Positions 1 through 46,242 of a DNA stretch of 46,242 nucleotides are shown in pieces. How positions within the stretch are numbered: position 1 is the first letter of the stretch; every line of letters begins with the position of its first letter. The translations under genes were made by a program, and so were the position numbers. This DNA comes from a virus. Where the stretch lies: positions 1 through 46,242 of the IMG/VR virus record IMGVR_UViG_3300025585_001486. One strand, 5' to 3'. The notes below the pieces were generated by a model that made no database searches, was not told the DNA's origin, and saw only the letters and a list, made by a program, of their open reading frames with translations.

Positions 1-159
1 AGCGCGTTGCGTCGTATGGCGTGTCGGCTACCCTCCCCCACACACACACAGAACGGGTCGAGGGTGTCTGCCGGATATAACGAAGAAGGCGGGGACACGC
101 CACGGAACTATGCCCCCTGCCGCCGTGGCGGGGCTTTAACGCATCCCTCGACCCCACAA
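1..159. repeat. Terminal direct repeat, left copy
   Basis: These 159 bases recur at 46088-46242. The two copies match except for a CA microsatellite near base 40, which has six CA units here and four in the right copy. Either this is the overlap left when a circular or circularly permuted genome is assembled as a linear contig, or it is a true short terminal repeat of the virion DNA (T7-type phages carry repeats of about this size). The repeat contains the folded element at 55-154 and stops just before the ribosome binding site of the first gene. Confidence 0.93.
55..154 (+). promoter_or_regulatory. Candidate structured 5' leader RNA
   Basis: A 10-bp perfect stem (GGGTCGAGGG at 55-64 with CCCTCGACCC at 145-154) encloses a second stem (GTGTC at 64-68 with GACAC at 94-98, extended inside by GCC/GGC) and an 8-bp perfect hairpin (CGCCACGG at 98-105 with CCGTGGCG at 123-130). 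The hairpin loop holds GCCCCC (112-117), which could pair with GGGGC just downstream as a pseudoknot or a competing terminator-like fold. The outer stem ends six bases before the AAGGAG ribosome binding site of the gene at 171, the position expected of a cis-acting leader. I do not recognise a known class. It could instead be a packaging or end-processing site. A second copy lies at 46138-46237. Confidence 0.5.
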
Positions 160-170
160 GGAGACACGCG

Positions 171-413
171 ATGAGTGATGAACGATGGATCAAGGAGTCA
201 GAAATCTTATCAGGCGATCCAGAGGCCATGCCGAAACGAATCAAAGAGCTTGAGACGCAGCTCGCCACCCTGACCGCCGAGCATAACCGGCTGCGGGAGG
301 CGTTGCAGAGCGTCGAAGCCTTCCTGCTTCACAATAAGGGGGTGTGTTGGAATGGACCTCAAGAACGAGCGTTAGGAGTTATTCGTTACACCTTGCGCGG
401 GGAGGGGGGATGA
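171..413 (+). CDS. Small coiled-coil protein, unknown function
   Basis: An 80-residue protein with an AAGGAG site seven bases before the ATG. Residues ~22-55 (around IKELETQLATLTAEHNRL) form a strong heptad-type amphipathic helix, so it probably oligomerises. I recognise no catalytic motif. It sits directly behind the structured leader in the terminal repeat, and its stop overlaps the next start (ATGA), so it is translationally coupled to two small membrane proteins. It belongs to the right-arm block of small accessory genes that continues across the contig ends. Confidence 0.75.
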   Translation: MSDERWIKESEILSGDPEAMPKRIKELETQLATLTAEHNRLREALQSVEAFLLHNKGVCWNGPQERALGVIRYTLRGEGG

Positions 414-514
414 TGGACATGGCCTTAGCATTTATCGCGGGTGGGCTCTGGTTTATCGGTGGCGCTCTTTGGCGTATTGCAGGGTGCCTTATGGATTGGA
501 GGAGAAATTCATGA
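410..514 (+). CDS. 34-residue membrane peptide
   Basis: A very short gene starting ATGATG behind a GAGGGGGG purine run and overlapping the stop codons on both sides. The product is one hydrophobic helix (about residues 4-26, including ALAFIAGGLWFIGGALW) followed by a basic tail (DWRRNS), so it is a single-pass peptide with a positive C-terminus. Function unknown. The tight coupling to the genes at 171 and 511 is the main reason to accept it. Confidence 0.6.
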   Translation: MMDMALAFIAGGLWFIGGALWRIAGCLMDWRRNS

Positions 515-783
515 CCGACGACACGCTGCGGGAGGAGTCGAAAGTTGCTGAAGTTACCGATAAACCAATAACGGATATACATTGGGCTGAAGGCGTGGGT
601 CAAATCATTATCATTCTCTGCGCGATGTGGATACATCCAGGGCTAGTTTTCGGCCTCATTGGCCTAATAATGATGTGTATAGGCCGTGACATACGGAAAG
701 AGCGCAGGGCCAAGGCCCAGGCCACGGCGCGGGAGGCCGTGCCGGTGTCCGATCGGCCGGCCGGCGGTTCGTCGGCTGTCTAG
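511..783 (+). CDS. Small two-helix membrane protein
   Basis: 90 residues. The start at 511 follows GGAGGAGAAATTC; an in-frame start further upstream lacks such a site. Residues ~1-30 are acidic and soluble, ~35-65 hold one or two membrane segments (GQIIIILCAMWIHPGLVF and GLIGLIMMCIG), then a basic stretch (RDIRKERRAKAQ) and a disordered tail. No family recognised. It is the last gene before the convergent minus-strand operon and may be a membrane-level host modulator, but nothing in the sequence proves this. Confidence 0.72.
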   Translation: MTDDTLREESKVAEVTDKPITDIHWAEGVGQIIIILCAMWIHPGLVFGLIGLIMMCIGRDIRKERRAKAQATAREAVPVSDRPAGGSSAV

Positions 784-841
784 CTTGGCCCGAAATTTTA
801 CAGGCGCTATACGAGAGTTTGGCGAGCGGGGGAGGTGGGAT

Positions 842-874
842 GCCGGCCCGCTCCGGGTGAGGGAGCGAACCGGC
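842..874. terminator. Hairpin between convergent operons
   Basis: GCCGG at 842-846 pairs with CCGGC at 870-874 around an inner CGCTCC/GGAGCG stem. It lies between the plus-strand gene ending at 783 and the minus-strand gene ending at 889, where a shared terminator is expected. There is no long T tract on either strand (only GATTT on the plus side), so it may pause or stabilise RNA instead of terminating alone. Confidence 0.4.
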
Positions 875-888
875 GATTTAAGGGGGAT

Positions 889-2688
889 TTAGTGCGCGGC
901 GCGGATCGTCAGCAAGGCCACACTGACGCCGGTGCCCTGCTCGGCAAAGCTGCCGGCGGGCAAGGGTTCCCACGTGTCGGCAATCGGCTGAAGTTGCGCC
1001 TGTTGGCGCGGGCCATTGGCGCACAGGGCCACGATCTTTCCGCCGGGCTTGAGGAAGTGCCGGGCGTGTAAGATATGCTGAATGTCGGCGCCGTTGGAGA
1101 AGGGCGGATTCATCACAATCCGGTCAAAGTGCTCCAAGTTGCCGTTACAGGCGAGAAAATCCATACAGAAGACGTTGACATCGGGAAAGCGTCGAATCAG
1201 TCCTTCAGCTAAGGTCCGGTTGTATTCGACGGCGACAATCTGCGCCGCGTGGTCCGGCTGCTGGTCGTTGTCGTCCTGCATCTCTGCCAAGAGGTTTCCG
1301 GTGCCCGCGCTCGGCTCTAGGACGCGGTGGTGCGGCTCGATCTCGGCCAGCTCGATCATGCGCGCGGCAATGCCCGGCGGGGTGGGGAAGAGTTGCGGGG
1401 CACTCACGGTCCGCACGCCGGCCTTGAGGCTCTGCTTCATGGCCTGCATATCGGCGGCGAGCGGATCGGGCGCCGGGGTGGATGCCGGCGGGGTCGGGGC
1501 CTCCTCCTCTTCTGGTGGGTTGGTCTTGTCGAACTCCTCCCGGCTCTGCATCCAGTAAAAGCCGCACTTGTCCGCGCTCTCCTGCAATCGTCCGGCGGCG
1601 CGGATCTCTTGAACCTGTGCGGCGCTGAGGATCTTTCCCAGTTTGTCAAAGGGGATGGTCCGCGTAAAATTGGCGCCGCCGTTCCCCCAGTTGTCGAGCA
1701 CGGTCACGGATATTTTGTTGACCTTCTGAATATAACTCCATCCGGCGCCGCGTCCTCCTGGTGAGGCCCAGCATTGACAGGCTCCGCCCTTCTCCGGGCT
1801 GAGTTTGTCCGTCGCTAGTCCGCCCGATTCGGCGAGCATGGCGCGTTCGTAGTCGAGCCGGTGCGCGTAGTGCGCAAGCCAGCGGTCACAGTTGGCAATA
1901 CTGCGCGGGTAGATCCGCTTCGCGTGGTCAATGATCTCGGCCAGGGTACGCGGGGCGTAGAGTGTCGGGTGTCCGTTCTGTAATGCGTCGTAAGCGGTGG
2001 GGTTGCCTGAGAAGTCGGGCCGGTCGCCTTCTTTGCGTGGCAAGGTCAACCAATGCGCGGCGGCAATCGCAAGCGCCTGCTCCTGCGTCAATCCCTCCCG
2101 GCTCCATAAGGCAAGCACGGCCTCGGCGTTCGCTTTCGTCTTCTGCGTCTTCCGCTGGTCCGCTTCAAGACCTTTGATCCGCCGGGCGCGCACGGCGGGC
2201 AGCTCTTTATATTTCGCATGGCGTAGGGCGCCGGCAGCGCGGTCCTTCCAATACTGCGCCGTCTCCCACATCTGCACGGCGCGGCGCATGCCGTTCTCGA
2301 TGCGCTTGGCGTCCCGGCGGGCGTGGCGCTCCGAGTGATGGCCGATCAAGATTGGCTGGCCTAGCGGGATGTTGTCGGCAATGGCGCTCACGGCCTTATG
2401 GGCGCGTTCGGCGTCCCTGGTGCGGTTGTCGTGGTAGCCGTCGAACCGTTCGGCGCGTTCCTCCTGGCGCTCGGCTAATGTCTTGTCCTCGTCTTCGATC
2501 TCGCCGCACAGGTCTATCAACAGGTCCTCCCGGTCGGGCGTCCACATGGGGGCGACAAAGAGGCCTTGCTTCGGGGCCCATTTGAAGCCGGCGGCCTTCA
2601 CGCGGGCATAGGTCGCGGCATCCAGCCGGCTTGAGGGGTACAGGCGAAGCTTGTTGTCGTCGGGGGAATAGGTGGCATAGTCGCTCAT
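889..2688 (-). CDS. DUF3560-type protein with C-terminal N6-adenine methyltransferase domain
   Basis: 599 residues; start at 2688 behind GGAGAGCCGACC. Residues 1-60 contain a small module (GFKW at 34-37) typical of the N-terminus of DUF3560 proteins. Residues ~80-300 are a charged, Arg-rich helical region including a HSERHARRDAKRIENGMRRA segment, the DUF3560 body. The C-terminal ~150 residues form a class I methyltransferase: SAM-binding motif VLEPSAGTGN at 456-465, acidic VAVEYN ~485, and catalytic NPPF at 527-530. NPPF indicates methylation of an exocyclic amino group, most likely adenine N6 in DNA. It is the last and largest gene of the minus-strand operon. The likely role is protection of phage DNA from restriction, or epigenetic control. 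No endonuclease partner is present, so it behaves as an orphan methyltransferase. Confidence 0.85.
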   Translation of the reverse strand: MSDYATYSPDDNKLRLYPSSRLDAATYARVKAAGFKWAPKQGLFVAPMWTPDREDLLIDLCGEIEDEDKTLAERQEERAERFDGYHDNRTRDAERAHKAVSAIADNIPLGQPILIGHHSERHARRDAKRIENGMRRAVQMWETAQYWKDRAAGALRHAKYKELPAVRARRIKGLEADQRKTQKTKANAEAVLALWSREGLTQEQALAIAAAHWLTLPRKEGDRPDFSGNPTAYDALQNGHPTLYAPRTLAEIIDHAKRIYPRSIANCDRWLAHYAHRLDYERAMLAESGGLATDKLSPEKGGACQCWASPGGRGAGWSYIQKVNKISVTVLDNWGNGGANFTRTIPFDKLGKILSAAQVQEIRAAGRLQESADKCGFYWMQSREEFDKTNPPEEEEAPTPPASTPAPDPLAADMQAMKQSLKAGVRTVSAPQLFPTPPGIAARMIELAEIEPHHRVLEPSAGTGNLLAEMQDDNDQQPDHAAQIVAVEYNRTLAEGLIRRFPDVNVFCMDFLACNGNLEHFDRIVMNPPFSNGADIQHILHARHFLKPGGKIVALCANGPRQQAQLQPIADTWEPLPAGSFAEQGTGVSVALLTIRAAH

Positions 2689-2701
2689 GGTCGGCTCTCC
2701 T

Positions 2702-2911
2702 CTAGGCAAAGGTTAAGGCTAATTGGTCGGCGTTCTCGTCGTGCTGGGGTCGGCTCGTCGTCCAGCGTCCCGGCGGCATCGGGCGCGGCGCGCCGGTCGT
2801 CGGATCGGGTTGCCACGCGCCGGCGTGGTTCCGTCCGCCACATTGGCAGCTACAGGGCGAGCCGGGTTGCGCGTTGACACAGCGATAGTCGCAACGTCGG
2901 TGGCGGCTCAT
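2702..2911 (-). CDS. Cysteine-rich small protein
   Basis: 69 residues, start behind AGAGGTGAACCC. Five cysteines cluster near the N-terminus (C7, C11, C20, C22, C24, the last three as CSCQC), suggesting a zinc-bound knuckle. The rest is Pro/Gly/Arg-rich and probably disordered. Its start overlaps the preceding stop (ATGA), and the methyltransferase start follows 13 bases after its stop, so it is part of the same transcript. No family recognised. Confidence 0.65.
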   Translation of the reverse strand: MSRHRRCDYRCVNAQPGSPCSCQCGGRNHAGAWQPDPTTGAPRPMPPGRWTTSRPQHDENADQLALTFA

Positions 2912-3120
2912 GGGTTCACCTCTTCGACTGGGCCGATGAGTGCTCCCACAAATTCAAGCACCTCGTAAACTTCATTGCCATTCTTCCGCGCTTCCTTGAG
3001 GGCTTTGCGTAGAGCCTCCTCCTTGGTGCGGCCTGTTTTTGTGATGCCGTACAAGTGCGGCCTCGTGCAGCATTCCCCGATGAACGAAAACACAAAGTTG
3101 TAAGGTCTTAGCGTGTTCAT
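2908..3120 (-). CDS. Small alpha/beta protein, unknown
   Basis: 70 residues. I chose the start at 3120 (MNTLRPYNF) because a GGGGATGG site lies just upstream; a longer frame to 3210 would overlap the neighbouring gene. The fold looks like beta strand, Cys-Cys turn, basic helix (KEEALRKALKEARKNG), then strand (EVYEVLEFVGALIG), compatible with a compact ferredoxin-like fold. Coupled to both neighbours by four-base overlaps. Function unknown. Confidence 0.68.
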   Translation of the reverse strand: MNTLRPYNFVFSFIGECCTRPHLYGITKTGRTKEEALRKALKEARKNGNEVYEVLEFVGALIGPVEEVNP

Positions 3121-3287
3121 GGTTCCATCCCCCCCTCTATTGCTTTTTCTATCGTGTCCAGTCGAAGCGCAACGTCTGTGAGAAGGTTTAACGCGGGCAT
3201 AATGTCCCACTGCTTCAACAGTTCCTCGGCTTGCTCAATGCGCGTTCTCGCTTTTTGTAGTCGCTCAATCGCTTCGCACTGTTTCAT
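3117..3287 (-). CDS. 56-residue helical protein
   Basis: Start at 3287 follows AGGAGGAGCGACC and overlaps the upstream stop; its own stop overlaps the next start. The product is almost entirely charged helix (for example ERLQKARTRIEQAEELLKQW then DVALRLDTIEKAIEGG), suggesting a helical hairpin or dimeric coiled coil. No family recognised. It fills what would otherwise be a gap in a fully coupled operon. Confidence 0.65.
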   Translation of the reverse strand: MKQCEAIERLQKARTRIEQAEELLKQWDIMPALNLLTDVALRLDTIEKAIEGGMEP

Positions 3288-3484
3288 GGTCGCTCCTCCT
3301 GGTCGGCGCGGATCGGCTCGGCGTCCGCGCGCGTGTCAAAGGGTTCGGGGTCAAGGCACTCGTCGAGGCAACCGACGCCGGTATCGGTCCAGTCGGCGGG
3401 GGGCGGTGCCGGCTGCACACTGGCGAAGATGGCTAGGGTTGCCAGGGTCAAGAGAAACGCTATCAGGGATTCGGTCGGGGTCAT
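3284..3484 (-). CDS. Small exported or membrane-anchored protein
   Basis: 66 residues, start behind AAAGGAGCAGCC. One N-terminal hydrophobic helix (about residues 6-24, LIAFLLTLATLAIFASV) acts as an anchor or uncleaved signal. The remainder is acidic with two cysteines (VGCLDECLDPE) and would sit outside the membrane in the usual orientation. Coupled to both neighbours. An early exported acidic protein could interfere with a host envelope function, but this is speculation. Confidence 0.68.
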   Translation of the reverse strand: MTPTESLIAFLLTLATLAIFASVQPAPPPADWTDTGVGCLDECLDPEPFDTRADAEPIRADQEERP

Positions 3485-3831
3485 GGCTGCTCCTTTCCAC
3501 GGGCCAGGGCCAGGGCGCTATCAACGGCTGAATATAATGGGTCCGTCCTGTTCAGCCCGTTCCGATAGGCGGCGTCTATTGTGCGGGTGTATTCATGGAG
3601 CTTCTCTAGCGCCTTCACCAACTCCTCATGGGCATTGCAGGCGCGGACGATGAAGGCGGCGTTGGCTCTGAACAGTGCCTCTTCCGCCTCCCGCTCTTGA
3701 GGCTTCACCGATTCAGGATCGCGGATTTCTGCAACAAGTTGGTTGTTTGCTCCATAAATGCCGATGCAATCCATTGTCTTGAGATCGTCGGCCACTTCCC
3801 ACGGTCCCGGCGTATGTGTCTGTGTGCTCAT
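3481..3831 (-). CDS. Phage protein of the TPGPW type
   Basis: 116 residues, start behind GCGGAGACC. It has the layout of a small family common in phages: N-terminal HTPGPWEV, a beta-rich middle (IGIYGANNQLVAEIRDPES), then a helix carrying FRANAAFIVRACNAHEELVKAL, which corresponds to the NARLIAAAPDLLEAL signature of relatives. The biochemical role of the family is unknown to me. A second, diverged relative lies at 45182-45553 in the right arm, so the genome carries two. Confidence 0.8.
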   Translation of the reverse strand: MSTQTHTPGPWEVADDLKTMDCIGIYGANNQLVAEIRDPESVKPQEREAEEALFRANAAFIVRACNAHEELVKALEKLHEYTRTIDAAYRNGLNRTDPLYSAVDSALALARGKEQP

Positions 3832-3892
3832 GGTCTCCGCTTTCTGCGCCGTATGAGGCCCGGCGCGGGGCGCTTGGTGGTGGTGTGTGTCG

Positions 3893-4642
3893 TTAGCCGA
3901 TCAAGGCTGACGGTCTGCGGGTCTGTCCAATGCCTCGATTCATGCTCAAGCCTCGGCCGGCTTGTTGTCCGGCGGCGTAGCCGTCGGCGCTCCCGATGCG
4001 GCTGCGGGTGGTGCGATGCGAGAGTCCGCCGGGGTAGAAGTGGGCGAGGGCCTTGTTCAGTTCTTCGCCGGCGGTGCGGATCGCCACGGCGTTTTTACTG
4101 GCGCGGCCTGAGTCGAAGGCGCCGCTGTACGTCGTCGCCTGCTGCGTGTCCTCCCGCTGCTGTGCGGCTAACCGTTGGTGAATGATACTCACGGCGCCTC
4201 GGCAGAAGGACACCATGAACGCCTGCCGGTTGCTCAAGACAGTCCGCGCGGCGTCGATGGCCAGGCGTTCAATCTCGCGCACGAGGATTTCGTTGAGATA
4301 GAGCACGGTTTCCACATTGCTGCGCTTGCCGACGAGGTTCATTTTGGTGGTGTTCGGCAAGGTCACGGCGCTGCACCAGTTATGTTTGGCGATGGTGTAG
4401 AGCAAGCCCCGGCGCCAGGTGACTGTACTGCGATTGGCGCCGGTCAACGTGTGCTCAATCTTGCCGTAGGGGTCGGGCGCGTGCTCCTTCGTCTCTACGT
4501 CGGCTTGACTCAGGTTGTACTCAAAGAGGAGGGTTTGCGCTTTGGCTGCTGCGCTCGCGGCCTCCTCCGGTGAGGCGCCGCGCTCCGTGGTGAGGGCTTG
4601 TAGTTTCTTGATTTTCGAGAGAATGGCGTTCGTGTCGGTCAT
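3893..4642 (-). CDS. DUF2786-domain protein
   Basis: 249 residues. Start at 4642 (MTDTNAIL) behind AAGGAGCCCCGACC; a longer frame upstream has no good site. Residues ~4-45 (ILSKIKKLQALTTERGASPE then AKAQTLLFEYNLSQ) match the DUF2786 helical domain. The middle carries KHNWCSAV and a GKRSNVETVLYLNEIL stretch, and the C-terminus is Gly/Arg-rich (GQQAGRGLSMNRGIG). Such proteins are frequent in phages and mobile elements; their activity is not established. It lies in the minus-strand operon after the small early proteins. Confidence 0.82.
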   Translation of the reverse strand: MTDTNAILSKIKKLQALTTERGASPEEAASAAAKAQTLLFEYNLSQADVETKEHAPDPYGKIEHTLTGANRSTVTWRRGLLYTIAKHNWCSAVTLPNTTKMNLVGKRSNVETVLYLNEILVREIERLAIDAARTVLSNRQAFMVSFCRGAVSIIHQRLAAQQREDTQQATTYSGAFDSGRASKNAVAIRTAGEELNKALAHFYPGGLSHRTTRSRIGSADGYAAGQQAGRGLSMNRGIGQTRRPSALIG

Positions 4643-4670
4643 GGTCGGGGCTCCTTGTGTGTTTGGTCGG

Positions 4671-4850
4671 TTAGTCAATAATCGTGATGCGTTCCGGGTA
4701 TAGCGTGATCGGGTAGCCGATACAGGGGTCATGGAGCCAGCGGCCTAAACACTCCTGACACTCTTCGATCTTTTGGATTCCATCAGGTGAATAGAATCCG
4801 GTCTTGTGGTTCAAGGTCTGGTGTCGCTGATAGGGCGTCATGGTGTCCAT
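4671..4850 (-). CDS. 59-residue protein with Cys triad
   Basis: The start at 4850 follows AGGAGGAACG; a second in-frame ATG at 4841 is possible. The product has a short polar N-terminus, then ECQECLGRWLHDPC, whose three cysteines plus a histidine could bind zinc, and ends in a hydrophobic strand (YPITLYPERITIID). It sits between the genes ending at 4860 and starting at 4642 with normal operon spacing. No family recognised. Confidence 0.66.
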   Translation of the reverse strand: MDTMTPYQRHQTLNHKTGFYSPDGIQKIEECQECLGRWLHDPCIGYPITLYPERITIID

Positions 4851-4859
4851 CGTTCCTCC

Positions 4860-5231
4860 TCACATACTCTGAAAGGTTGACAGGTCCCGGTCGATGCTGC
4901 TGCGGTAGTCGGTCGGCGCGGGCCCGGCCTGCTCGCGGCTCACATAGTCGCCGTCGAGCCGTTGCTGTCCGTAGACGGTGCGCGGATCAATGCGCCGGTT
5001 CCGCCGGGTGAAGTGTCCACAGGAGTGTTGCCAGGCTTGGCGCTCGTTGTTCCATCTGAAGCCGGTCTGCTTCAGCCAGTCGCGGGTGTCGTCGCTCGGC
5101 TTCTCCGGGAACTCGCACCAGACCCACGCACCGACCAATCGGGCGAATGGTGCCACGTCGGGACGCTGGGCGACGGCGTCGGAAACTTCTTCGGTGGTGC
5201 TCAATTTGGGGTATTGGGTGGCGGTGGTCAT
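4860..5231 (-). CDS. Conserved mobile-element protein with GFRW module
   Basis: 123 residues behind AAGGAGCCTGAACC. Residues 35-75 contain AWVWCEFPEKPSDDTRDWLK followed by GFRW (57-60), W67 and a CGH, a compact module I associate with small proteins of plasmids and phages, often near single-strand DNA functions. The same pattern (hydrophobic helix, G-x-x-W, ~6 residues, aromatic) occurs at the start of the methyltransferase (889-2688) and of the SF2 helicase (35623-37272). The C-terminus is polar and disordered. DNA binding is an inference. Confidence 0.75.
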   Translation of the reverse strand: MTTATQYPKLSTTEEVSDAVAQRPDVAPFARLVGAWVWCEFPEKPSDDTRDWLKQTGFRWNNERQAWQHSCGHFTRRNRRIDPRTVYGQQRLDGDYVSREQAGPAPTDYRSSIDRDLSTFQSM

Positions 5232-5248
5232 GGTTCAGGCTCCTTTCT
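5224..5248. repeat. 25-bp duplicated translation-start segment, copy 1
   Basis: An exact 25-bp copy of 5488-5512. On the minus strand it spans the ribosome binding site AAGGAGCCTGAACC, the ATG and the first codons (MTT) of the gene starting at 5231. The second copy does the same for the gene starting at 5495. A perfect repeat at two successive starts, with unrelated proteins beyond it, suggests gene insertion or duplication by recombination at the leader. Confidence 0.85.
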
Positions 5249-5495
5249 CGATCTTTTTGGCTACAATGTCTCTCGCCTCTCGATACACTTCCTCCGGTCC
5301 CCAGGTGTCCCCTACTTCCTCACGGATCTTTTCAATCTCGGCCTCGATCATGCGTTCATAGTCCTGCTCGATGCTCTTGCGTGTCCTTGGGCAATACCGA
5401 TGAATGGAGCCGTTTGGGGAGGATTCCCCGCTCTGTCGTTCTGTGATGGGCCTCCCGCATTTCGCGCACTCGCAGCCGGTGTGGATAGTGGTCAT
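5235..5495 (-). CDS. Small zinc-finger protein
   Basis: 86 residues; start behind the same duplicated leader as the next gene. C10-x2-C13 (ECAKCGRP) and H32-x2-C35 (IHRYC) are spaced like a treble-clef or zinc-ribbon finger. The second half is an acidic amphipathic helix region (EQDYERMIEAEIEKIREEVG). Probably a small nucleic-acid or protein-binding factor. No named family recognised. Confidence 0.72.
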   Translation of the reverse strand: MTTIHTGCECAKCGRPITERQSGESSPNGSIHRYCPRTRKSIEQDYERMIEAEIEKIREEVGDTWGPEEVYREARDIVAKKIEKGA

Positions 5496-5512
5496 GGTTC
5501 AGGCTCCTTTCT
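5488..5512. repeat. 25-bp duplicated translation-start segment, copy 2
   Basis: Exact partner of 5224-5248, covering the ribosome binding site and first codons of the gene starting at 5495. See copy 1. Confidence 0.85.
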
Positions 5513-5664
5513 TAACGGGTGATGAGGTGAAAGAAGAGGCTCCACAAGGCCAGGCTGAGCCCCAGGGCTGCGATCCACACGGCCACAAGGGAAAGGCCGG
5601 TATAGCGGGCTTCGTGGCGGCTGGTGACGTTTCTGACGTTCTGGCGGTAGGTGAGTTGGTACAT
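5512..5664 (-). CDS. Small single-pass membrane protein, first gene of the minus operon
   Basis: 50 residues. I prefer the start at 5664 (MYQLTYRQN) because CAGGAGCCGCGACC lies just upstream; an earlier ATG at 5718 has only a weak site. A basic N-terminal half (residues ~1-22) is followed by one membrane helix (LSLVAVWIAALGLSLALWSLFF). It is the first gene read from the control region, so it is probably expressed early. Function unknown. Confidence 0.65.
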   Translation of the reverse strand: MYQLTYRQNVRNVTSRHEARYTGLSLVAVWIAALGLSLALWSLFFHLITR

Positions 5665-5747
5665 GGTCGCGGCTCCTGGGTTGAGGTGGTTGGCGGTCTC
5701 TGTCGTGTTCGCGCTCATACCTGGATCTGTTTGCAGGTGGCGTGCCA

Positions 5748-5824
5748 GTACGATACGGGTACGATAGGCCTAGAAAGCGGGCCATTCTAGGCGGTTACGT
5801 GATAGTATGATACCGGTATCGTCC
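5748..5824. promoter_or_regulatory. Operator-like cluster before the minus-strand operon
   Basis: GTACGATA occurs twice, at 5748-5755 and 5759-5766, exactly 11 bp apart, placing both on one DNA face. A perfect 12-bp palindrome GATACCGGTATC lies at 5809-5820. The same 8-mer, inverted, recurs at 9541-9548, and related TATCRT sites occur near 34942 and 43227. This block lies 80-160 bp upstream of the first minus-strand gene, where a regulated promoter belongs. The exact -35/-10 boxes are not clear. Confidence 0.5.
5768..5792. promoter_or_regulatory. 8-bp-arm dyad, candidate operator
   Basis: GCCTAGAA at 5768-5775 and TTCTAGGC at 5785-5792 form perfect inverted arms around nine bases, a spacing of about two helical turns overall. 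This is the geometry expected for a dimeric repressor site between the direct repeats and the DnaA boxes. It differs in sequence from the TATCGTAC motif, so a second regulator (phage or host) is possible. Confidence 0.45.
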
Positions 5825-5835
5825 CAATATGCTAC

Positions 5836-6410
5836 TGTGGATAAGTGGGGGTTTCGGCCTAATGCTCGTAAGTGCGCGAATTCATTGCAATGACGCTGTG
5901 GCGTTGTGCGCCTGTGGATAAGCCAATTTTGAGGCGTCCTGGGACGTATCGAAACAGATACGGTTGAGAGGTGGGGCACATTTGCGCCTCACTGTGGCGT
6001 TTTTGTCGTGGTTGAGGTGTGTCGTATTGTCCACAGTGGGGGTTGGTGAGGTGAGTGGGGGTTGGTCGATGAAGAAGAGGAGAGCCGGAGGCATTACTCA
6101 GGGGCCACTCATGCTAAGCTGTTGATATGCTTGAGTTATTAGGCGGTAGACGCTGGGGTGAGTAACTGAGTAAGCATTTTTCACGATTCTCGTTTTTCGA
6201 CCTGGGAGACTTTGAAAGCCTATATATAGGGGATGTAATCAAGCGCCTTCCCTGATTACTTTTTTACTACTCATTACTCATGAAATCACAATCATCACTA
6301 TCCATGCGGCTTTTACTCGTTTTTAGGCTGAGTAAGATGAAAATTCCTCTTCTTCAACTGTAGGGATTACGCGGGGTTACGCTGAGTAATGGGGAATAAG
6401 TCATTACTCA
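5836..6410. other. Putative replication origin / control region
   Basis: Between the divergent operons, 5665-6547 holds no convincing gene. Two perfect DnaA boxes (TGTGGATAA at 5836-5844 and 5913-5921) and one near-perfect (TTGTCCACA at 6027-6035) are followed by an AT-rich stretch and an array of TGAGTAA heptamers. DnaA boxes beside an AT-rich segment and short iterated sites is the standard layout of a bacterial-type origin. The absence of a phage DNA polymerase fits use of host replication proteins. Transcription in both directions probably also starts here. Confidence 0.6.
6093..6410. repeat. TGAGTAA heptamer array (seven exact copies)
   Basis: TGAGTAA or its complement TTACTCA occurs at 6094-6100, 6159-6165, 6167-6173, 6274-6280, 6329-6335, 6383-6389 and 6404-6410. 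Single-mismatch copies lie at 6267-6273 (directly abutting the next) and 6313-6319. Chance expectation in 320 bp is well below one. Orientation varies, and flanks often extend to ATGAGTAATG. These look like iterons for an initiator or a multi-site operator. Confidence 0.75.
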
Positions 6411-6522
6411 TACGCGGACGGATGGATACACAGGATCGCTCTTTAGGTTGGGGGATAGTAACGGTCGGTCTGTCTTGATTACATTCCCCTATATAGAGGC
6501 TGTGAAAGTATTTGACAGGTCG
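6198..6522. repeat. Long diverged inverted repeat flanking ~230 bp
   Basis: The left arm 6198-6243 starts CGACCTG, continues through AAGCCTATATATAGGGG and ends TGTAATCAAG. The right arm 6474-6522 is its inverted counterpart with a few mismatches and short indels (CTTGATTACA, then CCCCTATATAG, then CAGGTCG). The arms enclose the last five exact TGAGTAA sites. They may be two divergent promoter/operator copies, the stems of an origin structure, or crossover sites for inversion. Confidence 0.7.
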
Positions 6523-6547
6523 AGGGTTGGTGCTGTACCTGTGGGAT

Positions 6548-7099
6548 ATGTCCACCGACGCGAAACCGTCCCCCGGCATACCAGCCCGGAAGCCTTACCC
6601 TGCTAATCGAAAGCGCACCTATCGGAAGGTTGATCCTGATACGGTCAAGCGGCTCGCGGCTGCCGGCTTGGGTCCCGCCGATATTGCGAAGCATCAAGGC
6701 GTGTCGCGTGTGACCGCGTGGCGGTTCCTTGAACAGCATAAGCTTGAACAGAAGAACATTGACACATTCAAGGCACACCGGGCGGATCTCCTCGCCGGCC
6801 TGCAATCGGATGCGCTTTCCCTCCAGAAGAGGATTCTCGCCACGTTCGACGATGGCGTATTGAGCGTACTCAAGCCCGGTGAAAAGACAGGGCTTTTGAT
6901 GGCGCTCAACGCTACACATGGGACGACATTCGACAAGGAACGCCTCGAACGCGGGGAAAGTACCCAAAACATCAGCACAATCAGCAGAATGATCGACAAT
7001 CGAGTGCAATCAGCCCACAAACCGGGGCAAGAGGCGTCAAAAGTTGCGCTCCTAACTGGGGAGGCCAACTCCAAGGCTGACCCGAAAGCGGAAGCCTGA
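6548..7099 (+). CDS. Putative terminase small subunit (HTH protein)
   Basis: 183 residues from the ATG at 6548; a TTG at 6512 in frame is an alternative, and neither has a strong ribosome site. Residues ~30-65 carry a helix-turn-helix of the resolvase type (AAAGLGPADIAKHQGVSRVT followed by AWRFLEQH), suited to binding the packaging site. The middle (EKTGLLMALNATHGTTFDKE, then RLERGEST) resembles the oligomerisation region of small terminases, where a DK-RLE-G-ST pattern is common. Position two small genes before the large terminase supports the call. A transcriptional regulator is the alternative. Confidence 0.62.
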   Translation: MSTDAKPSPGIPARKPYPANRKRTYRKVDPDTVKRLAAAGLGPADIAKHQGVSRVTAWRFLEQHKLEQKNIDTFKAHRADLLAGLQSDALSLQKRILATFDDGVLSVLKPGEKTGLLMALNATHGTTFDKERLERGESTQNISTISRMIDNRVQSAHKPGQEASKVALLTGEANSKADPKAEA

Positions 7100-7258
7100 G
7101 TTTTTGGCCGGGGAATTCCTATAAAACAGGCCGGCATGGGGGAAATCGGCGTTGGTTGATGTGATCAGGCCCCCCGCACGACGCGCATCAAACAAAAAGC
7201 ATCGCACTAGGGGTTTCGTGCTAGGTAAAATTTTACACTTTCCAAAAAGGAGGTTCCG

Positions 7259-7426
7259 ATGCGTCTCTCATTGATTCTGGTGGCTCTTAGTCTCCTCTCC
7301 GGCTGTGTGGACGCCTCGCTGAAGCGCGAACGCGGCGCGACGGTGAACGGCTATACGACGTATCACACGGTCCTGCACGTCGATGTCGTCGATGAGCCGG
7401 TCTGCACGGGAAGCTGCAAGCCATGA
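7259..7426 (+). CDS. Small lipoprotein
   Basis: 55 residues behind AAAAAGGAGGTTCCG. It has a signal sequence (MRLSLILVALSLL) and lipobox LSGC with the lipidated cysteine at residue 16. The mature part is ~40 residues with a C-terminal CTGSC motif that could form a disulfide. Its stop overlaps the next start (ATGA). An exported lipoprotein next to terminase genes is unusual for a virion module; superinfection exclusion is a known job for phage lipoproteins but is unproven here. Confidence 0.75.
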   Translation: MRLSLILVALSLLSGCVDASLKRERGATVNGYTTYHTVLHVDVVDEPVCTGSCKP

Positions 7427-7722
7427 GCAGCAAATTGATCAAGGGGCCGGGGTTCGGGCGCCCGGTGAACGCGGTCCTCCAGCTCCCGTATCCGAGCGAG
7501 GAGATCCTGAAGACGCTGACCATCATCCTGAAGGCCGATGGCAATGTGGAAGTGATGGGCGCGGTGGGGAATCTGGAATTCGCGCAGCATTTCCTGGACG
7601 CCGGACGTGCGCGCCTGGAGCAGTGGCACGCGCAAGTGGAAGCGCATAAGGCTGAGCAAGCGAAGAAGACCGAGGCGTTTTTGAACGGCAGCGAACCGAA
7701 CACGCCCGAGGCCCATGCCTAA
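7423..7722 (+). CDS. Hypothetical protein upstream of terminase
   Basis: 99 residues, coupled to the lipoprotein and overlapping the large terminase start. The N-terminal half is beta-rich (VNAVLQLPYPSEEILKTLTI, then a DGNVEVMG turn); the second half is a long charged helix (RARLEQWHAQVEAHKAEQAK). No family recognised. It could act as a packaging accessory because of its position, but there is no motif evidence. Confidence 0.72.
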   Translation: MSSKLIKGPGFGRPVNAVLQLPYPSEEILKTLTIILKADGNVEVMGAVGNLEFAQHFLDAGRARLEQWHAQVEAHKAEQAKKTEAFLNGSEPNTPEAHA

Positions 7723-9304
7723 ACCGTTGTCGATCGAGGAACAGCATGCGGAGATCGATCGGTGGCTGTTCGAGCCGCTGTACTGGGCCAAGCGGTTTGG
7801 GGGGAAGGACTTTGATCCGTGGTCCGGCCAGGAAGACCTGTGGACGGAGTACGGCAAGCTGTTGAACGCGAAACTGAAGCGGTATCAGGGCGCGACGTTG
7901 ACGGAGGAGGATGAAAAGTACGTCAACAAGATGGGCATTTCGATCATGGCCGGGCAAGGGTTGGGCAAGGAACGGTCGGTCTCGCTGATCGGGCTGCATT
8001 ATCTGTTTATGCTGAAGACGTACATGCCGAAGGGGGTGTGTACGGCGCCGGCGGGGCCGACGCTGCATTCGACGTTGTGGCCGGAGTTCGGCAAGGTGAT
8101 TGCGGGGAGCGAGTTCCTGTCGGCGCTGTTCGAGAAGCAGAGCAACCGGATTTTTTTGAAAGAGGATAAAAAGCGCGGCGAGTTTATGCGGATTGAGCCG
8201 CGCACGATTCAACAGAACTCGAATCCCGATGAGCAGAGCGTGGTGCTGGCGGGCATCCATGCGACGGGGGTGATCTACATTGTGACGGAAGCCTCGGGCG
8301 TGCAGGACAGCGTGTTTAAGCCGATCGAGGGCGGGCTCACGGATCCGTTGTCGATGGTGATTATGATTTTCAACCCGACCAAGCGCGGGGGATTTGCGTA
8401 CGACAGTCACGAGAAGAACCGGCGGGACTGGGTGTGTTTGCAGTGGAGCGGCCGGACGCTGAAGAAGGAACGGCAGCTGCATCCGGGGAGGTTCCCGTGG
8501 TTCAACGAGCACGCGCAGGACGTGCTGATCCGGAAGTTCGGCGAGGACAGTGACTTTGTGCGGATGCGCGTCGATGGGCTCCCGCCGAAACTGGCGATGG
8601 ATACGCTGATCGGGTATGAGGACGCGATGGCAGCGGTCGAGCGGCAAGTGGAGACGCTGCCCCATGACCCGCTGTGTGTGGCGGTGGACGTGGCCGGCGA
8701 GAAGGGGAACGATAAGTCGATCGTGCTGACGCTGCAAGGGCCGAAGATGACGGGGATGGACGAGTTTACGAACAAGAACACGGCGCAGCTGGGGGATTGG
8801 GTGGCGGGCCAGGTGCGAACCCAGCTGACGAGCTTGCCGATGGACGTGCAGTTTCAGATCGGGGTGGACACGATCGGGATTGGGCGCGGGGTGTACTTTC
8901 ACCTGACGGACGTGCAACGGCTCCGGCATGTGCACATGATCGACGTGAGCCAGGCGGCGCTGGATGAGCGGCGGTATCACCGGCTGCGCGATCAGATTTG
9001 GTGGGAGTTGCGCGAAGCGTTTGTGGAGACGCGGGAGATCGTGATTCTGAACGATGACGAGTTGATCGGGCAGCTGACGTCGATCAAGTGGGGCGAGGTA
9101 GACGGGAAAATCAAGATCCAGGGCAAGGGGAACAGCTCGGGGATTCCTGGGGTGCCCCCGCTGGCGAGTTCGCCGGATAAGGCGGACGCGCTGGCGATGG
9201 CCTGGTGGCTGTACAAGCATTTCTGTTCGCGGATGCCGGAAGGTGCGGTGGCGAAGCGATTACGCCGGGACCGGACGCGGCCGATTAGCTGGAAGGTGCG
9301 ATGA
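7715..9304 (+). CDS. terL: Terminase large subunit
   Basis: 529 residues, the usual size. The N-terminal ATPase has a diverged Walker A, GQGLGKE at 80-86 (glutamate where Ser/Thr is normal), and Walker B-like IYIVTEA at 187-193 with the usual Asp replaced by Thr before the catalytic Glu. The C-terminal nuclease has its three acidic clusters: D325 in AVDVAGEKGNDKS, D385 in GVDTIGIG, and D488/D491 in SPDKADALAM. It cuts concatemers and drives DNA into the prohead through the portal encoded just downstream. The start overlaps the previous stop. Confidence 0.93.
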   Translation: MPKPLSIEEQHAEIDRWLFEPLYWAKRFGGKDFDPWSGQEDLWTEYGKLLNAKLKRYQGATLTEEDEKYVNKMGISIMAGQGLGKERSVSLIGLHYLFMLKTYMPKGVCTAPAGPTLHSTLWPEFGKVIAGSEFLSALFEKQSNRIFLKEDKKRGEFMRIEPRTIQQNSNPDEQSVVLAGIHATGVIYIVTEASGVQDSVFKPIEGGLTDPLSMVIMIFNPTKRGGFAYDSHEKNRRDWVCLQWSGRTLKKERQLHPGRFPWFNEHAQDVLIRKFGEDSDFVRMRVDGLPPKLAMDTLIGYEDAMAAVERQVETLPHDPLCVAVDVAGEKGNDKSIVLTLQGPKMTGMDEFTNKNTAQLGDWVAGQVRTQLTSLPMDVQFQIGVDTIGIGRGVYFHLTDVQRLRHVHMIDVSQAALDERRYHRLRDQIWWELREAFVETREIVILNDDELIGQLTSIKWGEVDGKIKIQGKGNSSGIPGVPPLASSPDKADALAMAWWLYKHFCSRMPEGAVAKRLRRDRTRPISWKVR

Positions 9305-9534
9305 GTAGCTATTGCGAGCAGCATGGGATGACGTACAGAGCAGGGTGCGGAGCCTGTCAAGAAGTGAAAGGGGGTGAGAGGCATGGCGAAGTCCAAGAAA
9401 AGCGGCGGCAAGAAAAAGTGCTAAATGAGGCGCATGTACAGACGTTGCGAGACCTGCATCGGAAGGTCAAGGGGACCTATTTGCAGCTCTCGCAACTGCT
9501 GGATGAGCTTGACTTATTGATGCGAACCGTATAA
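9301..9534 (+). CDS. Small zinc-knuckle/helical protein
   Basis: 77 residues, overlapping the terminase stop by ATGA. C5-x2-H8 and C16-x2-C19 (YCEQHG and GCGACQ) could bind zinc. The C-terminal 35 residues form an amphipathic helix (TLRDLHRKVKGTYLQLSQLL). The segment between is basic and also encodes, in another frame, a 13-residue Lys-rich peptide (9383-9424) with its own purine-rich leader; one of the two may be the functional product there. Confidence 0.6.
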   Translation: MSSYCEQHGMTYRAGCGACQEVKGGERHGEVQEKRRQEKVLNEAHVQTLRDLHRKVKGTYLQLSQLLDELDLLMRTV

Positions 9535-9548
9535 TACGGATATCGTAC
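9509..9548 (+). promoter_or_regulatory. Candidate promoter/operator before portal gene
   Basis: TTGACT at 9509-9514 and a perfect TATAAT at 9530-9535 with a 15-bp spacer (shorter than ideal). TATCGTAC follows at 9541-9548, the exact complement of the direct repeats at 5748 and 5759. This suggests a regulated internal promoter for the virion genes. Confidence 0.45.
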
Positions 9549-9573
9549 AACCCCCCTCCATCTCGGAGCCACG

Positions 9574-11730
9574 TTGTCGGGAGCAGCCCTACACGTGGCG
9601 ACACTTTCGACAACCTCCTCAGTAGACACCGGCAGTCAGGATTTCGATTTTCTGTTGACCACGATGCGCCGTGGCGACGACGGCGAGAACCTGCAACGGA
9701 TGCAGCGGTTTGTGTTGGATGCGGCCACGCACCCGACGCGGACCATGTACGAAGCCGAATCCTCGCTCAATTACCAATACATCGAGAACGAGTTTTACAC
9801 TGAAGAGGAATTGCAGGCGTTCGCGGAACGCGGGCAGCCGCCCACGAAGCGCAATGAAATTGCGCCGATCATGGAGCGGATTGCCGGGCAGTTTATTCAG
9901 ACGCGCCAGGTGGCGACGTTCCTGGGACGCAATACGCCGGCGGATGATCCCGTCGGGGCGCTCGCGCAGGATTATCAGCGGTGGAACGATCAACAGAACC
10001 AGCTGGAGTTCGAGGAGCAGGACCTCGCGTGGGACGGACTCATCGGCGGGGTCGGTTGGCTCAAGTCGTACATCAAGCGGAACGAGTTGGGGCAGGAGTA
10101 CGAGTGTACGAAGCACCTCAACCCGTATCACGTCTTCAAAGATCCGTATAGCACGCGCTATGACCCGAACGAGGATGCGAAGTATATCTGTGAAGGGTCC
10201 TGGATGGACCTGGAGGATGTCATTGCGCTCGTCCCTGACAAGGAGGAGGAGCTTCGTGACGTCCTGGCGGGGCCGACCGGGCATACATTCCAGGTCGCAA
10301 GCCAGGTCGCGCCCTCCCTACAGAACGAATCACTCCAAGGGGGCATTTACTCCCTCTCCTACACGGTCCTGAACAACCGGAAGCGGGTCCGCCCGTTCGA
10401 GGTGTGGTACAAGCGGAAAGTCCGGCTCTATCACGTCTTCAGTGACTCGGGCGTGCTGGCGATTCCAGTGCCGCTCGACTCGAAGACGTCAAAAGCGGTG
10501 GTCAAGGAGCTGGGCGGGCGCGTCTATGCCCGGCCGACGTTCCAGGACCGGATGTACTGTGGGCTGTTCCTGGGGAACCTGCTGCTGCATCACGACGTCT
10601 CGCCGCATCACACGAACTTCTTTCCCTACATTCCCTTCTACTCGGGTTTGCGGAAGAACGGCGCGCCGTTGCCGCTCTCGTCTCGCCTGGTCCCGATCAA
10701 CGAATCGATCAACAAGCGCGAAAGCAAAGCCCTCGCGTTGATGACGAACAACAAGATTATCGCGGAAAAGGGCGCGCTGGACGACGACAGCGACGCGCAG
10801 GAAGAGAACGCGAAGCCCGACGGGCTGGTGACGGTGCGCGATGGCGCGCTTTCCGGCGGGCGCGTGCAGTTCCAGACCAATCTCGACATGGGCACGGCGC
10901 AGCTCCAGCTGCTCCAGGAAGACAAAGACGCGATTCGGCGGGTGTCGGGCCAGGGCAACGAGTCGATGGGGATGCCGAGCGAAGTGCGCTCGGGCACCGG
11001 CATTGCCCGCAAGCAGATGATGGGCAACCTGATCATTACGCCGGTCCAGAACAATCTGCGGCGCACGCGGTTTATGAAGGCGCGGCTCTCGTTTGCGTAC
11101 ATGAAGCAGTACGTGACGGAGGAGATGGCGTTTCAGATCACTGACGATCCGAAGGTGGTCCGCACGGTTCAGCTTACCAAGGGGCATCTGCAAGCCCTCA
11201 AGGAACGCACCTACGACATTGTCATTACGGAAATGAAGGACTACGCGGTGCTGCGCGAACAACAGGCCGAGATGCTGTTGACCGTGCTGCCGCAACTCGC
11301 GGCGCTGGGCCCGGGCATGGTGAAGCTCGGGATCCAGATGACGGAGTTCCGCGACAAAGACGTGTTGATGCAGATGGTGGACGGGGCGAGCCAGCCCGCG
11401 CCGGCCGTGCCGAAAATCAATCTCACGATGGCCTGGGCGGACCTGACGCCCGAGATGCAGGCGTATGTGGCAATGACGGCGATGCAGAGTCCCGAACTCG
11501 CGCAGGCGTTGATGCAGAAGGGCGATGACCCGGCCTTTGTCCAGAAGATCAAAGCGGAATTGGCGAAGACCCTGACGGTGGAAGGGACGCGCGCCACGAT
11601 TGAACGCGGACGGCTCGACTTGTCGGCCCTCCAGGCGGCGGTCGAAGGCCGATTGGAAGTCAAGAAAATCATGGGGCAAGGCGCACCGATGGTGGCGCCG
11701 GCTCCGCAAGACGAAGGAGCGATGGCATGA
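9574..11730 (+). CDS. Portal protein, P22 type
   Basis: 718 residues, close to the 725 of P22 portal. The likely start is TTG at 9574 behind CGGAG; a GTG at 9595 is an alternative. Residues ~30-150 are the charged clip/wing region. Around residue 380, an INKRESKALALMTNNKIIAE segment followed by KGALDDDSDAQEEN and later GQGNESMGMPSEVRSGTGIA matches the conserved core of P22-like portals. The C-terminus is helical (barrel-like). It forms the dodecameric DNA channel and binds terminase. It overlaps the scaffold start by four bases. Confidence 0.9.
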   Translation: MSGAALHVATLSTTSSVDTGSQDFDFLLTTMRRGDDGENLQRMQRFVLDAATHPTRTMYEAESSLNYQYIENEFYTEEELQAFAERGQPPTKRNEIAPIMERIAGQFIQTRQVATFLGRNTPADDPVGALAQDYQRWNDQQNQLEFEEQDLAWDGLIGGVGWLKSYIKRNELGQEYECTKHLNPYHVFKDPYSTRYDPNEDAKYICEGSWMDLEDVIALVPDKEEELRDVLAGPTGHTFQVASQVAPSLQNESLQGGIYSLSYTVLNNRKRVRPFEVWYKRKVRLYHVFSDSGVLAIPVPLDSKTSKAVVKELGGRVYARPTFQDRMYCGLFLGNLLLHHDVSPHHTNFFPYIPFYSGLRKNGAPLPLSSRLVPINESINKRESKALALMTNNKIIAEKGALDDDSDAQEENAKPDGLVTVRDGALSGGRVQFQTNLDMGTAQLQLLQEDKDAIRRVSGQGNESMGMPSEVRSGTGIARKQMMGNLIITPVQNNLRRTRFMKARLSFAYMKQYVTEEMAFQITDDPKVVRTVQLTKGHLQALKERTYDIVITEMKDYAVLREQQAEMLLTVLPQLAALGPGMVKLGIQMTEFRDKDVLMQMVDGASQPAPAVPKINLTMAWADLTPEMQAYVAMTAMQSPELAQALMQKGDDPAFVQKIKAELAKTLTVEGTRATIERGRLDLSALQAAVEGRLEVKKIMGQGAPMVAPAPQDEGAMA

Positions 11731-12545
11731 GCACGACAGCGGTTATTGAGCAACCAGTCACCCCGAAAGATGTGGCCTCTGTGTTCTACGACGAACCGGA
11801 GCCCGCAGCCCCAGTGATCGAGACACCCCCAGCGCCAGTCGAGGAGCCTGGACCTGCCGCCACGCCAGAGGCGTCTGCGGCCTCCACTGAGACGGCCAAA
11901 AGCGAGGAGCCTCCGAAGGGGACGGAGACGAAACCGAAGGACGAGGGCGGGCACATGGCGGCGGCGCGTCGGTTGGGCCAGGAAGTCGCGGATCTCAAGC
12001 GCGAGTTTGCGGTGATCGCGGAAGAGAACCGTGTCCTCAAGGCCAAGCTCGATGGAACGTACCAGGACCCGCCGAAAGAGACGCCGGAAGAAGCCGTGGC
12101 GCGCGCGGAGTTCAAGGGGCGGGAAGCCGCTTCGCGGGAAGTCGCGGTGGGCTTGTACGGGAAAGAGGCGCTGGAGCGCGAAGTCTACGGCGACGGCTCG
12201 ACGTTCAAGCAGCTCGTGAAAGAGGAGATGGAGCAGAGCAAGGGGAAGTCGTGGACCTACCTGGAAGTCGTGAACTCTCCTCAGCCGCCGATCGCGGCCA
12301 TGCGGGCGATTGCCCGGCGCGATTTTGCGAAGAAGTACGGCGACGATCCGGCCAAGTGGGTCGAGAAGATCGAGGCCGAACTCGAACCAAAAATCTTAGA
12401 GAAATTCAAAACACAAGCGGCGGTCCCTGTGACGGGAGCACCGGCTCCAACGGTCTCCGAGGCGCGAGGCTCCGGCGGACGCGCGCGGGAGAAATCGATT
12501 GAGTCGATGTTCTACGGCGAGGGCAGCGGCGAGAAAGGGAATTAG
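11727..12545 (+). CDS. Scaffolding protein
   Basis: 272 residues. The N-terminal ~75 are Pro/Glu-rich and disordered (PAPVEEPGPAATPEASAAST), followed by a coiled coil (~85-115, DLKREFAVIAEENRVLKAKL) and a helical C-terminal half rich in Lys/Glu. The extreme C-terminus has SIESMFYGEG, echoing VASVFYDEP near the N-terminus. Acidic, helical and placed between portal and coat genes, this is the classic scaffold profile. It would guide coat assembly and leave before DNA packaging. Confidence 0.82.
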   Translation: MSTTAVIEQPVTPKDVASVFYDEPEPAAPVIETPPAPVEEPGPAATPEASAASTETAKSEEPPKGTETKPKDEGGHMAAARRLGQEVADLKREFAVIAEENRVLKAKLDGTYQDPPKETPEEAVARAEFKGREAASREVAVGLYGKEALEREVYGDGSTFKQLVKEEMEQSKGKSWTYLEVVNSPQPPIAAMRAIARRDFAKKYGDDPAKWVEKIEAELEPKILEKFKTQAAVPVTGAPAPTVSEARGSGGRAREKSIESMFYGEGSGEKGN

Positions 12546-12547
12546 TT

Positions 12548-13564
12548 ATGTCTACGTTGAACGGCACCGTCCTGAGTTTGTTGGATCACGCCAAGCGGCT
12601 CAGTCCTGGCGGAAAGGTCGAGAAGATTGCGGAGTTGCTGTCACAGAACAACGCCATTCTTACCGACATGCAGTGGCAAGAGGGGAACCTCCCGACCGGA
12701 CACCGCACGACGGTGCGGACGGGACTCCCGACCGTCGCCTGGCGCCTGTTGAACGGGGGCGTGGCAACGGGCAAGAGCACCACGGCACAGATCGATGAAG
12801 GTTGCGGGATGCTCGAAGCCTGGTCCGAAGTCGATAAGGACTTGGCCGAGCTGAACGGAAACGTGTCGGCCTTCCGCTTGTCGGAAGCGACCGCGTTCAT
12901 CGAAGCGATGAATCAGGAAATGGCCTCGACGTTGTTCTACGGGAACAGCGGAACGGCACCGGAAGAGTTCACCGGCCTCGCGGCGCGCTACAGCACCATC
13001 TCAGGTGCGACGAACGGCGAGAACGTGCTGAACGGCGGCGGATCGGGCTCGGACAATTCGAGCATCTGGCTCGTGGTGTGGGGACCGCAAACCATTCACG
13101 GCATCTACCCCAAGGGCAGCTCAGCCGGGTTGACCCATGAAAACCTCGGGCTCTGCACGATTGAGAGCACGGGAGGGATCGGATCCGGGACGCGCATGCG
13201 GGCGTACCGGGATCATTGGCAGTGGAAGTGCGGGATTGCGCTCCGCGATTGGCGGTACGTGGTTCGGATTGCCAACATCGACGTGTCCGATTTGGTCGGG
13301 AAGCTATCGGCGGCCGATCTCGTCGAACTGATGATCAAGGCGATTCACCGGATTCCCGGCGATAGCGCGTTTTCGATGGGCAAGCCCGTGTTTTACATGA
13401 ACCGATCGCTGTTTCAGATGCTCGACATCCAGCGCCGGGCTGACGTGATCGCCGGCGGCGGGCTGACCTACGAGAACGTGGACGGGAAGATGGTTCCGAC
13501 GTTCCGGGGCATCCCGGTCCGCAAGTGCGATGCGCTCACGGAGGCCGAATCCACGATCAGCTAA
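12548..13564 (+). CDS. Major capsid protein
   Basis: 338 residues. The N-terminal helix region (LSLLDHAKRLSPGGKVEKIA then LLSQNNAILTDMQW) is typical of coat proteins in BPP-1-like podoviruses. Next come PTGHRTTVRTGLPTVAWRLL, FYGNSGTAPEEFTGLAARY and a C-terminal domain with KPVFYMNRSLFQMLD and FRGIPVRKCDAL, all features of the HK97-fold group. It lies straight after the scaffold and before the cement protein. It builds the icosahedral shell. Confidence 0.88.
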   Translation: MSTLNGTVLSLLDHAKRLSPGGKVEKIAELLSQNNAILTDMQWQEGNLPTGHRTTVRTGLPTVAWRLLNGGVATGKSTTAQIDEGCGMLEAWSEVDKDLAELNGNVSAFRLSEATAFIEAMNQEMASTLFYGNSGTAPEEFTGLAARYSTISGATNGENVLNGGGSGSDNSSIWLVVWGPQTIHGIYPKGSSAGLTHENLGLCTIESTGGIGSGTRMRAYRDHWQWKCGIALRDWRYVVRIANIDVSDLVGKLSAADLVELMIKAIHRIPGDSAFSMGKPVFYMNRSLFQMLDIQRRADVIAGGGLTYENVDGKMVPTFRGIPVRKCDALTEAESTIS

Positions 13565-13589
13565 TTCTTTTGAGGACGGAGGAACGATC

Positions 13590-14066
13590 ATGATTCTCGA
13601 TGCACAAATGCAGTTTTCCGATTCACAGGCGCTCACCACCACAGGGGACGTGGGCACCAACGTCATTGACCTCGGCGGGGACCGATCCATTGGGACCGGC
13701 GAGCCGATGGCGGTCCTGTTCTGCGTGGAAGTGGCGGCCGATCAAACCACGGGCGACGAAGACTACACGTTCGACGTGGAGTACGCCTCGGCGGCCGCAC
13801 AGAACGCGGGGCGGCAGCTCATCGGGCGCCGGGTGTTTGAGTCCGGCACCCCGACGGCGCCGGCGCAGGACGCCGACCTCCTGGTGGCGGGGTACAAGTT
13901 CTACATTCCGATTCCGCCGACCGTGCTCAGCGAGAGCGAGCGGTATCTCGGGGTGCGGTACACGTTGGCCGGCACCACGCCGACGATTACGGTCAGCGCC
14001 TACTTGCAGCCGTTGAGCATGTGTGAAGCGCAAGTCGTGTACCCGAACGGCTACACGATCTCATAG
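13590..14066 (+). CDS. Bbp16-family capsid cement protein
   Basis: 158 residues; start at 13590 behind GGACGGAGGAACGATC. The N-terminus MILDAQMQFSDSQALTTTGD followed by TNVIDLGGDRSIGTGEP is characteristic of the Bbp16 cement family known from Bordetella phage BPP-1. The rest is a beta-sandwich pattern ending in ITVSAYLQPLSM. It should clamp the outside of the shell at coat contacts. A strong hairpin follows the gene. Confidence 0.87.
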   Translation: MILDAQMQFSDSQALTTTGDVGTNVIDLGGDRSIGTGEPMAVLFCVEVAADQTTGDEDYTFDVEYASAAAQNAGRQLIGRRVFESGTPTAPAQDADLLVAGYKFYIPIPPTVLSESERYLGVRYTLAGTTPTITVSAYLQPLSMCEAQVVYPNGYTIS

Positions 14067-14075
14067 TGAGAGGAC

Positions 14076-14101
14076 AGGGGGCGGGGGACACCCCGCTCCC
14101 T
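14076..14101 (+). terminator. Strong intercistronic hairpin after capsid genes
   Basis: An 11-bp stem with one G-U pair (AGGGGGCGGGG with CCCCGCTCCCT) closes a four-base loop. TTTCTTT comes about 12 bases later, so it is not a textbook terminator. Placed just after the coat and cement genes, it could reduce downstream transcription or protect capsid mRNA ends. Confidence 0.55.
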
Positions 14102-14180
14102 GAGTGCCGGCTTTCTTTCAGTCTCGGCGCGCGATGGGCGGATGCCGGACCCGACCCAGCCCGAGAGAAGGGACCTGATC

Positions 14181-15113
14181 ATGTCGAATATGGACCGCTA
14201 CCGATGGATTCGGGAGCAGCTGTCACGGGACAAACTGGCCGGCATGGCCGCTCGCATTACGGGCGACACGTTCCATGTCGTCCCTGGCTCAGCCGCCACG
14301 CATATCACCTATGCGAAGTCGGTGCGCCGGAACGTCTACACCACGATCGACGAAGCCTATTCCAAGGTCGTGAGTGGGCGCGGCGATGCGCTGGTGATTT
14401 GGCCGGGGTCACATACCCCGACCGCCTCGATCGTGGCGGAAAAGGACAACGTGGCCGTGTATGGCGCGGAAGCCTGGATGGGGCTGAAAGTGCGGAAGCC
14501 GGCGAGCATCATCACGGCGCCGGCAGCTGACGAAGCCTTCAACATCACGGGCGCGAACATGAAGTTCGTCGGCCTGACGTGTATCCCCGTGACCACGAAA
14601 TCGTTTGCCGATTTTACCGGCGCAGCGGACGGCCTGACCATCAAGGATTGCTACATCGATCTCGCCACGCCGGCGGTGAACATCGCCACGGAAGGGTTCA
14701 CGGGCTCGGCGGCGATCGACAACCTGCTCGTTGAGGGCAATGTGGCGTGGTCGGACGGCGCCCAAGGGCCGGCCTTCGAGATTACCGGCCTGAACAACAA
14801 CGCCTTCTTTACCCGCAACCACTTCCATGTGGACGCGGGCACGTGGGCGTCGGCCGTCAACCTGATCGATCCTGACGGCATCGTGGTGGAGAACGATCTG
14901 GCGACGTGCGGCGGGACCGCCATGACGGCCTGCTACACCGGATCCGGCACCACCGTCATTGCGGGCGTCGTCTTCCGGAACAACCACAAAGGCGTGCTGG
15001 TCACGTTGTTTGCGGACGGATTCGGGACGACCTCACACGCGGAGCTGGTCAACAACTACACGGCGACGATCGGTGGCGGCACCGGGAGCACGCTGATCAC
15101 TGTCATCACCTAG
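14181..15113 (+). CDS. Beta-helix virion-associated protein
   Basis: 310 residues; start at 14181 (MSNMDRYRWI) behind GAGAAGGGACCTGATC. After a helical N-terminus, residues ~50-305 show regularly repeated short strands and turns (NVAVYGAE, FNITGANMKFVGLTCIP, GLTIKDCYIDLAT, NLLVEGNVAW, NAFFTRNHFHV, GIVVENDLATC), the pattern of a right-handed parallel beta-helix of the pectin-lyase type. No catalytic residues can be assigned. Its place after the cement gene suggests a capsid decoration or fibre protein. It lies between two intercistronic hairpins. Confidence 0.72.
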   Translation: MSNMDRYRWIREQLSRDKLAGMAARITGDTFHVVPGSAATHITYAKSVRRNVYTTIDEAYSKVVSGRGDALVIWPGSHTPTASIVAEKDNVAVYGAEAWMGLKVRKPASIITAPAADEAFNITGANMKFVGLTCIPVTTKSFADFTGAADGLTIKDCYIDLATPAVNIATEGFTGSAAIDNLLVEGNVAWSDGAQGPAFEITGLNNNAFFTRNHFHVDAGTWASAVNLIDPDGIVVENDLATCGGTAMTACYTGSGTTVIAGVVFRNNHKGVLVTLFADGFGTTSHAELVNNYTATIGGGTGSTLITVIT

Positions 15114-15122
15114 GCATGAACC

Positions 15123-15152
15123 GGATGGAGCGGGCGGGGGCTCGCTCCATCC
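15123..15152 (+). terminator. Perfect 10-bp intercistronic hairpin
   Basis: GGATGGAGCG at 15123-15132 pairs perfectly with CGCTCCATCC at 15143-15152 around a ten-base G-rich loop. No T tract follows. It precedes the ribosome site of the gene at 15168 by a few bases, so it could modulate its translation or act as an RNA-processing or stability element. Confidence 0.55.
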
Positions 15153-15167
15153 ATGACGGAGGACGCG

Positions 15168-15371
15168 ATGAAGGTACGAGTGAAATCAGGACGGATGGGG
15201 TACTACGGGCTGACGCGCCGGCGGGAAGGCACAGAGTTCGAGCTGGAGAAGGACAGCGACTTCAGCGAGAAATGGATGGAGCCGGTCGATGGTCCGGCGC
15301 CCGTGAAGCCGGTTGTCGAGAAGGCGAAGACCGAGACCGCGAAGCCGAGCGCCGGGAAGGCGAAAGAGTAG
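15168..15371 (+). CDS. Small conserved head-region protein
   Basis: 67 residues; start at 15168 (MKVRVKSGRMGYYG) behind GGAGGACGCG. The motif MGYYG, then EGTEFELEK and FSEKWMEPVD is a pattern I associate with small proteins encoded beside capsid genes of many tailed phages. The second half is a Lys/Pro/Ala-rich disordered tail. Probably a minor head or head-tail factor; role not established. Confidence 0.75.
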   Translation: MKVRVKSGRMGYYGLTRRREGTEFELEKDSDFSEKWMEPVDGPAPVKPVVEKAKTETAKPSAGKAKE

Positions 15372-15381
15372 GGAGGACGCT

Positions 15382-15813
15382 ATGAAGATCAAGTCACTCC
15401 TGGCGGGGCTCCTGGTGATGCTGGCGCTTGCCGGGGCGGTGGGCGCGGCGATCGAATCGACGATCACCAAGACCGTGACCGTCAACACCAACGCGGCCGA
15501 TTTTACCGTCGTGGCGACGGCCGCGAATCGCACGATTCGCGTCACGCACCTCGACGCGCAGAACGTCGGGACGGCGAACAAGGTGGCGGTGAAATTCTGC
15601 GATGGGCCGTGTGCCTCAGCCACGTCGATCATTGGGCCGTTTGAGCTATCTCCGGCCTCGGCGAGTGCGATGGGCGGGGGCTATAGCTTTGTGTGTTCGG
15701 GCCCGAATTGCGCGTGGGTGATTACGGCGGGGAACGCGCTGATCGCGCAAGTCGATACCGGCGCGACGAACAACGTGCGCGTGCATGTCACGTATCAGTA
15801 TTACCAGAGGTAA
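15382..15813 (+). CDS. Secreted beta-rich protein with signal peptide
   Basis: 143 residues, start at 15382 behind GGGAGGACGCT. It has a clear Sec signal peptide, MKIKSLLAGLLVMLALAGA, with likely cleavage after VGA near residue 22. The mature part is Thr/Val-rich beta sheet (TITKTVTVNTNAADFTVVAT) with four cysteines (FCDGPCAS and FVCSGPNCAW) that could form two disulfides in the periplasm. Ordinary virion proteins assemble in the cytoplasm, so a cleavable signal is surprising. It is the first of five signal-peptide genes here; an exported surface or superinfection role is inferred. Confidence 0.75.
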   Translation: MKIKSLLAGLLVMLALAGAVGAAIESTITKTVTVNTNAADFTVVATAANRTIRVTHLDAQNVGTANKVAVKFCDGPCASATSIIGPFELSPASASAMGGGYSFVCSGPNCAWVITAGNALIAQVDTGATNNVRVHVTYQYYQR

Positions 15814-15816
15814 CGA

Positions 15817-16905
15817 GTGACCGTGAAAGCCTGGCATCCGGCCTATATCCTGGTGGCGCTCCTGGCACTCCTGCCGATTATGGCGGCGGTGCCATTGGCG
15901 TCCAAAGTCGCCCGTGTCGCGGTGACGGCTTCCCCGCATTATGTCTACACGGTCGGGCTCTTGGTCCTGTTTTCGGCCTGGATCGGACAGCGGGACGGCT
16001 GGCTCGGGCTCTTGATGGGCTGGGTGAGCCTGTCGCTGCTGTGGACGCCAACCGTGGCGGCGTTTGAAGTGGTCGAAACACTGGTCATGTCGGTGATGGC
16101 CCTGACGATTCTGCGGGCGCTCCCTGTGCGGGGGCACGAGATTGTCGTGGGGGTGCTGGTAGCGGCCGGCCTCTTTCAAGTGCTCGACGGGTTCCAGCAA
16201 TGGCTGGGGTATGACGTCCTGTGGCACGGGTTCGCACAAATCCATCCGATTGCAGCGGTCTTCGGGACCACTGGCAACTCGAACTACTACGGGGCGTATC
16301 TGGCGATGATTGCGCCGCTCGCGCCCTGGTGGACGGTGCCGTTCTTTCTGCTGGGCATCGTGCTCTCGCATTCCCTGCTGGCCGTTGTGGCGGTGTCCGT
16401 GGGGCTGCTCTGGCGCGTACGAGAACACAAAAAATTGGTGGCGTTTGGCGTGTCGGCGGCGGTCCTGGGGGCCGTCGTGGTGATGATCTTGAAGGGGAGC
16501 ACGCCCTTCTCAGGCTTTCAGCACCGGCTGACGGTGTGGCAACTCGCCATACAGAACTTGAACCCGCTCGGATGGCTCATTGGGGCCGGTCCCGGGAATT
16601 GGCAGCTACAGATTCCCTCGCTCCAGGTGCAGCGGGGCATCTATCCCAACGAGGTGTTTTTGCAGGGGCATAACGAATGGCTCCAGCTGCTCTATGAGAA
16701 CGGGCTTGTTTCTGTCGGGCTGCTCGGGGCCTGGTTGTGGTCACAACGAACGGCCTGGGTCGGTCCCTATGGCGGGGCGGCGTTGGCGGTCGCGGTGACG
16801 AGCTTCGGGATGTTCGGGTTTCGGTTGGCGATCACAGGCTGCGTGGCATTGGTCATTCTCGGCTTGGCGACGGCGGATGAGCGATCACACGAGGAGCACG
16901 TATGA
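15817..16905 (+). CDS. O-antigen ligase/polymerase-like membrane protein (Wzy_C)
   Basis: 362 residues, GTG start behind AGAGG, about ten membrane helices. FGTTGNSNYYGAYLAMIAPL (149-168) and the large loop with R237 (FQHRLTVWQLA), GAGPGNW (256-262) and GHNEWLQLLYENGLVSVGLL (284-303) are hallmarks of the O-antigen ligase/polymerase family, with R237, H285 and E294 as likely key residues. The family joins or polymerises lipid-linked glycans on the periplasmic side of the inner membrane. In a phage this suggests seroconversion: changing host O-antigen to block adsorption. Phage D3 carrying its own Wzy is a precedent. Its stop overlaps the next start, so it is expressed with exported adhesin-like proteins. 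Confidence 0.86.
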   Translation: MTVKAWHPAYILVALLALLPIMAAVPLASKVARVAVTASPHYVYTVGLLVLFSAWIGQRDGWLGLLMGWVSLSLLWTPTVAAFEVVETLVMSVMALTILRALPVRGHEIVVGVLVAAGLFQVLDGFQQWLGYDVLWHGFAQIHPIAAVFGTTGNSNYYGAYLAMIAPLAPWWTVPFFLLGIVLSHSLLAVVAVSVGLLWRVREHKKLVAFGVSAAVLGAVVVMILKGSTPFSGFQHRLTVWQLAIQNLNPLGWLIGAGPGNWQLQIPSLQVQRGIYPNEVFLQGHNEWLQLLYENGLVSVGLLGAWLWSQRTAWVGPYGGAALAVAVTSFGMFGFRLAITGCVALVILGLATADERSHEEHV

Positions 16906-18371
16906 AACGGATTGCAGGACTATTGGCGCTCATGGTCGCGCTGGCGATCGGGCTGACGGCGCAAGCCCAATTTTTCGGTGGAAGCGGATCCGGCAGCGGG
17001 GGCGGCGGCGCGGCGAGTGCGGCCGGCTCGACCTCGGCCGTTCAAACCAATGTGAACGGGGCGCTCGCGGATAGCGGTTGTACGGCGGTGTCGGGAAGCG
17101 CCCGTATGAATTGCGTCAATGGATTGACGGCCTCATTTGCGACACTCTCCAGCGTGACGGCGACGTTGGCGAACGCAACCGGACTCCCGATTACAACCGG
17201 CGTGAGTGGCTTGGGTACTGGGGTGGCGACGATCTTAGGGACCACGCCCACCGGCACCGGCGGCTTGGTGGCGGGCAGTTCTCCGACGCTCACGACTCCG
17301 AACCTCGGCAGACCATCCTCAATTTTCCTGGTCAATGCGGCCTCGATGCCTGCCACCGGCATCACGGGCACGTTGCCCTTGGCGAACGGCGGCACGAATC
17401 AAACCTCATGGACCTCTTCGCGCTGCGTGCAAGTGAACGCGGGCGGGACGGCCTTAGAATCGGCGGCGGCGGCGTGCGGCACAGGCGGCACCGGCTCAAG
17501 TTCCACAGGGGCCTCTGGCGTGGTGCAATCGGCTGACGGCAGCGGCGGCTTTGTCAGCGCAGGGTGTACCTCACTCAACGGGCGGATCACCTGCCCTGGT
17601 GGGTTTGTCGCGGGTACATCCAGCCTGGGGGTGATGACCCTCCTGGAAGGCTCAGCGACCGGCGCGGGCGCGAACAGCGGCGAGCATAACTGCTGGATCG
17701 ACTCGACTGATTCACTCTTGCATTGCTTTGAAAACGGCGCAGCGTCACAGGCTACCTACGTCACCACGACGAACGGGGCCACGCTGGTCAATAAATCGTA
17801 CAACGTCGAAGCGACCGGCAACTATCTCACGCTGGTCAAGACGCTCTGGTTCCCGGCAGCGGGGGCGAGTGGCGCGAGTGCGGCGGCGGTGTGGGATCTT
17901 CCGGCCAGTGCGCCTGCCGTGGCCTCTGCCGTGCTGTTAACGAACACCGTCAAGGGCGTGCTGGACTTCCCGAACAATGACGATACATCTGCGCAGATTG
18001 TCCACCGGCTGTCACGGTTCTGGAACAGTGGCCCGGTTGAAGCCTTGATTTCCTGGCTGTCCACGACCACGAGTGGCAACGTGACGTGGTACTTGCAAAC
18101 GGTCTGCACGGCGGACGGCGAAACCGATGATGCCTCATTCAACGCGACGGGTGCCAACAATACGATTGTCGATGCAGCCAAAGGGACAGCCCGCCAACTG
18201 AATACGGCGACGATTGCGAGCCTGACCATGACGGGCTGCTCGCCACGGGAGAACCTGCACCTCAAGATTCGGCGGCATGCAGGCGACCCGAACGATACGC
18301 TTGCGGGCACGGCGAGCTTGTACGGGGTGGAATTGACCATCCGTGAACAGCAAACGACGGTGCCGCAATGA
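16902..18371 (+). CDS. Exported protein with tail-fibre repeats
   Basis: 489 residues, coupled to the upstream gene by ATGA. Signal peptide MKRIAGLLALMVALAIGLTA with AQA cleavage near residue 23, then a Gly/Ser linker. Residues ~45-165 contain the repeat type of many tail fibres (ATGLPITTGVSGLGTGVAT, then SPTLTTPNLGRPSS, then ITGTLPLANGGTNQTSW). The C-terminal ~200 residues are a beta-sandwich-like domain (GNYLTLVKTLWFPAAG onward). A fibre-like protein with a Sec signal is unusual. Either it is exported as a decoy or adhesin, or the signal acts after lysis or in virion maturation. Confidence 0.75.
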   Translation: MKRIAGLLALMVALAIGLTAQAQFFGGSGSGSGGGGAASAAGSTSAVQTNVNGALADSGCTAVSGSARMNCVNGLTASFATLSSVTATLANATGLPITTGVSGLGTGVATILGTTPTGTGGLVAGSSPTLTTPNLGRPSSIFLVNAASMPATGITGTLPLANGGTNQTSWTSSRCVQVNAGGTALESAAAACGTGGTGSSSTGASGVVQSADGSGGFVSAGCTSLNGRITCPGGFVAGTSSLGVMTLLEGSATGAGANSGEHNCWIDSTDSLLHCFENGAASQATYVTTTNGATLVNKSYNVEATGNYLTLVKTLWFPAAGASGASAAAVWDLPASAPAVASAVLLTNTVKGVLDFPNNDDTSAQIVHRLSRFWNSGPVEALISWLSTTTSGNVTWYLQTVCTADGETDDASFNATGANNTIVDAAKGTARQLNTATIASLTMTGCSPRENLHLKIRRHAGDPNDTLAGTASLYGVELTIREQQTTVPQ

Positions 18372-19144
18372 GAGTGCATCGTAGAGGGCGCTGGGGCGTC
18401 ATTGGGAGCCTTGCGCTCTGCCTTGTAAGTCTCGCGTCTCAGGGCTGGGCCGCATTAGCCGCAGGCACACCTGTGTCACAGGTCGGGACGGCGTTTACCC
18501 AAACAACAACCGTCTCTAGCGTGGCCGTATCCGGAAGTGACAGGGTATTGATCTGCCTCTCTGCCTGGCAATCTTCGACGGCGACACCCACTGTCAATTT
18601 TAATACGTCTGAAACGCTGACACAGATTGGCTCTACCGCGCTCTATTCCGGTATCCGTGTTGCAGCATGGTACAAGATTGCTCCCACGTCAACCACGGCG
18701 AACGTTGTATTCGATTGGGGTGGCGGGGAAGAGTCAAGGGCGTTTGCGATCTGTGTCCCGTTGACGGGGGCCGATCAAACCACGCCGACAACAGGATGGA
18801 CCTCGGCCTCTGGTACAAGTACGAGTCCATCGGTGACAGTGGCCGGTGTCGCGTCTGGTGAATATGTGTTCGATGTGATTGGGACGCACGGCAGCACGAC
18901 ATTGGCATTAGGGGCCACTGCGAGAACGCAATTGCCAGAGGGTGCGATGGCGAGTGCAGGAACCGCGTCTGGGAGCTATGAGGATAATTCGACCGGCTCC
19001 GTGGCAATGAACTGGACGGCTGATTTAGATGATTGGGTGATTGGGGCGTTTCGGGTGACTGCGGCAAGTGGGGGTGGCAGTGGGGGTGGCAGTGGGGGTG
19101 GCAGTAGTGAGACATTTGGCTTTCGCATGAGGATCATCCAATGA
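18368..19144 (+). CDS. Exported beta-sandwich protein with GGGS linker
   Basis: 258 residues, coupled by a four-base overlap. Twin basic N-terminus MRVHRRGRWGVIG and a hydrophobic stretch ending GWA (residue ~28) form a signal peptide; the RRGRW is not a canonical Tat motif. The mature part is a Thr/Ser-rich jelly-roll-like domain (AVSGSDRVLICLSAWQSST, later SGEYVFDVIGTHGST). A natural GGGSGGGSGGGS linker at residues ~235-246 joins it to a short C-terminal segment ETFGFRMRIIQ, perhaps a docking peptide. Ligand unknown; surface binding is likely. Confidence 0.72.
   Translation: MRVHRRGRWGVIGSLALCLVSLASQGWAALAAGTPVSQVGTAFTQTTTVSSVAVSGSDRVLICLSAWQSSTATPTVNFNTSETLTQIGSTALYSGIRVAAWYKIAPTSTTANVVFDWGGGEESRAFAICVPLTGADQTTPTTGWTSASGTSTSPSVTVAGVASGEYVFDVIGTHGSTTLALGATARTQLPEGAMASAGTASGSYEDNSTGSVAMNWTADLDDWVIGAFRVTAASGGGSGGGSGGGSSETFGFRMRIIQ
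19067..19102 (+). repeat. Three tandem 12-bp units encoding SGGG
   Basis: AGTGGGGGTGGC is repeated three times without change inside the gene at 18368, encoding a flexible SGGG linker. Perfect nucleotide identity implies recent slippage, and copy number may vary between isolates. Confidence 0.9.
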
Positions 19145-19983
19145 ACATCCTGAGAGGATTGGTTGTTGTGTCGGGCATCCTGCTCGGAGTCGCGCATCCC
19201 GCCACTGCGGCGGTGACGCTCCCCTTTTCCAGCACCTACGATTGCGTGGAACAGGAACAGGCGGACGGCACCTGGGTCACCTGCGACGGACTGAGCAGTT
19301 CGGGCGGGTGGACCACGAGCAACGGGGCTAAAGAGGCTATCACGTCCGCCGCGAACTATACGAGCGGGGGCGGCGGGCGTGGACAACGGCACTGGATCGG
19401 GAACGGCACAAACAACAATAGCGGCAGCGTGCATGTCGGGATCAATTCGCCTCCGCAAGTCCTGTATGTCCGCTTTTATTTTCGTTATCAGTCCGGCATT
19501 AGCATGTCGGGCGGCTCGCATAAAGTCTTGTACTTCACCGGCTCCGATTGTTCAGGGAATTCAGGGGGGTGCTATTTTGCCTTTGAAGGCACGTCTAATT
19601 TTCGCTTGACCGTGGCGGGGAGCAATTTCGACAACGGCAGTACATGGGGCTGGAACGATCTACATGGTGGGTCGAGTTCTGACGGGAACTGGCATTGGAT
19701 CGAAGTGATGGTGAATAGGACAGCAGGCACGGCAAAAGCCTGGTTTGATGGCACGCTCCGGCTTGACCAATCCAGTGTAACCTATGGCGGGAGTTCGGCA
19801 GGGTTTTCGGGGTTTGAGTTGCCGGAGAATGCCGTGGTCAGTACAGGCGGCACCGATAAATATGAGGACATTGACGACCTGGCGATCCAGACGACGGGAC
19901 CGATTGGGGCGCTGGGCGGAGCGAGTGGTAGCTCTGTCGTCATCGGAGGCGTTCAATTCACCGGCACAGTGAGGATTCAATGA
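19141..19983 (+). CDS. Exported lectin-like (concanavalin-type) protein
   Basis: 280 residues, overlapping both neighbours by four bases. Signal peptide MNILRGLVVVSGILLGVAHP with cleavage after ATA near 23. The mature domain has the strand pattern of a concanavalin A-like jelly roll: QVLYVRFYFRYQSG, HKVLYFTG, CYFAFEG, then NWHWIEVMVNRTAGTAKAWF with DGTLRLDQ and DKYEDIDDLAIQT, close to LamG and polysaccharide-lyase-like folds. Carbohydrate binding is likely, lyase activity possible, but no catalytic set is identified. Beside an O-antigen ligase-like gene, a glycan target makes sense. Confidence 0.75.
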   Translation: MNILRGLVVVSGILLGVAHPATAAVTLPFSSTYDCVEQEQADGTWVTCDGLSSSGGWTTSNGAKEAITSAANYTSGGGGRGQRHWIGNGTNNNSGSVHVGINSPPQVLYVRFYFRYQSGISMSGGSHKVLYFTGSDCSGNSGGCYFAFEGTSNFRLTVAGSNFDNGSTWGWNDLHGGSSSDGNWHWIEVMVNRTAGTAKAWFDGTLRLDQSSVTYGGSSAGFSGFELPENAVVSTGGTDKYEDIDDLAIQTTGPIGALGGASGSSVVIGGVQFTGTVRIQ

Positions 19984-20450
19984 TACAAGTATTGATTCTA
20001 CTCCTTTCACTACTCCTCTCATTTGAGGCTCATGCAGCCACCTTACTCTGGGACCAGCAAACGATTGTCAGCCCTCTGACCGTCGAGAAAAGCGCGACGG
20101 CGAGCGGGGCGTATACCACAGTCGCCACGCTTCCAACCGGCGCAACCGAATTTGTCCTGACCCCTGGGGCCTATGGCTGGTATCGGGTCCGCAATAGTGC
20201 AGGCCCGTCTAACGTGGTCCAGTTCTCACTGGATCTCTACACGGGCTTGGTGACGGATCGGCTGACGGCCTTGGAAACGCGGGTCACGGCGCTTGAATCA
20301 TTCACGCCCACGCCCATTCCTACGCCTGTTCCATCCAGCAACCTGACCGTGCGCCAGATCGACGCGGACCATATTGAAATCACCTGCAACGGCATCGGCA
20401 TCAGCACCACGGGCAGCGGAACCCGCAGACTCATGGAGTGCCGGCACTGA
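19980..20450 (+). CDS. Exported modular protein with coiled coil
   Basis: 156 residues. Signal peptide MIQVLILLLSLLLSFEAHA, cleaved after AHA. Residues ~20-85 resemble a fibronectin-like beta domain (VEKSATASGAYTTVATLPTG). A short coiled coil (VTDRLTALETRVTALES) may trimerise it, followed by a Pro/Thr linker (TPTPIPTPVPSSN) and a ~40-residue C-terminal domain with two cysteines. The domain order resembles a small trimeric fibre. It ends where the transglycosylase starts (TGATG). Confidence 0.72.
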   Translation: MIQVLILLLSLLLSFEAHAATLLWDQQTIVSPLTVEKSATASGAYTTVATLPTGATEFVLTPGAYGWYRVRNSAGPSNVVQFSLDLYTGLVTDRLTALETRVTALESFTPTPIPTPVPSSNLTVRQIDADHIEITCNGIGISTTGSGTRRLMECRH

Positions 20451-20923
20451 TGACGCGCACCGAACTGGAGCAGGTCATTCGCCAGCATCCTGACCGGGGA
20501 ACGTTGCCGGTTGAATGCGTGATGGCGTTCTGTATCGTCGAGTCCAGCTTGAATGAATGGGCCTATCGCTACGAGCCCGGCTACAAGTGGATCGTGGGGG
20601 AGACCCTGACGCCAAGCGAACGGATCGGGCAAATGATCTCCTGGGGGTTGATGCAGGTCATGGGCGGGGTGGCGCGTGAGCATGGCATGGTCGGGCCGTT
20701 TCCGCAGCTCTGTGATCCAGTGATCGGCCTCCGCTATGGGATGCTGCACCTCCGGAAGTATTGGGCGAAGTACCAGAATTGGCCGGACACCATTGCGAGC
20801 TACAACGCAGGGCATCCGGTGCGGATCGATGGGAAATACGCGAACCAACAGTACGTCGATAAAGTGCTGAAGTGGTGGAACGTGTACGAGCACCAAGTCC
20901 CGCTGAAAGAGACGGAGGCGTGA
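20450..20923 (+). CDS. Lytic transglycosylase (SLT/lysozyme-like)
   Basis: 157 residues from the ATG overlapping the previous stop; an in-frame GTG at 20438 is an alternative. The fold signatures of soluble lytic transglycosylases are present in order: catalytic E31 in FCIVESSLN, SWGLMQVM at 64-71, ASYNAG at 116-121, and GKYANQQYVDKV at the end. It cleaves peptidoglycan glycan strands. No signal peptide is seen, so it needs a holin, or acts from the virion during DNA entry. The large ejection protein at 27543 has no evident lysozyme domain, so a virion role is possible. Confidence 0.88.
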   Translation: MTRTELEQVIRQHPDRGTLPVECVMAFCIVESSLNEWAYRYEPGYKWIVGETLTPSERIGQMISWGLMQVMGGVAREHGMVGPFPQLCDPVIGLRYGMLHLRKYWAKYQNWPDTIASYNAGHPVRIDGKYANQQYVDKVLKWWNVYEHQVPLKETEA

Positions 20924-20925
20924 GG

Positions 20926-21021
20926 ATGAAACAGGGCCAATGCCCCTATTGCGGGAAGATGGTTGATCAAAAGACCGCGAGAGCACACTGGTTGCGGTGC
21001 GAGAAGAAGCTGAAACGATAA
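20926..21021 (+). CDS. 31-residue C2HC zinc finger peptide
   Basis: It starts ATG three bases after the transglycosylase stop. The sequence has CPYCGKMV, then H and C in HWLRC, which forms a classic C-x2-C-x12-H-x3-C finger, with a basic tail EKKLKR. Too short for function assignment; nucleic acid binding is plausible. Confidence 0.65.
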   Translation: MKQGQCPYCGKMVDQKTARAHWLRCEKKLKR

Positions 21022-21033
21022 GGAGTCCCAGGC

Positions 21034-21330
21034 ATGGCCGACGATGTACTGGAAGGGGGGATCGGAGATTTTAAGGCGAAGCTGCAAGGGCCGCATGTCA
21101 TTTACATTGCGCTCCTGGCGGGCTCGCTGGGCCTGACGGGGTACATGCTGTGGAACGATGTCCGGGAGAATCGTATCGTCTCCCACGATGAGCACATCAC
21201 GATTCAGCAAGGCATCGATGAGATGGTGTACGTGCAGTCGTTGACCGATGAGGAGCGGAAGAAACTCAACCTGACCATGCCGGACTCGCTCGCCAAAAAG
21301 CGCAAGTCGGCCTGGGCTACTGACCACTAA
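21034..21330 (+). CDS. Single-pass membrane protein, lysis region
   Basis: 98 residues behind AAGGAGTCCCAGGC. The cytoplasmic N-terminus (~20 residues) is followed by one membrane helix (VIYIALLAGSLGLTGYMLW) and an acidic/basic soluble tail with a DEERKKLNL segment. Its position after the transglycosylase and before other small membrane genes suggests the lysis cassette (holin or inner spanin), but topology alone cannot decide. Confidence 0.7.
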   Translation: MADDVLEGGIGDFKAKLQGPHVIYIALLAGSLGLTGYMLWNDVRENRIVSHDEHITIQQGIDEMVYVQSLTDEERKKLNLTMPDSLAKKRKSAWATDH

Positions 21331-21340
21331 GGAGGACACG

Positions 21341-21508
21341 ATGGAACTGATTTCAACCGTGCTGGATGCAGTGCAATCGCCGGCGTTCGCGGGCGTGATG
21401 GCGGGCTTGTGGGTGGTGAGCGAATCGTTGGCGGCGATCCCGTCGATCAAGGCCAATAGTGTCTTCCAGCTGGTGCAGAGTTTTCTCGAACGGTTCAAGA
21501 GAGACTAA
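21341..21508 (+). CDS. 55-residue membrane protein, holin candidate
   Basis: It follows AAGGAGGACACG. One hydrophobic helix (AFAGVMAGLWVVSESLAAI) then an amphipathic basic C-terminus (FQLVQSFLERFKRD). Small size, one membrane segment and a charged tail match small holins, and it lies between the transglycosylase and an Rz1-like lipoprotein. A minor tail-region membrane protein is the alternative. Confidence 0.62.
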   Translation: MELISTVLDAVQSPAFAGVMAGLWVVSESLAAIPSIKANSVFQLVQSFLERFKRD

Positions 21509-21511
21509 GCC

Positions 21512-21736
21512 ATGTGGTCGGAAGCGATTGGGGCGGTGGCGGAACTGTCGAAGAAGGTCTTTGACTGGGCCACGGGCGGGCGGACCAAGAGCGAGAACGT
21601 CTTACGAGAGACGGCGGATCACTGGAAGGCGGAATATGATGCGGCGATGGCACGGCGGGACTATGTGGCTGCTAATGATGCTCTGCACCATTTGCGCCGG
21701 GTGCGCGACCAAGCCCGCGCTCAGCGTGGGGCCTGA
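21512..21736 (+). CDS. Small helical protein overlapping a lipoprotein gene
   Basis: 74 residues, helical throughout (AIGAVAELSKKVFDWATGG, then NVLRETADHWKAEYDAAMAR). No membrane segment. Its last ~100 bases are shared, in another frame, with the lipoprotein at 21636, an arrangement like Rz/Rz1 spanin pairs. However, an inner spanin should carry an N-terminal membrane helix, which this lacks. Confidence 0.62.
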   Translation: MWSEAIGAVAELSKKVFDWATGGRTKSENVLRETADHWKAEYDAAMARRDYVAANDALHHLRRVRDQARAQRGA

Positions 21737-21896
21737 CGGGCGCGGGTGCCTGGTGGGCGTGGTGGATTCGACGGAAGCGGCGATTCTGCGCGCGAAGAAT
21801 CCGGCGATCCTGGCTGGTGATTTTGTAATGACCGCGTTTTGCGCCGAGTCCATCGGGGCAGACCTCCACAATGAGATTTACGAACTGACGAGGTAA
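21636..21896 (+). CDS. Lipoprotein, Rz1-like candidate
   Basis: 86 residues from ATGATG at 21636 (preceded by GGAAGGCGGAAT); a shorter form from 21663 (MWLLMMLCTICAGC) is possible. The hydrophobic segment ends ICAGC, a lipobox with an atypical Cys at -3. The mature part has VGPDGRGCLVGVVDSTEAAI. It is read in a different frame across the end of the upstream gene. Position behind the transglycosylase suggests an outer-membrane spanin, though it is not proline-rich. Confidence 0.6.
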   Translation: MMRRWHGGTMWLLMMLCTICAGCATKPALSVGPDGRGCLVGVVDSTEAAILRAKNPAILAGDFVMTAFCAESIGADLHNEIYELTR

Positions 21897-21899
21897 CGC

Positions 21900-22769
21900 A
21901 TGGCGGTTGGCACGACATACAACGCGACGATCACCCGGGACCGGCTCATTGAGATGGCGCACAGCGTCATTGGGGTGCTGGAGCCCGGGGGCACGCTCGA
22001 CGGCGATCAGTTGCAGGATGGGAAAGACCTCCTCGGGCTCATCGTGCGCGAGACGGACGCCTCGGGGAAGTGGCTGTGGACCATCGGCGCGGCCTCGCAC
22101 CTGACTTTGGCGGCGAGCACCCATCGGTACGACTCCTCGAACAATCTGCCGACGAATATCTCTGAATTGTTGACGGTGCATTATCGGGATTCCAACGGCC
22201 GCGACTGGCCGCTCGATATTCTCAAGAGCGAGCAGTACGAAGCGATCGACGAGAAAATGCAGATCGATGTGCCGAAGAGTGTCTACCTGACGGAGCATCG
22301 AGACCTGGCGAGCCGGGTGCTGTTTATCCATCCGATGCTCTCGTCGGTGGCAACCGAATCCGTGGTCACGGGGACCGATGCGAGTACCTATAAGTGCATT
22401 TACCCGCACACGGCGGCGGCGGTCACGCGGCCGATTACCGGCGCCAATTGGCGGATGGCCTGGGAGCTGGGCGGATCCAGCCCGGCGACGTGGGCGGCGG
22501 ATACGAAATATACCTGCACGCAGCAGCTCCGGATGACGTACCGGCGCCCGATCTTCGACTTTGACACGGCGAGCGATACGCCGGACTTCCCGCTCGAATG
22601 GCCGCGCACGATTCTCTATAAGCTGGCGTTTGACCTGGGCGACCTGTACGGCATTCCGATCGATGAACGGAAAGTCATGGTCGAGAAGGCGAAAGGCGCG
22701 TTCAACGATATTTTCCCGAGCGTCAAAGCCAAGAGTAAAAAAATCCATCATAACGTGAGCTACTTCTAA
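21900..22769 (+). CDS. Head-tail adaptor (P22 gp4-like)
   Basis: 289 residues, start behind GAGGTAACGC. The N-terminal ITRDRLIEMAHSVIGVLEPG, then LDGDQLQDGKDLLGLIVRET and GKWLWT, is the helical signature of P22 gp4-type adaptors that sit under the portal. It is longer than P22 gp4 (166), with an extra beta-rich middle (~95-210). The C-terminal helix ends in a basic patch KAKSKKIHH. The TAATG overlap with the gp10-like gene mirrors the tail-completion order. Confidence 0.8.
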   Translation: MAVGTTYNATITRDRLIEMAHSVIGVLEPGGTLDGDQLQDGKDLLGLIVRETDASGKWLWTIGAASHLTLAASTHRYDSSNNLPTNISELLTVHYRDSNGRDWPLDILKSEQYEAIDEKMQIDVPKSVYLTEHRDLASRVLFIHPMLSSVATESVVTGTDASTYKCIYPHTAAAVTRPITGANWRMAWELGGSSPATWAADTKYTCTQQLRMTYRRPIFDFDTASDTPDFPLEWPRTILYKLAFDLGDLYGIPIDERKVMVEKAKGAFNDIFPSVKAKSKKIHHNVSYF

Positions 22770-24196
22770 TGCCTAAATGGGAAGAGGTCCCGCTCATCGG
22801 GCCGGCAAACGAGAACATCGACGATGTGCAAGTCGATCAATGGGCGGCCACGCTGGTTGACGGCATCCCGCTCGTCGTCGAGGGCAAGCTCCAGATTGTC
22901 AAGCGGCCTGGACTGACGGCACATATTACCCTGGGAACGAATCTGCCGATCGACGGCCTGTACTGGTGGGACAAGCAACGGTGCGTGCTGGCCGTCAGCG
23001 CGGGGCGGGTGTGGAAGATCACAGATCAGGCTGGCACCTACACCGAAATCACCGGCTCCACGGCGCTCCGGTCCTCGCAGCTCGTGAGCTTCGCCAACGA
23101 TGCGAGCAAGTGCGTGATGGCGAACGGCGGGCAGATGGTCCATACGGATCTCTCGACGCTGACCACGATGGCGGACGCCGATGCGCCGACAGCCGTGACA
23201 CACGTGGCCGAACTCGATGGGTACGTCTTGGCGAACGAAGTGGATACGGGACGGGTGCATTACTCGGACATCGACGATCTCACCGGCTGGCAGGCGCTCT
23301 CTTTCTGGACGGCGGAAGCCAAGACCGATGACGTGGTGGCGATGAAAGAGGCGTTTCGAGAAATCTGCGCCTTGGGTCGGGAGACGGTCGAGTTTTGGGT
23401 GAACGATGGCGTTGCGCCGTTCTCGCGGATCCCCGGCAGCGCGCAGCCGTATGGGACGGAAGCGCCCCAATCGCTCGCGCAGGTTGGGAATAGCTGGATG
23501 TGGCTCGCGCACACACGCCGACTGGTGACGATGCAGGGGCGGCAAGTGGTCGAAGTGTCGAGCCCGTACGATCGGGTGATTCAGCGGTACGATTCCGTGA
23601 GTGATGCGGTGGGGTACACGGTCTCGATTGACGGGCACCCGATCTATCTCCTGAATTTCCCCTCAGCCAAGCAAACCCTGGCCTATAACTACCAGACGCA
23701 ACAGTGGCACAAGTGGGGCTACTGGGACACGAACCGGGGCGAGTATCAGCGGTATCGCGGGCAAACCTACTGCTACGCGCGCAGCTGGAACCAGCACCTC
23801 GTCGGGGACTATGCCAACGGGATTATCTACAAGGCCGATCGGGCGGTGTACACCGACAACGGCAATCCGATTCGCACGCTGCTCCGGACGGGGCATATCT
23901 CGCACGGGGCCGAGTTCACGAAACGGTCGGAGATTTTCAGAATTCGCTGTAAGCGCGGCGCGGCGAACAGTGCCGTGAGTGACCCGCAGGTGATGATGCG
24001 GTCCCGGATCGACAACAAGGCCCAATGGGGCAACGAACGCTGGAAGTCGCTTGGGCAAGTCGGCAAGCATGAAGTGCATTTGGACTGGCGGCGCAACGGG
24101 GCCTATAAGACCTGTCAGCGCGAGATCGTCCATAGCGATGCCACGGATTTTGTCTTGATGGGCGCACAGGAATATCTCACGGTTCTCGGGAGGTAG
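22769..24196 (+). CDS. Tail hub / DNA-stabilisation protein (P22 gp10-like)
   Basis: 475 residues, against 472 for P22 gp10. It shows repeated four-strand blades of a beta-propeller: DGLYWWDKQRCVLAVSAGRV, LVSFANDASKCVMANGG, HVAELDGYVLANEVDTGRVH with YSDIDDLTGW, ALGRETVEFWVNDGVAPFSR, AYNYQTQQWHKWGYW. The early residues IDDVQVDQWAATLVDG and later QRYDSVSDAVGYT fit this family. It plugs the portal channel after packaging and binds the adhesins. Confidence 0.86.
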   Translation: MPKWEEVPLIGPANENIDDVQVDQWAATLVDGIPLVVEGKLQIVKRPGLTAHITLGTNLPIDGLYWWDKQRCVLAVSAGRVWKITDQAGTYTEITGSTALRSSQLVSFANDASKCVMANGGQMVHTDLSTLTTMADADAPTAVTHVAELDGYVLANEVDTGRVHYSDIDDLTGWQALSFWTAEAKTDDVVAMKEAFREICALGRETVEFWVNDGVAPFSRIPGSAQPYGTEAPQSLAQVGNSWMWLAHTRRLVTMQGRQVVEVSSPYDRVIQRYDSVSDAVGYTVSIDGHPIYLLNFPSAKQTLAYNYQTQQWHKWGYWDTNRGEYQRYRGQTYCYARSWNQHLVGDYANGIIYKADRAVYTDNGNPIRTLLRTGHISHGAEFTKRSEIFRIRCKRGAANSAVSDPQVMMRSRIDNKAQWGNERWKSLGQVGKHEVHLDWRRNGAYKTCQREIVHSDATDFVLMGAQEYLTVLGR

Positions 24197-24197
24197 C

Positions 24198-24548
24198 ATG
24201 TCGGTTCCGCTGATTCCGCCGCCGGGCGTCTCTGACCTCAAGAATTTTCGAGCCCTGGAAGCCTGGGAGCAAGCCGTCTATGCGATGCTCCGGCTCACCG
24301 GCTCACGGACAGTCGATGTGGGTTCCATTGCAGCCGGGGCGCTGGGCTCCTTTACGGTGACGGTGACGGGCGCCAGGTCCGACGCTGGGCATACGGTACA
24401 GGTGGGGCTCCCGTCTACAGTCAGTACCGGACTGGTGCCGTGGGGGACGGTGACAGGTGATGACGAAGTGACGGTGTACCTGTACAATAGAACCGGCTCA
24501 CCGATTGACCCGGCGAGCGCGACCTACCACGTGAGGGTGATGCCGTGA
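24198..24548 (+). CDS. Small tail-region beta protein
   Basis: 116 residues behind GGGAGGTAGC. N-terminal MSVPLIPPPGVSDLKNFRAL, a short helix, then a beta sandwich (FTVTVTGARSDAGHTVQVGL, then DEVTVYLYNRTGSPIDPASA). The C-terminal part resembles small carbohydrate-binding or fibre-tip beta domains, but no family is certain. It overlaps the cupin gene by four bases. Confidence 0.72.
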   Translation: MSVPLIPPPGVSDLKNFRALEAWEQAVYAMLRLTGSRTVDVGSIAAGALGSFTVTVTGARSDAGHTVQVGLPSTVSTGLVPWGTVTGDDEVTVYLYNRTGSPIDPASATYHVRVMP

Positions 24549-25051
24549 ACGAGGTGATGCCCGCCACGCAGAAAGAGCCGACCATCCCGCGCAACGAGGA
24601 CGTGCGCCGGGGGATTATTCGGCTCGAACATCAGATCAACGAGTATAAGGCCGAGCATGGGATTCCGGATCCCGAGCTGCCTTTGTGGCATGCGTTTGCG
24701 CCGGGGGCCTATGCGCGGACGATCTTTATTCCGGCGGGCACGCTGGTCGTCGGCAAGATCCACAAGCACGCGCACCTGAATATCCTGATTCGCGGGCGGG
24801 TGTCCGTGGCGACGGAAGAGGGGCCGATGGAACTGGAAGCCCCTCGGGTGATGACCTCGAAGGCGGGAACGAAGCGCGTGGTCTATACCCACGAGCCGAC
24901 CTTGTGGACCACGATCCATCTGACGGACAAGACCGACATCGAACAGATTGAAGACGAGATCATTGCGAAGTCGTATGAAGAGTACGACGCGCTCCAGGAT
25001 GCGGACGTGTTGCAGCTACTTCCGCTGGTCGATCGAAAGGGGGATGTATGA
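24545..25051 (+). CDS. Cupin-fold protein
   Basis: 168 residues; GTG at 24545 overlaps the upstream stop (ATG at 24557 is an alternative). After a helical N-terminus, residues 60-126 form a cupin barrel: IPAGTLVVGKIHKHAHLNIL with metal-type histidines H73, H75, H77, then RVVYTHEPTLWTTIH with H116 and H125. Related cupins occur in tail regions of podoviruses, with unknown activity; sugar or metal binding is plausible. Confidence 0.82.
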   Translation: MNEVMPATQKEPTIPRNEDVRRGIIRLEHQINEYKAEHGIPDPELPLWHAFAPGAYARTIFIPAGTLVVGKIHKHAHLNILIRGRVSVATEEGPMELEAPRVMTSKAGTKRVVYTHEPTLWTTIHLTDKTDIEQIEDEIIAKSYEEYDALQDADVLQLLPLVDRKGDV

Positions 25052-25779
25052 GTTTTGCGGCCACAGCGATTGGGGTTGGCGCGGCGGCGGGGATTGCCGG
25101 ATCGGCGATCAGCGCCGAAGGGGCCAGTAAACAGGCCGGGGCAATCGGGGCGGGGCACGCGCTCAGCCGACAGACGGCGCTGGAGCTGGACGATCGGGCC
25201 AGGGCGGATATGGCGCCGTTCCGGTCGCTGGGCCTCACGGCGGGCAATCAGCTGGAGCAGATTATCGCGGGGAACGCCAAGCTCGACGATTTCTTTAAGG
25301 GCAGCTCGCTCTACGATTGGGAGTCCGAGATGGGTACGCGCAATATCAACCGACAGCTGAAGGCGCGGGGGATGTACAACTCGGGCGCGGGGCTCGAAAC
25401 GCTGGCGATGTTTGAAAAGGGCCTGGTGGCAGAGCAAGGGAATGCCTGGTGGGACAAGCTGTTTAACACCACGGCGCTCGGGTCGAACGCGGCGGCCAAG
25501 ATGGCGACGGGGACTACGCAGACCGGCAACACCCTGGCGAATCTCGCCACGCAAGCCGGCATCGCGCAAGGCGGGGCGGTGGCGAACCAGTACAATGCGA
25601 TGGCGGGCGGGGTGCAGGGCATCGGGAACGCAGCCGGCTCCTACGCGCAGTATCAAATGTACAAGCCGTTCCTGGACCGACTGAGCGGGTCAAATCCTGG
25701 CGGGGCCGATCAGGAAGCCTTGGGCCGGTCGATTGTGGATGCGTCGATTAACTCATGGAACGCGGGCACGTTTTCATAG
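25048..25779 (+). CDS. DNA ejection protein, small (gp14/gp7-like)
   Basis: 243 residues, coupled by ATGA. N-terminal glycine/alanine zipper (ATAIGVGAAAGIAGSAISAE) able to insert in membranes, then SKQAGAIGAGHALSR and a helical body with GGAVANQYNAMAGGVQGIGN near the C-terminus. Such Ala/Gly-rich first members of ejection triads (T7 gp14, P22 gp7) leave the virion and help form the conduit through the envelope. Followed by two larger helical proteins as in T7 and P22. Confidence 0.75.
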   Translation: MSFAATAIGVGAAAGIAGSAISAEGASKQAGAIGAGHALSRQTALELDDRARADMAPFRSLGLTAGNQLEQIIAGNAKLDDFFKGSSLYDWESEMGTRNINRQLKARGMYNSGAGLETLAMFEKGLVAEQGNAWWDKLFNTTALGSNAAAKMATGTTQTGNTLANLATQAGIAQGGAVANQYNAMAGGVQGIGNAAGSYAQYQMYKPFLDRLSGSNPGGADQEALGRSIVDASINSWNAGTFS

Positions 25780-25788
25780 GGAGGCGCT

Positions 25789-27546
25789 ATGCCGTCGGGA
25801 TCGTTGTTGGACATGGACGGGATGGTTCGGAACATCGTCGGGATGCAGAATCTTGAGGAGACGCGCCGGCGGAACGATATTTACGAACAGAACTCCTTAC
25901 TCCAGGCGGAACAGAACAAAATTGATCAGCAGAAGCTCCGGCAGACCACGGCGTTTCGGGCGTTCGATGAACTGGGCAAGATGGCCGATCATCCGGCCTT
26001 GGCGACGAACCTGGACAAGCAAGCCGATTTGCTCTTGATGCAGGGCAAAGTGATGGAGACGGGGCTCGGGGTGAAGGTTCCGCTTCCGTCGAAAGATGAG
26101 TTGATGGGCGGGTTTGCGCAAACCAAGACCCTCATGCACGCCATGCGGAGCGGGAATCAGGCCGAGGCGCAAGGGGCCTTGATGGAGGCGATGACGGCGA
26201 ATCCGAAATGGGCCAGGACCGTCCTCGACGATATGAAGAAGGGCGGCGAGCTGACCGCACAGATGCAGGAATTGGACGTGAAACTCCAGACGCACCAGGC
26301 GCAGCTGGAAGCGATCAACCTGAAGAACGGCAAGCTCAAGATTCAAGAAGGCCTCTTTGCGGAACATGCGGCCGGTCTGACCCGTGTGGCGAACCTGGCC
26401 GGCGATCCGAAGTTTGCCCGCCAGTTTCAGGAGATTTTGAGTTTTCAGAAGCCGGAAGCGCGGCAAGCCTATTTGAACCTCCCGGAGAATCAGGCGTTCA
26501 AGCAGGCCTTTGAGCAGCGGCTCGATGCCGAGCGAAAGGATATGGGCTTCTTCGACGGGCTCGGGAAAGAGGCCGAGGGGATGACCCCGCAGAAAGTGTA
26601 CCTGTTGGAGCAGGAAGTCGAGGCGCGCGCGAAGGCGCTGGCTGACGCCCAGGCAAAGAGCCCGGACGGGCAGGCGCCGGAAGACCAGCTGAACGAGCTG
26701 CGTAGCTATGAAGTAATCCGCAAGGCGCGAGCGGTGGAAGCGGAGTGGCTGAAGGATCCGTACAACAAAGACAAGTGGAAATCGCTCAAAAAGGCCGAGC
26801 AGGACTTGCGGCTCGAACAGGGCACAACCACGAAGAAGCTGACGGAGCTGGCCGATCAACGGACGGCGTTGGCGCAAGCGAAGTTTGATCAGAAGACACA
26901 GACGGGCCTGGCGGAACGGGATTTGACGGAAGAGTTCTTGCGCGGGATCAAGGCCGGGAAGAATGATAGCCAGGCGCTCGGGGATGCGATCGGCTCGGTG
27001 AAGCAGAAGTATCCCGGGGTGCCGTTCGATGCGACGAAGGTGACGAATCCGGACAAGCGGCATACGCAGACCGTGACGCTCCTCTCGCCGACCGAACGCA
27101 CGAATATCGCGGAAGAACGCACGTTGGTCGGGCAGCTCGATAAGATCATTGCGAATTTCGACCCATCGTATGTCGGCATGTGGGATTCCCGCGTCGGGGA
27201 CGTCGGGCAGATGACCAGCACCCTCAGCGCCAAGCGAGAGATGTGGCTCCAGGAGAGCCGGGCGTTTGTGGCGGAAGCGCGGCACAAGATTTTCGGGGCG
27301 TCGTTGACCGGCTCAGAGAAAGAGGCGGCCTTGAGCGAACTGCCGAACGAACGGATGGGCGACAAGCAGTGGCCGGCGGCGGCGAAGGCCTGGCGGGATA
27401 AGTGGGGGGCGCTCATTGAGCAACGGTTACGGGTGGCGGGCCAATCGAGAACACCCAACGGACAACCGGCGAAGCCACAGGTGGACCTTCGAGGGATGTC
27501 TGAGCAGGAACTCTTAGGCGTGATTCTTCAGGGGGGTCAACCATGA
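25789..27546 (+). CDS. DNA ejection protein, middle (gp15/gp20-like)
   Basis: 585 residues, start behind AGGGAGGCGCT. Almost entirely charged alpha helix and coiled coil (EETRRRNDIYEQNSLLQAEQ; EVEARAKALADAQAKSPDGQ), no cysteine-rich or enzymatic motif. Size and placement as the second of three helical proteins match the middle ejection protein of podovirus cores. Its stop overlaps the start of the largest gene. Confidence 0.72.
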   Translation: MPSGSLLDMDGMVRNIVGMQNLEETRRRNDIYEQNSLLQAEQNKIDQQKLRQTTAFRAFDELGKMADHPALATNLDKQADLLLMQGKVMETGLGVKVPLPSKDELMGGFAQTKTLMHAMRSGNQAEAQGALMEAMTANPKWARTVLDDMKKGGELTAQMQELDVKLQTHQAQLEAINLKNGKLKIQEGLFAEHAAGLTRVANLAGDPKFARQFQEILSFQKPEARQAYLNLPENQAFKQAFEQRLDAERKDMGFFDGLGKEAEGMTPQKVYLLEQEVEARAKALADAQAKSPDGQAPEDQLNELRSYEVIRKARAVEAEWLKDPYNKDKWKSLKKAEQDLRLEQGTTTKKLTELADQRTALAQAKFDQKTQTGLAERDLTEEFLRGIKAGKNDSQALGDAIGSVKQKYPGVPFDATKVTNPDKRHTQTVTLLSPTERTNIAEERTLVGQLDKIIANFDPSYVGMWDSRVGDVGQMTSTLSAKREMWLQESRAFVAEARHKIFGASLTGSEKEAALSELPNERMGDKQWPAAAKAWRDKWGALIEQRLRVAGQSRTPNGQPAKPQVDLRGMSEQELLGVILQGGQP

Positions 27547-30500
27547 GCGAGGCGTTGGCGGCAGAGCTTCCAGTCGAAACGCCGATGGTCACGGTCCGAC
27601 CGGACCCGAACGACCCGAATCGTGGCGTAACGGATCAGGTGCAGACGAGCGACCGGGTGCGGGTGAGTAGCCCGGGGGCACTGAACCCCACCGATGCGAT
27701 GGCTGAAATGGAACGGCGCGCGGCGAGCGGGCAACTGTCACCACGGGCCGTCGAGGCGCTGGCGGAACTCAAGCGGCGCCGTGGCATTCAGACGCCGGCA
27801 CCGGAGAGTCAGGACGCGGGTCAGGCGGCCCCTGGGGCGCCCCAGTATGACGGGGCCGATCGGCTCGTGGGCGTGGCGGCCACGGGATTCAATAAAGGCC
27901 TCGCGGTGCCGGTCGATTTGATCAACGAGGGCCTGAAGGCGATCGGGCTGCCGATGTCCGATGAGCCCTTCATGGGCTCGGCCTTTGTGGATAAGTACCT
28001 CTCTGGCGAGAATTTCCAGCCGCAAAGCGAGTTCGAGTCAGTGCTTCAGCGGGCCGGACTGGAAGTAGGCGCGAACACGCTGCCGTTGGCCGGCTCACTG
28101 ACGGTCAAAGCGGCGAATGCCGGGAAAGAGATCGTGCGAACCGGGCAGGAAGCCGTGGCAATGGCCGGCCGTGACCCTGGCGCACTGGAACAGAAGAAGC
28201 GGGCCATTCAAGCCATTCCGGCGGCGCTCGTCGAGCAGCTGCAACAGGTCGGGGTGGAAAAGCTCGTGGCGGTAGAAGAGGCGTTGGCGGCGGGGGCGGG
28301 CGTCGGGGCTGAAGTGGTGCGGCAACTCTTCCCGGAAGGCGGACGGACGGCGGAATTTATCGGGGAACTGGTGGGCTCGTTTACGCCGTCGGTGGCGATG
28401 GGCTTGGTCCGGAAGGCGATTGAGGGCGTGCATGCCGTCAGCCGGACGGTGCTCGGGTCCGAGACCGAACGAGAAGCGCGGAGACGATTGGGGGGTAAGC
28501 TGAGCGATTCGGCCACGCCGGAGCAGATTCAGGCGGGTGTGGAGCGGGCTGAGGCACTTCGGCAGGAAGTGTCGCCCGGGGCCGAGAAAGGCGAAGGGCT
28601 CCAGTTGTCTGCCGGCGAAGCGATCGACGGATCGGTGCAGGCCACACAGACCGCCCAGCGGAAGGCGAGCCCGAAACTGGATGCCAAACTCAACACGCAA
28701 CGGGCGCAGAACATCGAAGCGGTGACGAACTATTTTCGAGGGACGGCGCCGGAAGGGAATCCGACGAAGTACGCCGAAACGCTGCAAGCCATGCGCCAGA
28801 ACAACGAGGCGCTGCTGGAGCTCGGCGTGGCGCGGACCCAGGCCAAACTCGACGCGGTGCGCGGGGATATTTCCAAGCGGGCGGCGGCGCTCCTGAATGA
28901 CCTCGAAGCGCGGATGTGGGAGGCGGATCAGCGGATTGCCCAGCGGTTGCGGGCGATTGGGCCACAGCTCAGCGAGAAGCAGCGGGGCGAGATCATCCGG
29001 GGCGAGTACCTGGAAGCCGTCGGGAAGTTCCGGGAGCGGGCCAAGGCGGACTATGCCGAACTGGATAACCTCGGGCATGCCGAACTGCCGATTGCCGGCA
29101 CCCTCTCCAAGCTCGGCGAGCTGCGCGATCAGTTCCCGGCACAACTGCAAGCGATCCAGAAGATCAACCCGCGTGTCTCCCGCGCGATCGACAATCTCGG
29201 GCACGATTACGAACTCATCCAGCGGGTCGAGAAAGCGCAAGCCGATCTGGAGATCGTCGGGGGGAAAGGCAAGGATCAGCGCGGCGGGTTCTCGTTCGGC
29301 GTGGAGCAAGACGGGACGGGGAGCACGCAGCGGTCAGTGGGGGTGCCGTCGAATTATCCATATTGGTACAAGTCGCTTGCCAACGAGAAGGTGGCGGGGA
29401 CTGAGAACGTGCTGGACCGAGAGACGATCGAGAAGGCGCTGGACACGCTCAAGACCGGCGCGCAGCATGGCCTCCACGAGAAAACCATCCAGTTTGTGAA
29501 GCGAGCTATTTTGAATGATCCTGAGTTCCGCAAGTCGCCGTGGTTTGAGCCGGTCATGGACGAGTTGCAGAATGCCCCGTCGGCGAGCCTGAAGGATCTC
29601 CGGCAGCTGCGCTCCGATTTGCTCGGGCTGTCCAGGCAGGCGCGGGCGGCGGACGATCGGGTGCAGAACTATGTGATTCAGGAATTGGTCTCCGCGACGG
29701 ATAGCGACATCGATAGGCTCCTGGGCGACTCTCCGTTTAAGGCGCTCTACCCGGTACATGGCGAACTGTACCGGCAGATTTCGGCGGACTATCGGGCGGG
29801 CGTCGAAACGCTGTTGAAGGGCACGGCGAACAAGCTCCGGCGCGTGAACCTGTACGGGGATTACACGGTCTACGATGAGTCGATTCCGGCGCTGTTCTGG
29901 CGGAACGAAAGCACGCTGCAAGACTTCCAGAAGGCGTTTGAGAATCCGGCGATGGCGAAGATTGCGCTGCGCGACTATGCCCTAGAGCGGTATGTGGAGC
30001 AGGTCGTCAAGAATGACCAGGGGCGGCTGGCGATTGATCAGAACGCGCACCGGAAATGGATGGAGCAGCACGGGCCCCAGCTCAAGCTGTTCCCTGAGCT
30101 AGAGGCGACGTTTAACAATTCGGCGAAGATGCAAGAACAGGTCGATGTGCTCCGGGAACAGGTCGAGACGTTCCGGAAGGGCAAGCAAGGGGAAGAGGCG
30201 CTGCGCCGGCGCGTGGAGGCCACACGTCGCCCGTGGGACTTCACGCAGGCGGATATTACCGCGCGTGAGGCGCGGCTCAAGCATGTGCAGGACGTCGTAG
30301 ACCGGACGCGGCACCAGTGGGACGCCTCGAAGGCCAGTCTCTTCCTCGGACAGCCGGCGGGCGATGTGGGGTACAAGATTGCCACGGCGAGCGATCCGAT
30401 CGGCGAGTATGAACGGGCCTTGCAGCTCGTCAAGCAGGATCCGGAAGCGGTGGCGGGGCTGAATAAAGCGATCTGGCTGGGACTCACGGAGAAGATTCAG

Positions 30501-31007
30501 CCGAGACTGACGGGCGTGACCGGCGAGACGAATCTCGGGGTGCTCCACAAGGAAATGCAGGCCTGGATCGAAGGGCATGGCAAGCTCATGGAGCGGGTGC
30601 TCGGGCCAGAGGGATTCAAGCGGATCCAAACCGCGTCGGAGGTCATTGAACGGATTGCCCGGGGGAAGAAGACCGGCTCAGATACGGCGATTGCCCTGAA
30701 TGTCCAAGCGGCGCTGGCAAGCACGTGGCTCTCGCGTGGGTGGGCGGTCGCCACAGGGCGAGTGCCGGCGGGATTCGGCATCGCTGAGCGGGGCATGCAG
30801 AAGCTCATTAAGACCTGGGAAACGATGTCGGCGGCACAGCAGGACGATATTCTCTTGGAGTCGTTCTTTAACCCAAAGGCGTTTCAAACGCTGGTGAACG
30901 CGGCGACGTACGGGCCGGAGAACGCGATGGTCAAGCAGCAACTCAAACAGCTGCATCTGCACTTGTATAACCAGGGCGAGCAACGGCCACAGGAGACCTC
31001 GAAATGA
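27543..31007 (+). CDS. DNA ejection protein, large (gp16-like)
   Basis: 1154 residues, the largest product. The disordered N-terminus is followed by GVGAEVVRQLFPEGGRTAEF and FIGELVGSFTPSVAMGLVRK, membrane-active-looking segments near residues 240-290, then long helical arrays (RAQNIEAVTNYFRG; RQLRSDLLGLSRQARAADDR). It matches the third, largest internal virion protein of T7/P22-type phages. I see no transglycosylase motif (ESSLN/GLMQ), unlike T7 gp16; a separate transglycosylase lies at 20450. Confidence 0.74.
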   Translation: MSEALAAELPVETPMVTVRPDPNDPNRGVTDQVQTSDRVRVSSPGALNPTDAMAEMERRAASGQLSPRAVEALAELKRRRGIQTPAPESQDAGQAAPGAPQYDGADRLVGVAATGFNKGLAVPVDLINEGLKAIGLPMSDEPFMGSAFVDKYLSGENFQPQSEFESVLQRAGLEVGANTLPLAGSLTVKAANAGKEIVRTGQEAVAMAGRDPGALEQKKRAIQAIPAALVEQLQQVGVEKLVAVEEALAAGAGVGAEVVRQLFPEGGRTAEFIGELVGSFTPSVAMGLVRKAIEGVHAVSRTVLGSETEREARRRLGGKLSDSATPEQIQAGVERAEALRQEVSPGAEKGEGLQLSAGEAIDGSVQATQTAQRKASPKLDAKLNTQRAQNIEAVTNYFRGTAPEGNPTKYAETLQAMRQNNEALLELGVARTQAKLDAVRGDISKRAAALLNDLEARMWEADQRIAQRLRAIGPQLSEKQRGEIIRGEYLEAVGKFRERAKADYAELDNLGHAELPIAGTLSKLGELRDQFPAQLQAIQKINPRVSRAIDNLGHDYELIQRVEKAQADLEIVGGKGKDQRGGFSFGVEQDGTGSTQRSVGVPSNYPYWYKSLANEKVAGTENVLDRETIEKALDTLKTGAQHGLHEKTIQFVKRAILNDPEFRKSPWFEPVMDELQNAPSASLKDLRQLRSDLLGLSRQARAADDRVQNYVIQELVSATDSDIDRLLGDSPFKALYPVHGELYRQISADYRAGVETLLKGTANKLRRVNLYGDYTVYDESIPALFWRNESTLQDFQKAFENPAMAKIALRDYALERYVEQVVKNDQGRLAIDQNAHRKWMEQHGPQLKLFPELEATFNNSAKMQEQVDVLREQVETFRKGKQGEEALRRRVEATRRPWDFTQADITAREARLKHVQDVVDRTRHQWDASKASLFLGQPAGDVGYKIATASDPIGEYERALQLVKQDPEAVAGLNKAIWLGLTEKIQPRLTGVTGETNLGVLHKEMQAWIEGHGKLMERVLGPEGFKRIQTASEVIERIARGKKTGSDTAIALNVQAALASTWLSRGWAVATGRVPAGFGIAERGMQKLIKTWETMSAAQQDDILLESFFNPKAFQTLVNAATYGPENAMVKQQLKQLHLHLYNQGEQRPQETSK

Positions 31008-32725
31008 GCACCTACGCCCAGCGCGTGCAACTCGGGCCGTTCTTCGATGGGGGCGCCCTGCAAGGCGGCGCGAAGCTGTATCACTATGCGGTGGGCTCCA
31101 GCACACTGAAAGATATTTATCTCGATCGAGCGAAGGGCACCACGCTCGCACAGCCGTTTGTCGCGGATGCGGACGGCATCTTCAATTTCTTCGCGGATGG
31201 CCTGTACAAGCTGATCATCGTCGGGCCGGACAGTACGGGTCCGGCGGTCGATGTGCTGTACACGCTGGACGATTGGCAGCTGATCGATGCGGCGGCCGAC
31301 ATTACGTGGGACGAAGGTGCGTCGGTGACGTCGGCCTCGACGATCGCCATTGGGCCGGAGATCTGGCAGCACGTGACGGGCAGTACGACGATTGCCACGA
31401 TCACGATGACCACGCCGTTTGCCTGGCTGGTGTTCGACGGGAATCTGACACTGACCTATTCGGCAAACCTCCTGACGCCGGCGGGCATCGATCTGGCGGT
31501 GCGCTCGGGCGATGTGCTCTTTGTCCTGAATGAAGGCAGCGGGGTCGTGCGGATTGCGGGGCATACCCAGTACGACGGTCTGGTAATTGCCACGCAGGAC
31601 AGTCGCACGGCCACGGTCGATGCGGCGCTGACGGTGCGCTCAACCACGAGCGGGACGCCGGCAGCGGGGATAGGGACGGGCATTCTCCTGCAAGCCGAAA
31701 GCGCCGACGAGACGCCGAGCGATGTGGGGCAGGTCGAGGCGGCCTTCAGCGATGTGAGTGCGGGCACCGAGGACAGCTATCTGCAAATCCTCTTGCGCGT
31801 GGCCGGGGCGGCGCTCACGGCCTGCTGGCGGTTTGCGGCGACGGCGGCTTTTAAGGGCATTCTGACGCACGCGAATACCGCCGACCGGACGTACACGTTT
31901 CCCAATGCCTCGTATGTGATCGATGCCGGGGAGTGCTACAAAGGCCCTTCGTCCTGTGGATCGGGGAGCACGCGTAGCCACGAGGGGACTGTGACGGTCG
32001 CCTCGAACGGGAACTACTCGGGCATTCATTACTATACCGATTTTACCCTGAACAGTGGCGTGACGATGACGGTGCCGGCAGGCAAGCGGCGGCTCATCAT
32101 CGTGGCAACCGGCACCATCACGATCAACGGGACGATTACGGCGGCAGGCGCCGGTGGCGCCGGTGGAGCGGGGAGCGATAATGCGTCAGCGGCAGGCACG
32201 GCAGGAGGCGCGGGGAGCGACCAGCCTGGCGGCGGCGGCGGGAACGGCTCGGGGGCTACGTATGTCTCTGGGGCTGGAGGGGCCGTCCTGCAACACGGAG
32301 CGACACTGACGGCAGGCGGAAGCGGATCGGGGTCCAGCGGGAATGGTACGGCTGGCAGTCAGCTGAGTGCTTCAGACGCGGCATTCCCACTGCTGGCGGC
32401 GATGGGCGGTGGTGGTGGAGGCGGCGGATCGGCGAACGGAGCCACGGGTGGGGCAGGCGGGGCGGGTGGCGGATCGATTGTCCTGATTGCGCCGACGATT
32501 GTGCTGGCGGCCACAGCCACACTGAATACGTCGGGCAGTGCCGGATCATCATCTAGCAATATCGGTGGCGGCGGCGGTGCGGCCGGCAACGTCCTGATTG
32601 CGTGCCGGTCCTACACCGATAGCGGCGCGACCTTTACCCAGACGGGCGGGGCCGGCGGAAGCGGGCCGACGCAATCGGGCGGGGCCGGCGCGGCCGGCGT
32701 CAAGCAAATCAACATCTACGCCTAA
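31004..32725 (+). CDS. Tail spike/adhesin with glycine-rich C-terminus
   Basis: 573 residues, coupled by ATGA. The N-terminal ~90 residues (QLGPFFDGGALQGGAKLYHY to DGIFNFFADGLYKLIIVG) look like a tail-attachment domain and recur in the next gene. The middle is beta-rich. Residues ~330-380 (GVTMTVPAGKRRLIIVATGT) lead into ~195 residues dominated by Gly runs and short GGAGGAGG or GGGGGGGG tracts (380-570), broken by GGSIVLIAPTIVLAATATL. Such glycine-rich blocks can fold as polyglycine-II bundles, known in the S16 gp38 adhesin. Probable receptor-binding protein. Confidence 0.75.
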   Translation: MSTYAQRVQLGPFFDGGALQGGAKLYHYAVGSSTLKDIYLDRAKGTTLAQPFVADADGIFNFFADGLYKLIIVGPDSTGPAVDVLYTLDDWQLIDAAADITWDEGASVTSASTIAIGPEIWQHVTGSTTIATITMTTPFAWLVFDGNLTLTYSANLLTPAGIDLAVRSGDVLFVLNEGSGVVRIAGHTQYDGLVIATQDSRTATVDAALTVRSTTSGTPAAGIGTGILLQAESADETPSDVGQVEAAFSDVSAGTEDSYLQILLRVAGAALTACWRFAATAAFKGILTHANTADRTYTFPNASYVIDAGECYKGPSSCGSGSTRSHEGTVTVASNGNYSGIHYYTDFTLNSGVTMTVPAGKRRLIIVATGTITINGTITAAGAGGAGGAGSDNASAAGTAGGAGSDQPGGGGGNGSGATYVSGAGGAVLQHGATLTAGGSGSGSSGNGTAGSQLSASDAAFPLLAAMGGGGGGGGSANGATGGAGGAGGGSIVLIAPTIVLAATATLNTSGSAGSSSSNIGGGGGAAGNVLIACRSYTDSGATFTQTGGAGGSGPTQSGGAGAAGVKQINIYA

Positions 32726-32734
32726 CGGAGACCT

Positions 32735-33271
32735 ATGGGCAGCACGGCACAATTCAAGAGCTTCGGGCCGTTCTTTCATTCCGGCGCCCTGGTCACGGCG
32801 CCGCATATCTATCACTATGTCGCGGGGCTCTCCACGGACAAGGACGCCTATGCCGACCGAGGGAAGCTGGCGACGGTCGCGCAACCGTTGGTCGGCGATG
32901 CCTCGGGCATTGCGTCGGCTTATTTCGACGGGCTGTACAAGATCGTCGTGAAAACCTCCGATGACGCGACCACGCTGTACACCTGGGATAATCTGGATCT
33001 GACGGAAGACGAGCACCGGCTGGAAGGCTCGTTGGTGTGGAATCCGGGGAACCTCGTTGATGGGGCTGGGGAAACGTCGAGCGGGATTACGGTCACGGGC
33101 GCCGCGTTCGGGGATTTTGTACTTGTAGCGGCGCCCTACGATCTCCAGGGCATCACGGTCACGGGCTACGTAAGCGCGTCGGATACCGTCAAGATCCGCG
33201 CACAGAACGAGACCGGCGGCGCGATTGACCTGGCATCAGGCACGTGGCTCGTGCGCGTCTTGCGTCAATAG
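32735..33271 (+). CDS. Second tail adhesin sharing the attachment domain
   Basis: 178 residues behind GGAGACCT. Residues 1-95 (FGPFFHSGALVTAPHIYHYV to GIASAYFDGLYKIVVKTSDD) are homologous to the N-terminus of the previous protein. The C-terminal ~80 residues are a different beta domain (GAAFGDFVLVAAPYDLQGIT, then SGTWLVRVLRQ). This suggests duplication of an attachment module with a swapped tip. It is the last virion gene, with a minus-strand operon converging six bases later. Confidence 0.75.
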   Translation: MGSTAQFKSFGPFFHSGALVTAPHIYHYVAGLSTDKDAYADRGKLATVAQPLVGDASGIASAYFDGLYKIVVKTSDDATTLYTWDNLDLTEDEHRLEGSLVWNPGNLVDGAGETSSGITVTGAAFGDFVLVAAPYDLQGITVTGYVSASDTVKIRAQNETGGAIDLASGTWLVRVLRQ

Positions 33272-33276
33272 TTATT

Positions 33277-33513
33277 CTAAAAAATCCCAAGGCTCGCGCG
33301 CAACTCAGATTCAAGGTCGGCAATATAGCTTTGGACCGCACCGATTGGGGACTCGCATTGTTTATACCTATCAGGGACGGACGCACGTAGAAGGTGCAGT
33401 TCGCGCAATGTTTGCCCCAACGAAGAAACCCATTCATCTTCGCACGCTGGACCTAATTCAACTTCAGCGGAGTGAATGTATTTCTCAATTTGCTCTTTCG
33501 TCGGCTCTTGCAT
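33277..33513 (-). CDS. Small helical protein, unknown
   Basis: 78 residues, mostly helical (EQIEKYIHSAEVELG; SSLGQTLRELHLLRA; YIADLESELRASLGIF), two cysteines. Weak ribosome site (GGAAG). It lies last in the minus-strand integrase block, and its lower-GC DNA differs from the neighbouring virion genes. No family recognised. Confidence 0.6.
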   Translation of the reverse strand: MQEPTKEQIEKYIHSAEVELGPACEDEWVSSLGQTLRELHLLRASVPDRYKQCESPIGAVQSYIADLESELRASLGIF

Positions 33514-33525
33514 TCACAACTTCCA

Positions 33526-33888
33526 TCAGTAACAGCTATAGTACGTCGTCGTCCCGATCTGATTGCCGATTATGGTCTGACAGGGCGGCACCACGGGAGC
33601 GCGACGCGGACGCGGCTGAAAGGGGCCGCTGCCACTGAGCGCCATTCCGAGGCCGAGCAGCGCCGCGTCGTCGTGCGACTCCTCGCGGACGGTCGCGCGA
33701 GTCCGCTGCGCTTGTTCGGCGTTCTGCCAGAATCCGACCTCACTCATACACAGCGACACGGCACAGAGCACGGTACGCCCGGCCACTTCCCCAGCATCAC
33801 CCCAAGCCGACTCGTGAGGCTGTAACGGGGCGCAGGCTGAGAGGATCAGGACGAGACACAGACTCCAGAATGCGCGGGCTCGTTGCAT
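33526..33888 (-). CDS. Lipoprotein downstream of integrase
   Basis: 120 residues; start at 33888 behind CAGGAGGTGTCCG. Signal MQRARAFWSLCLVLILSAC with lipobox LSAC and lipidated Cys at 19. The mature protein has a basic/Pro tail (PFQPRPRRAPVVPPC). Its first 92 bases overlap the 3' end of the integrase gene in another frame. Lipoprotein genes next to integrases are often lysogenic conversion or exclusion genes; here that is inference. Confidence 0.72.
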   Translation of the reverse strand: MQRARAFWSLCLVLILSACAPLQPHESAWGDAGEVAGRTVLCAVSLCMSEVGFWQNAEQAQRTRATVREESHDDAALLGLGMALSGSGPFQPRPRRAPVVPPCQTIIGNQIGTTTYYSCY

Positions 33889-34789
33889 CGGACACCTCCT
33901 GTTTGAAGGACCACACCCAATCGGCATACCCCTGCATGATCGGGGCCAAGAAATCGAAATTCAGGCGCGTGTAGATCGCGCACGGGCGGCTGTCGTAGTG
34001 ATTGAGGATCGCCTTTACCAGCATCTCGTCGGCCTTCACGTTCATATACACATAGCTGGCGAGGGTGCGGCGGAAATCCAAGAGCCAAATATCATCCATC
34101 TGCAAGTCATGGCGGAAGCCGGCCCAAATCTTCCGGGCCGACTCGGGCAACAGCGGCTTGCCATAGTTCCCCTGAAAGACGTACTCGGGCATGTGGCCGT
34201 GCGCCTTCCCGCAGCTGATCGCGGCGAACATCTGCAAGGCCAGGAGCGCCTGCTTCGGGAGCGGGATGATGTGCGTGCGGCCGTTCTTCGTGTTGAGTTT
34301 CGTCCACTTCCCCACGGTGAGGTCGAGATCGGTCCAGCGCATCGTACACAGTTCTTTGATCCGGCCAGGGACGAGGATCCGCAGCGTGAAGAAGGTGTAG
34401 TATTTCGGGTCGAGGAAATCGAAGTTCGAGACCAGCCGGCGCAGCTGCGTGAAGTCCATCAACACCTCGCGGCTCTTGCAGGCGTAGCGCTTGACTTTCT
34501 CAGCGGGGTTTACCCCGTCATAGAGCGGCGCATGGGCCACGGGGTCAATGGTGTTGCTGGCCCAGTAGTAGGCCTGGCGAATCAGACCGAGCACCTTGTT
34601 CGCGTGGGCCTTCGTCTCGCTGAGCGATTGCACCAGCAAGAGCACATCATAGCGGGTCACGGCAGCGGCGTCTTTGTCGCGCCATTCCGGCGTGTCGAAG
34701 AACTGGCGTTGAATCTGTGCGTACCCGCGTTGGGAGTGGCGGCCGGCCAAGGACGCAATGTACCGATCGAGCAGTGTTCCGAATGTCAT
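33797..34789 (-). CDS. int: Tyrosine recombinase (integrase)
   Basis: 330 residues; start behind CAGGAGGGTGCC. The N-terminal SAM-like domain covers ~1-100. Catalytic residues: R143 (LVPGRIKELC), K168 (NTKNGRTHIIPL), R240 (LDFRRTLAS), H264 (ILNHYDS) and nucleophile Y273 (AIYTRL). The box II histidine usually three residues before R240 is a leucine here (L237), an uncommon change. It would integrate and excise the phage genome at an att site. No attP core could be identified from one sequence. Divergent from the right arm. Confidence 0.88.
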   Translation of the reverse strand: MTFGTLLDRYIASLAGRHSQRGYAQIQRQFFDTPEWRDKDAAAVTRYDVLLLVQSLSETKAHANKVLGLIRQAYYWASNTIDPVAHAPLYDGVNPAEKVKRYACKSREVLMDFTQLRRLVSNFDFLDPKYYTFFTLRILVPGRIKELCTMRWTDLDLTVGKWTKLNTKNGRTHIIPLPKQALLALQMFAAISCGKAHGHMPEYVFQGNYGKPLLPESARKIWAGFRHDLQMDDIWLLDFRRTLASYVYMNVKADEMLVKAILNHYDSRPCAIYTRLNFDFLAPIMQGYADWVWSFKQEVSDATSPRILESVSRPDPLSLRPVTASRVGLG

Positions 34790-34818
34790 GGCACCCTCCT
34801 GAGTGGTGGGGCGTTATC

Positions 34819-34832
34819 GCACGGCGCCGTGC
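34819..34832. promoter_or_regulatory. 14-bp perfect palindrome upstream of integrase
   Basis: GCACGGCGCCGTGC is fully self-complementary and lies ~30 bp before the integrase start. It could be an operator, an RNA hairpin in the integrase leader, or part of attP. A further dyad GGTAT-N11-ATACC lies at 34876-34896. Confidence 0.4.
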
Positions 34833-34934
34833 ACGGGCGCAATTGGGGGAATCCCTAATCGGCTCTCCCTGATAAGGTATAGCACCCCATCATACCGAAT
34901 GCAAGGGGCACGAAAAATAAATTCGCACGCCCTC

Positions 34935-34970
34935 TTGACAGGTATCACGCCTTATAGTACAGGTATCGCA
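34935..34970 (+). promoter_or_regulatory. Promoter and repeated operator of the right arm
   Basis: A consensus -35 TTGACA lies at 34935-34940; the -10 is less clear (TATAGT is too close, TACAGG weak). GGTATC occurs at 34941-34946 and 34962-34967, 21 bp (two helical turns) apart, overlapping the promoter. This is the kind of spacing used by ribbon-helix-helix regulators, and the first gene encodes one, so autoregulation is likely. Confidence 0.5.
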
Positions 34971-34989
34971 CTTTACAGGAGGTGACGCG

Positions 34990-35190
34990 ATGCCCATGAA
35001 TCCGAAAACATCCCGCCAGGTCGCCGGCTATGTCCGGCCGGCGCTCAAGACCCGCATGCGGCGCGTGGCGAAAGCCAAGCCGCGCTATACGGTCAGCTGG
35101 CAAATCGAAACCGCCCTGGAGCGGATGATTGCCGAGTACGAGGCGCTGGCCGGGTTCCCGCCTAAACTGTCCGGCGACAAACTGCCGTAG
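34990..35190 (+). CDS. Ribbon-helix-helix DNA-binding protein
   Basis: 66 residues behind CAGGAGGTGACGCG. Strand RQVAGYVRP, helix LKTRMRRVAKAKP, turn, then helix SWQIETALERMIAEYEAL is the Arc/CopG-type ribbon-helix-helix order, with a basic N-terminal arm. Such dimers bind short repeats on one DNA face. It is the first right-arm gene, preceded by spaced GGTATC repeats, so it is the best candidate in this genome for the regulator of lysogeny or early genes. Confidence 0.72.
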   Translation: MPMNPKTSRQVAGYVRPALKTRMRRVAKAKPRYTVSWQIETALERMIAEYEALAGFPPKLSGDKLP

Positions 35191-35200
35191 GAGGTCTGTC

Positions 35201-35359
35201 ATGCACATTCTCACGATGGGGGTCCAGGTGGGCCTGTGGAGTGTCGCCGGGTATGTGGCCGTCCATATTTACGAAGATTGGAAACACCGGCGCAAGCAGC
35301 CCACGATTCAGACGTACAGCAATGCGATTACGGGAGGCAAGCGCCATGCCCAACGATGA
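35201..35359 (+). CDS. Small membrane protein
   Basis: 52 residues from 35201 behind AGGAGGTCTGTC. One membrane helix (GVQVGLWSVAGYVAVHIY) then a basic cytoplasmic tail (DWKHRRKQPTI). Overlaps the next gene. Function unknown. Confidence 0.65.
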   Translation: MHILTMGVQVGLWSVAGYVAVHIYEDWKHRRKQPTIQTYSNAITGGKRHAQR

Positions 35360-35522
35360 GCTGAGCACCTATTACCGCGATGTGGTCCTGCCGTGCCATG
35401 GGTTCAACCTCTGGAACTATCTGAGCAGTACCAGTCCGATGTACTGGGATTTCGCCAAGATCCGCGAAGCACTCGATCAGCTGGAAAACGATGTGAAAGC
35501 CCACACGGCGGTGCCCCAATGA
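35346..35522 (+). CDS. Small acidic protein
   Basis: 58 residues behind GGGAGGCAAGCGCC. Aromatic-rich middle (GFNLWNYLSSTSPMYWDF) followed by a helix (KIREALDQLENDVKAH). Coupled to both neighbours. Not recognised; early host-takeover peptides often look like this, but there is no direct evidence. Confidence 0.65.
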   Translation: MPNDELSTYYRDVVLPCHGFNLWNYLSSTSPMYWDFAKIREALDQLENDVKAHTAVPQ

Positions 35523-35626
35523 CCGCGCTGGAGTGGGGCGAAGTGGCCGTGACGGTCGCCATGCTGCTTGTGCTGATCATTGCCGCCTCGCAGTTGGTGG
35601 CGGACACCTGGAGGCATCGCCGATGA
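35519..35626 (+). CDS. 35-residue membrane peptide
   Basis: It overlaps the previous stop (ATGA) and the helicase start. One hydrophobic helix (VAVTVAMLLVLIIAASQLV) flanked by acidic N-terminus and basic tail (DTWRHRR). Accepted mainly because of perfect coupling. Confidence 0.58.
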   Translation: MTALEWGEVAVTVAMLLVLIIAASQLVADTWRHRR

Positions 35627-37272
35627 GCTGCCGGGTGTTTCTCCACGAAGACCGATTAGCGATCCAGGCCACGTTTCTCCATAAAGACGCCTGCAAGTCC
35701 GTCCCCGGCGCGCGCTGGGATAAGGGCTTCAAGTTGTGGACGTATCCCGCCACACCAGGCGCGGCGCGGGCCATTCACGAAGCCTTCCCGCCGGAGTCGG
35801 CCACCTGGGAGGAGTCGGCAGCGGCGCTGCTGATCGAAGCGGAGCGGATTGCCAGGGCCGCAGAGCATAAGACGGCGAACGATCTGCCGGCGATCCCCCT
35901 GACGAAAACGCAACCCTGGGCGCACCAGCTGCGCGGGTATCACTTCGCCATGCAGACGCCGGCCTGGATGCTGGCAATGGATATGGGCACCGGGAAAAGT
36001 AAGGTCACGGTGGACGTGATCGTGAATCAGGGCTGGCAGCGCGTCCTGATTCTCTGTCCGAAGTCCGTGGTGCAAGTGTGGCCGTTGGAGTTCGAGAAGC
36101 ACAGTGCGGTGCCGGTCGGGACGCTGGCACTCGATGAGGGCTCGATGATCCAGCGGACGAAGAAGATGACGGCGTTCCTTGATCTGCAAGCCGTGCGCGG
36201 GGTGCCGGCGATCGTCGTGGCGAACTACGACGCCGTGTGGCGCGGGCCGATCGATGAGGCCATCTTACGCACCAACTGGGACGCGGTGATCTGCGATGAG
36301 TCGCACCGGATCAAAGCGCCAGGCGGGAAGGCCGCCATGTTCTGCTCGCGGCTCGGCGATCGAGTGCCGAATCGCGGGTGCCTGACTGGGACGCCGTTGC
36401 CACATTCTCCGCTGGACGCCTACGCGCAATATCGGTTCCTCGACAAAGGGATTTTTGGCACGAGCTTCGTGAACTTCCGCGCACGGTACGCCGTCATGGG
36501 CGGCTTCAACGGGAAGCAAGTGCTGGAGTACCAGCAGCAAGAGGAGTTCCACGAGAAGTTTTACAGCATCGGCTATCGGGTGAAGTCGGAAGATGTGCAG
36601 CAACTCCCCGACGCCGTCGATGTGGTCCGGCCGGTCGTGCTCTCGGCCTATGCGCGCAGTCTCTATAACACCCTCAAGAAAGAGTTTGTGGTGGGCCTGG
36701 GCGACGGGACCGTGACAGCGGGGAACGCGCTGACGCGCCTCCTGCGCCTGCAACAGATTGGCTCAGGCTGGGCGCGACAGGATCGGAATGTTGAAACGGG
36801 TGAAGAAGGCGAGTTGGTCCAAGTGGATCAAGCCAAGCAGGACACGCTGGCCGACTTGCTGGAGGATTTGAACGATGTCGAACCTGTGGTTGTGTTCTGC
36901 CGATTCCATCACGATCTGGACGCAGTTCATACCGTGGCCTCCGCTCTTGGCCGTCAAAGTCTTGAGCTGTCTGGACGCCGCAACGAACTACGGGAATGGC
37001 AATCGGGAACGGCGCCGATTCTTGCGGTCCAGACGCAAAGCGGCGGCGTGGGCATCAACCTGGTCCGTGCACGTTACTGTGTGTTCTATAGCCTTGGGTT
37101 CTCACTCGGCGAGTACCTGCAAGCCCGGAAGCGCACCCACAGACCCGGACAAACGCAGAACGTGACCTACTTCCATCTGATTGCCACGAAGACGGTGGAT
37201 GAGGACGTCTATAAAGCCCTCGAATCCCGGCAGGACGTGGTGGAGGCGATCTTGGCACAGGTGTCGGCATGA
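35623..37272 (+). CDS. SF2/SNF2-type DNA helicase
   Basis: 549 residues, ATG at 35623 overlapping the upstream stop. Residues 10-45 carry a GARW...W module (ATFLHKDACKSVPGARWDKG) before the motor. Helicase motifs: Walker A MGTGKS 121-126, motif Ia ILCPKSVVQVW, motif II DESH 225-228, motif III TGTPLP 255-260, motif V-like QSGGVGINL, motif VI ARKRTHRPGQ 501-510. SNF2-like phage helicases act in replication initiation or recombination, moving on double-stranded or branched DNA. First large gene of the replication block. Confidence 0.9.
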   Translation: MSCRVFLHEDRLAIQATFLHKDACKSVPGARWDKGFKLWTYPATPGAARAIHEAFPPESATWEESAAALLIEAERIARAAEHKTANDLPAIPLTKTQPWAHQLRGYHFAMQTPAWMLAMDMGTGKSKVTVDVIVNQGWQRVLILCPKSVVQVWPLEFEKHSAVPVGTLALDEGSMIQRTKKMTAFLDLQAVRGVPAIVVANYDAVWRGPIDEAILRTNWDAVICDESHRIKAPGGKAAMFCSRLGDRVPNRGCLTGTPLPHSPLDAYAQYRFLDKGIFGTSFVNFRARYAVMGGFNGKQVLEYQQQEEFHEKFYSIGYRVKSEDVQQLPDAVDVVRPVVLSAYARSLYNTLKKEFVVGLGDGTVTAGNALTRLLRLQQIGSGWARQDRNVETGEEGELVQVDQAKQDTLADLLEDLNDVEPVVVFCRFHHDLDAVHTVASALGRQSLELSGRRNELREWQSGTAPILAVQTQSGGVGINLVRARYCVFYSLGFSLGEYLQARKRTHRPGQTQNVTYFHLIATKTVDEDVYKALESRQDVVEAILAQVSA

Positions 37273-37625
37273 ACGTCAGCGCGTTGCAGCTAGAGGATGA
37301 TCACCACGAAGACCCGATCCGTGAGCTGGGCCTGGCGCTGGCGGTGGTGGAGCAGGCGTTGCGGGACATTCAGAACGCCAAGCGGCGCGTGACGTACAAG
37401 AAAATGCGACCGAGTTACCTGACCGGCGATCAATGCGCGGCGGACGATGCGCGAGACTTTCTGCTCGTGCGCTTGTGGGAGGAGGACAATCATTGGGGGC
37501 AGGTGTTGCGCCTCTATGGGGTGCAGCGGTTCACGAAAGAGCGGTTGTGTCATGGGGTACGGCATTTGGAGACCACGAACGAACGGCGGCGAAATCACCG
37601 ATGGAATCAATCAAGGAGGGGATGA
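37269..37625 (+). CDS. Hypothetical replication-block protein
   Basis: 118 residues, overlapping the helicase stop by ATGA. Helical (LGLALAVVEQALRDIQNAKR), then CAADDARDFLLVRLWEEDN and a basic C-terminus (ETTNERRRNHRWNQSRRG) suited to nucleic acid contact. No family recognised. Confidence 0.7.
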   Translation: MNVSALQLEDDHHEDPIRELGLALAVVEQALRDIQNAKRRVTYKKMRPSYLTGDQCAADDARDFLLVRLWEEDNHWGQVLRLYGVQRFTKERLCHGVRHLETTNERRRNHRWNQSRRG

Positions 37626-38071
37626 TGGCAGCGACCACGGCGGATCTGGTGAATGAGTTTATCGAGCTGGATGAACAGCGGAAAGGAAAGGAAGGTGAGA
37701 TTGACAAACTGAAAGAGCGAATGGCGGAACTTGAACCGCAAATCATGGAGCGGTTTGAGAACGCCGGCATGCAGTCGATGAAGTCGAAGCATGGCACGGT
37801 GATTTATGTGCGTCGGGACCTGTGGGCCGGGGCGAAAGAGGGGGCGGACGTGCTGTTGCTCGAATCGCTCAAGTCGGTGGGGCTCGGGGATATGGTGAAA
37901 GAGAAGGTCAACACGCAGACCCTCTCGGCCTATATCCGCGAACAAGAGAAAGAGCACTTCGGGCAGAACATCTCGGCCAAGCCGAATGAAATCATTGACG
38001 TGCTGCCGGAGCCGTTACGAGCGGCGGTAGCGATTACCGAGAAGTTTTCACTCCGAACGAGAAAGGGATAA
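37625..38071 (+). CDS. Coiled-coil phage protein, possible recombination factor
   Basis: 148 residues. Two tandem ATGs (37622, 37625) follow AAGGAGGGG; the second has better spacing. N-terminal coiled coil (~8-45: LDEQRKGKEGEIDKLKERMA), then a mixed domain (KHGTVIYVRRDLWAGAKEGA; LLLESLKSVGLGDMVKEKVN; LPEPLRAAVAITEKFSLRTR). The pattern is common in phage replication/recombination clusters and recalls Gam-like coiled-coil proteins in layout only. Confidence 0.7.
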   Translation: MAATTADLVNEFIELDEQRKGKEGEIDKLKERMAELEPQIMERFENAGMQSMKSKHGTVIYVRRDLWAGAKEGADVLLLESLKSVGLGDMVKEKVNTQTLSAYIREQEKEHFGQNISAKPNEIIDVLPEPLRAAVAITEKFSLRTRKG

Positions 38072-38077
38072 ACGATC

Positions 38078-38536
38078 ATGGCGTGCAGGGCGAGTGGCAA
38101 TAAAAATCCTAATTGGCGAGGAGGGCGATTTGAAGACGTGAATGGTTATGTCCGCATCCGAATGGTTGACCATCAGAGGGCAAACAAGGAAGGGTATGTT
38201 TATGAGCACATTGCGATTGCCGAGAGAGCCATTGGTAAACCGTTGCCTGTGCAGGCGCAAGTCCACCATGTAAATTTCATCCCTAATGATAACCGGAATA
38301 GCAATCTGGTGATCTGTGAAAATGATGGCTACCACAAGCTGCTCCATCGGCGTACGGAGGCATACTTAGCGACAGGGAACCCTGAGTATCGGAAGTGCAA
38401 ACACTGCAAAAAATTCGATTCTCCTTCAGCGCTTTTTATTCCAGCTAGCGGGGACACCCCATACCATAACGCATGTGCTAATCAGCGAAACAGAAAAAGA
38501 TATGCAGCTAAACATCAAGGAGGGCAACGTGGCTAA
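38078..38536 (+). CDS. HNH homing endonuclease
   Basis: 152 residues. N-terminal GNKNPNWRGGRFED is a motif seen before HNH domains of phage homing enzymes. The HNH core is HHVNFIPNDNRNSNLVI (63-79) with YHKLLH (85-90). A C-terminal CKHCKKF and HNAC may form a zinc finger. The DNA is visibly more AT-rich than its neighbours, and the gene splits two replication genes, the mark of a free-standing mobile endonuclease. Its 3' end supplies or covers the ribosome site and start of the next gene. Confidence 0.86.
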   Translation: MACRASGNKNPNWRGGRFEDVNGYVRIRMVDHQRANKEGYVYEHIAIAERAIGKPLPVQAQVHHVNFIPNDNRNSNLVICENDGYHKLLHRRTEAYLATGNPEYRKCKHCKKFDSPSALFIPASGDTPYHNACANQRNRKRYAAKHQGGQRG

Positions 38537-39266
38537 GGACTTAACGACTAAAAGCACCCAGGAAATCATTGTCTCTCAATACAAAGCGTTGTCGGTGCCG
38601 GCGCAACAGCTGACCACGTTCCTCATTGAGAACATCGGGAGCCAGGGCTTGCGGCCGGCGGACCTGGACAAGATCAAGGTGCCGGCAGGCGGCGGCGCAG
38701 TGTGGGAAGTGCCGACGCTCAAGGGACCGGAGCCCGTGAAGGTGCTCGAAGGGATTGTGCTGCATTTCAAGGACGTGCGTGGCTACTGGTCGAGCAAGGA
38801 AAGCGGGAACAATCCGCCGGATTGCAGCTCGAACGACGGCATGGTGGGGATCGGGAAGCCGGGCGGCGATTGCCAGAAGTGTCCGCTCGCGCAGTTCGGC
38901 TCGGCGATCGATGACAAGGGGCAGCCGTCCAAGGGACAGGCGTGCAAATCGATGCGGATGCTCTTATTCCTCCGACAAGAGGACATGCTGCCGATGATCA
39001 TTAGTCTCCCGCCGACCTCGTTGCAGAACGCGAAGAAATACTTTCTGCGACTGGTAGCGAACGGCTTGCCCTATTACGGGGTCACGTCCCAGCTGCGGCT
39101 GGAGCAGGAAAAGAGCGGCGCTGGGAAAGTCTATAGCAAGGTCTCCCTGGCGATGGGCCGGCAGCTGGAGACGGACGAGCTGGAGAAGGTGCAGATGATC
39201 GGGAAGGCGATGCGCGAACTGTTTGCCCGGACGGTTGTGGATGCCACGGATGTCCGGCACGAATAG
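38529..39266 (+). CDS. Four-Cys zinc phage protein, possible ssDNA-binding
   Basis: 245 residues from GTG at 38529 (site AAGGAGGGCAAC); an ATG at 38502 is an alternative. Cysteines C99, C115, C118 and C139 (PPDCSS, GDCQKCPLAQFG, GQACKSMRM) form a zinc site inside an OB-like or beta-rich core. LLFLRQEDMLPMIISLPPTS and KKYFLRLVANGLPYYGV follow. This layout is frequent in phages next to primase/helicase genes, where single-strand DNA binding is suspected. Confidence 0.7.
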   Translation: MAKDLTTKSTQEIIVSQYKALSVPAQQLTTFLIENIGSQGLRPADLDKIKVPAGGGAVWEVPTLKGPEPVKVLEGIVLHFKDVRGYWSSKESGNNPPDCSSNDGMVGIGKPGGDCQKCPLAQFGSAIDDKGQPSKGQACKSMRMLLFLRQEDMLPMIISLPPTSLQNAKKYFLRLVANGLPYYGVTSQLRLEQEKSGAGKVYSKVSLAMGRQLETDELEKVQMIGKAMRELFARTVVDATDVRHE

Positions 39267-40872
39267 CGAGCTGCGCCAATTTCTCGACGCGCTCTGGCCG
39301 GACGGGCTGGATGGGCGGGCGCTCCTCTTCTGGGGGGCGCCGTCCAAACGGTCGGAATGGGTGCAGGCGATCACCGATGACACGGTGACGATGCTGGAGC
39401 AGTGGGCCGAGAAAGAGAATGTCTACGTCGGCTGTGCGCTCCGGAGGCAGGCCCTCGGAGCCACGCTGCGCGGAGACAAGGATGAGTGCGTGGCGATCCC
39501 TGGGCTCTGGCTCGACATTGACTACGGGGCCGACCATAAGAAGCCGAATCTCCCGCCGACGGAACAGGACGCACTGGCGCTGGTCGAAGGGATGGGGCTG
39601 CCGCCGACGGCGGTGATCCACAGTGGGCGGGGCTTGCAAGCCTGGTGGCTCTTTCGGGAACCGTGGACGTTTGAGGATTCACGAGAAGCGAGTTTTGCGG
39701 AGGATCTCACGAAGTTTTGGTGCCACACCCTGCGCGTCAAGGCCAAGGCGCACGGATGGGACGCCGATCAAGTCGGCGACCTCCCACGGGTGATGCGGCT
39801 GCCGGGCTTGTGGAACCGGAAGGGCGTCCCGAAGCGCACGAAGCTGCTGAGTCTGACCGACGCGCGATACAACCCTGATGAGTTCGAGCCCTATTTGATC
39901 CAGGGGAGCGAGCAAAGTCAGGAAGCCCCCTCCAATTTGACATGGACGTTTGAACTGAGTCCGACGGCCGAACCGCCGGCGGACAAGTTCATGCTGCTGA
40001 GTGAGATTGATCAAACGTTCAAGCTGGCCTGGCTGCATAGCCGGAAGGATCTGCAAGATCAGTCGGCGAGTTCCTACGATTTGAGCCTGGCGACGAGGGC
40101 GTTTGCCGCGAACTGGGCGCCGCAAGAGATCGTCAATCTGCTCATCGCCCATCGGCGGAAGCACAAAGAGGATCTGAAGCTCCGCAAGGACTATTACGAA
40201 CGGACGCTGACGAAGGCGATCAGCGGGAAGGATCAAGAAGCCCGGAAGCAACTGGTTGACGATCTGAAGGCAGGGAAGCCGCTCCCGGATCAGACCGAGA
40301 AGGATCCAGCGGAGCTGCTGGGCATTCTGAGTGGGATTCTCGAAGCCAAGATTACGAAGCTCCTGAAGTACCACGGCGAAGTGGGCATCTATGACATGGA
40401 ATTGAACGGGCAGACCGTGCGGATCGGCGGGATTGAGATGCTGACCACGCAACGGCTGTTCCGCAACAAAGTGGCCGATGCGGCGGGGATTTGGTTCCCC
40501 AGTCAGAAGCCGGCGCTGTGGGACAACACGGTGCGGCTGCTCTTGCAAGTGGTGGAGCATGTGGACGTCGGGCAAGAGGCGACGGCCAAGGGGGCGCTGG
40601 CAGGGATCCTGGAAGGCTACCTGCAAACCGTGGCGCCGGAAGATCGGGCGGACGAGGCGCTGATTCAGCATCAGCCGGCGCTGAAGGACGGGAAGCCCTG
40701 CTTTACGCTGACCGGGCTGCGCCTGCATCTCGTCGGGCAGTATCAGGAGAAAGTGACCACGCAAGCCCTGAGTGTGCAGCTGCGCGGGATGGGCTACCAG
40801 GGGCACAAGATTAACCTGCTGGATCGGAAGCGCAAGGCGCGGACGAGCCGGTTTGTGTGGGGGATGGCGTAA
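39250..40872 (+). CDS. Archaeo-eukaryotic-type primase (PrimPol-like)
   Basis: 540 residues; start at 39250 overlaps the previous gene, without a strong ribosome site (ATG at 39241 possible). Primase signatures in order: DxD in LWLDIDYG (D89, D91), the basic motif VIHSGRGLQAWWLF (122-135), and D177 in QVGDLPRVMRLPGLWNRKG. The C-terminal half (SYDLSLATRAFAANWAPQEI onward) is helical, with a final basic domain (KINLLDRKRKARTSRF). It would make primers, or act as a primase-polymerase. No separate DNA polymerase exists in the genome, so host polymerase must finish synthesis. Confidence 0.82.
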   Translation: MSGTNSELRQFLDALWPDGLDGRALLFWGAPSKRSEWVQAITDDTVTMLEQWAEKENVYVGCALRRQALGATLRGDKDECVAIPGLWLDIDYGADHKKPNLPPTEQDALALVEGMGLPPTAVIHSGRGLQAWWLFREPWTFEDSREASFAEDLTKFWCHTLRVKAKAHGWDADQVGDLPRVMRLPGLWNRKGVPKRTKLLSLTDARYNPDEFEPYLIQGSEQSQEAPSNLTWTFELSPTAEPPADKFMLLSEIDQTFKLAWLHSRKDLQDQSASSYDLSLATRAFAANWAPQEIVNLLIAHRRKHKEDLKLRKDYYERTLTKAISGKDQEARKQLVDDLKAGKPLPDQTEKDPAELLGILSGILEAKITKLLKYHGEVGIYDMELNGQTVRIGGIEMLTTQRLFRNKVADAAGIWFPSQKPALWDNTVRLLLQVVEHVDVGQEATAKGALAGILEGYLQTVAPEDRADEALIQHQPALKDGKPCFTLTGLRLHLVGQYQEKVTTQALSVQLRGMGYQGHKINLLDRKRKARTSRFVWGMA

Positions 40873-40876
40873 CGGG

Positions 40877-40897
40877 TGCCCGTCCCCTAGACGGGCA
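40877..40897 (+). terminator. 8-bp hairpin after primase gene
   Basis: TGCCCGTC pairs perfectly with GACGGGCA around CCCTA, five bases after the primase stop. No T tract follows. Together with the next hairpin it forms a two-stem leader before the UvrD-like helicase, suggesting attenuation or RNA processing. Confidence 0.5.
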
Positions 40898-40922
40898 GTG
40901 CGCTGCGTAGGGGTACACAGCC

Positions 40923-40946
40923 GGGCGGGGTAGAGGTGCCCCGCCC
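40923..40946 (+). terminator. 8-bp GC hairpin before UvrD-like gene
   Basis: GGGCGGGG at 40923-40930 pairs with CCCCGCCC at 40939-40946 around an eight-base loop that contains a GAGGTG ribosome-site-like sequence. It ends 16 bases before the helicase ATG and could influence its translation. Confidence 0.5.
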
Positions 40947-40962
40947 ACACTGAAAGGCTGCG

Positions 40963-42582
40963 ATGACGTCCACTGAATACCGCATTGTGGGCCCTCCCGG
41001 GACAGGGAAAACCACGACCGCAAGCCGGCTGATTACGGAAGCCTGTCAAGAGTACGGGAGCGAGAACGTCCTCGCGGCGAGCTTCACGCGAACGGCGGCG
41101 CGTGAATTGGTCCGGCGCGATTTACCGATGAACGAGGAGCAAATCGGGACGCTCCACGCGCTCTGCTACCGGATGATGGACCGGCCGACCATCATCAGCA
41201 AAACGCACCTGAAGGACTGGAACGCGGAACATCCGAGCTGGGCCTTTGAAGGCGGAGCGGTGTCGGATCTCGACGATCCCTATGCGGATCCCGAGGCCGG
41301 CGGGGCGCAAGAGGGCGACCGGATCGTGCAGGACTATCATCGGCTGCGGGGCTTGATGCTGCCACAAGAGGAATGGCCGATGCGGGTGCAGTGGTTCGCC
41401 GAGGCCTGGCAGGACTTCAAAGAACAGACCAGGACGATCGACTTTACCGATCTGATTGAGACGTGCCTGAAGGAGAAGACGGCCATTCCGAACGGCGCGG
41501 CGGTGTTCTTTCTCGATGAAGTGCAGGACTTCAGCCCGCTCGAATTGGCCCTGGCGCGACACTGGGGGAGCCAGGCCGAGAAGGTGTATCTGTTGGGCGA
41601 CGAAGACCAGACCTTGTACACGTTTAAGGGGGCGGTGCCGGATACGTTCTTGACGCCGGAGCTGCCGGCCGATCAGGTGACGGTGCTCTCGCAATCGTAC
41701 CGGATTCCCCGGTCGGTGCATACGGCGGCGGTGCGGTGGGTCGAAGGGATGAGCCGGCGGATGCCGAAAGAGTATCAACCACGAGACGCGGATGGGCTCG
41801 TCGAACAGCTGCCGATTACCTACAAGTACCTGGCGCCGCTCAAGGATCAGTTGGATGAATGGATGGACGCGGGCAAGAGCGTGGCGTTCCTGGCGAGCTG
41901 TAGCTTCTTTGTGGATCCCGTCAAGCATCAACTCAGAGAGTGGGGCATTGCGTTCCACAATCCGTACCGGAAGCAACGAGGCGACTGGAACCCGTTGACG
42001 GGGCGGGCGGGGACGGTGAGCGCGGCGGATCGGCTGTTGGCGTTCCGGCAAGTGGCCGACGTCGGGCGGTGGTGGACCTATCGAGAGTTGTGGACGTGGG
42101 CGGCGGCCTTGGAGGCCGACACGGTGTTTGCGCGGGGGGCGAAAACGGCGATGCGGCGGAAGGCCGAGGACGAAGCGACGGCGGCGCTGGCGGTGGAAAC
42201 AGCGGACCTCGAAGCGTGGATGCCGAGCGAGGAGACGGCGAACGCGGCGACGGCGGGCGATGCCGAGTGGCTGCTCGGGCATGTGCTCAAGACCTACGAG
42301 AAGCCGATGGGGTACGCCGGGCGTGTGTTGCAGGCGCGGGGCCCGGCGGCGCTGCGATCACGGCCACTGGTGTCGATCGGGACGATCCACAGCTACAAGG
42401 GGGGCGAAGCCGATGTGGTGGTGCTGTTTCCGGATCTCTCGCCGGCGGGCTATCGGGAATGGACCACGCCGGGGGACGCGCAAGACAGTGTGCGGCGAAT
42501 GATCTACGTGGGGATGACCAGAGCGAGAGAGGCCCTGTATTGGGCGCAACCGTGCGGGATGAGCATAGGGGGGTATCTATGA
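40963..42582 (+). CDS. UvrD/PcrA-like SF1 DNA helicase
   Basis: 539 residues. Motif I GPPGTGKT (10-17), Ia SFTRTAARE, II FFLDEVQDFSP, III LLGDEDQTLYTFKGA, IV QSYRIPRSV, V GTIHSYKGGEADVVVLFPDL, VI YVGMTRAREALYW: the full set of an SF1A helicase. It unwinds duplex DNA 3' to 5' in replication or recombination. A low-complexity acidic/Ala insert (~405-430) breaks the C-terminal motor. It overlaps the next start (ATGA). Confidence 0.92.
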   Translation: MTSTEYRIVGPPGTGKTTTASRLITEACQEYGSENVLAASFTRTAARELVRRDLPMNEEQIGTLHALCYRMMDRPTIISKTHLKDWNAEHPSWAFEGGAVSDLDDPYADPEAGGAQEGDRIVQDYHRLRGLMLPQEEWPMRVQWFAEAWQDFKEQTRTIDFTDLIETCLKEKTAIPNGAAVFFLDEVQDFSPLELALARHWGSQAEKVYLLGDEDQTLYTFKGAVPDTFLTPELPADQVTVLSQSYRIPRSVHTAAVRWVEGMSRRMPKEYQPRDADGLVEQLPITYKYLAPLKDQLDEWMDAGKSVAFLASCSFFVDPVKHQLREWGIAFHNPYRKQRGDWNPLTGRAGTVSAADRLLAFRQVADVGRWWTYRELWTWAAALEADTVFARGAKTAMRRKAEDEATAALAVETADLEAWMPSEETANAATAGDAEWLLGHVLKTYEKPMGYAGRVLQARGPAALRSRPLVSIGTIHSYKGGEADVVVLFPDLSPAGYREWTTPGDAQDSVRRMIYVGMTRAREALYWAQPCGMSIGGYL

Positions 42583-42767
42583 ATCTCTTTGACGGGGATC
42601 GGGAACGGCATGTGCCGGGACGGACACCGAAGATCGTGGGCGGACGGAAGCCGGCGGCGGGCATCATGCGAGCCTCGCCGGGCTTTCGGCTGCGGGTGAC
42701 GCAATCGGTGCGGAATGGCAATTACGCGAAGATGGGGTTGAGGAAATTGTTTGGAGACAGTAAATGA
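42579..42767 (+). CDS. Small basic protein
   Basis: 62 residues behind AGGGGGGTATCT and coupled to both neighbours. Strongly basic (FDGDRERHVPGRTPKIVGGR; FRLRVTQSVRNGNYAKMG), likely to touch nucleic acid. No family recognised. Confidence 0.65.
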   Translation: MNLFDGDRERHVPGRTPKIVGGRKPAAGIMRASPGFRLRVTQSVRNGNYAKMGLRKLFGDSK

Positions 42768-43051
42768 GTCGATGGGCACAGGCGAAACAACTCATTGAGT
42801 TCGATTGGAGGGCAGCATGGCAGGACGTGGCACGCGGCACGATGGGCGAGCAGCCGGCACAGGTGTATCAGCTCGTCGAGGCAATGGACCAGGCGTATCA
42901 CCGAAAGGACAAGGCGGGGTTTCTCGCGCTCAAAGCTCAGCTCGTGAAGCAGCCCTCGTGGATCGGATCGAGCGATTCCTCAAGCAGCAACCCGCCTGCT
43001 GGGTGCGGAAAACCCACGGCAGTTCCTACACAGCTGGATTGCCTGATTTGA
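42764..43051 (+). CDS. Small helical protein overlapping nuclease gene
   Basis: 95 residues behind GGAGACAGTAA. Residues 1-65 are well-formed helix (WAQAKQLIEFDWRAAWQDVA; YQLVEAMDQAYHRKDKAGFL). The last ~30 (SSDSSSSNPPAGCGKP) are low-complexity and read across the start of the nuclease in another frame. The nuclease lies in the -1 frame, so a frameshift joining the two is conceivable; simple overlap is equally possible. Confidence 0.62.
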   Translation: MSRWAQAKQLIEFDWRAAWQDVARGTMGEQPAQVYQLVEAMDQAYHRKDKAGFLALKAQLVKQPSWIGSSDSSSSNPPAGCGKPTAVPTQLDCLI

Positions 43052-43218
43052 TCGGGTGTCTGCGGGGGCGGTTCTTTGCGATCGAAGTGAAGCGGCCCGG
43101 GGAGCAGCCGACGGCTCTCCAGGTCCAGGTGTTGCAGGCCATGCGAAACGCCTATGGCTACGCGATGTGGGCGGATCGGTTCGAGGATGTCGTGCAATTT
43201 GTGCGGGAAGTCGCTTGA
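42958..43218 (+). CDS. VRR-NUC nuclease
   Basis: 86 residues from GTG at 42958; the ribosome site is weak and the true start uncertain. VRR-NUC features: RIERFLKQQ helix, VRKTHGSSYTAGLPDLIG (GLPD at 27-30) and AIEVKRPGEQPTALQ (E43, K45), the PD-(D/E)xK active site, then QVLQAMRNAYGYAMW. Such small phage nucleases are structure-specific, probably resolving junctions or processing flaps during replication. Its stop codon lies inside the -35 box of the next promoter. Confidence 0.82.
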   Translation: MDRIERFLKQQPACWVRKTHGSSYTAGLPDLIGCLRGRFFAIEVKRPGEQPTALQVQVLQAMRNAYGYAMWADRFEDVVQFVREVA

Positions 43219-43253
43219 CATTTGTGTATCGTAGAGTATCATGCCGGTATCAT
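43215..43253 (+). promoter_or_regulatory. Promoter with three GTATC repeats
   Basis: TTGACA at 43215-43220, a 16-bp spacer, TATCAT at 43237-43242. GTATC occurs at 43226, 43236 and 43247, about one helical turn apart, spanning the promoter. Repressor bound here would block polymerase. It drives the accessory genes from 43267 onward. Confidence 0.62.
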
Positions 43254-43266
43254 TGGAGGGACGGCC

Positions 43267-43404
43267 ATGAGCGACGGGGGGATGACCGCGTGCGACTGGG
43301 GGTTGCTTGTCGTGGGATTGATGCAGGTCGCCAATTGTCTGTGGACGATGGTGTTGACGGGAGCCATTATGCGATTGGAAAACAAATTAAAGGTGGCATC
43401 ATGA
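43267..43404 (+). CDS. 45-residue membrane protein
   Basis: Start at 43267 behind TTGGAGGGACGGCC. One or two hydrophobic segments (WGLLVVGLMQVANCLW; MVLTGAIM) and a basic end (RLENKLKVAS). First gene after the regulated promoter. Function unknown. Confidence 0.65.
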   Translation: MSDGGMTACDWGLLVVGLMQVANCLWTMVLTGAIMRLENKLKVAS

Positions 43405-43685
43405 GCGACGGGACGGTGCGGCGATATCAACGATCATCTCTAGATGTCACTGACGCAGACTGTGATTCGGAATGGGTAAAAGCCTCCGACTACGACGCGC
43501 TCCGCACGCAGGCGCGGGAGCTGGCGGAAGAGTTGAGGAAATTGGCAAATGAGGCATCGGGATTTGAAGCGATGTCGTCAGACGCACACCACGGGTATAC
43601 CAATAAACTTATTTTACGTGCAAGAGTTGAAGAGGCGCGGGCTGTATTAGCCAAGGCCCAGGCGGTGCTGAAGGAGGGGGCGTGA
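43401..43685 (+). CDS. Coiled-coil accessory protein
   Basis: 94 residues, coupled by ATGA. A polar N-terminus with EWVKASDYDALRTQARELAE, followed by two helices (ELRKLANEASG and RARVEEARAVLAKAQAVLKE). The 'SDYDALRTQARELAEEL' style is common in phage accessory proteins, function unknown. Confidence 0.72.
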   Translation: MSDGTVRRYQRSSLDVTDADCDSEWVKASDYDALRTQARELAEELRKLANEASGFEAMSSDAHHGYTNKLILRARVEEARAVLAKAQAVLKEGA

Positions 43686-43879
43686 AGAAAACCTATCTCT
43701 GGCATAACGAAGATGATGCCAAACAGGCAGTGAAACTCATTCGTGCTGAACGGAAACGGGTGCGGAGGATGGTGGAGGCGGTGCTTAAAGAGGCAAAAGA
43801 AGCCCACTTTGGAGAGGTATTGCTTGGGCATGAGTTGGCCTGCGACGACATCCTCGCCAGGCTGAAGGAGGGGAGATGA
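43682..43879 (+). CDS. Small helical protein
   Basis: 65 residues; GTG start behind AAGGAGGGGGC, coupled both sides. Mostly basic helix (DDAKQAVKLIRAERKRVRRM then VEAVLKEAKEAHFGEVLLG). Unrecognised. Confidence 0.68.
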   Translation: MKKTYLWHNEDDAKQAVKLIRAERKRVRRMVEAVLKEAKEAHFGEVLLGHELACDDILARLKEGR

Positions 43880-44229
43880 TGGAGCGCGAAGAAATCAAAA
43901 ACGCTGTGATCGAGAGCGCCGTGATTGATATTGCCGACAGAGGATTTCTCACGGTATGGGTGCATCTCGATTACGGGGGGAGCGGTCAAGGGTTTGGAGG
44001 GTATGCGCTTTATCTGCCGAAATCGTGGACACATCACAGACTACGGGAGGGGGCCGCTGGTCATTTTCTCTACCGCGTGATGGAGATAGCGGGAGTCGGG
44101 AAATGGGACCAACTGAAGGGGAAGACGGTTCGCGTGAAGATCGTAAATGGTCTGGTTTCTGCGATTGGCCATATCGTGAAAAATGATTGGTTTGACCCAG
44201 GTAAGGATTTTAAGGAGACATCAGCATGA
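43876..44229 (+). CDS. Hypothetical alpha/beta accessory protein
   Basis: 117 residues, ATGATG start behind GGAGGGGAG. Mixed fold with GFLTVWVHLDYGGSGQGFGG, YLYRVMEI-like helix (HFLYRVMEIAGVGKWDQL) and KTVRVKIVNGLVSAIGHIVK. This resembles a small phage domain with a GxGQGFGG loop seen in many accessory regions; function unknown. Confidence 0.72.
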   Translation: MMEREEIKNAVIESAVIDIADRGFLTVWVHLDYGGSGQGFGGYALYLPKSWTHHRLREGAAGHFLYRVMEIAGVGKWDQLKGKTVRVKIVNGLVSAIGHIVKNDWFDPGKDFKETSA

Positions 44230-44333
44230 TCCCCCGCCGCCAGTTTATGAAGGTGAGTATTGGAACGGTGGCTGCAATTGAACGGCTTGAACATCTTTTA
44301 GCCTTAACCCTCTTGCGACAGGTGCGGGGATGA
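44226..44333 (+). CDS. 35-residue helical peptide
   Basis: Coupled by overlaps on both sides (ATGA). Basic N-terminus MIPRRQFMKVSI then a leucine-rich helix (VAAIERLEHLLALTLLRQV). Supported mainly by coupling; may be regulatory or a leader peptide. Confidence 0.5.
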   Translation: MIPRRQFMKVSIGTVAAIERLEHLLALTLLRQVRG

Positions 44334-44560
44334 TGAAATTAACGAAACAACAGCAGGACGCTAGATTGAGGCCGCATCGGGTTAATGGCCGATGGTTTTA
44401 TCTAGGTGATGGTCGTGGCATTGAAGCGTGTTCATTTCATGCCCATCAAACGGCGATTTACAGCATACCCGTACAAGTGCTGCTTCGTGCCTTGGATAAA
44501 TGCGGCTACCTTGACCAGTGGGATCGCAAGCAACAGACACTCAAGAAGGTGCAGCCATGA
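44330..44560 (+). CDS. Small accessory protein
   Basis: 76 residues. The segment RVNGRWFYLGDGRGIEACSF followed by HQTAIYSIPVQVLLRALDKC suggests a small beta-alpha fold. Coupled to both neighbours. Unrecognised. Confidence 0.68.
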   Translation: MMKLTKQQQDARLRPHRVNGRWFYLGDGRGIEACSFHAHQTAIYSIPVQVLLRALDKCGYLDQWDRKQQTLKKVQP

Positions 44561-45180
44561 CCGACCACGCGACACGGGCGAGAGAGCTATACGCCACTAT
44601 TCGAGGGCGATTGATTTATCCATCGAACGCAGAGGATGAAAAGGCCGCTGCTATTGAACTCATCGCCGCCGCCTTGGACCAGGCCGCGCAGGAGGCGGTG
44701 AAAGACATGGAGCAGCGCAAGGATGCCGCTTACCTGGAACGCAATCAGGTGGTGGCGGCATTGGCGAAATGTTTCCCGTCAGGTAAGGCCAGAACGGCAA
44801 TAGAGGGATGGTCAGAGGATTGGCATAACTGTGTCTATATCGACCTGCCGACCGGTCAAGTGTCCTGGCATTATCACGATTCGCAAGCCTATCTCTTCGT
44901 TGGGGTGCCGCATTATCTCAGCGCATGGGATGGACATAGCACAGAAGAAAAGTACAGACGGCTCGCCCAGCTTCAGGCCGCGCAGCCGGTGTGGAGCAAG
45001 GATCGGCCAAAGGTGGCGGGGTGGTACTGGTGGAGACATGGTGGATGCGACAGAGTGAGGTATGTCCATTCTGTTAAAGATAATCTCCTGCGCGTTGAAG
45101 CGCCTGATGGTTGGTTTGAAGATATACATAATGTTGGCGGCGAATGGGCAGGCCCCTTGCCCCTGCCGAGGGAGGCGTAG
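44557..45180 (+). CDS. Phage accessory protein with WDGHSTEEKYRRL motif
   Basis: 207 residues; start at 44557 coupled by ATGA. Helical N-terminus (~20-75), then CVYIDLPTGQVSWHYHDSQA and AWDGHSTEEKYRRLAQL, a motif I know from phage accessory proteins, and a C-terminal domain with VAGWYWWRHGG and WAGPLPLP. The two halves may be a fusion of two common phage modules. Biochemical function unknown. Confidence 0.75.
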   Translation: MTDHATRARELYATIRGRLIYPSNAEDEKAAAIELIAAALDQAAQEAVKDMEQRKDAAYLERNQVVAALAKCFPSGKARTAIEGWSEDWHNCVYIDLPTGQVSWHYHDSQAYLFVGVPHYLSAWDGHSTEEKYRRLAQLQAAQPVWSKDRPKVAGWYWWRHGGCDRVRYVHSVKDNLLRVEAPDGWFEDIHNVGGEWAGPLPLPREA

Positions 45181-45181
45181 G

Positions 45182-45553
45182 ATGGAGACGAAAAATCTCG
45201 ATAAGCTGATGGCGCAGGCGACGCCTGGACCATGGAATGATTTTGTGCTCGACGCACCGAAGAATTCTATCGGGCAGTATGTGCAGCAATGCGTTGACGC
45301 TTCTGGTGGTGATGAGTTTATGTTTGTGAGTGCGCCACATCCAGACGGCGGGGATGCTGATATTGCTCACGTTGGGAACGGTCCAAAGGGAAAAGCGAAC
45401 GCCAAGTTGGTTGCCCTCTTCGGCACCCACGGCCCCGCGCTGGTGGCGGTGCTGAAGCAATGCGTCGAGGCGCAGAATCGTATTGATGGAGCCGTTGCGC
45501 AATCAATGGCTCGGCAAATCCTCGTTAAGATTGACCAGGAGGCGACGAGATGA
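45182..45553 (+). CDS. Second TPGPW-type phage protein
   Basis: 123 residues behind GGGAGGCGTAGG. N-terminal ATPGPWNDFVLDAPK, then SAPHPDGGDADIAHVGNGPK and KANAKLVALFGTHGPALVAV, the same order as in the protein at 3481-3831, so the two are diverged relatives in opposite arms. Role of the family unknown. Confidence 0.78.
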   Translation: METKNLDKLMAQATPGPWNDFVLDAPKNSIGQYVQQCVDASGGDEFMFVSAPHPDGGDADIAHVGNGPKGKANAKLVALFGTHGPALVAVLKQCVEAQNRIDGAVAQSMARQILVKIDQEATR

Positions 45554-45708
45554 TAGACGCTGAAAAATTCCGCAATATGCCTACGGGTAGCAAAGATGGC
45601 GGCCCCTATTATTTTGCCAGGCCGTTGCCTGACCCGTGGATTTGCCGCCTGCGTGATGCGTGGGAAGTATTAGTGGGGCAAGCTGTAGCAGTCAAATTCA
45701 GGCTCTAA
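45550..45708 (+). CDS. 52-residue accessory protein
   Basis: Coupled by ATGA to the previous gene. Aromatic/Pro-rich (DGGPYYFARPLPDPWICRLR) with a short C-terminal helix-strand. Unrecognised. Confidence 0.6.
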   Translation: MIDAEKFRNMPTGSKDGGPYYFARPLPDPWICRLRDAWEVLVGQAVAVKFRL

Positions 45709-45720
45709 ACAGGAGGCGAC

Positions 45721-45951
45721 ATGCCAGAAGTGATGTGGGTATGGGATTACGAACGACGAGATTTAGGATCATGGCCTACTGACTACAAAGGGCATAATAA
45801 GCCCACTCCCATCCTCACGCTCGACCAGATTGAGGCGTGGTTGAGGAAAGCACGACTCAAGGCCGATCTTGAAGCTGAAAACAATGGGTACGAATCAGCT
45901 ATTGACGACCTGCTCGACCAGGTGCAGGCGTGGCGCAAGGGTGGACAATGA
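45721..45951 (+). CDS. Small accessory protein
   Basis: 76 residues behind AGGAGGCGAC. Trp-rich start (VMWVWDYERRDLGSWP) and an acidic helix (LDQIEAWLRKARLKADLEAE). Coupled to the last gene. Unrecognised. Confidence 0.68.
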   Translation: MPEVMWVWDYERRDLGSWPTDYKGHNKPTPILTLDQIEAWLRKARLKADLEAENNGYESAIDDLLDQVQAWRKGGQ

Positions 45952-46049
45952 ATCTTAAACCAGGTTGGTTAAAACGGCAAATTACCGCAGCGAAGCAGGA
46001 CTTCAAACGGTGGCCTGCATGGATGAAGCGTGAGGCTGTGAAGAAATAA
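45948..46049 (+). CDS. 33-residue basic peptide
   Basis: Overlaps the previous stop (ATGA). Highly basic amphipathic helix (WLKRQITAAKQDFKRWPAWM). Last gene before the terminal repeat; may bind membrane or nucleic acid. Confidence 0.52.
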   Translation: MNLKPGWLKRQITAAKQDFKRWPAWMKREAVKK

Positions 46050-46087
46050 CCGTGGGGGAGCCTGAAGGCCGCTCAGGTGAAAGAGTC

Positions 46088-46242
46088 AGCGCGTTGCGTC
46101 GTATGGCGTGTCGGCTACCCTCCCCCACACACAGAACGGGTCGAGGGTGTCTGCCGGATATAACGAAGAAGGCGGGGACACGCCACGGAACTATGCCCCC
46201 TGCCGCCGTGGCGGGGCTTTAACGCATCCCTCGACCCCACAA
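46088..46242. repeat. Terminal direct repeat, right copy
   Basis: Matches 1-159 except for two fewer CA units. It includes a second copy of the folded element (46138-46237). Joining the ends puts the accessory operon (to 46049) directly upstream of the genes at 171-783. Confidence 0.93.

Follow-up and report, generated by a model that had tools for sequence, protein, structure and literature searches.

A phage gene cassette for predicted exported proteins with an O-antigen-ligase-type enzyme, and recurrence of the exported-protein/enzyme pair in other uncultured phages

The window analysed, a stretch of 46,242 nucleotides corresponding to IMG/VR record IMGVR_UViG_3300025585_001486, derives from a podovirus of the BPP-1/BcepC6B kind. 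It encodes a major capsid protein at 12548..13564 (phrog_212 major head protein, E 1.4e-85; 91 phage records match, with best isolate capsid matches of 53-56% identity), a portal protein (phrog_156) and a Bbp16-like capsid stabilisation protein at 13590..14066 (Pfam Bbp16, E 1.7e-11). These are followed by a small protein at 15153..15371 carrying the motif MKVRxxxGYYxxRRREG, which precedes a variable slot in relatives and shows the same position and motif in loci L008, L036, L050, L052, L016, L020 and L055 (L-numbers denote the phage loci used for comparison). The slot of the window holds six genes, and the first gene after them, at 20450..20923, encodes an SLT-type endolysin (Pfam SLT, E 9.2e-10), with a small lipoprotein (lipobox CAGC), a possible outer spanin, further downstream at 21636..21896. 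The genes given here with coordinates and the six genes of the slot lie on the plus strand.

The first gene of the cassette (15382..15813) encodes a signal peptide followed by a small beta-type protein of 124 aa with four cysteines (CDGPC, CSGPNC) and a Ser/Ala/Pro tract, SPASASA; it has only weak matches to phrog_22604 and phrog_1148, both of unknown function, and ends 3 nt before a gene for a multi-helix membrane protein (15817..16905). The next gene (16902..18371) encodes a fibre-repeat protein with ten cysteines in its mature part, whose repeats are shared with the fibre proteins without signal peptides of loci L088 and L089 (phmmer match to such a protein of phage MW202701, E 8e-21). It is followed by genes for a jelly-roll-like protein (18368..19144) with two cysteines in the mature part, a GGGS linker and a C-terminal FGFRMRIIQ, for a lectin-like protein (19141..19983) with four cysteines, and for a small protein (19980..20450) with two cysteines after a weaker signal peptide and a short coiled coil. 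The jelly-roll/lectin reading of 19141 rests on sequence character only. Neighbouring genes overlap by 4 nt at 16905/16902, 18371/18368, 19144/19141 and 19983/19980.

An earlier note, made from the sequence alone, had described five proteins with Sec signal peptides, tightly spaced around a Wzy_C membrane protein, and this observation was confirmed. A heuristic based on a basic n-region, a hydrophobic core and an AXA-type site, used here in place of SignalP, called 15382, 16902, 18368 and 19141, whereas 19980 has the hydrophobic core and an AHA site but no positive charge before it and is therefore weaker. The heuristic also called 15817, which starts with a hydrophobic segment that is its first membrane helix. 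These five called genes are consecutive, and no other gene of at least 100 aa in the window was called. Since the heuristic fires on only 2.9% of antisense ORFs (35/1216), five calls in a row are far beyond chance.

Pfam and NCBIfam scans of the single 15817 protein returned no match. However, when the window was searched as a genome, PF04932 (Wzy_C; O-antigen ligase/polymerase/O-oligosaccharyltransferase superfamily) matched positions 16345-16713 at 27.9 bits (E 5.6e-8), which is below the curated cut-off of 31.7 bits, while relatives of the protein pass this cut-off. The periplasmic R..W..A, GxGPGNW and GHNEWLQLLYENG motifs align with cellular Wzy_C, and in an alignment of 18 phage members R237, G256, G258 and H285 are invariant, R237 and H285 corresponding to the catalytic Arg and His of the WaaL type. 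An AlphaFold model (pLDDT 81) most resembles FtsW and RodA (prob 0.98 and 0.66, respectively, with weak E-values), glycosyltransferases that also use undecaprenyl-linked donors. In the first set of comparison loci, the only other proteins with at least four predicted helices were the twin of 15817 and two that proved to be Wzy_C as well.

Direct homologues of the cassette proteins were almost absent from the sequences searched, records L082, L083, L085, L124 and L150 belonging to the same population as the window and being therefore not independent, and sequence searches against solved structures gave nothing useful. Exported proteins of this type form a recurrent class. In capsid relatives, the variable slot after Bbp16 and the small GYYxxRRREG protein contains signal-peptide proteins in L008, L036, L050 and L052, several of them fibre-like, and L062 has one further downstream that combines a signal peptide with a domain matching phrog_692, a virion structural protein. 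A second slot, between the portal and scaffold/capsid genes, harbours a signal-peptide fibre protein in L016, L017 (8518-9036), L020, L021, L031, L055 and L065, five of which share a disulphide-like C-x5-C hairpin soon after the signal. By contrast, seven isolates of the group, BcepC6B, Jess A, AF, Shamal, PAS61, BUCT554 and TL-2011b, have nothing of the sort in the stretches read. A domain from L036 (8854-9243; alignment A3), with an invariant GG-T-AATGWNF and three invariant cysteines, was found in 34 IMG/VR loci including L036, nearly always in proteins with a signal peptide and often in runs of several exported genes. This undescribed domain has no Pfam or PHROGs match in its parent protein, no match among the isolate phages searched and two hits in genomes, both acidobacterial MAGs; a shared fold of 15382 with A3 was not supported by hhalign. 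A larger cassette than that of the window, with six signal-peptide genes within seven consecutive genes, is present in L120 (2647-7765). The composition noted in the window is thus not unique, since single and multiple signal-peptide fibre proteins are common in environmental phages, and cultured phages appear to miss a common gene class.

A separate line of evidence for export came from cysteine content, as signal calling looked only at N-termini. The mature parts of signal-peptide, GSTAN-rich proteins from related and unrelated uncultured phages have an even number of cysteines in 46 of 51 cases, against 17 of 43 in similar proteins without signals (density 1.73 against 0.78 per 100 aa, P 4e-9), as expected of disulphide-bonded exported proteins; the five proteins of the window have 4, 10, 2, 4 and 2. 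Moreover, the mature part of 19141 is 93% identical to that of a protein in an unrelated phage (L084), although the C-terminal tail (3/20 identical) and the signal sequence (9/23 identical) differ, the latter having diverged while still looking like a signal. Together with the recurrence and the low false-positive rate, these data make it most unlikely that the N-termini are merely hydrophobic starts of ordinary virion proteins, a possibility that remains only because the signal peptides were called by a heuristic.

Of 43 virus records surveyed, three carry Wzy_C, namely the twin contig of the window, L021 and L084. In L021, the enzyme gene directly follows a signal-peptide fibre gene. Two further searches with alignments of phage Wzy_C proteins yielded additional loci, and in every one with readable upstream sequence (L151, L152, L153, L155, L157, L158, L160, L162, L163, L164, L165, L168 and L170) the gene directly before Wzy_C encodes a protein with a signal peptide. 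With L021 and the window this amounts to 15 of 15, thirteen of which were collected by Wzy_C similarity and not by signal peptides, against 14 of 168 other genes (8%; binomial P 6e-17), although several partners share a family, so that the P value overstates the number of independent events. L084 is the one exception, carrying Wzy_C without a signal-peptide neighbour (15 of 16 phages overall), and its enzyme also falls outside the group in the phylogenetic tree. None of ten cellular Wzy_C genes showed this arrangement. Gaps are mostly 1-4 nt, with some pairs overlapping, once in-frame upstream starts in L152, L162 and L170 are counted, and the pair often lies right after the major capsid gene. 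PF04932 matched 15 of 16 newly found records (8 of 16 records above the cut-off) and 15 of 18 family members, and one family member matched TIGR03097, a putative O-glycosylation ligase. The head genes beside the module belong to at least four families (phrog_212, 1328, 371 and 9953), whereas the partners fall, by eye, into about six groups without clear sequence similarity to each other, so the pairing has survived partner and genome exchange. One partner (L164) matches head decoration (phrog_122, E 7e-4) and another matches a virion structural family weakly; an AlphaFold model of one decoration-like partner was of low confidence (58), with no decisive structural match. Partners next to Wzy_C are less rich in cysteine than the class as a whole, several having none.

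A Wzy_C enzyme moves an Und-PP-linked glycan to lipid A-core, to another glycan, or to Ser/Thr of an exported protein, and a constant, tightly coupled exported neighbour fits the third alternative best. The O-oligosaccharyltransferases TfpO/PilO, TfpM and PglS carry the Wzy_C domain and often lie beside the gene of their substrate, a pilin or ComP, in the same orientation, while TfpO and TfpM lack PglL_A and Wzy_C_2 (PMC12645811; PMC3643930), neither of which was matched here at E <= 10, in contrast to what a PglL/PglS-type enzyme would require; 21 of 31 predicted PglL genes lay next to pilin genes (PMC3643930). The phage module differs from these systems in its location in a late operon and in its partner, a decoration- or fibre-like protein with a Sec signal peptide and not a type IV pilin modified at its C-terminal Ser/Thr, as is the substrate of TfpO/TfpM. 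A C-terminal Ser/Thr sequon was rejected, as only 4 of 15 partners end in Ser/Thr, and no common sequon was identified.

The best, although tentative, explanation is that the cassette is a phage-encoded export set with its own glycosylation enzyme. In this view, the 15382, 16902, 18368, 19141 and probably 19980 proteins would be made late in infection from the virion/lysis operon, pass through Sec and fold with disulphides in the periplasm, where 15817 would transfer a glycan from the host's undecaprenyl-pyrophosphate carrier to the protein encoded just before it (15382), and perhaps to its other exported neighbours. At lysis the glycosylated proteins would be released and, because they resemble decoration or fibre proteins, would most likely coat virions or the cell surface. 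Gene order, signal peptides, Wzy_C membership with its catalytic residues and the conserved pairing are established by the present analysis, and export is strongly supported, whereas the glycosyl transfer itself, the enzyme-substrate relation, the glycan involved and the destination of the product are inferred from sequence and by analogy.

The interpretation offered in the earlier note was only partly supported. Its dedicated export set is well supported, and the membership of the Wzy_C protein in this set is also supported, more tightly than could be seen from the window alone. Its statement that no described system with this composition is known holds for the open PMC papers and isolate phages searched, no cultured phage with this head-gene layout being found in the isolate collection with three enzyme sequences as queries. 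Its proposed role, in which decoy adhesins together with O-antigen alteration by 15817, acting as polymerase or ligase on the host's own LPS, would block superinfection or loss of progeny on debris, has no direct evidence and is considered unlikely, although it remains the main rival. Sequence cannot separate an O-oligosaccharyltransferase from an O-antigen ligase or polymerase, as Wzy-beta of phage D3, which changes O-antigen and gives resistance to LPS-dependent phages (summarised in PMC9658991), scores 25.4 bits against PF04932, like the 27.9 bits of the window. However, D3 wzy-beta, one of the seroconversion genes together with iap and oac, lies on the strand opposite to the late genes near the integrase and follows an HNH gene, with no signal-peptide gene before it, whereas the present module sits in the head operon. 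Surface conversion also does not predict a dedicated upstream partner in 15 of 16 phages. The closest published case is the isolated Variovorax phage VarioGold (L173, 2581-4730), in which the signal-peptide gene VG_p25 lies 14 nt upstream of the D3-like Wzy_C gene VG_p26 in a putative lysogeny cluster, which keeps the O-antigen reading alive and represents a culturable system for such pairs. This pair, however, is located outside the late operon, on the strand opposite to the late genes, beside the lysis genes and attP, and its partner is a 299-aa protein without fibre character. The D3 and VarioGold enzymes form their own branch, separate from the module, although deep nodes of the tree are weak.

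It is also possible, though unlikely, that the signal-peptide proteins are accessory fibres or decorations that mature with disulphides in the periplasm and attach to finished virions at lysis, Wzy_C being incidental or only improving their solubility. The fibre-like homologues without signal peptides, the L062 protein and the L164 partner are consistent with this reading, which would leave the strict Wzy_C pairing unexplained. A further alternative, unrelated lysogenic-conversion morons accumulated in a permissive slot and each acting alone on the host surface, draws on the variability of the slot between Bbp16 and the tail genes in relatives and its emptiness in isolates. It is regarded as very unlikely, since the genes are tightly overlapped in the late operon and no integrase was found among the ten window proteins scanned with Pfam. 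Lambda Lom/Bor-type morons likewise are exported proteins encoded in or near late phage genes, but they are single proteins acting on the host envelope without a glycosyltransferase partner.

Tailed phages assemble in the cytoplasm, and conserved export of virion-type proteins thus has no textbook explanation. In its most far-reaching and rather doubtful form, the glycosylation hypothesis implies that many uncultured tailed phages run their own protein O-glycosylation system, in which a decoration- or fibre-like protein is exported, glycosylated in the periplasm with the host's own surface glycan by an oligosaccharyltransferase encoded beside the capsid gene, and put onto virions at lysis, so that particles wear host sugars. 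Decoration proteins such as Hoc and Soc of T4 can bind finished heads, which makes this last step conceivable but speculative. The conserved two-gene unit beside capsid genes of unrelated phages makes glycosylation of the protein by the enzyme a specific and cheaply testable proposition; if true, it would add periplasmic protein glycosylation to phage biology, offer compact oligosaccharyltransferases with dedicated acceptors, and suggest how virions may carry host surface sugars.

The otherwise unrelated phage L084 shares with the window (18368-20923) homologues of the lectin-like protein (88%), of the jelly-roll-like protein without signal peptide (9174-9866, 42% identity) and of the SLT endolysin (76% nt identity), as well as a Wzy_C enzyme, as if both draw on one gene pool or host. 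Contig 3300025872_000262 (L082) is 100% identical to the window over at least 7382-19919 and then, at its position 12103, switches to L084-like sequence, exchanging the C-terminal tail of the 19141 protein, which reflects either recombination or an assembly chimera. A general C-terminal tag (R-x-L-L-G) on exported proteins was also considered, but its 61 hits against 23 expected derive mostly from one small podovirus protein family with a very conserved C-terminus, TILTSPLG...KTLLG (L019, 6683-7063; L012, L016, L029, L055, L059, L074 and others), although some exported proteins end in R-x-L-L-G too, and the tag was discarded. Finally, the minus strand of the window encodes at 889-2709 a DUF3560 plus methyltransferase-like protein, possibly with an anti-restriction or DNA-modification function.
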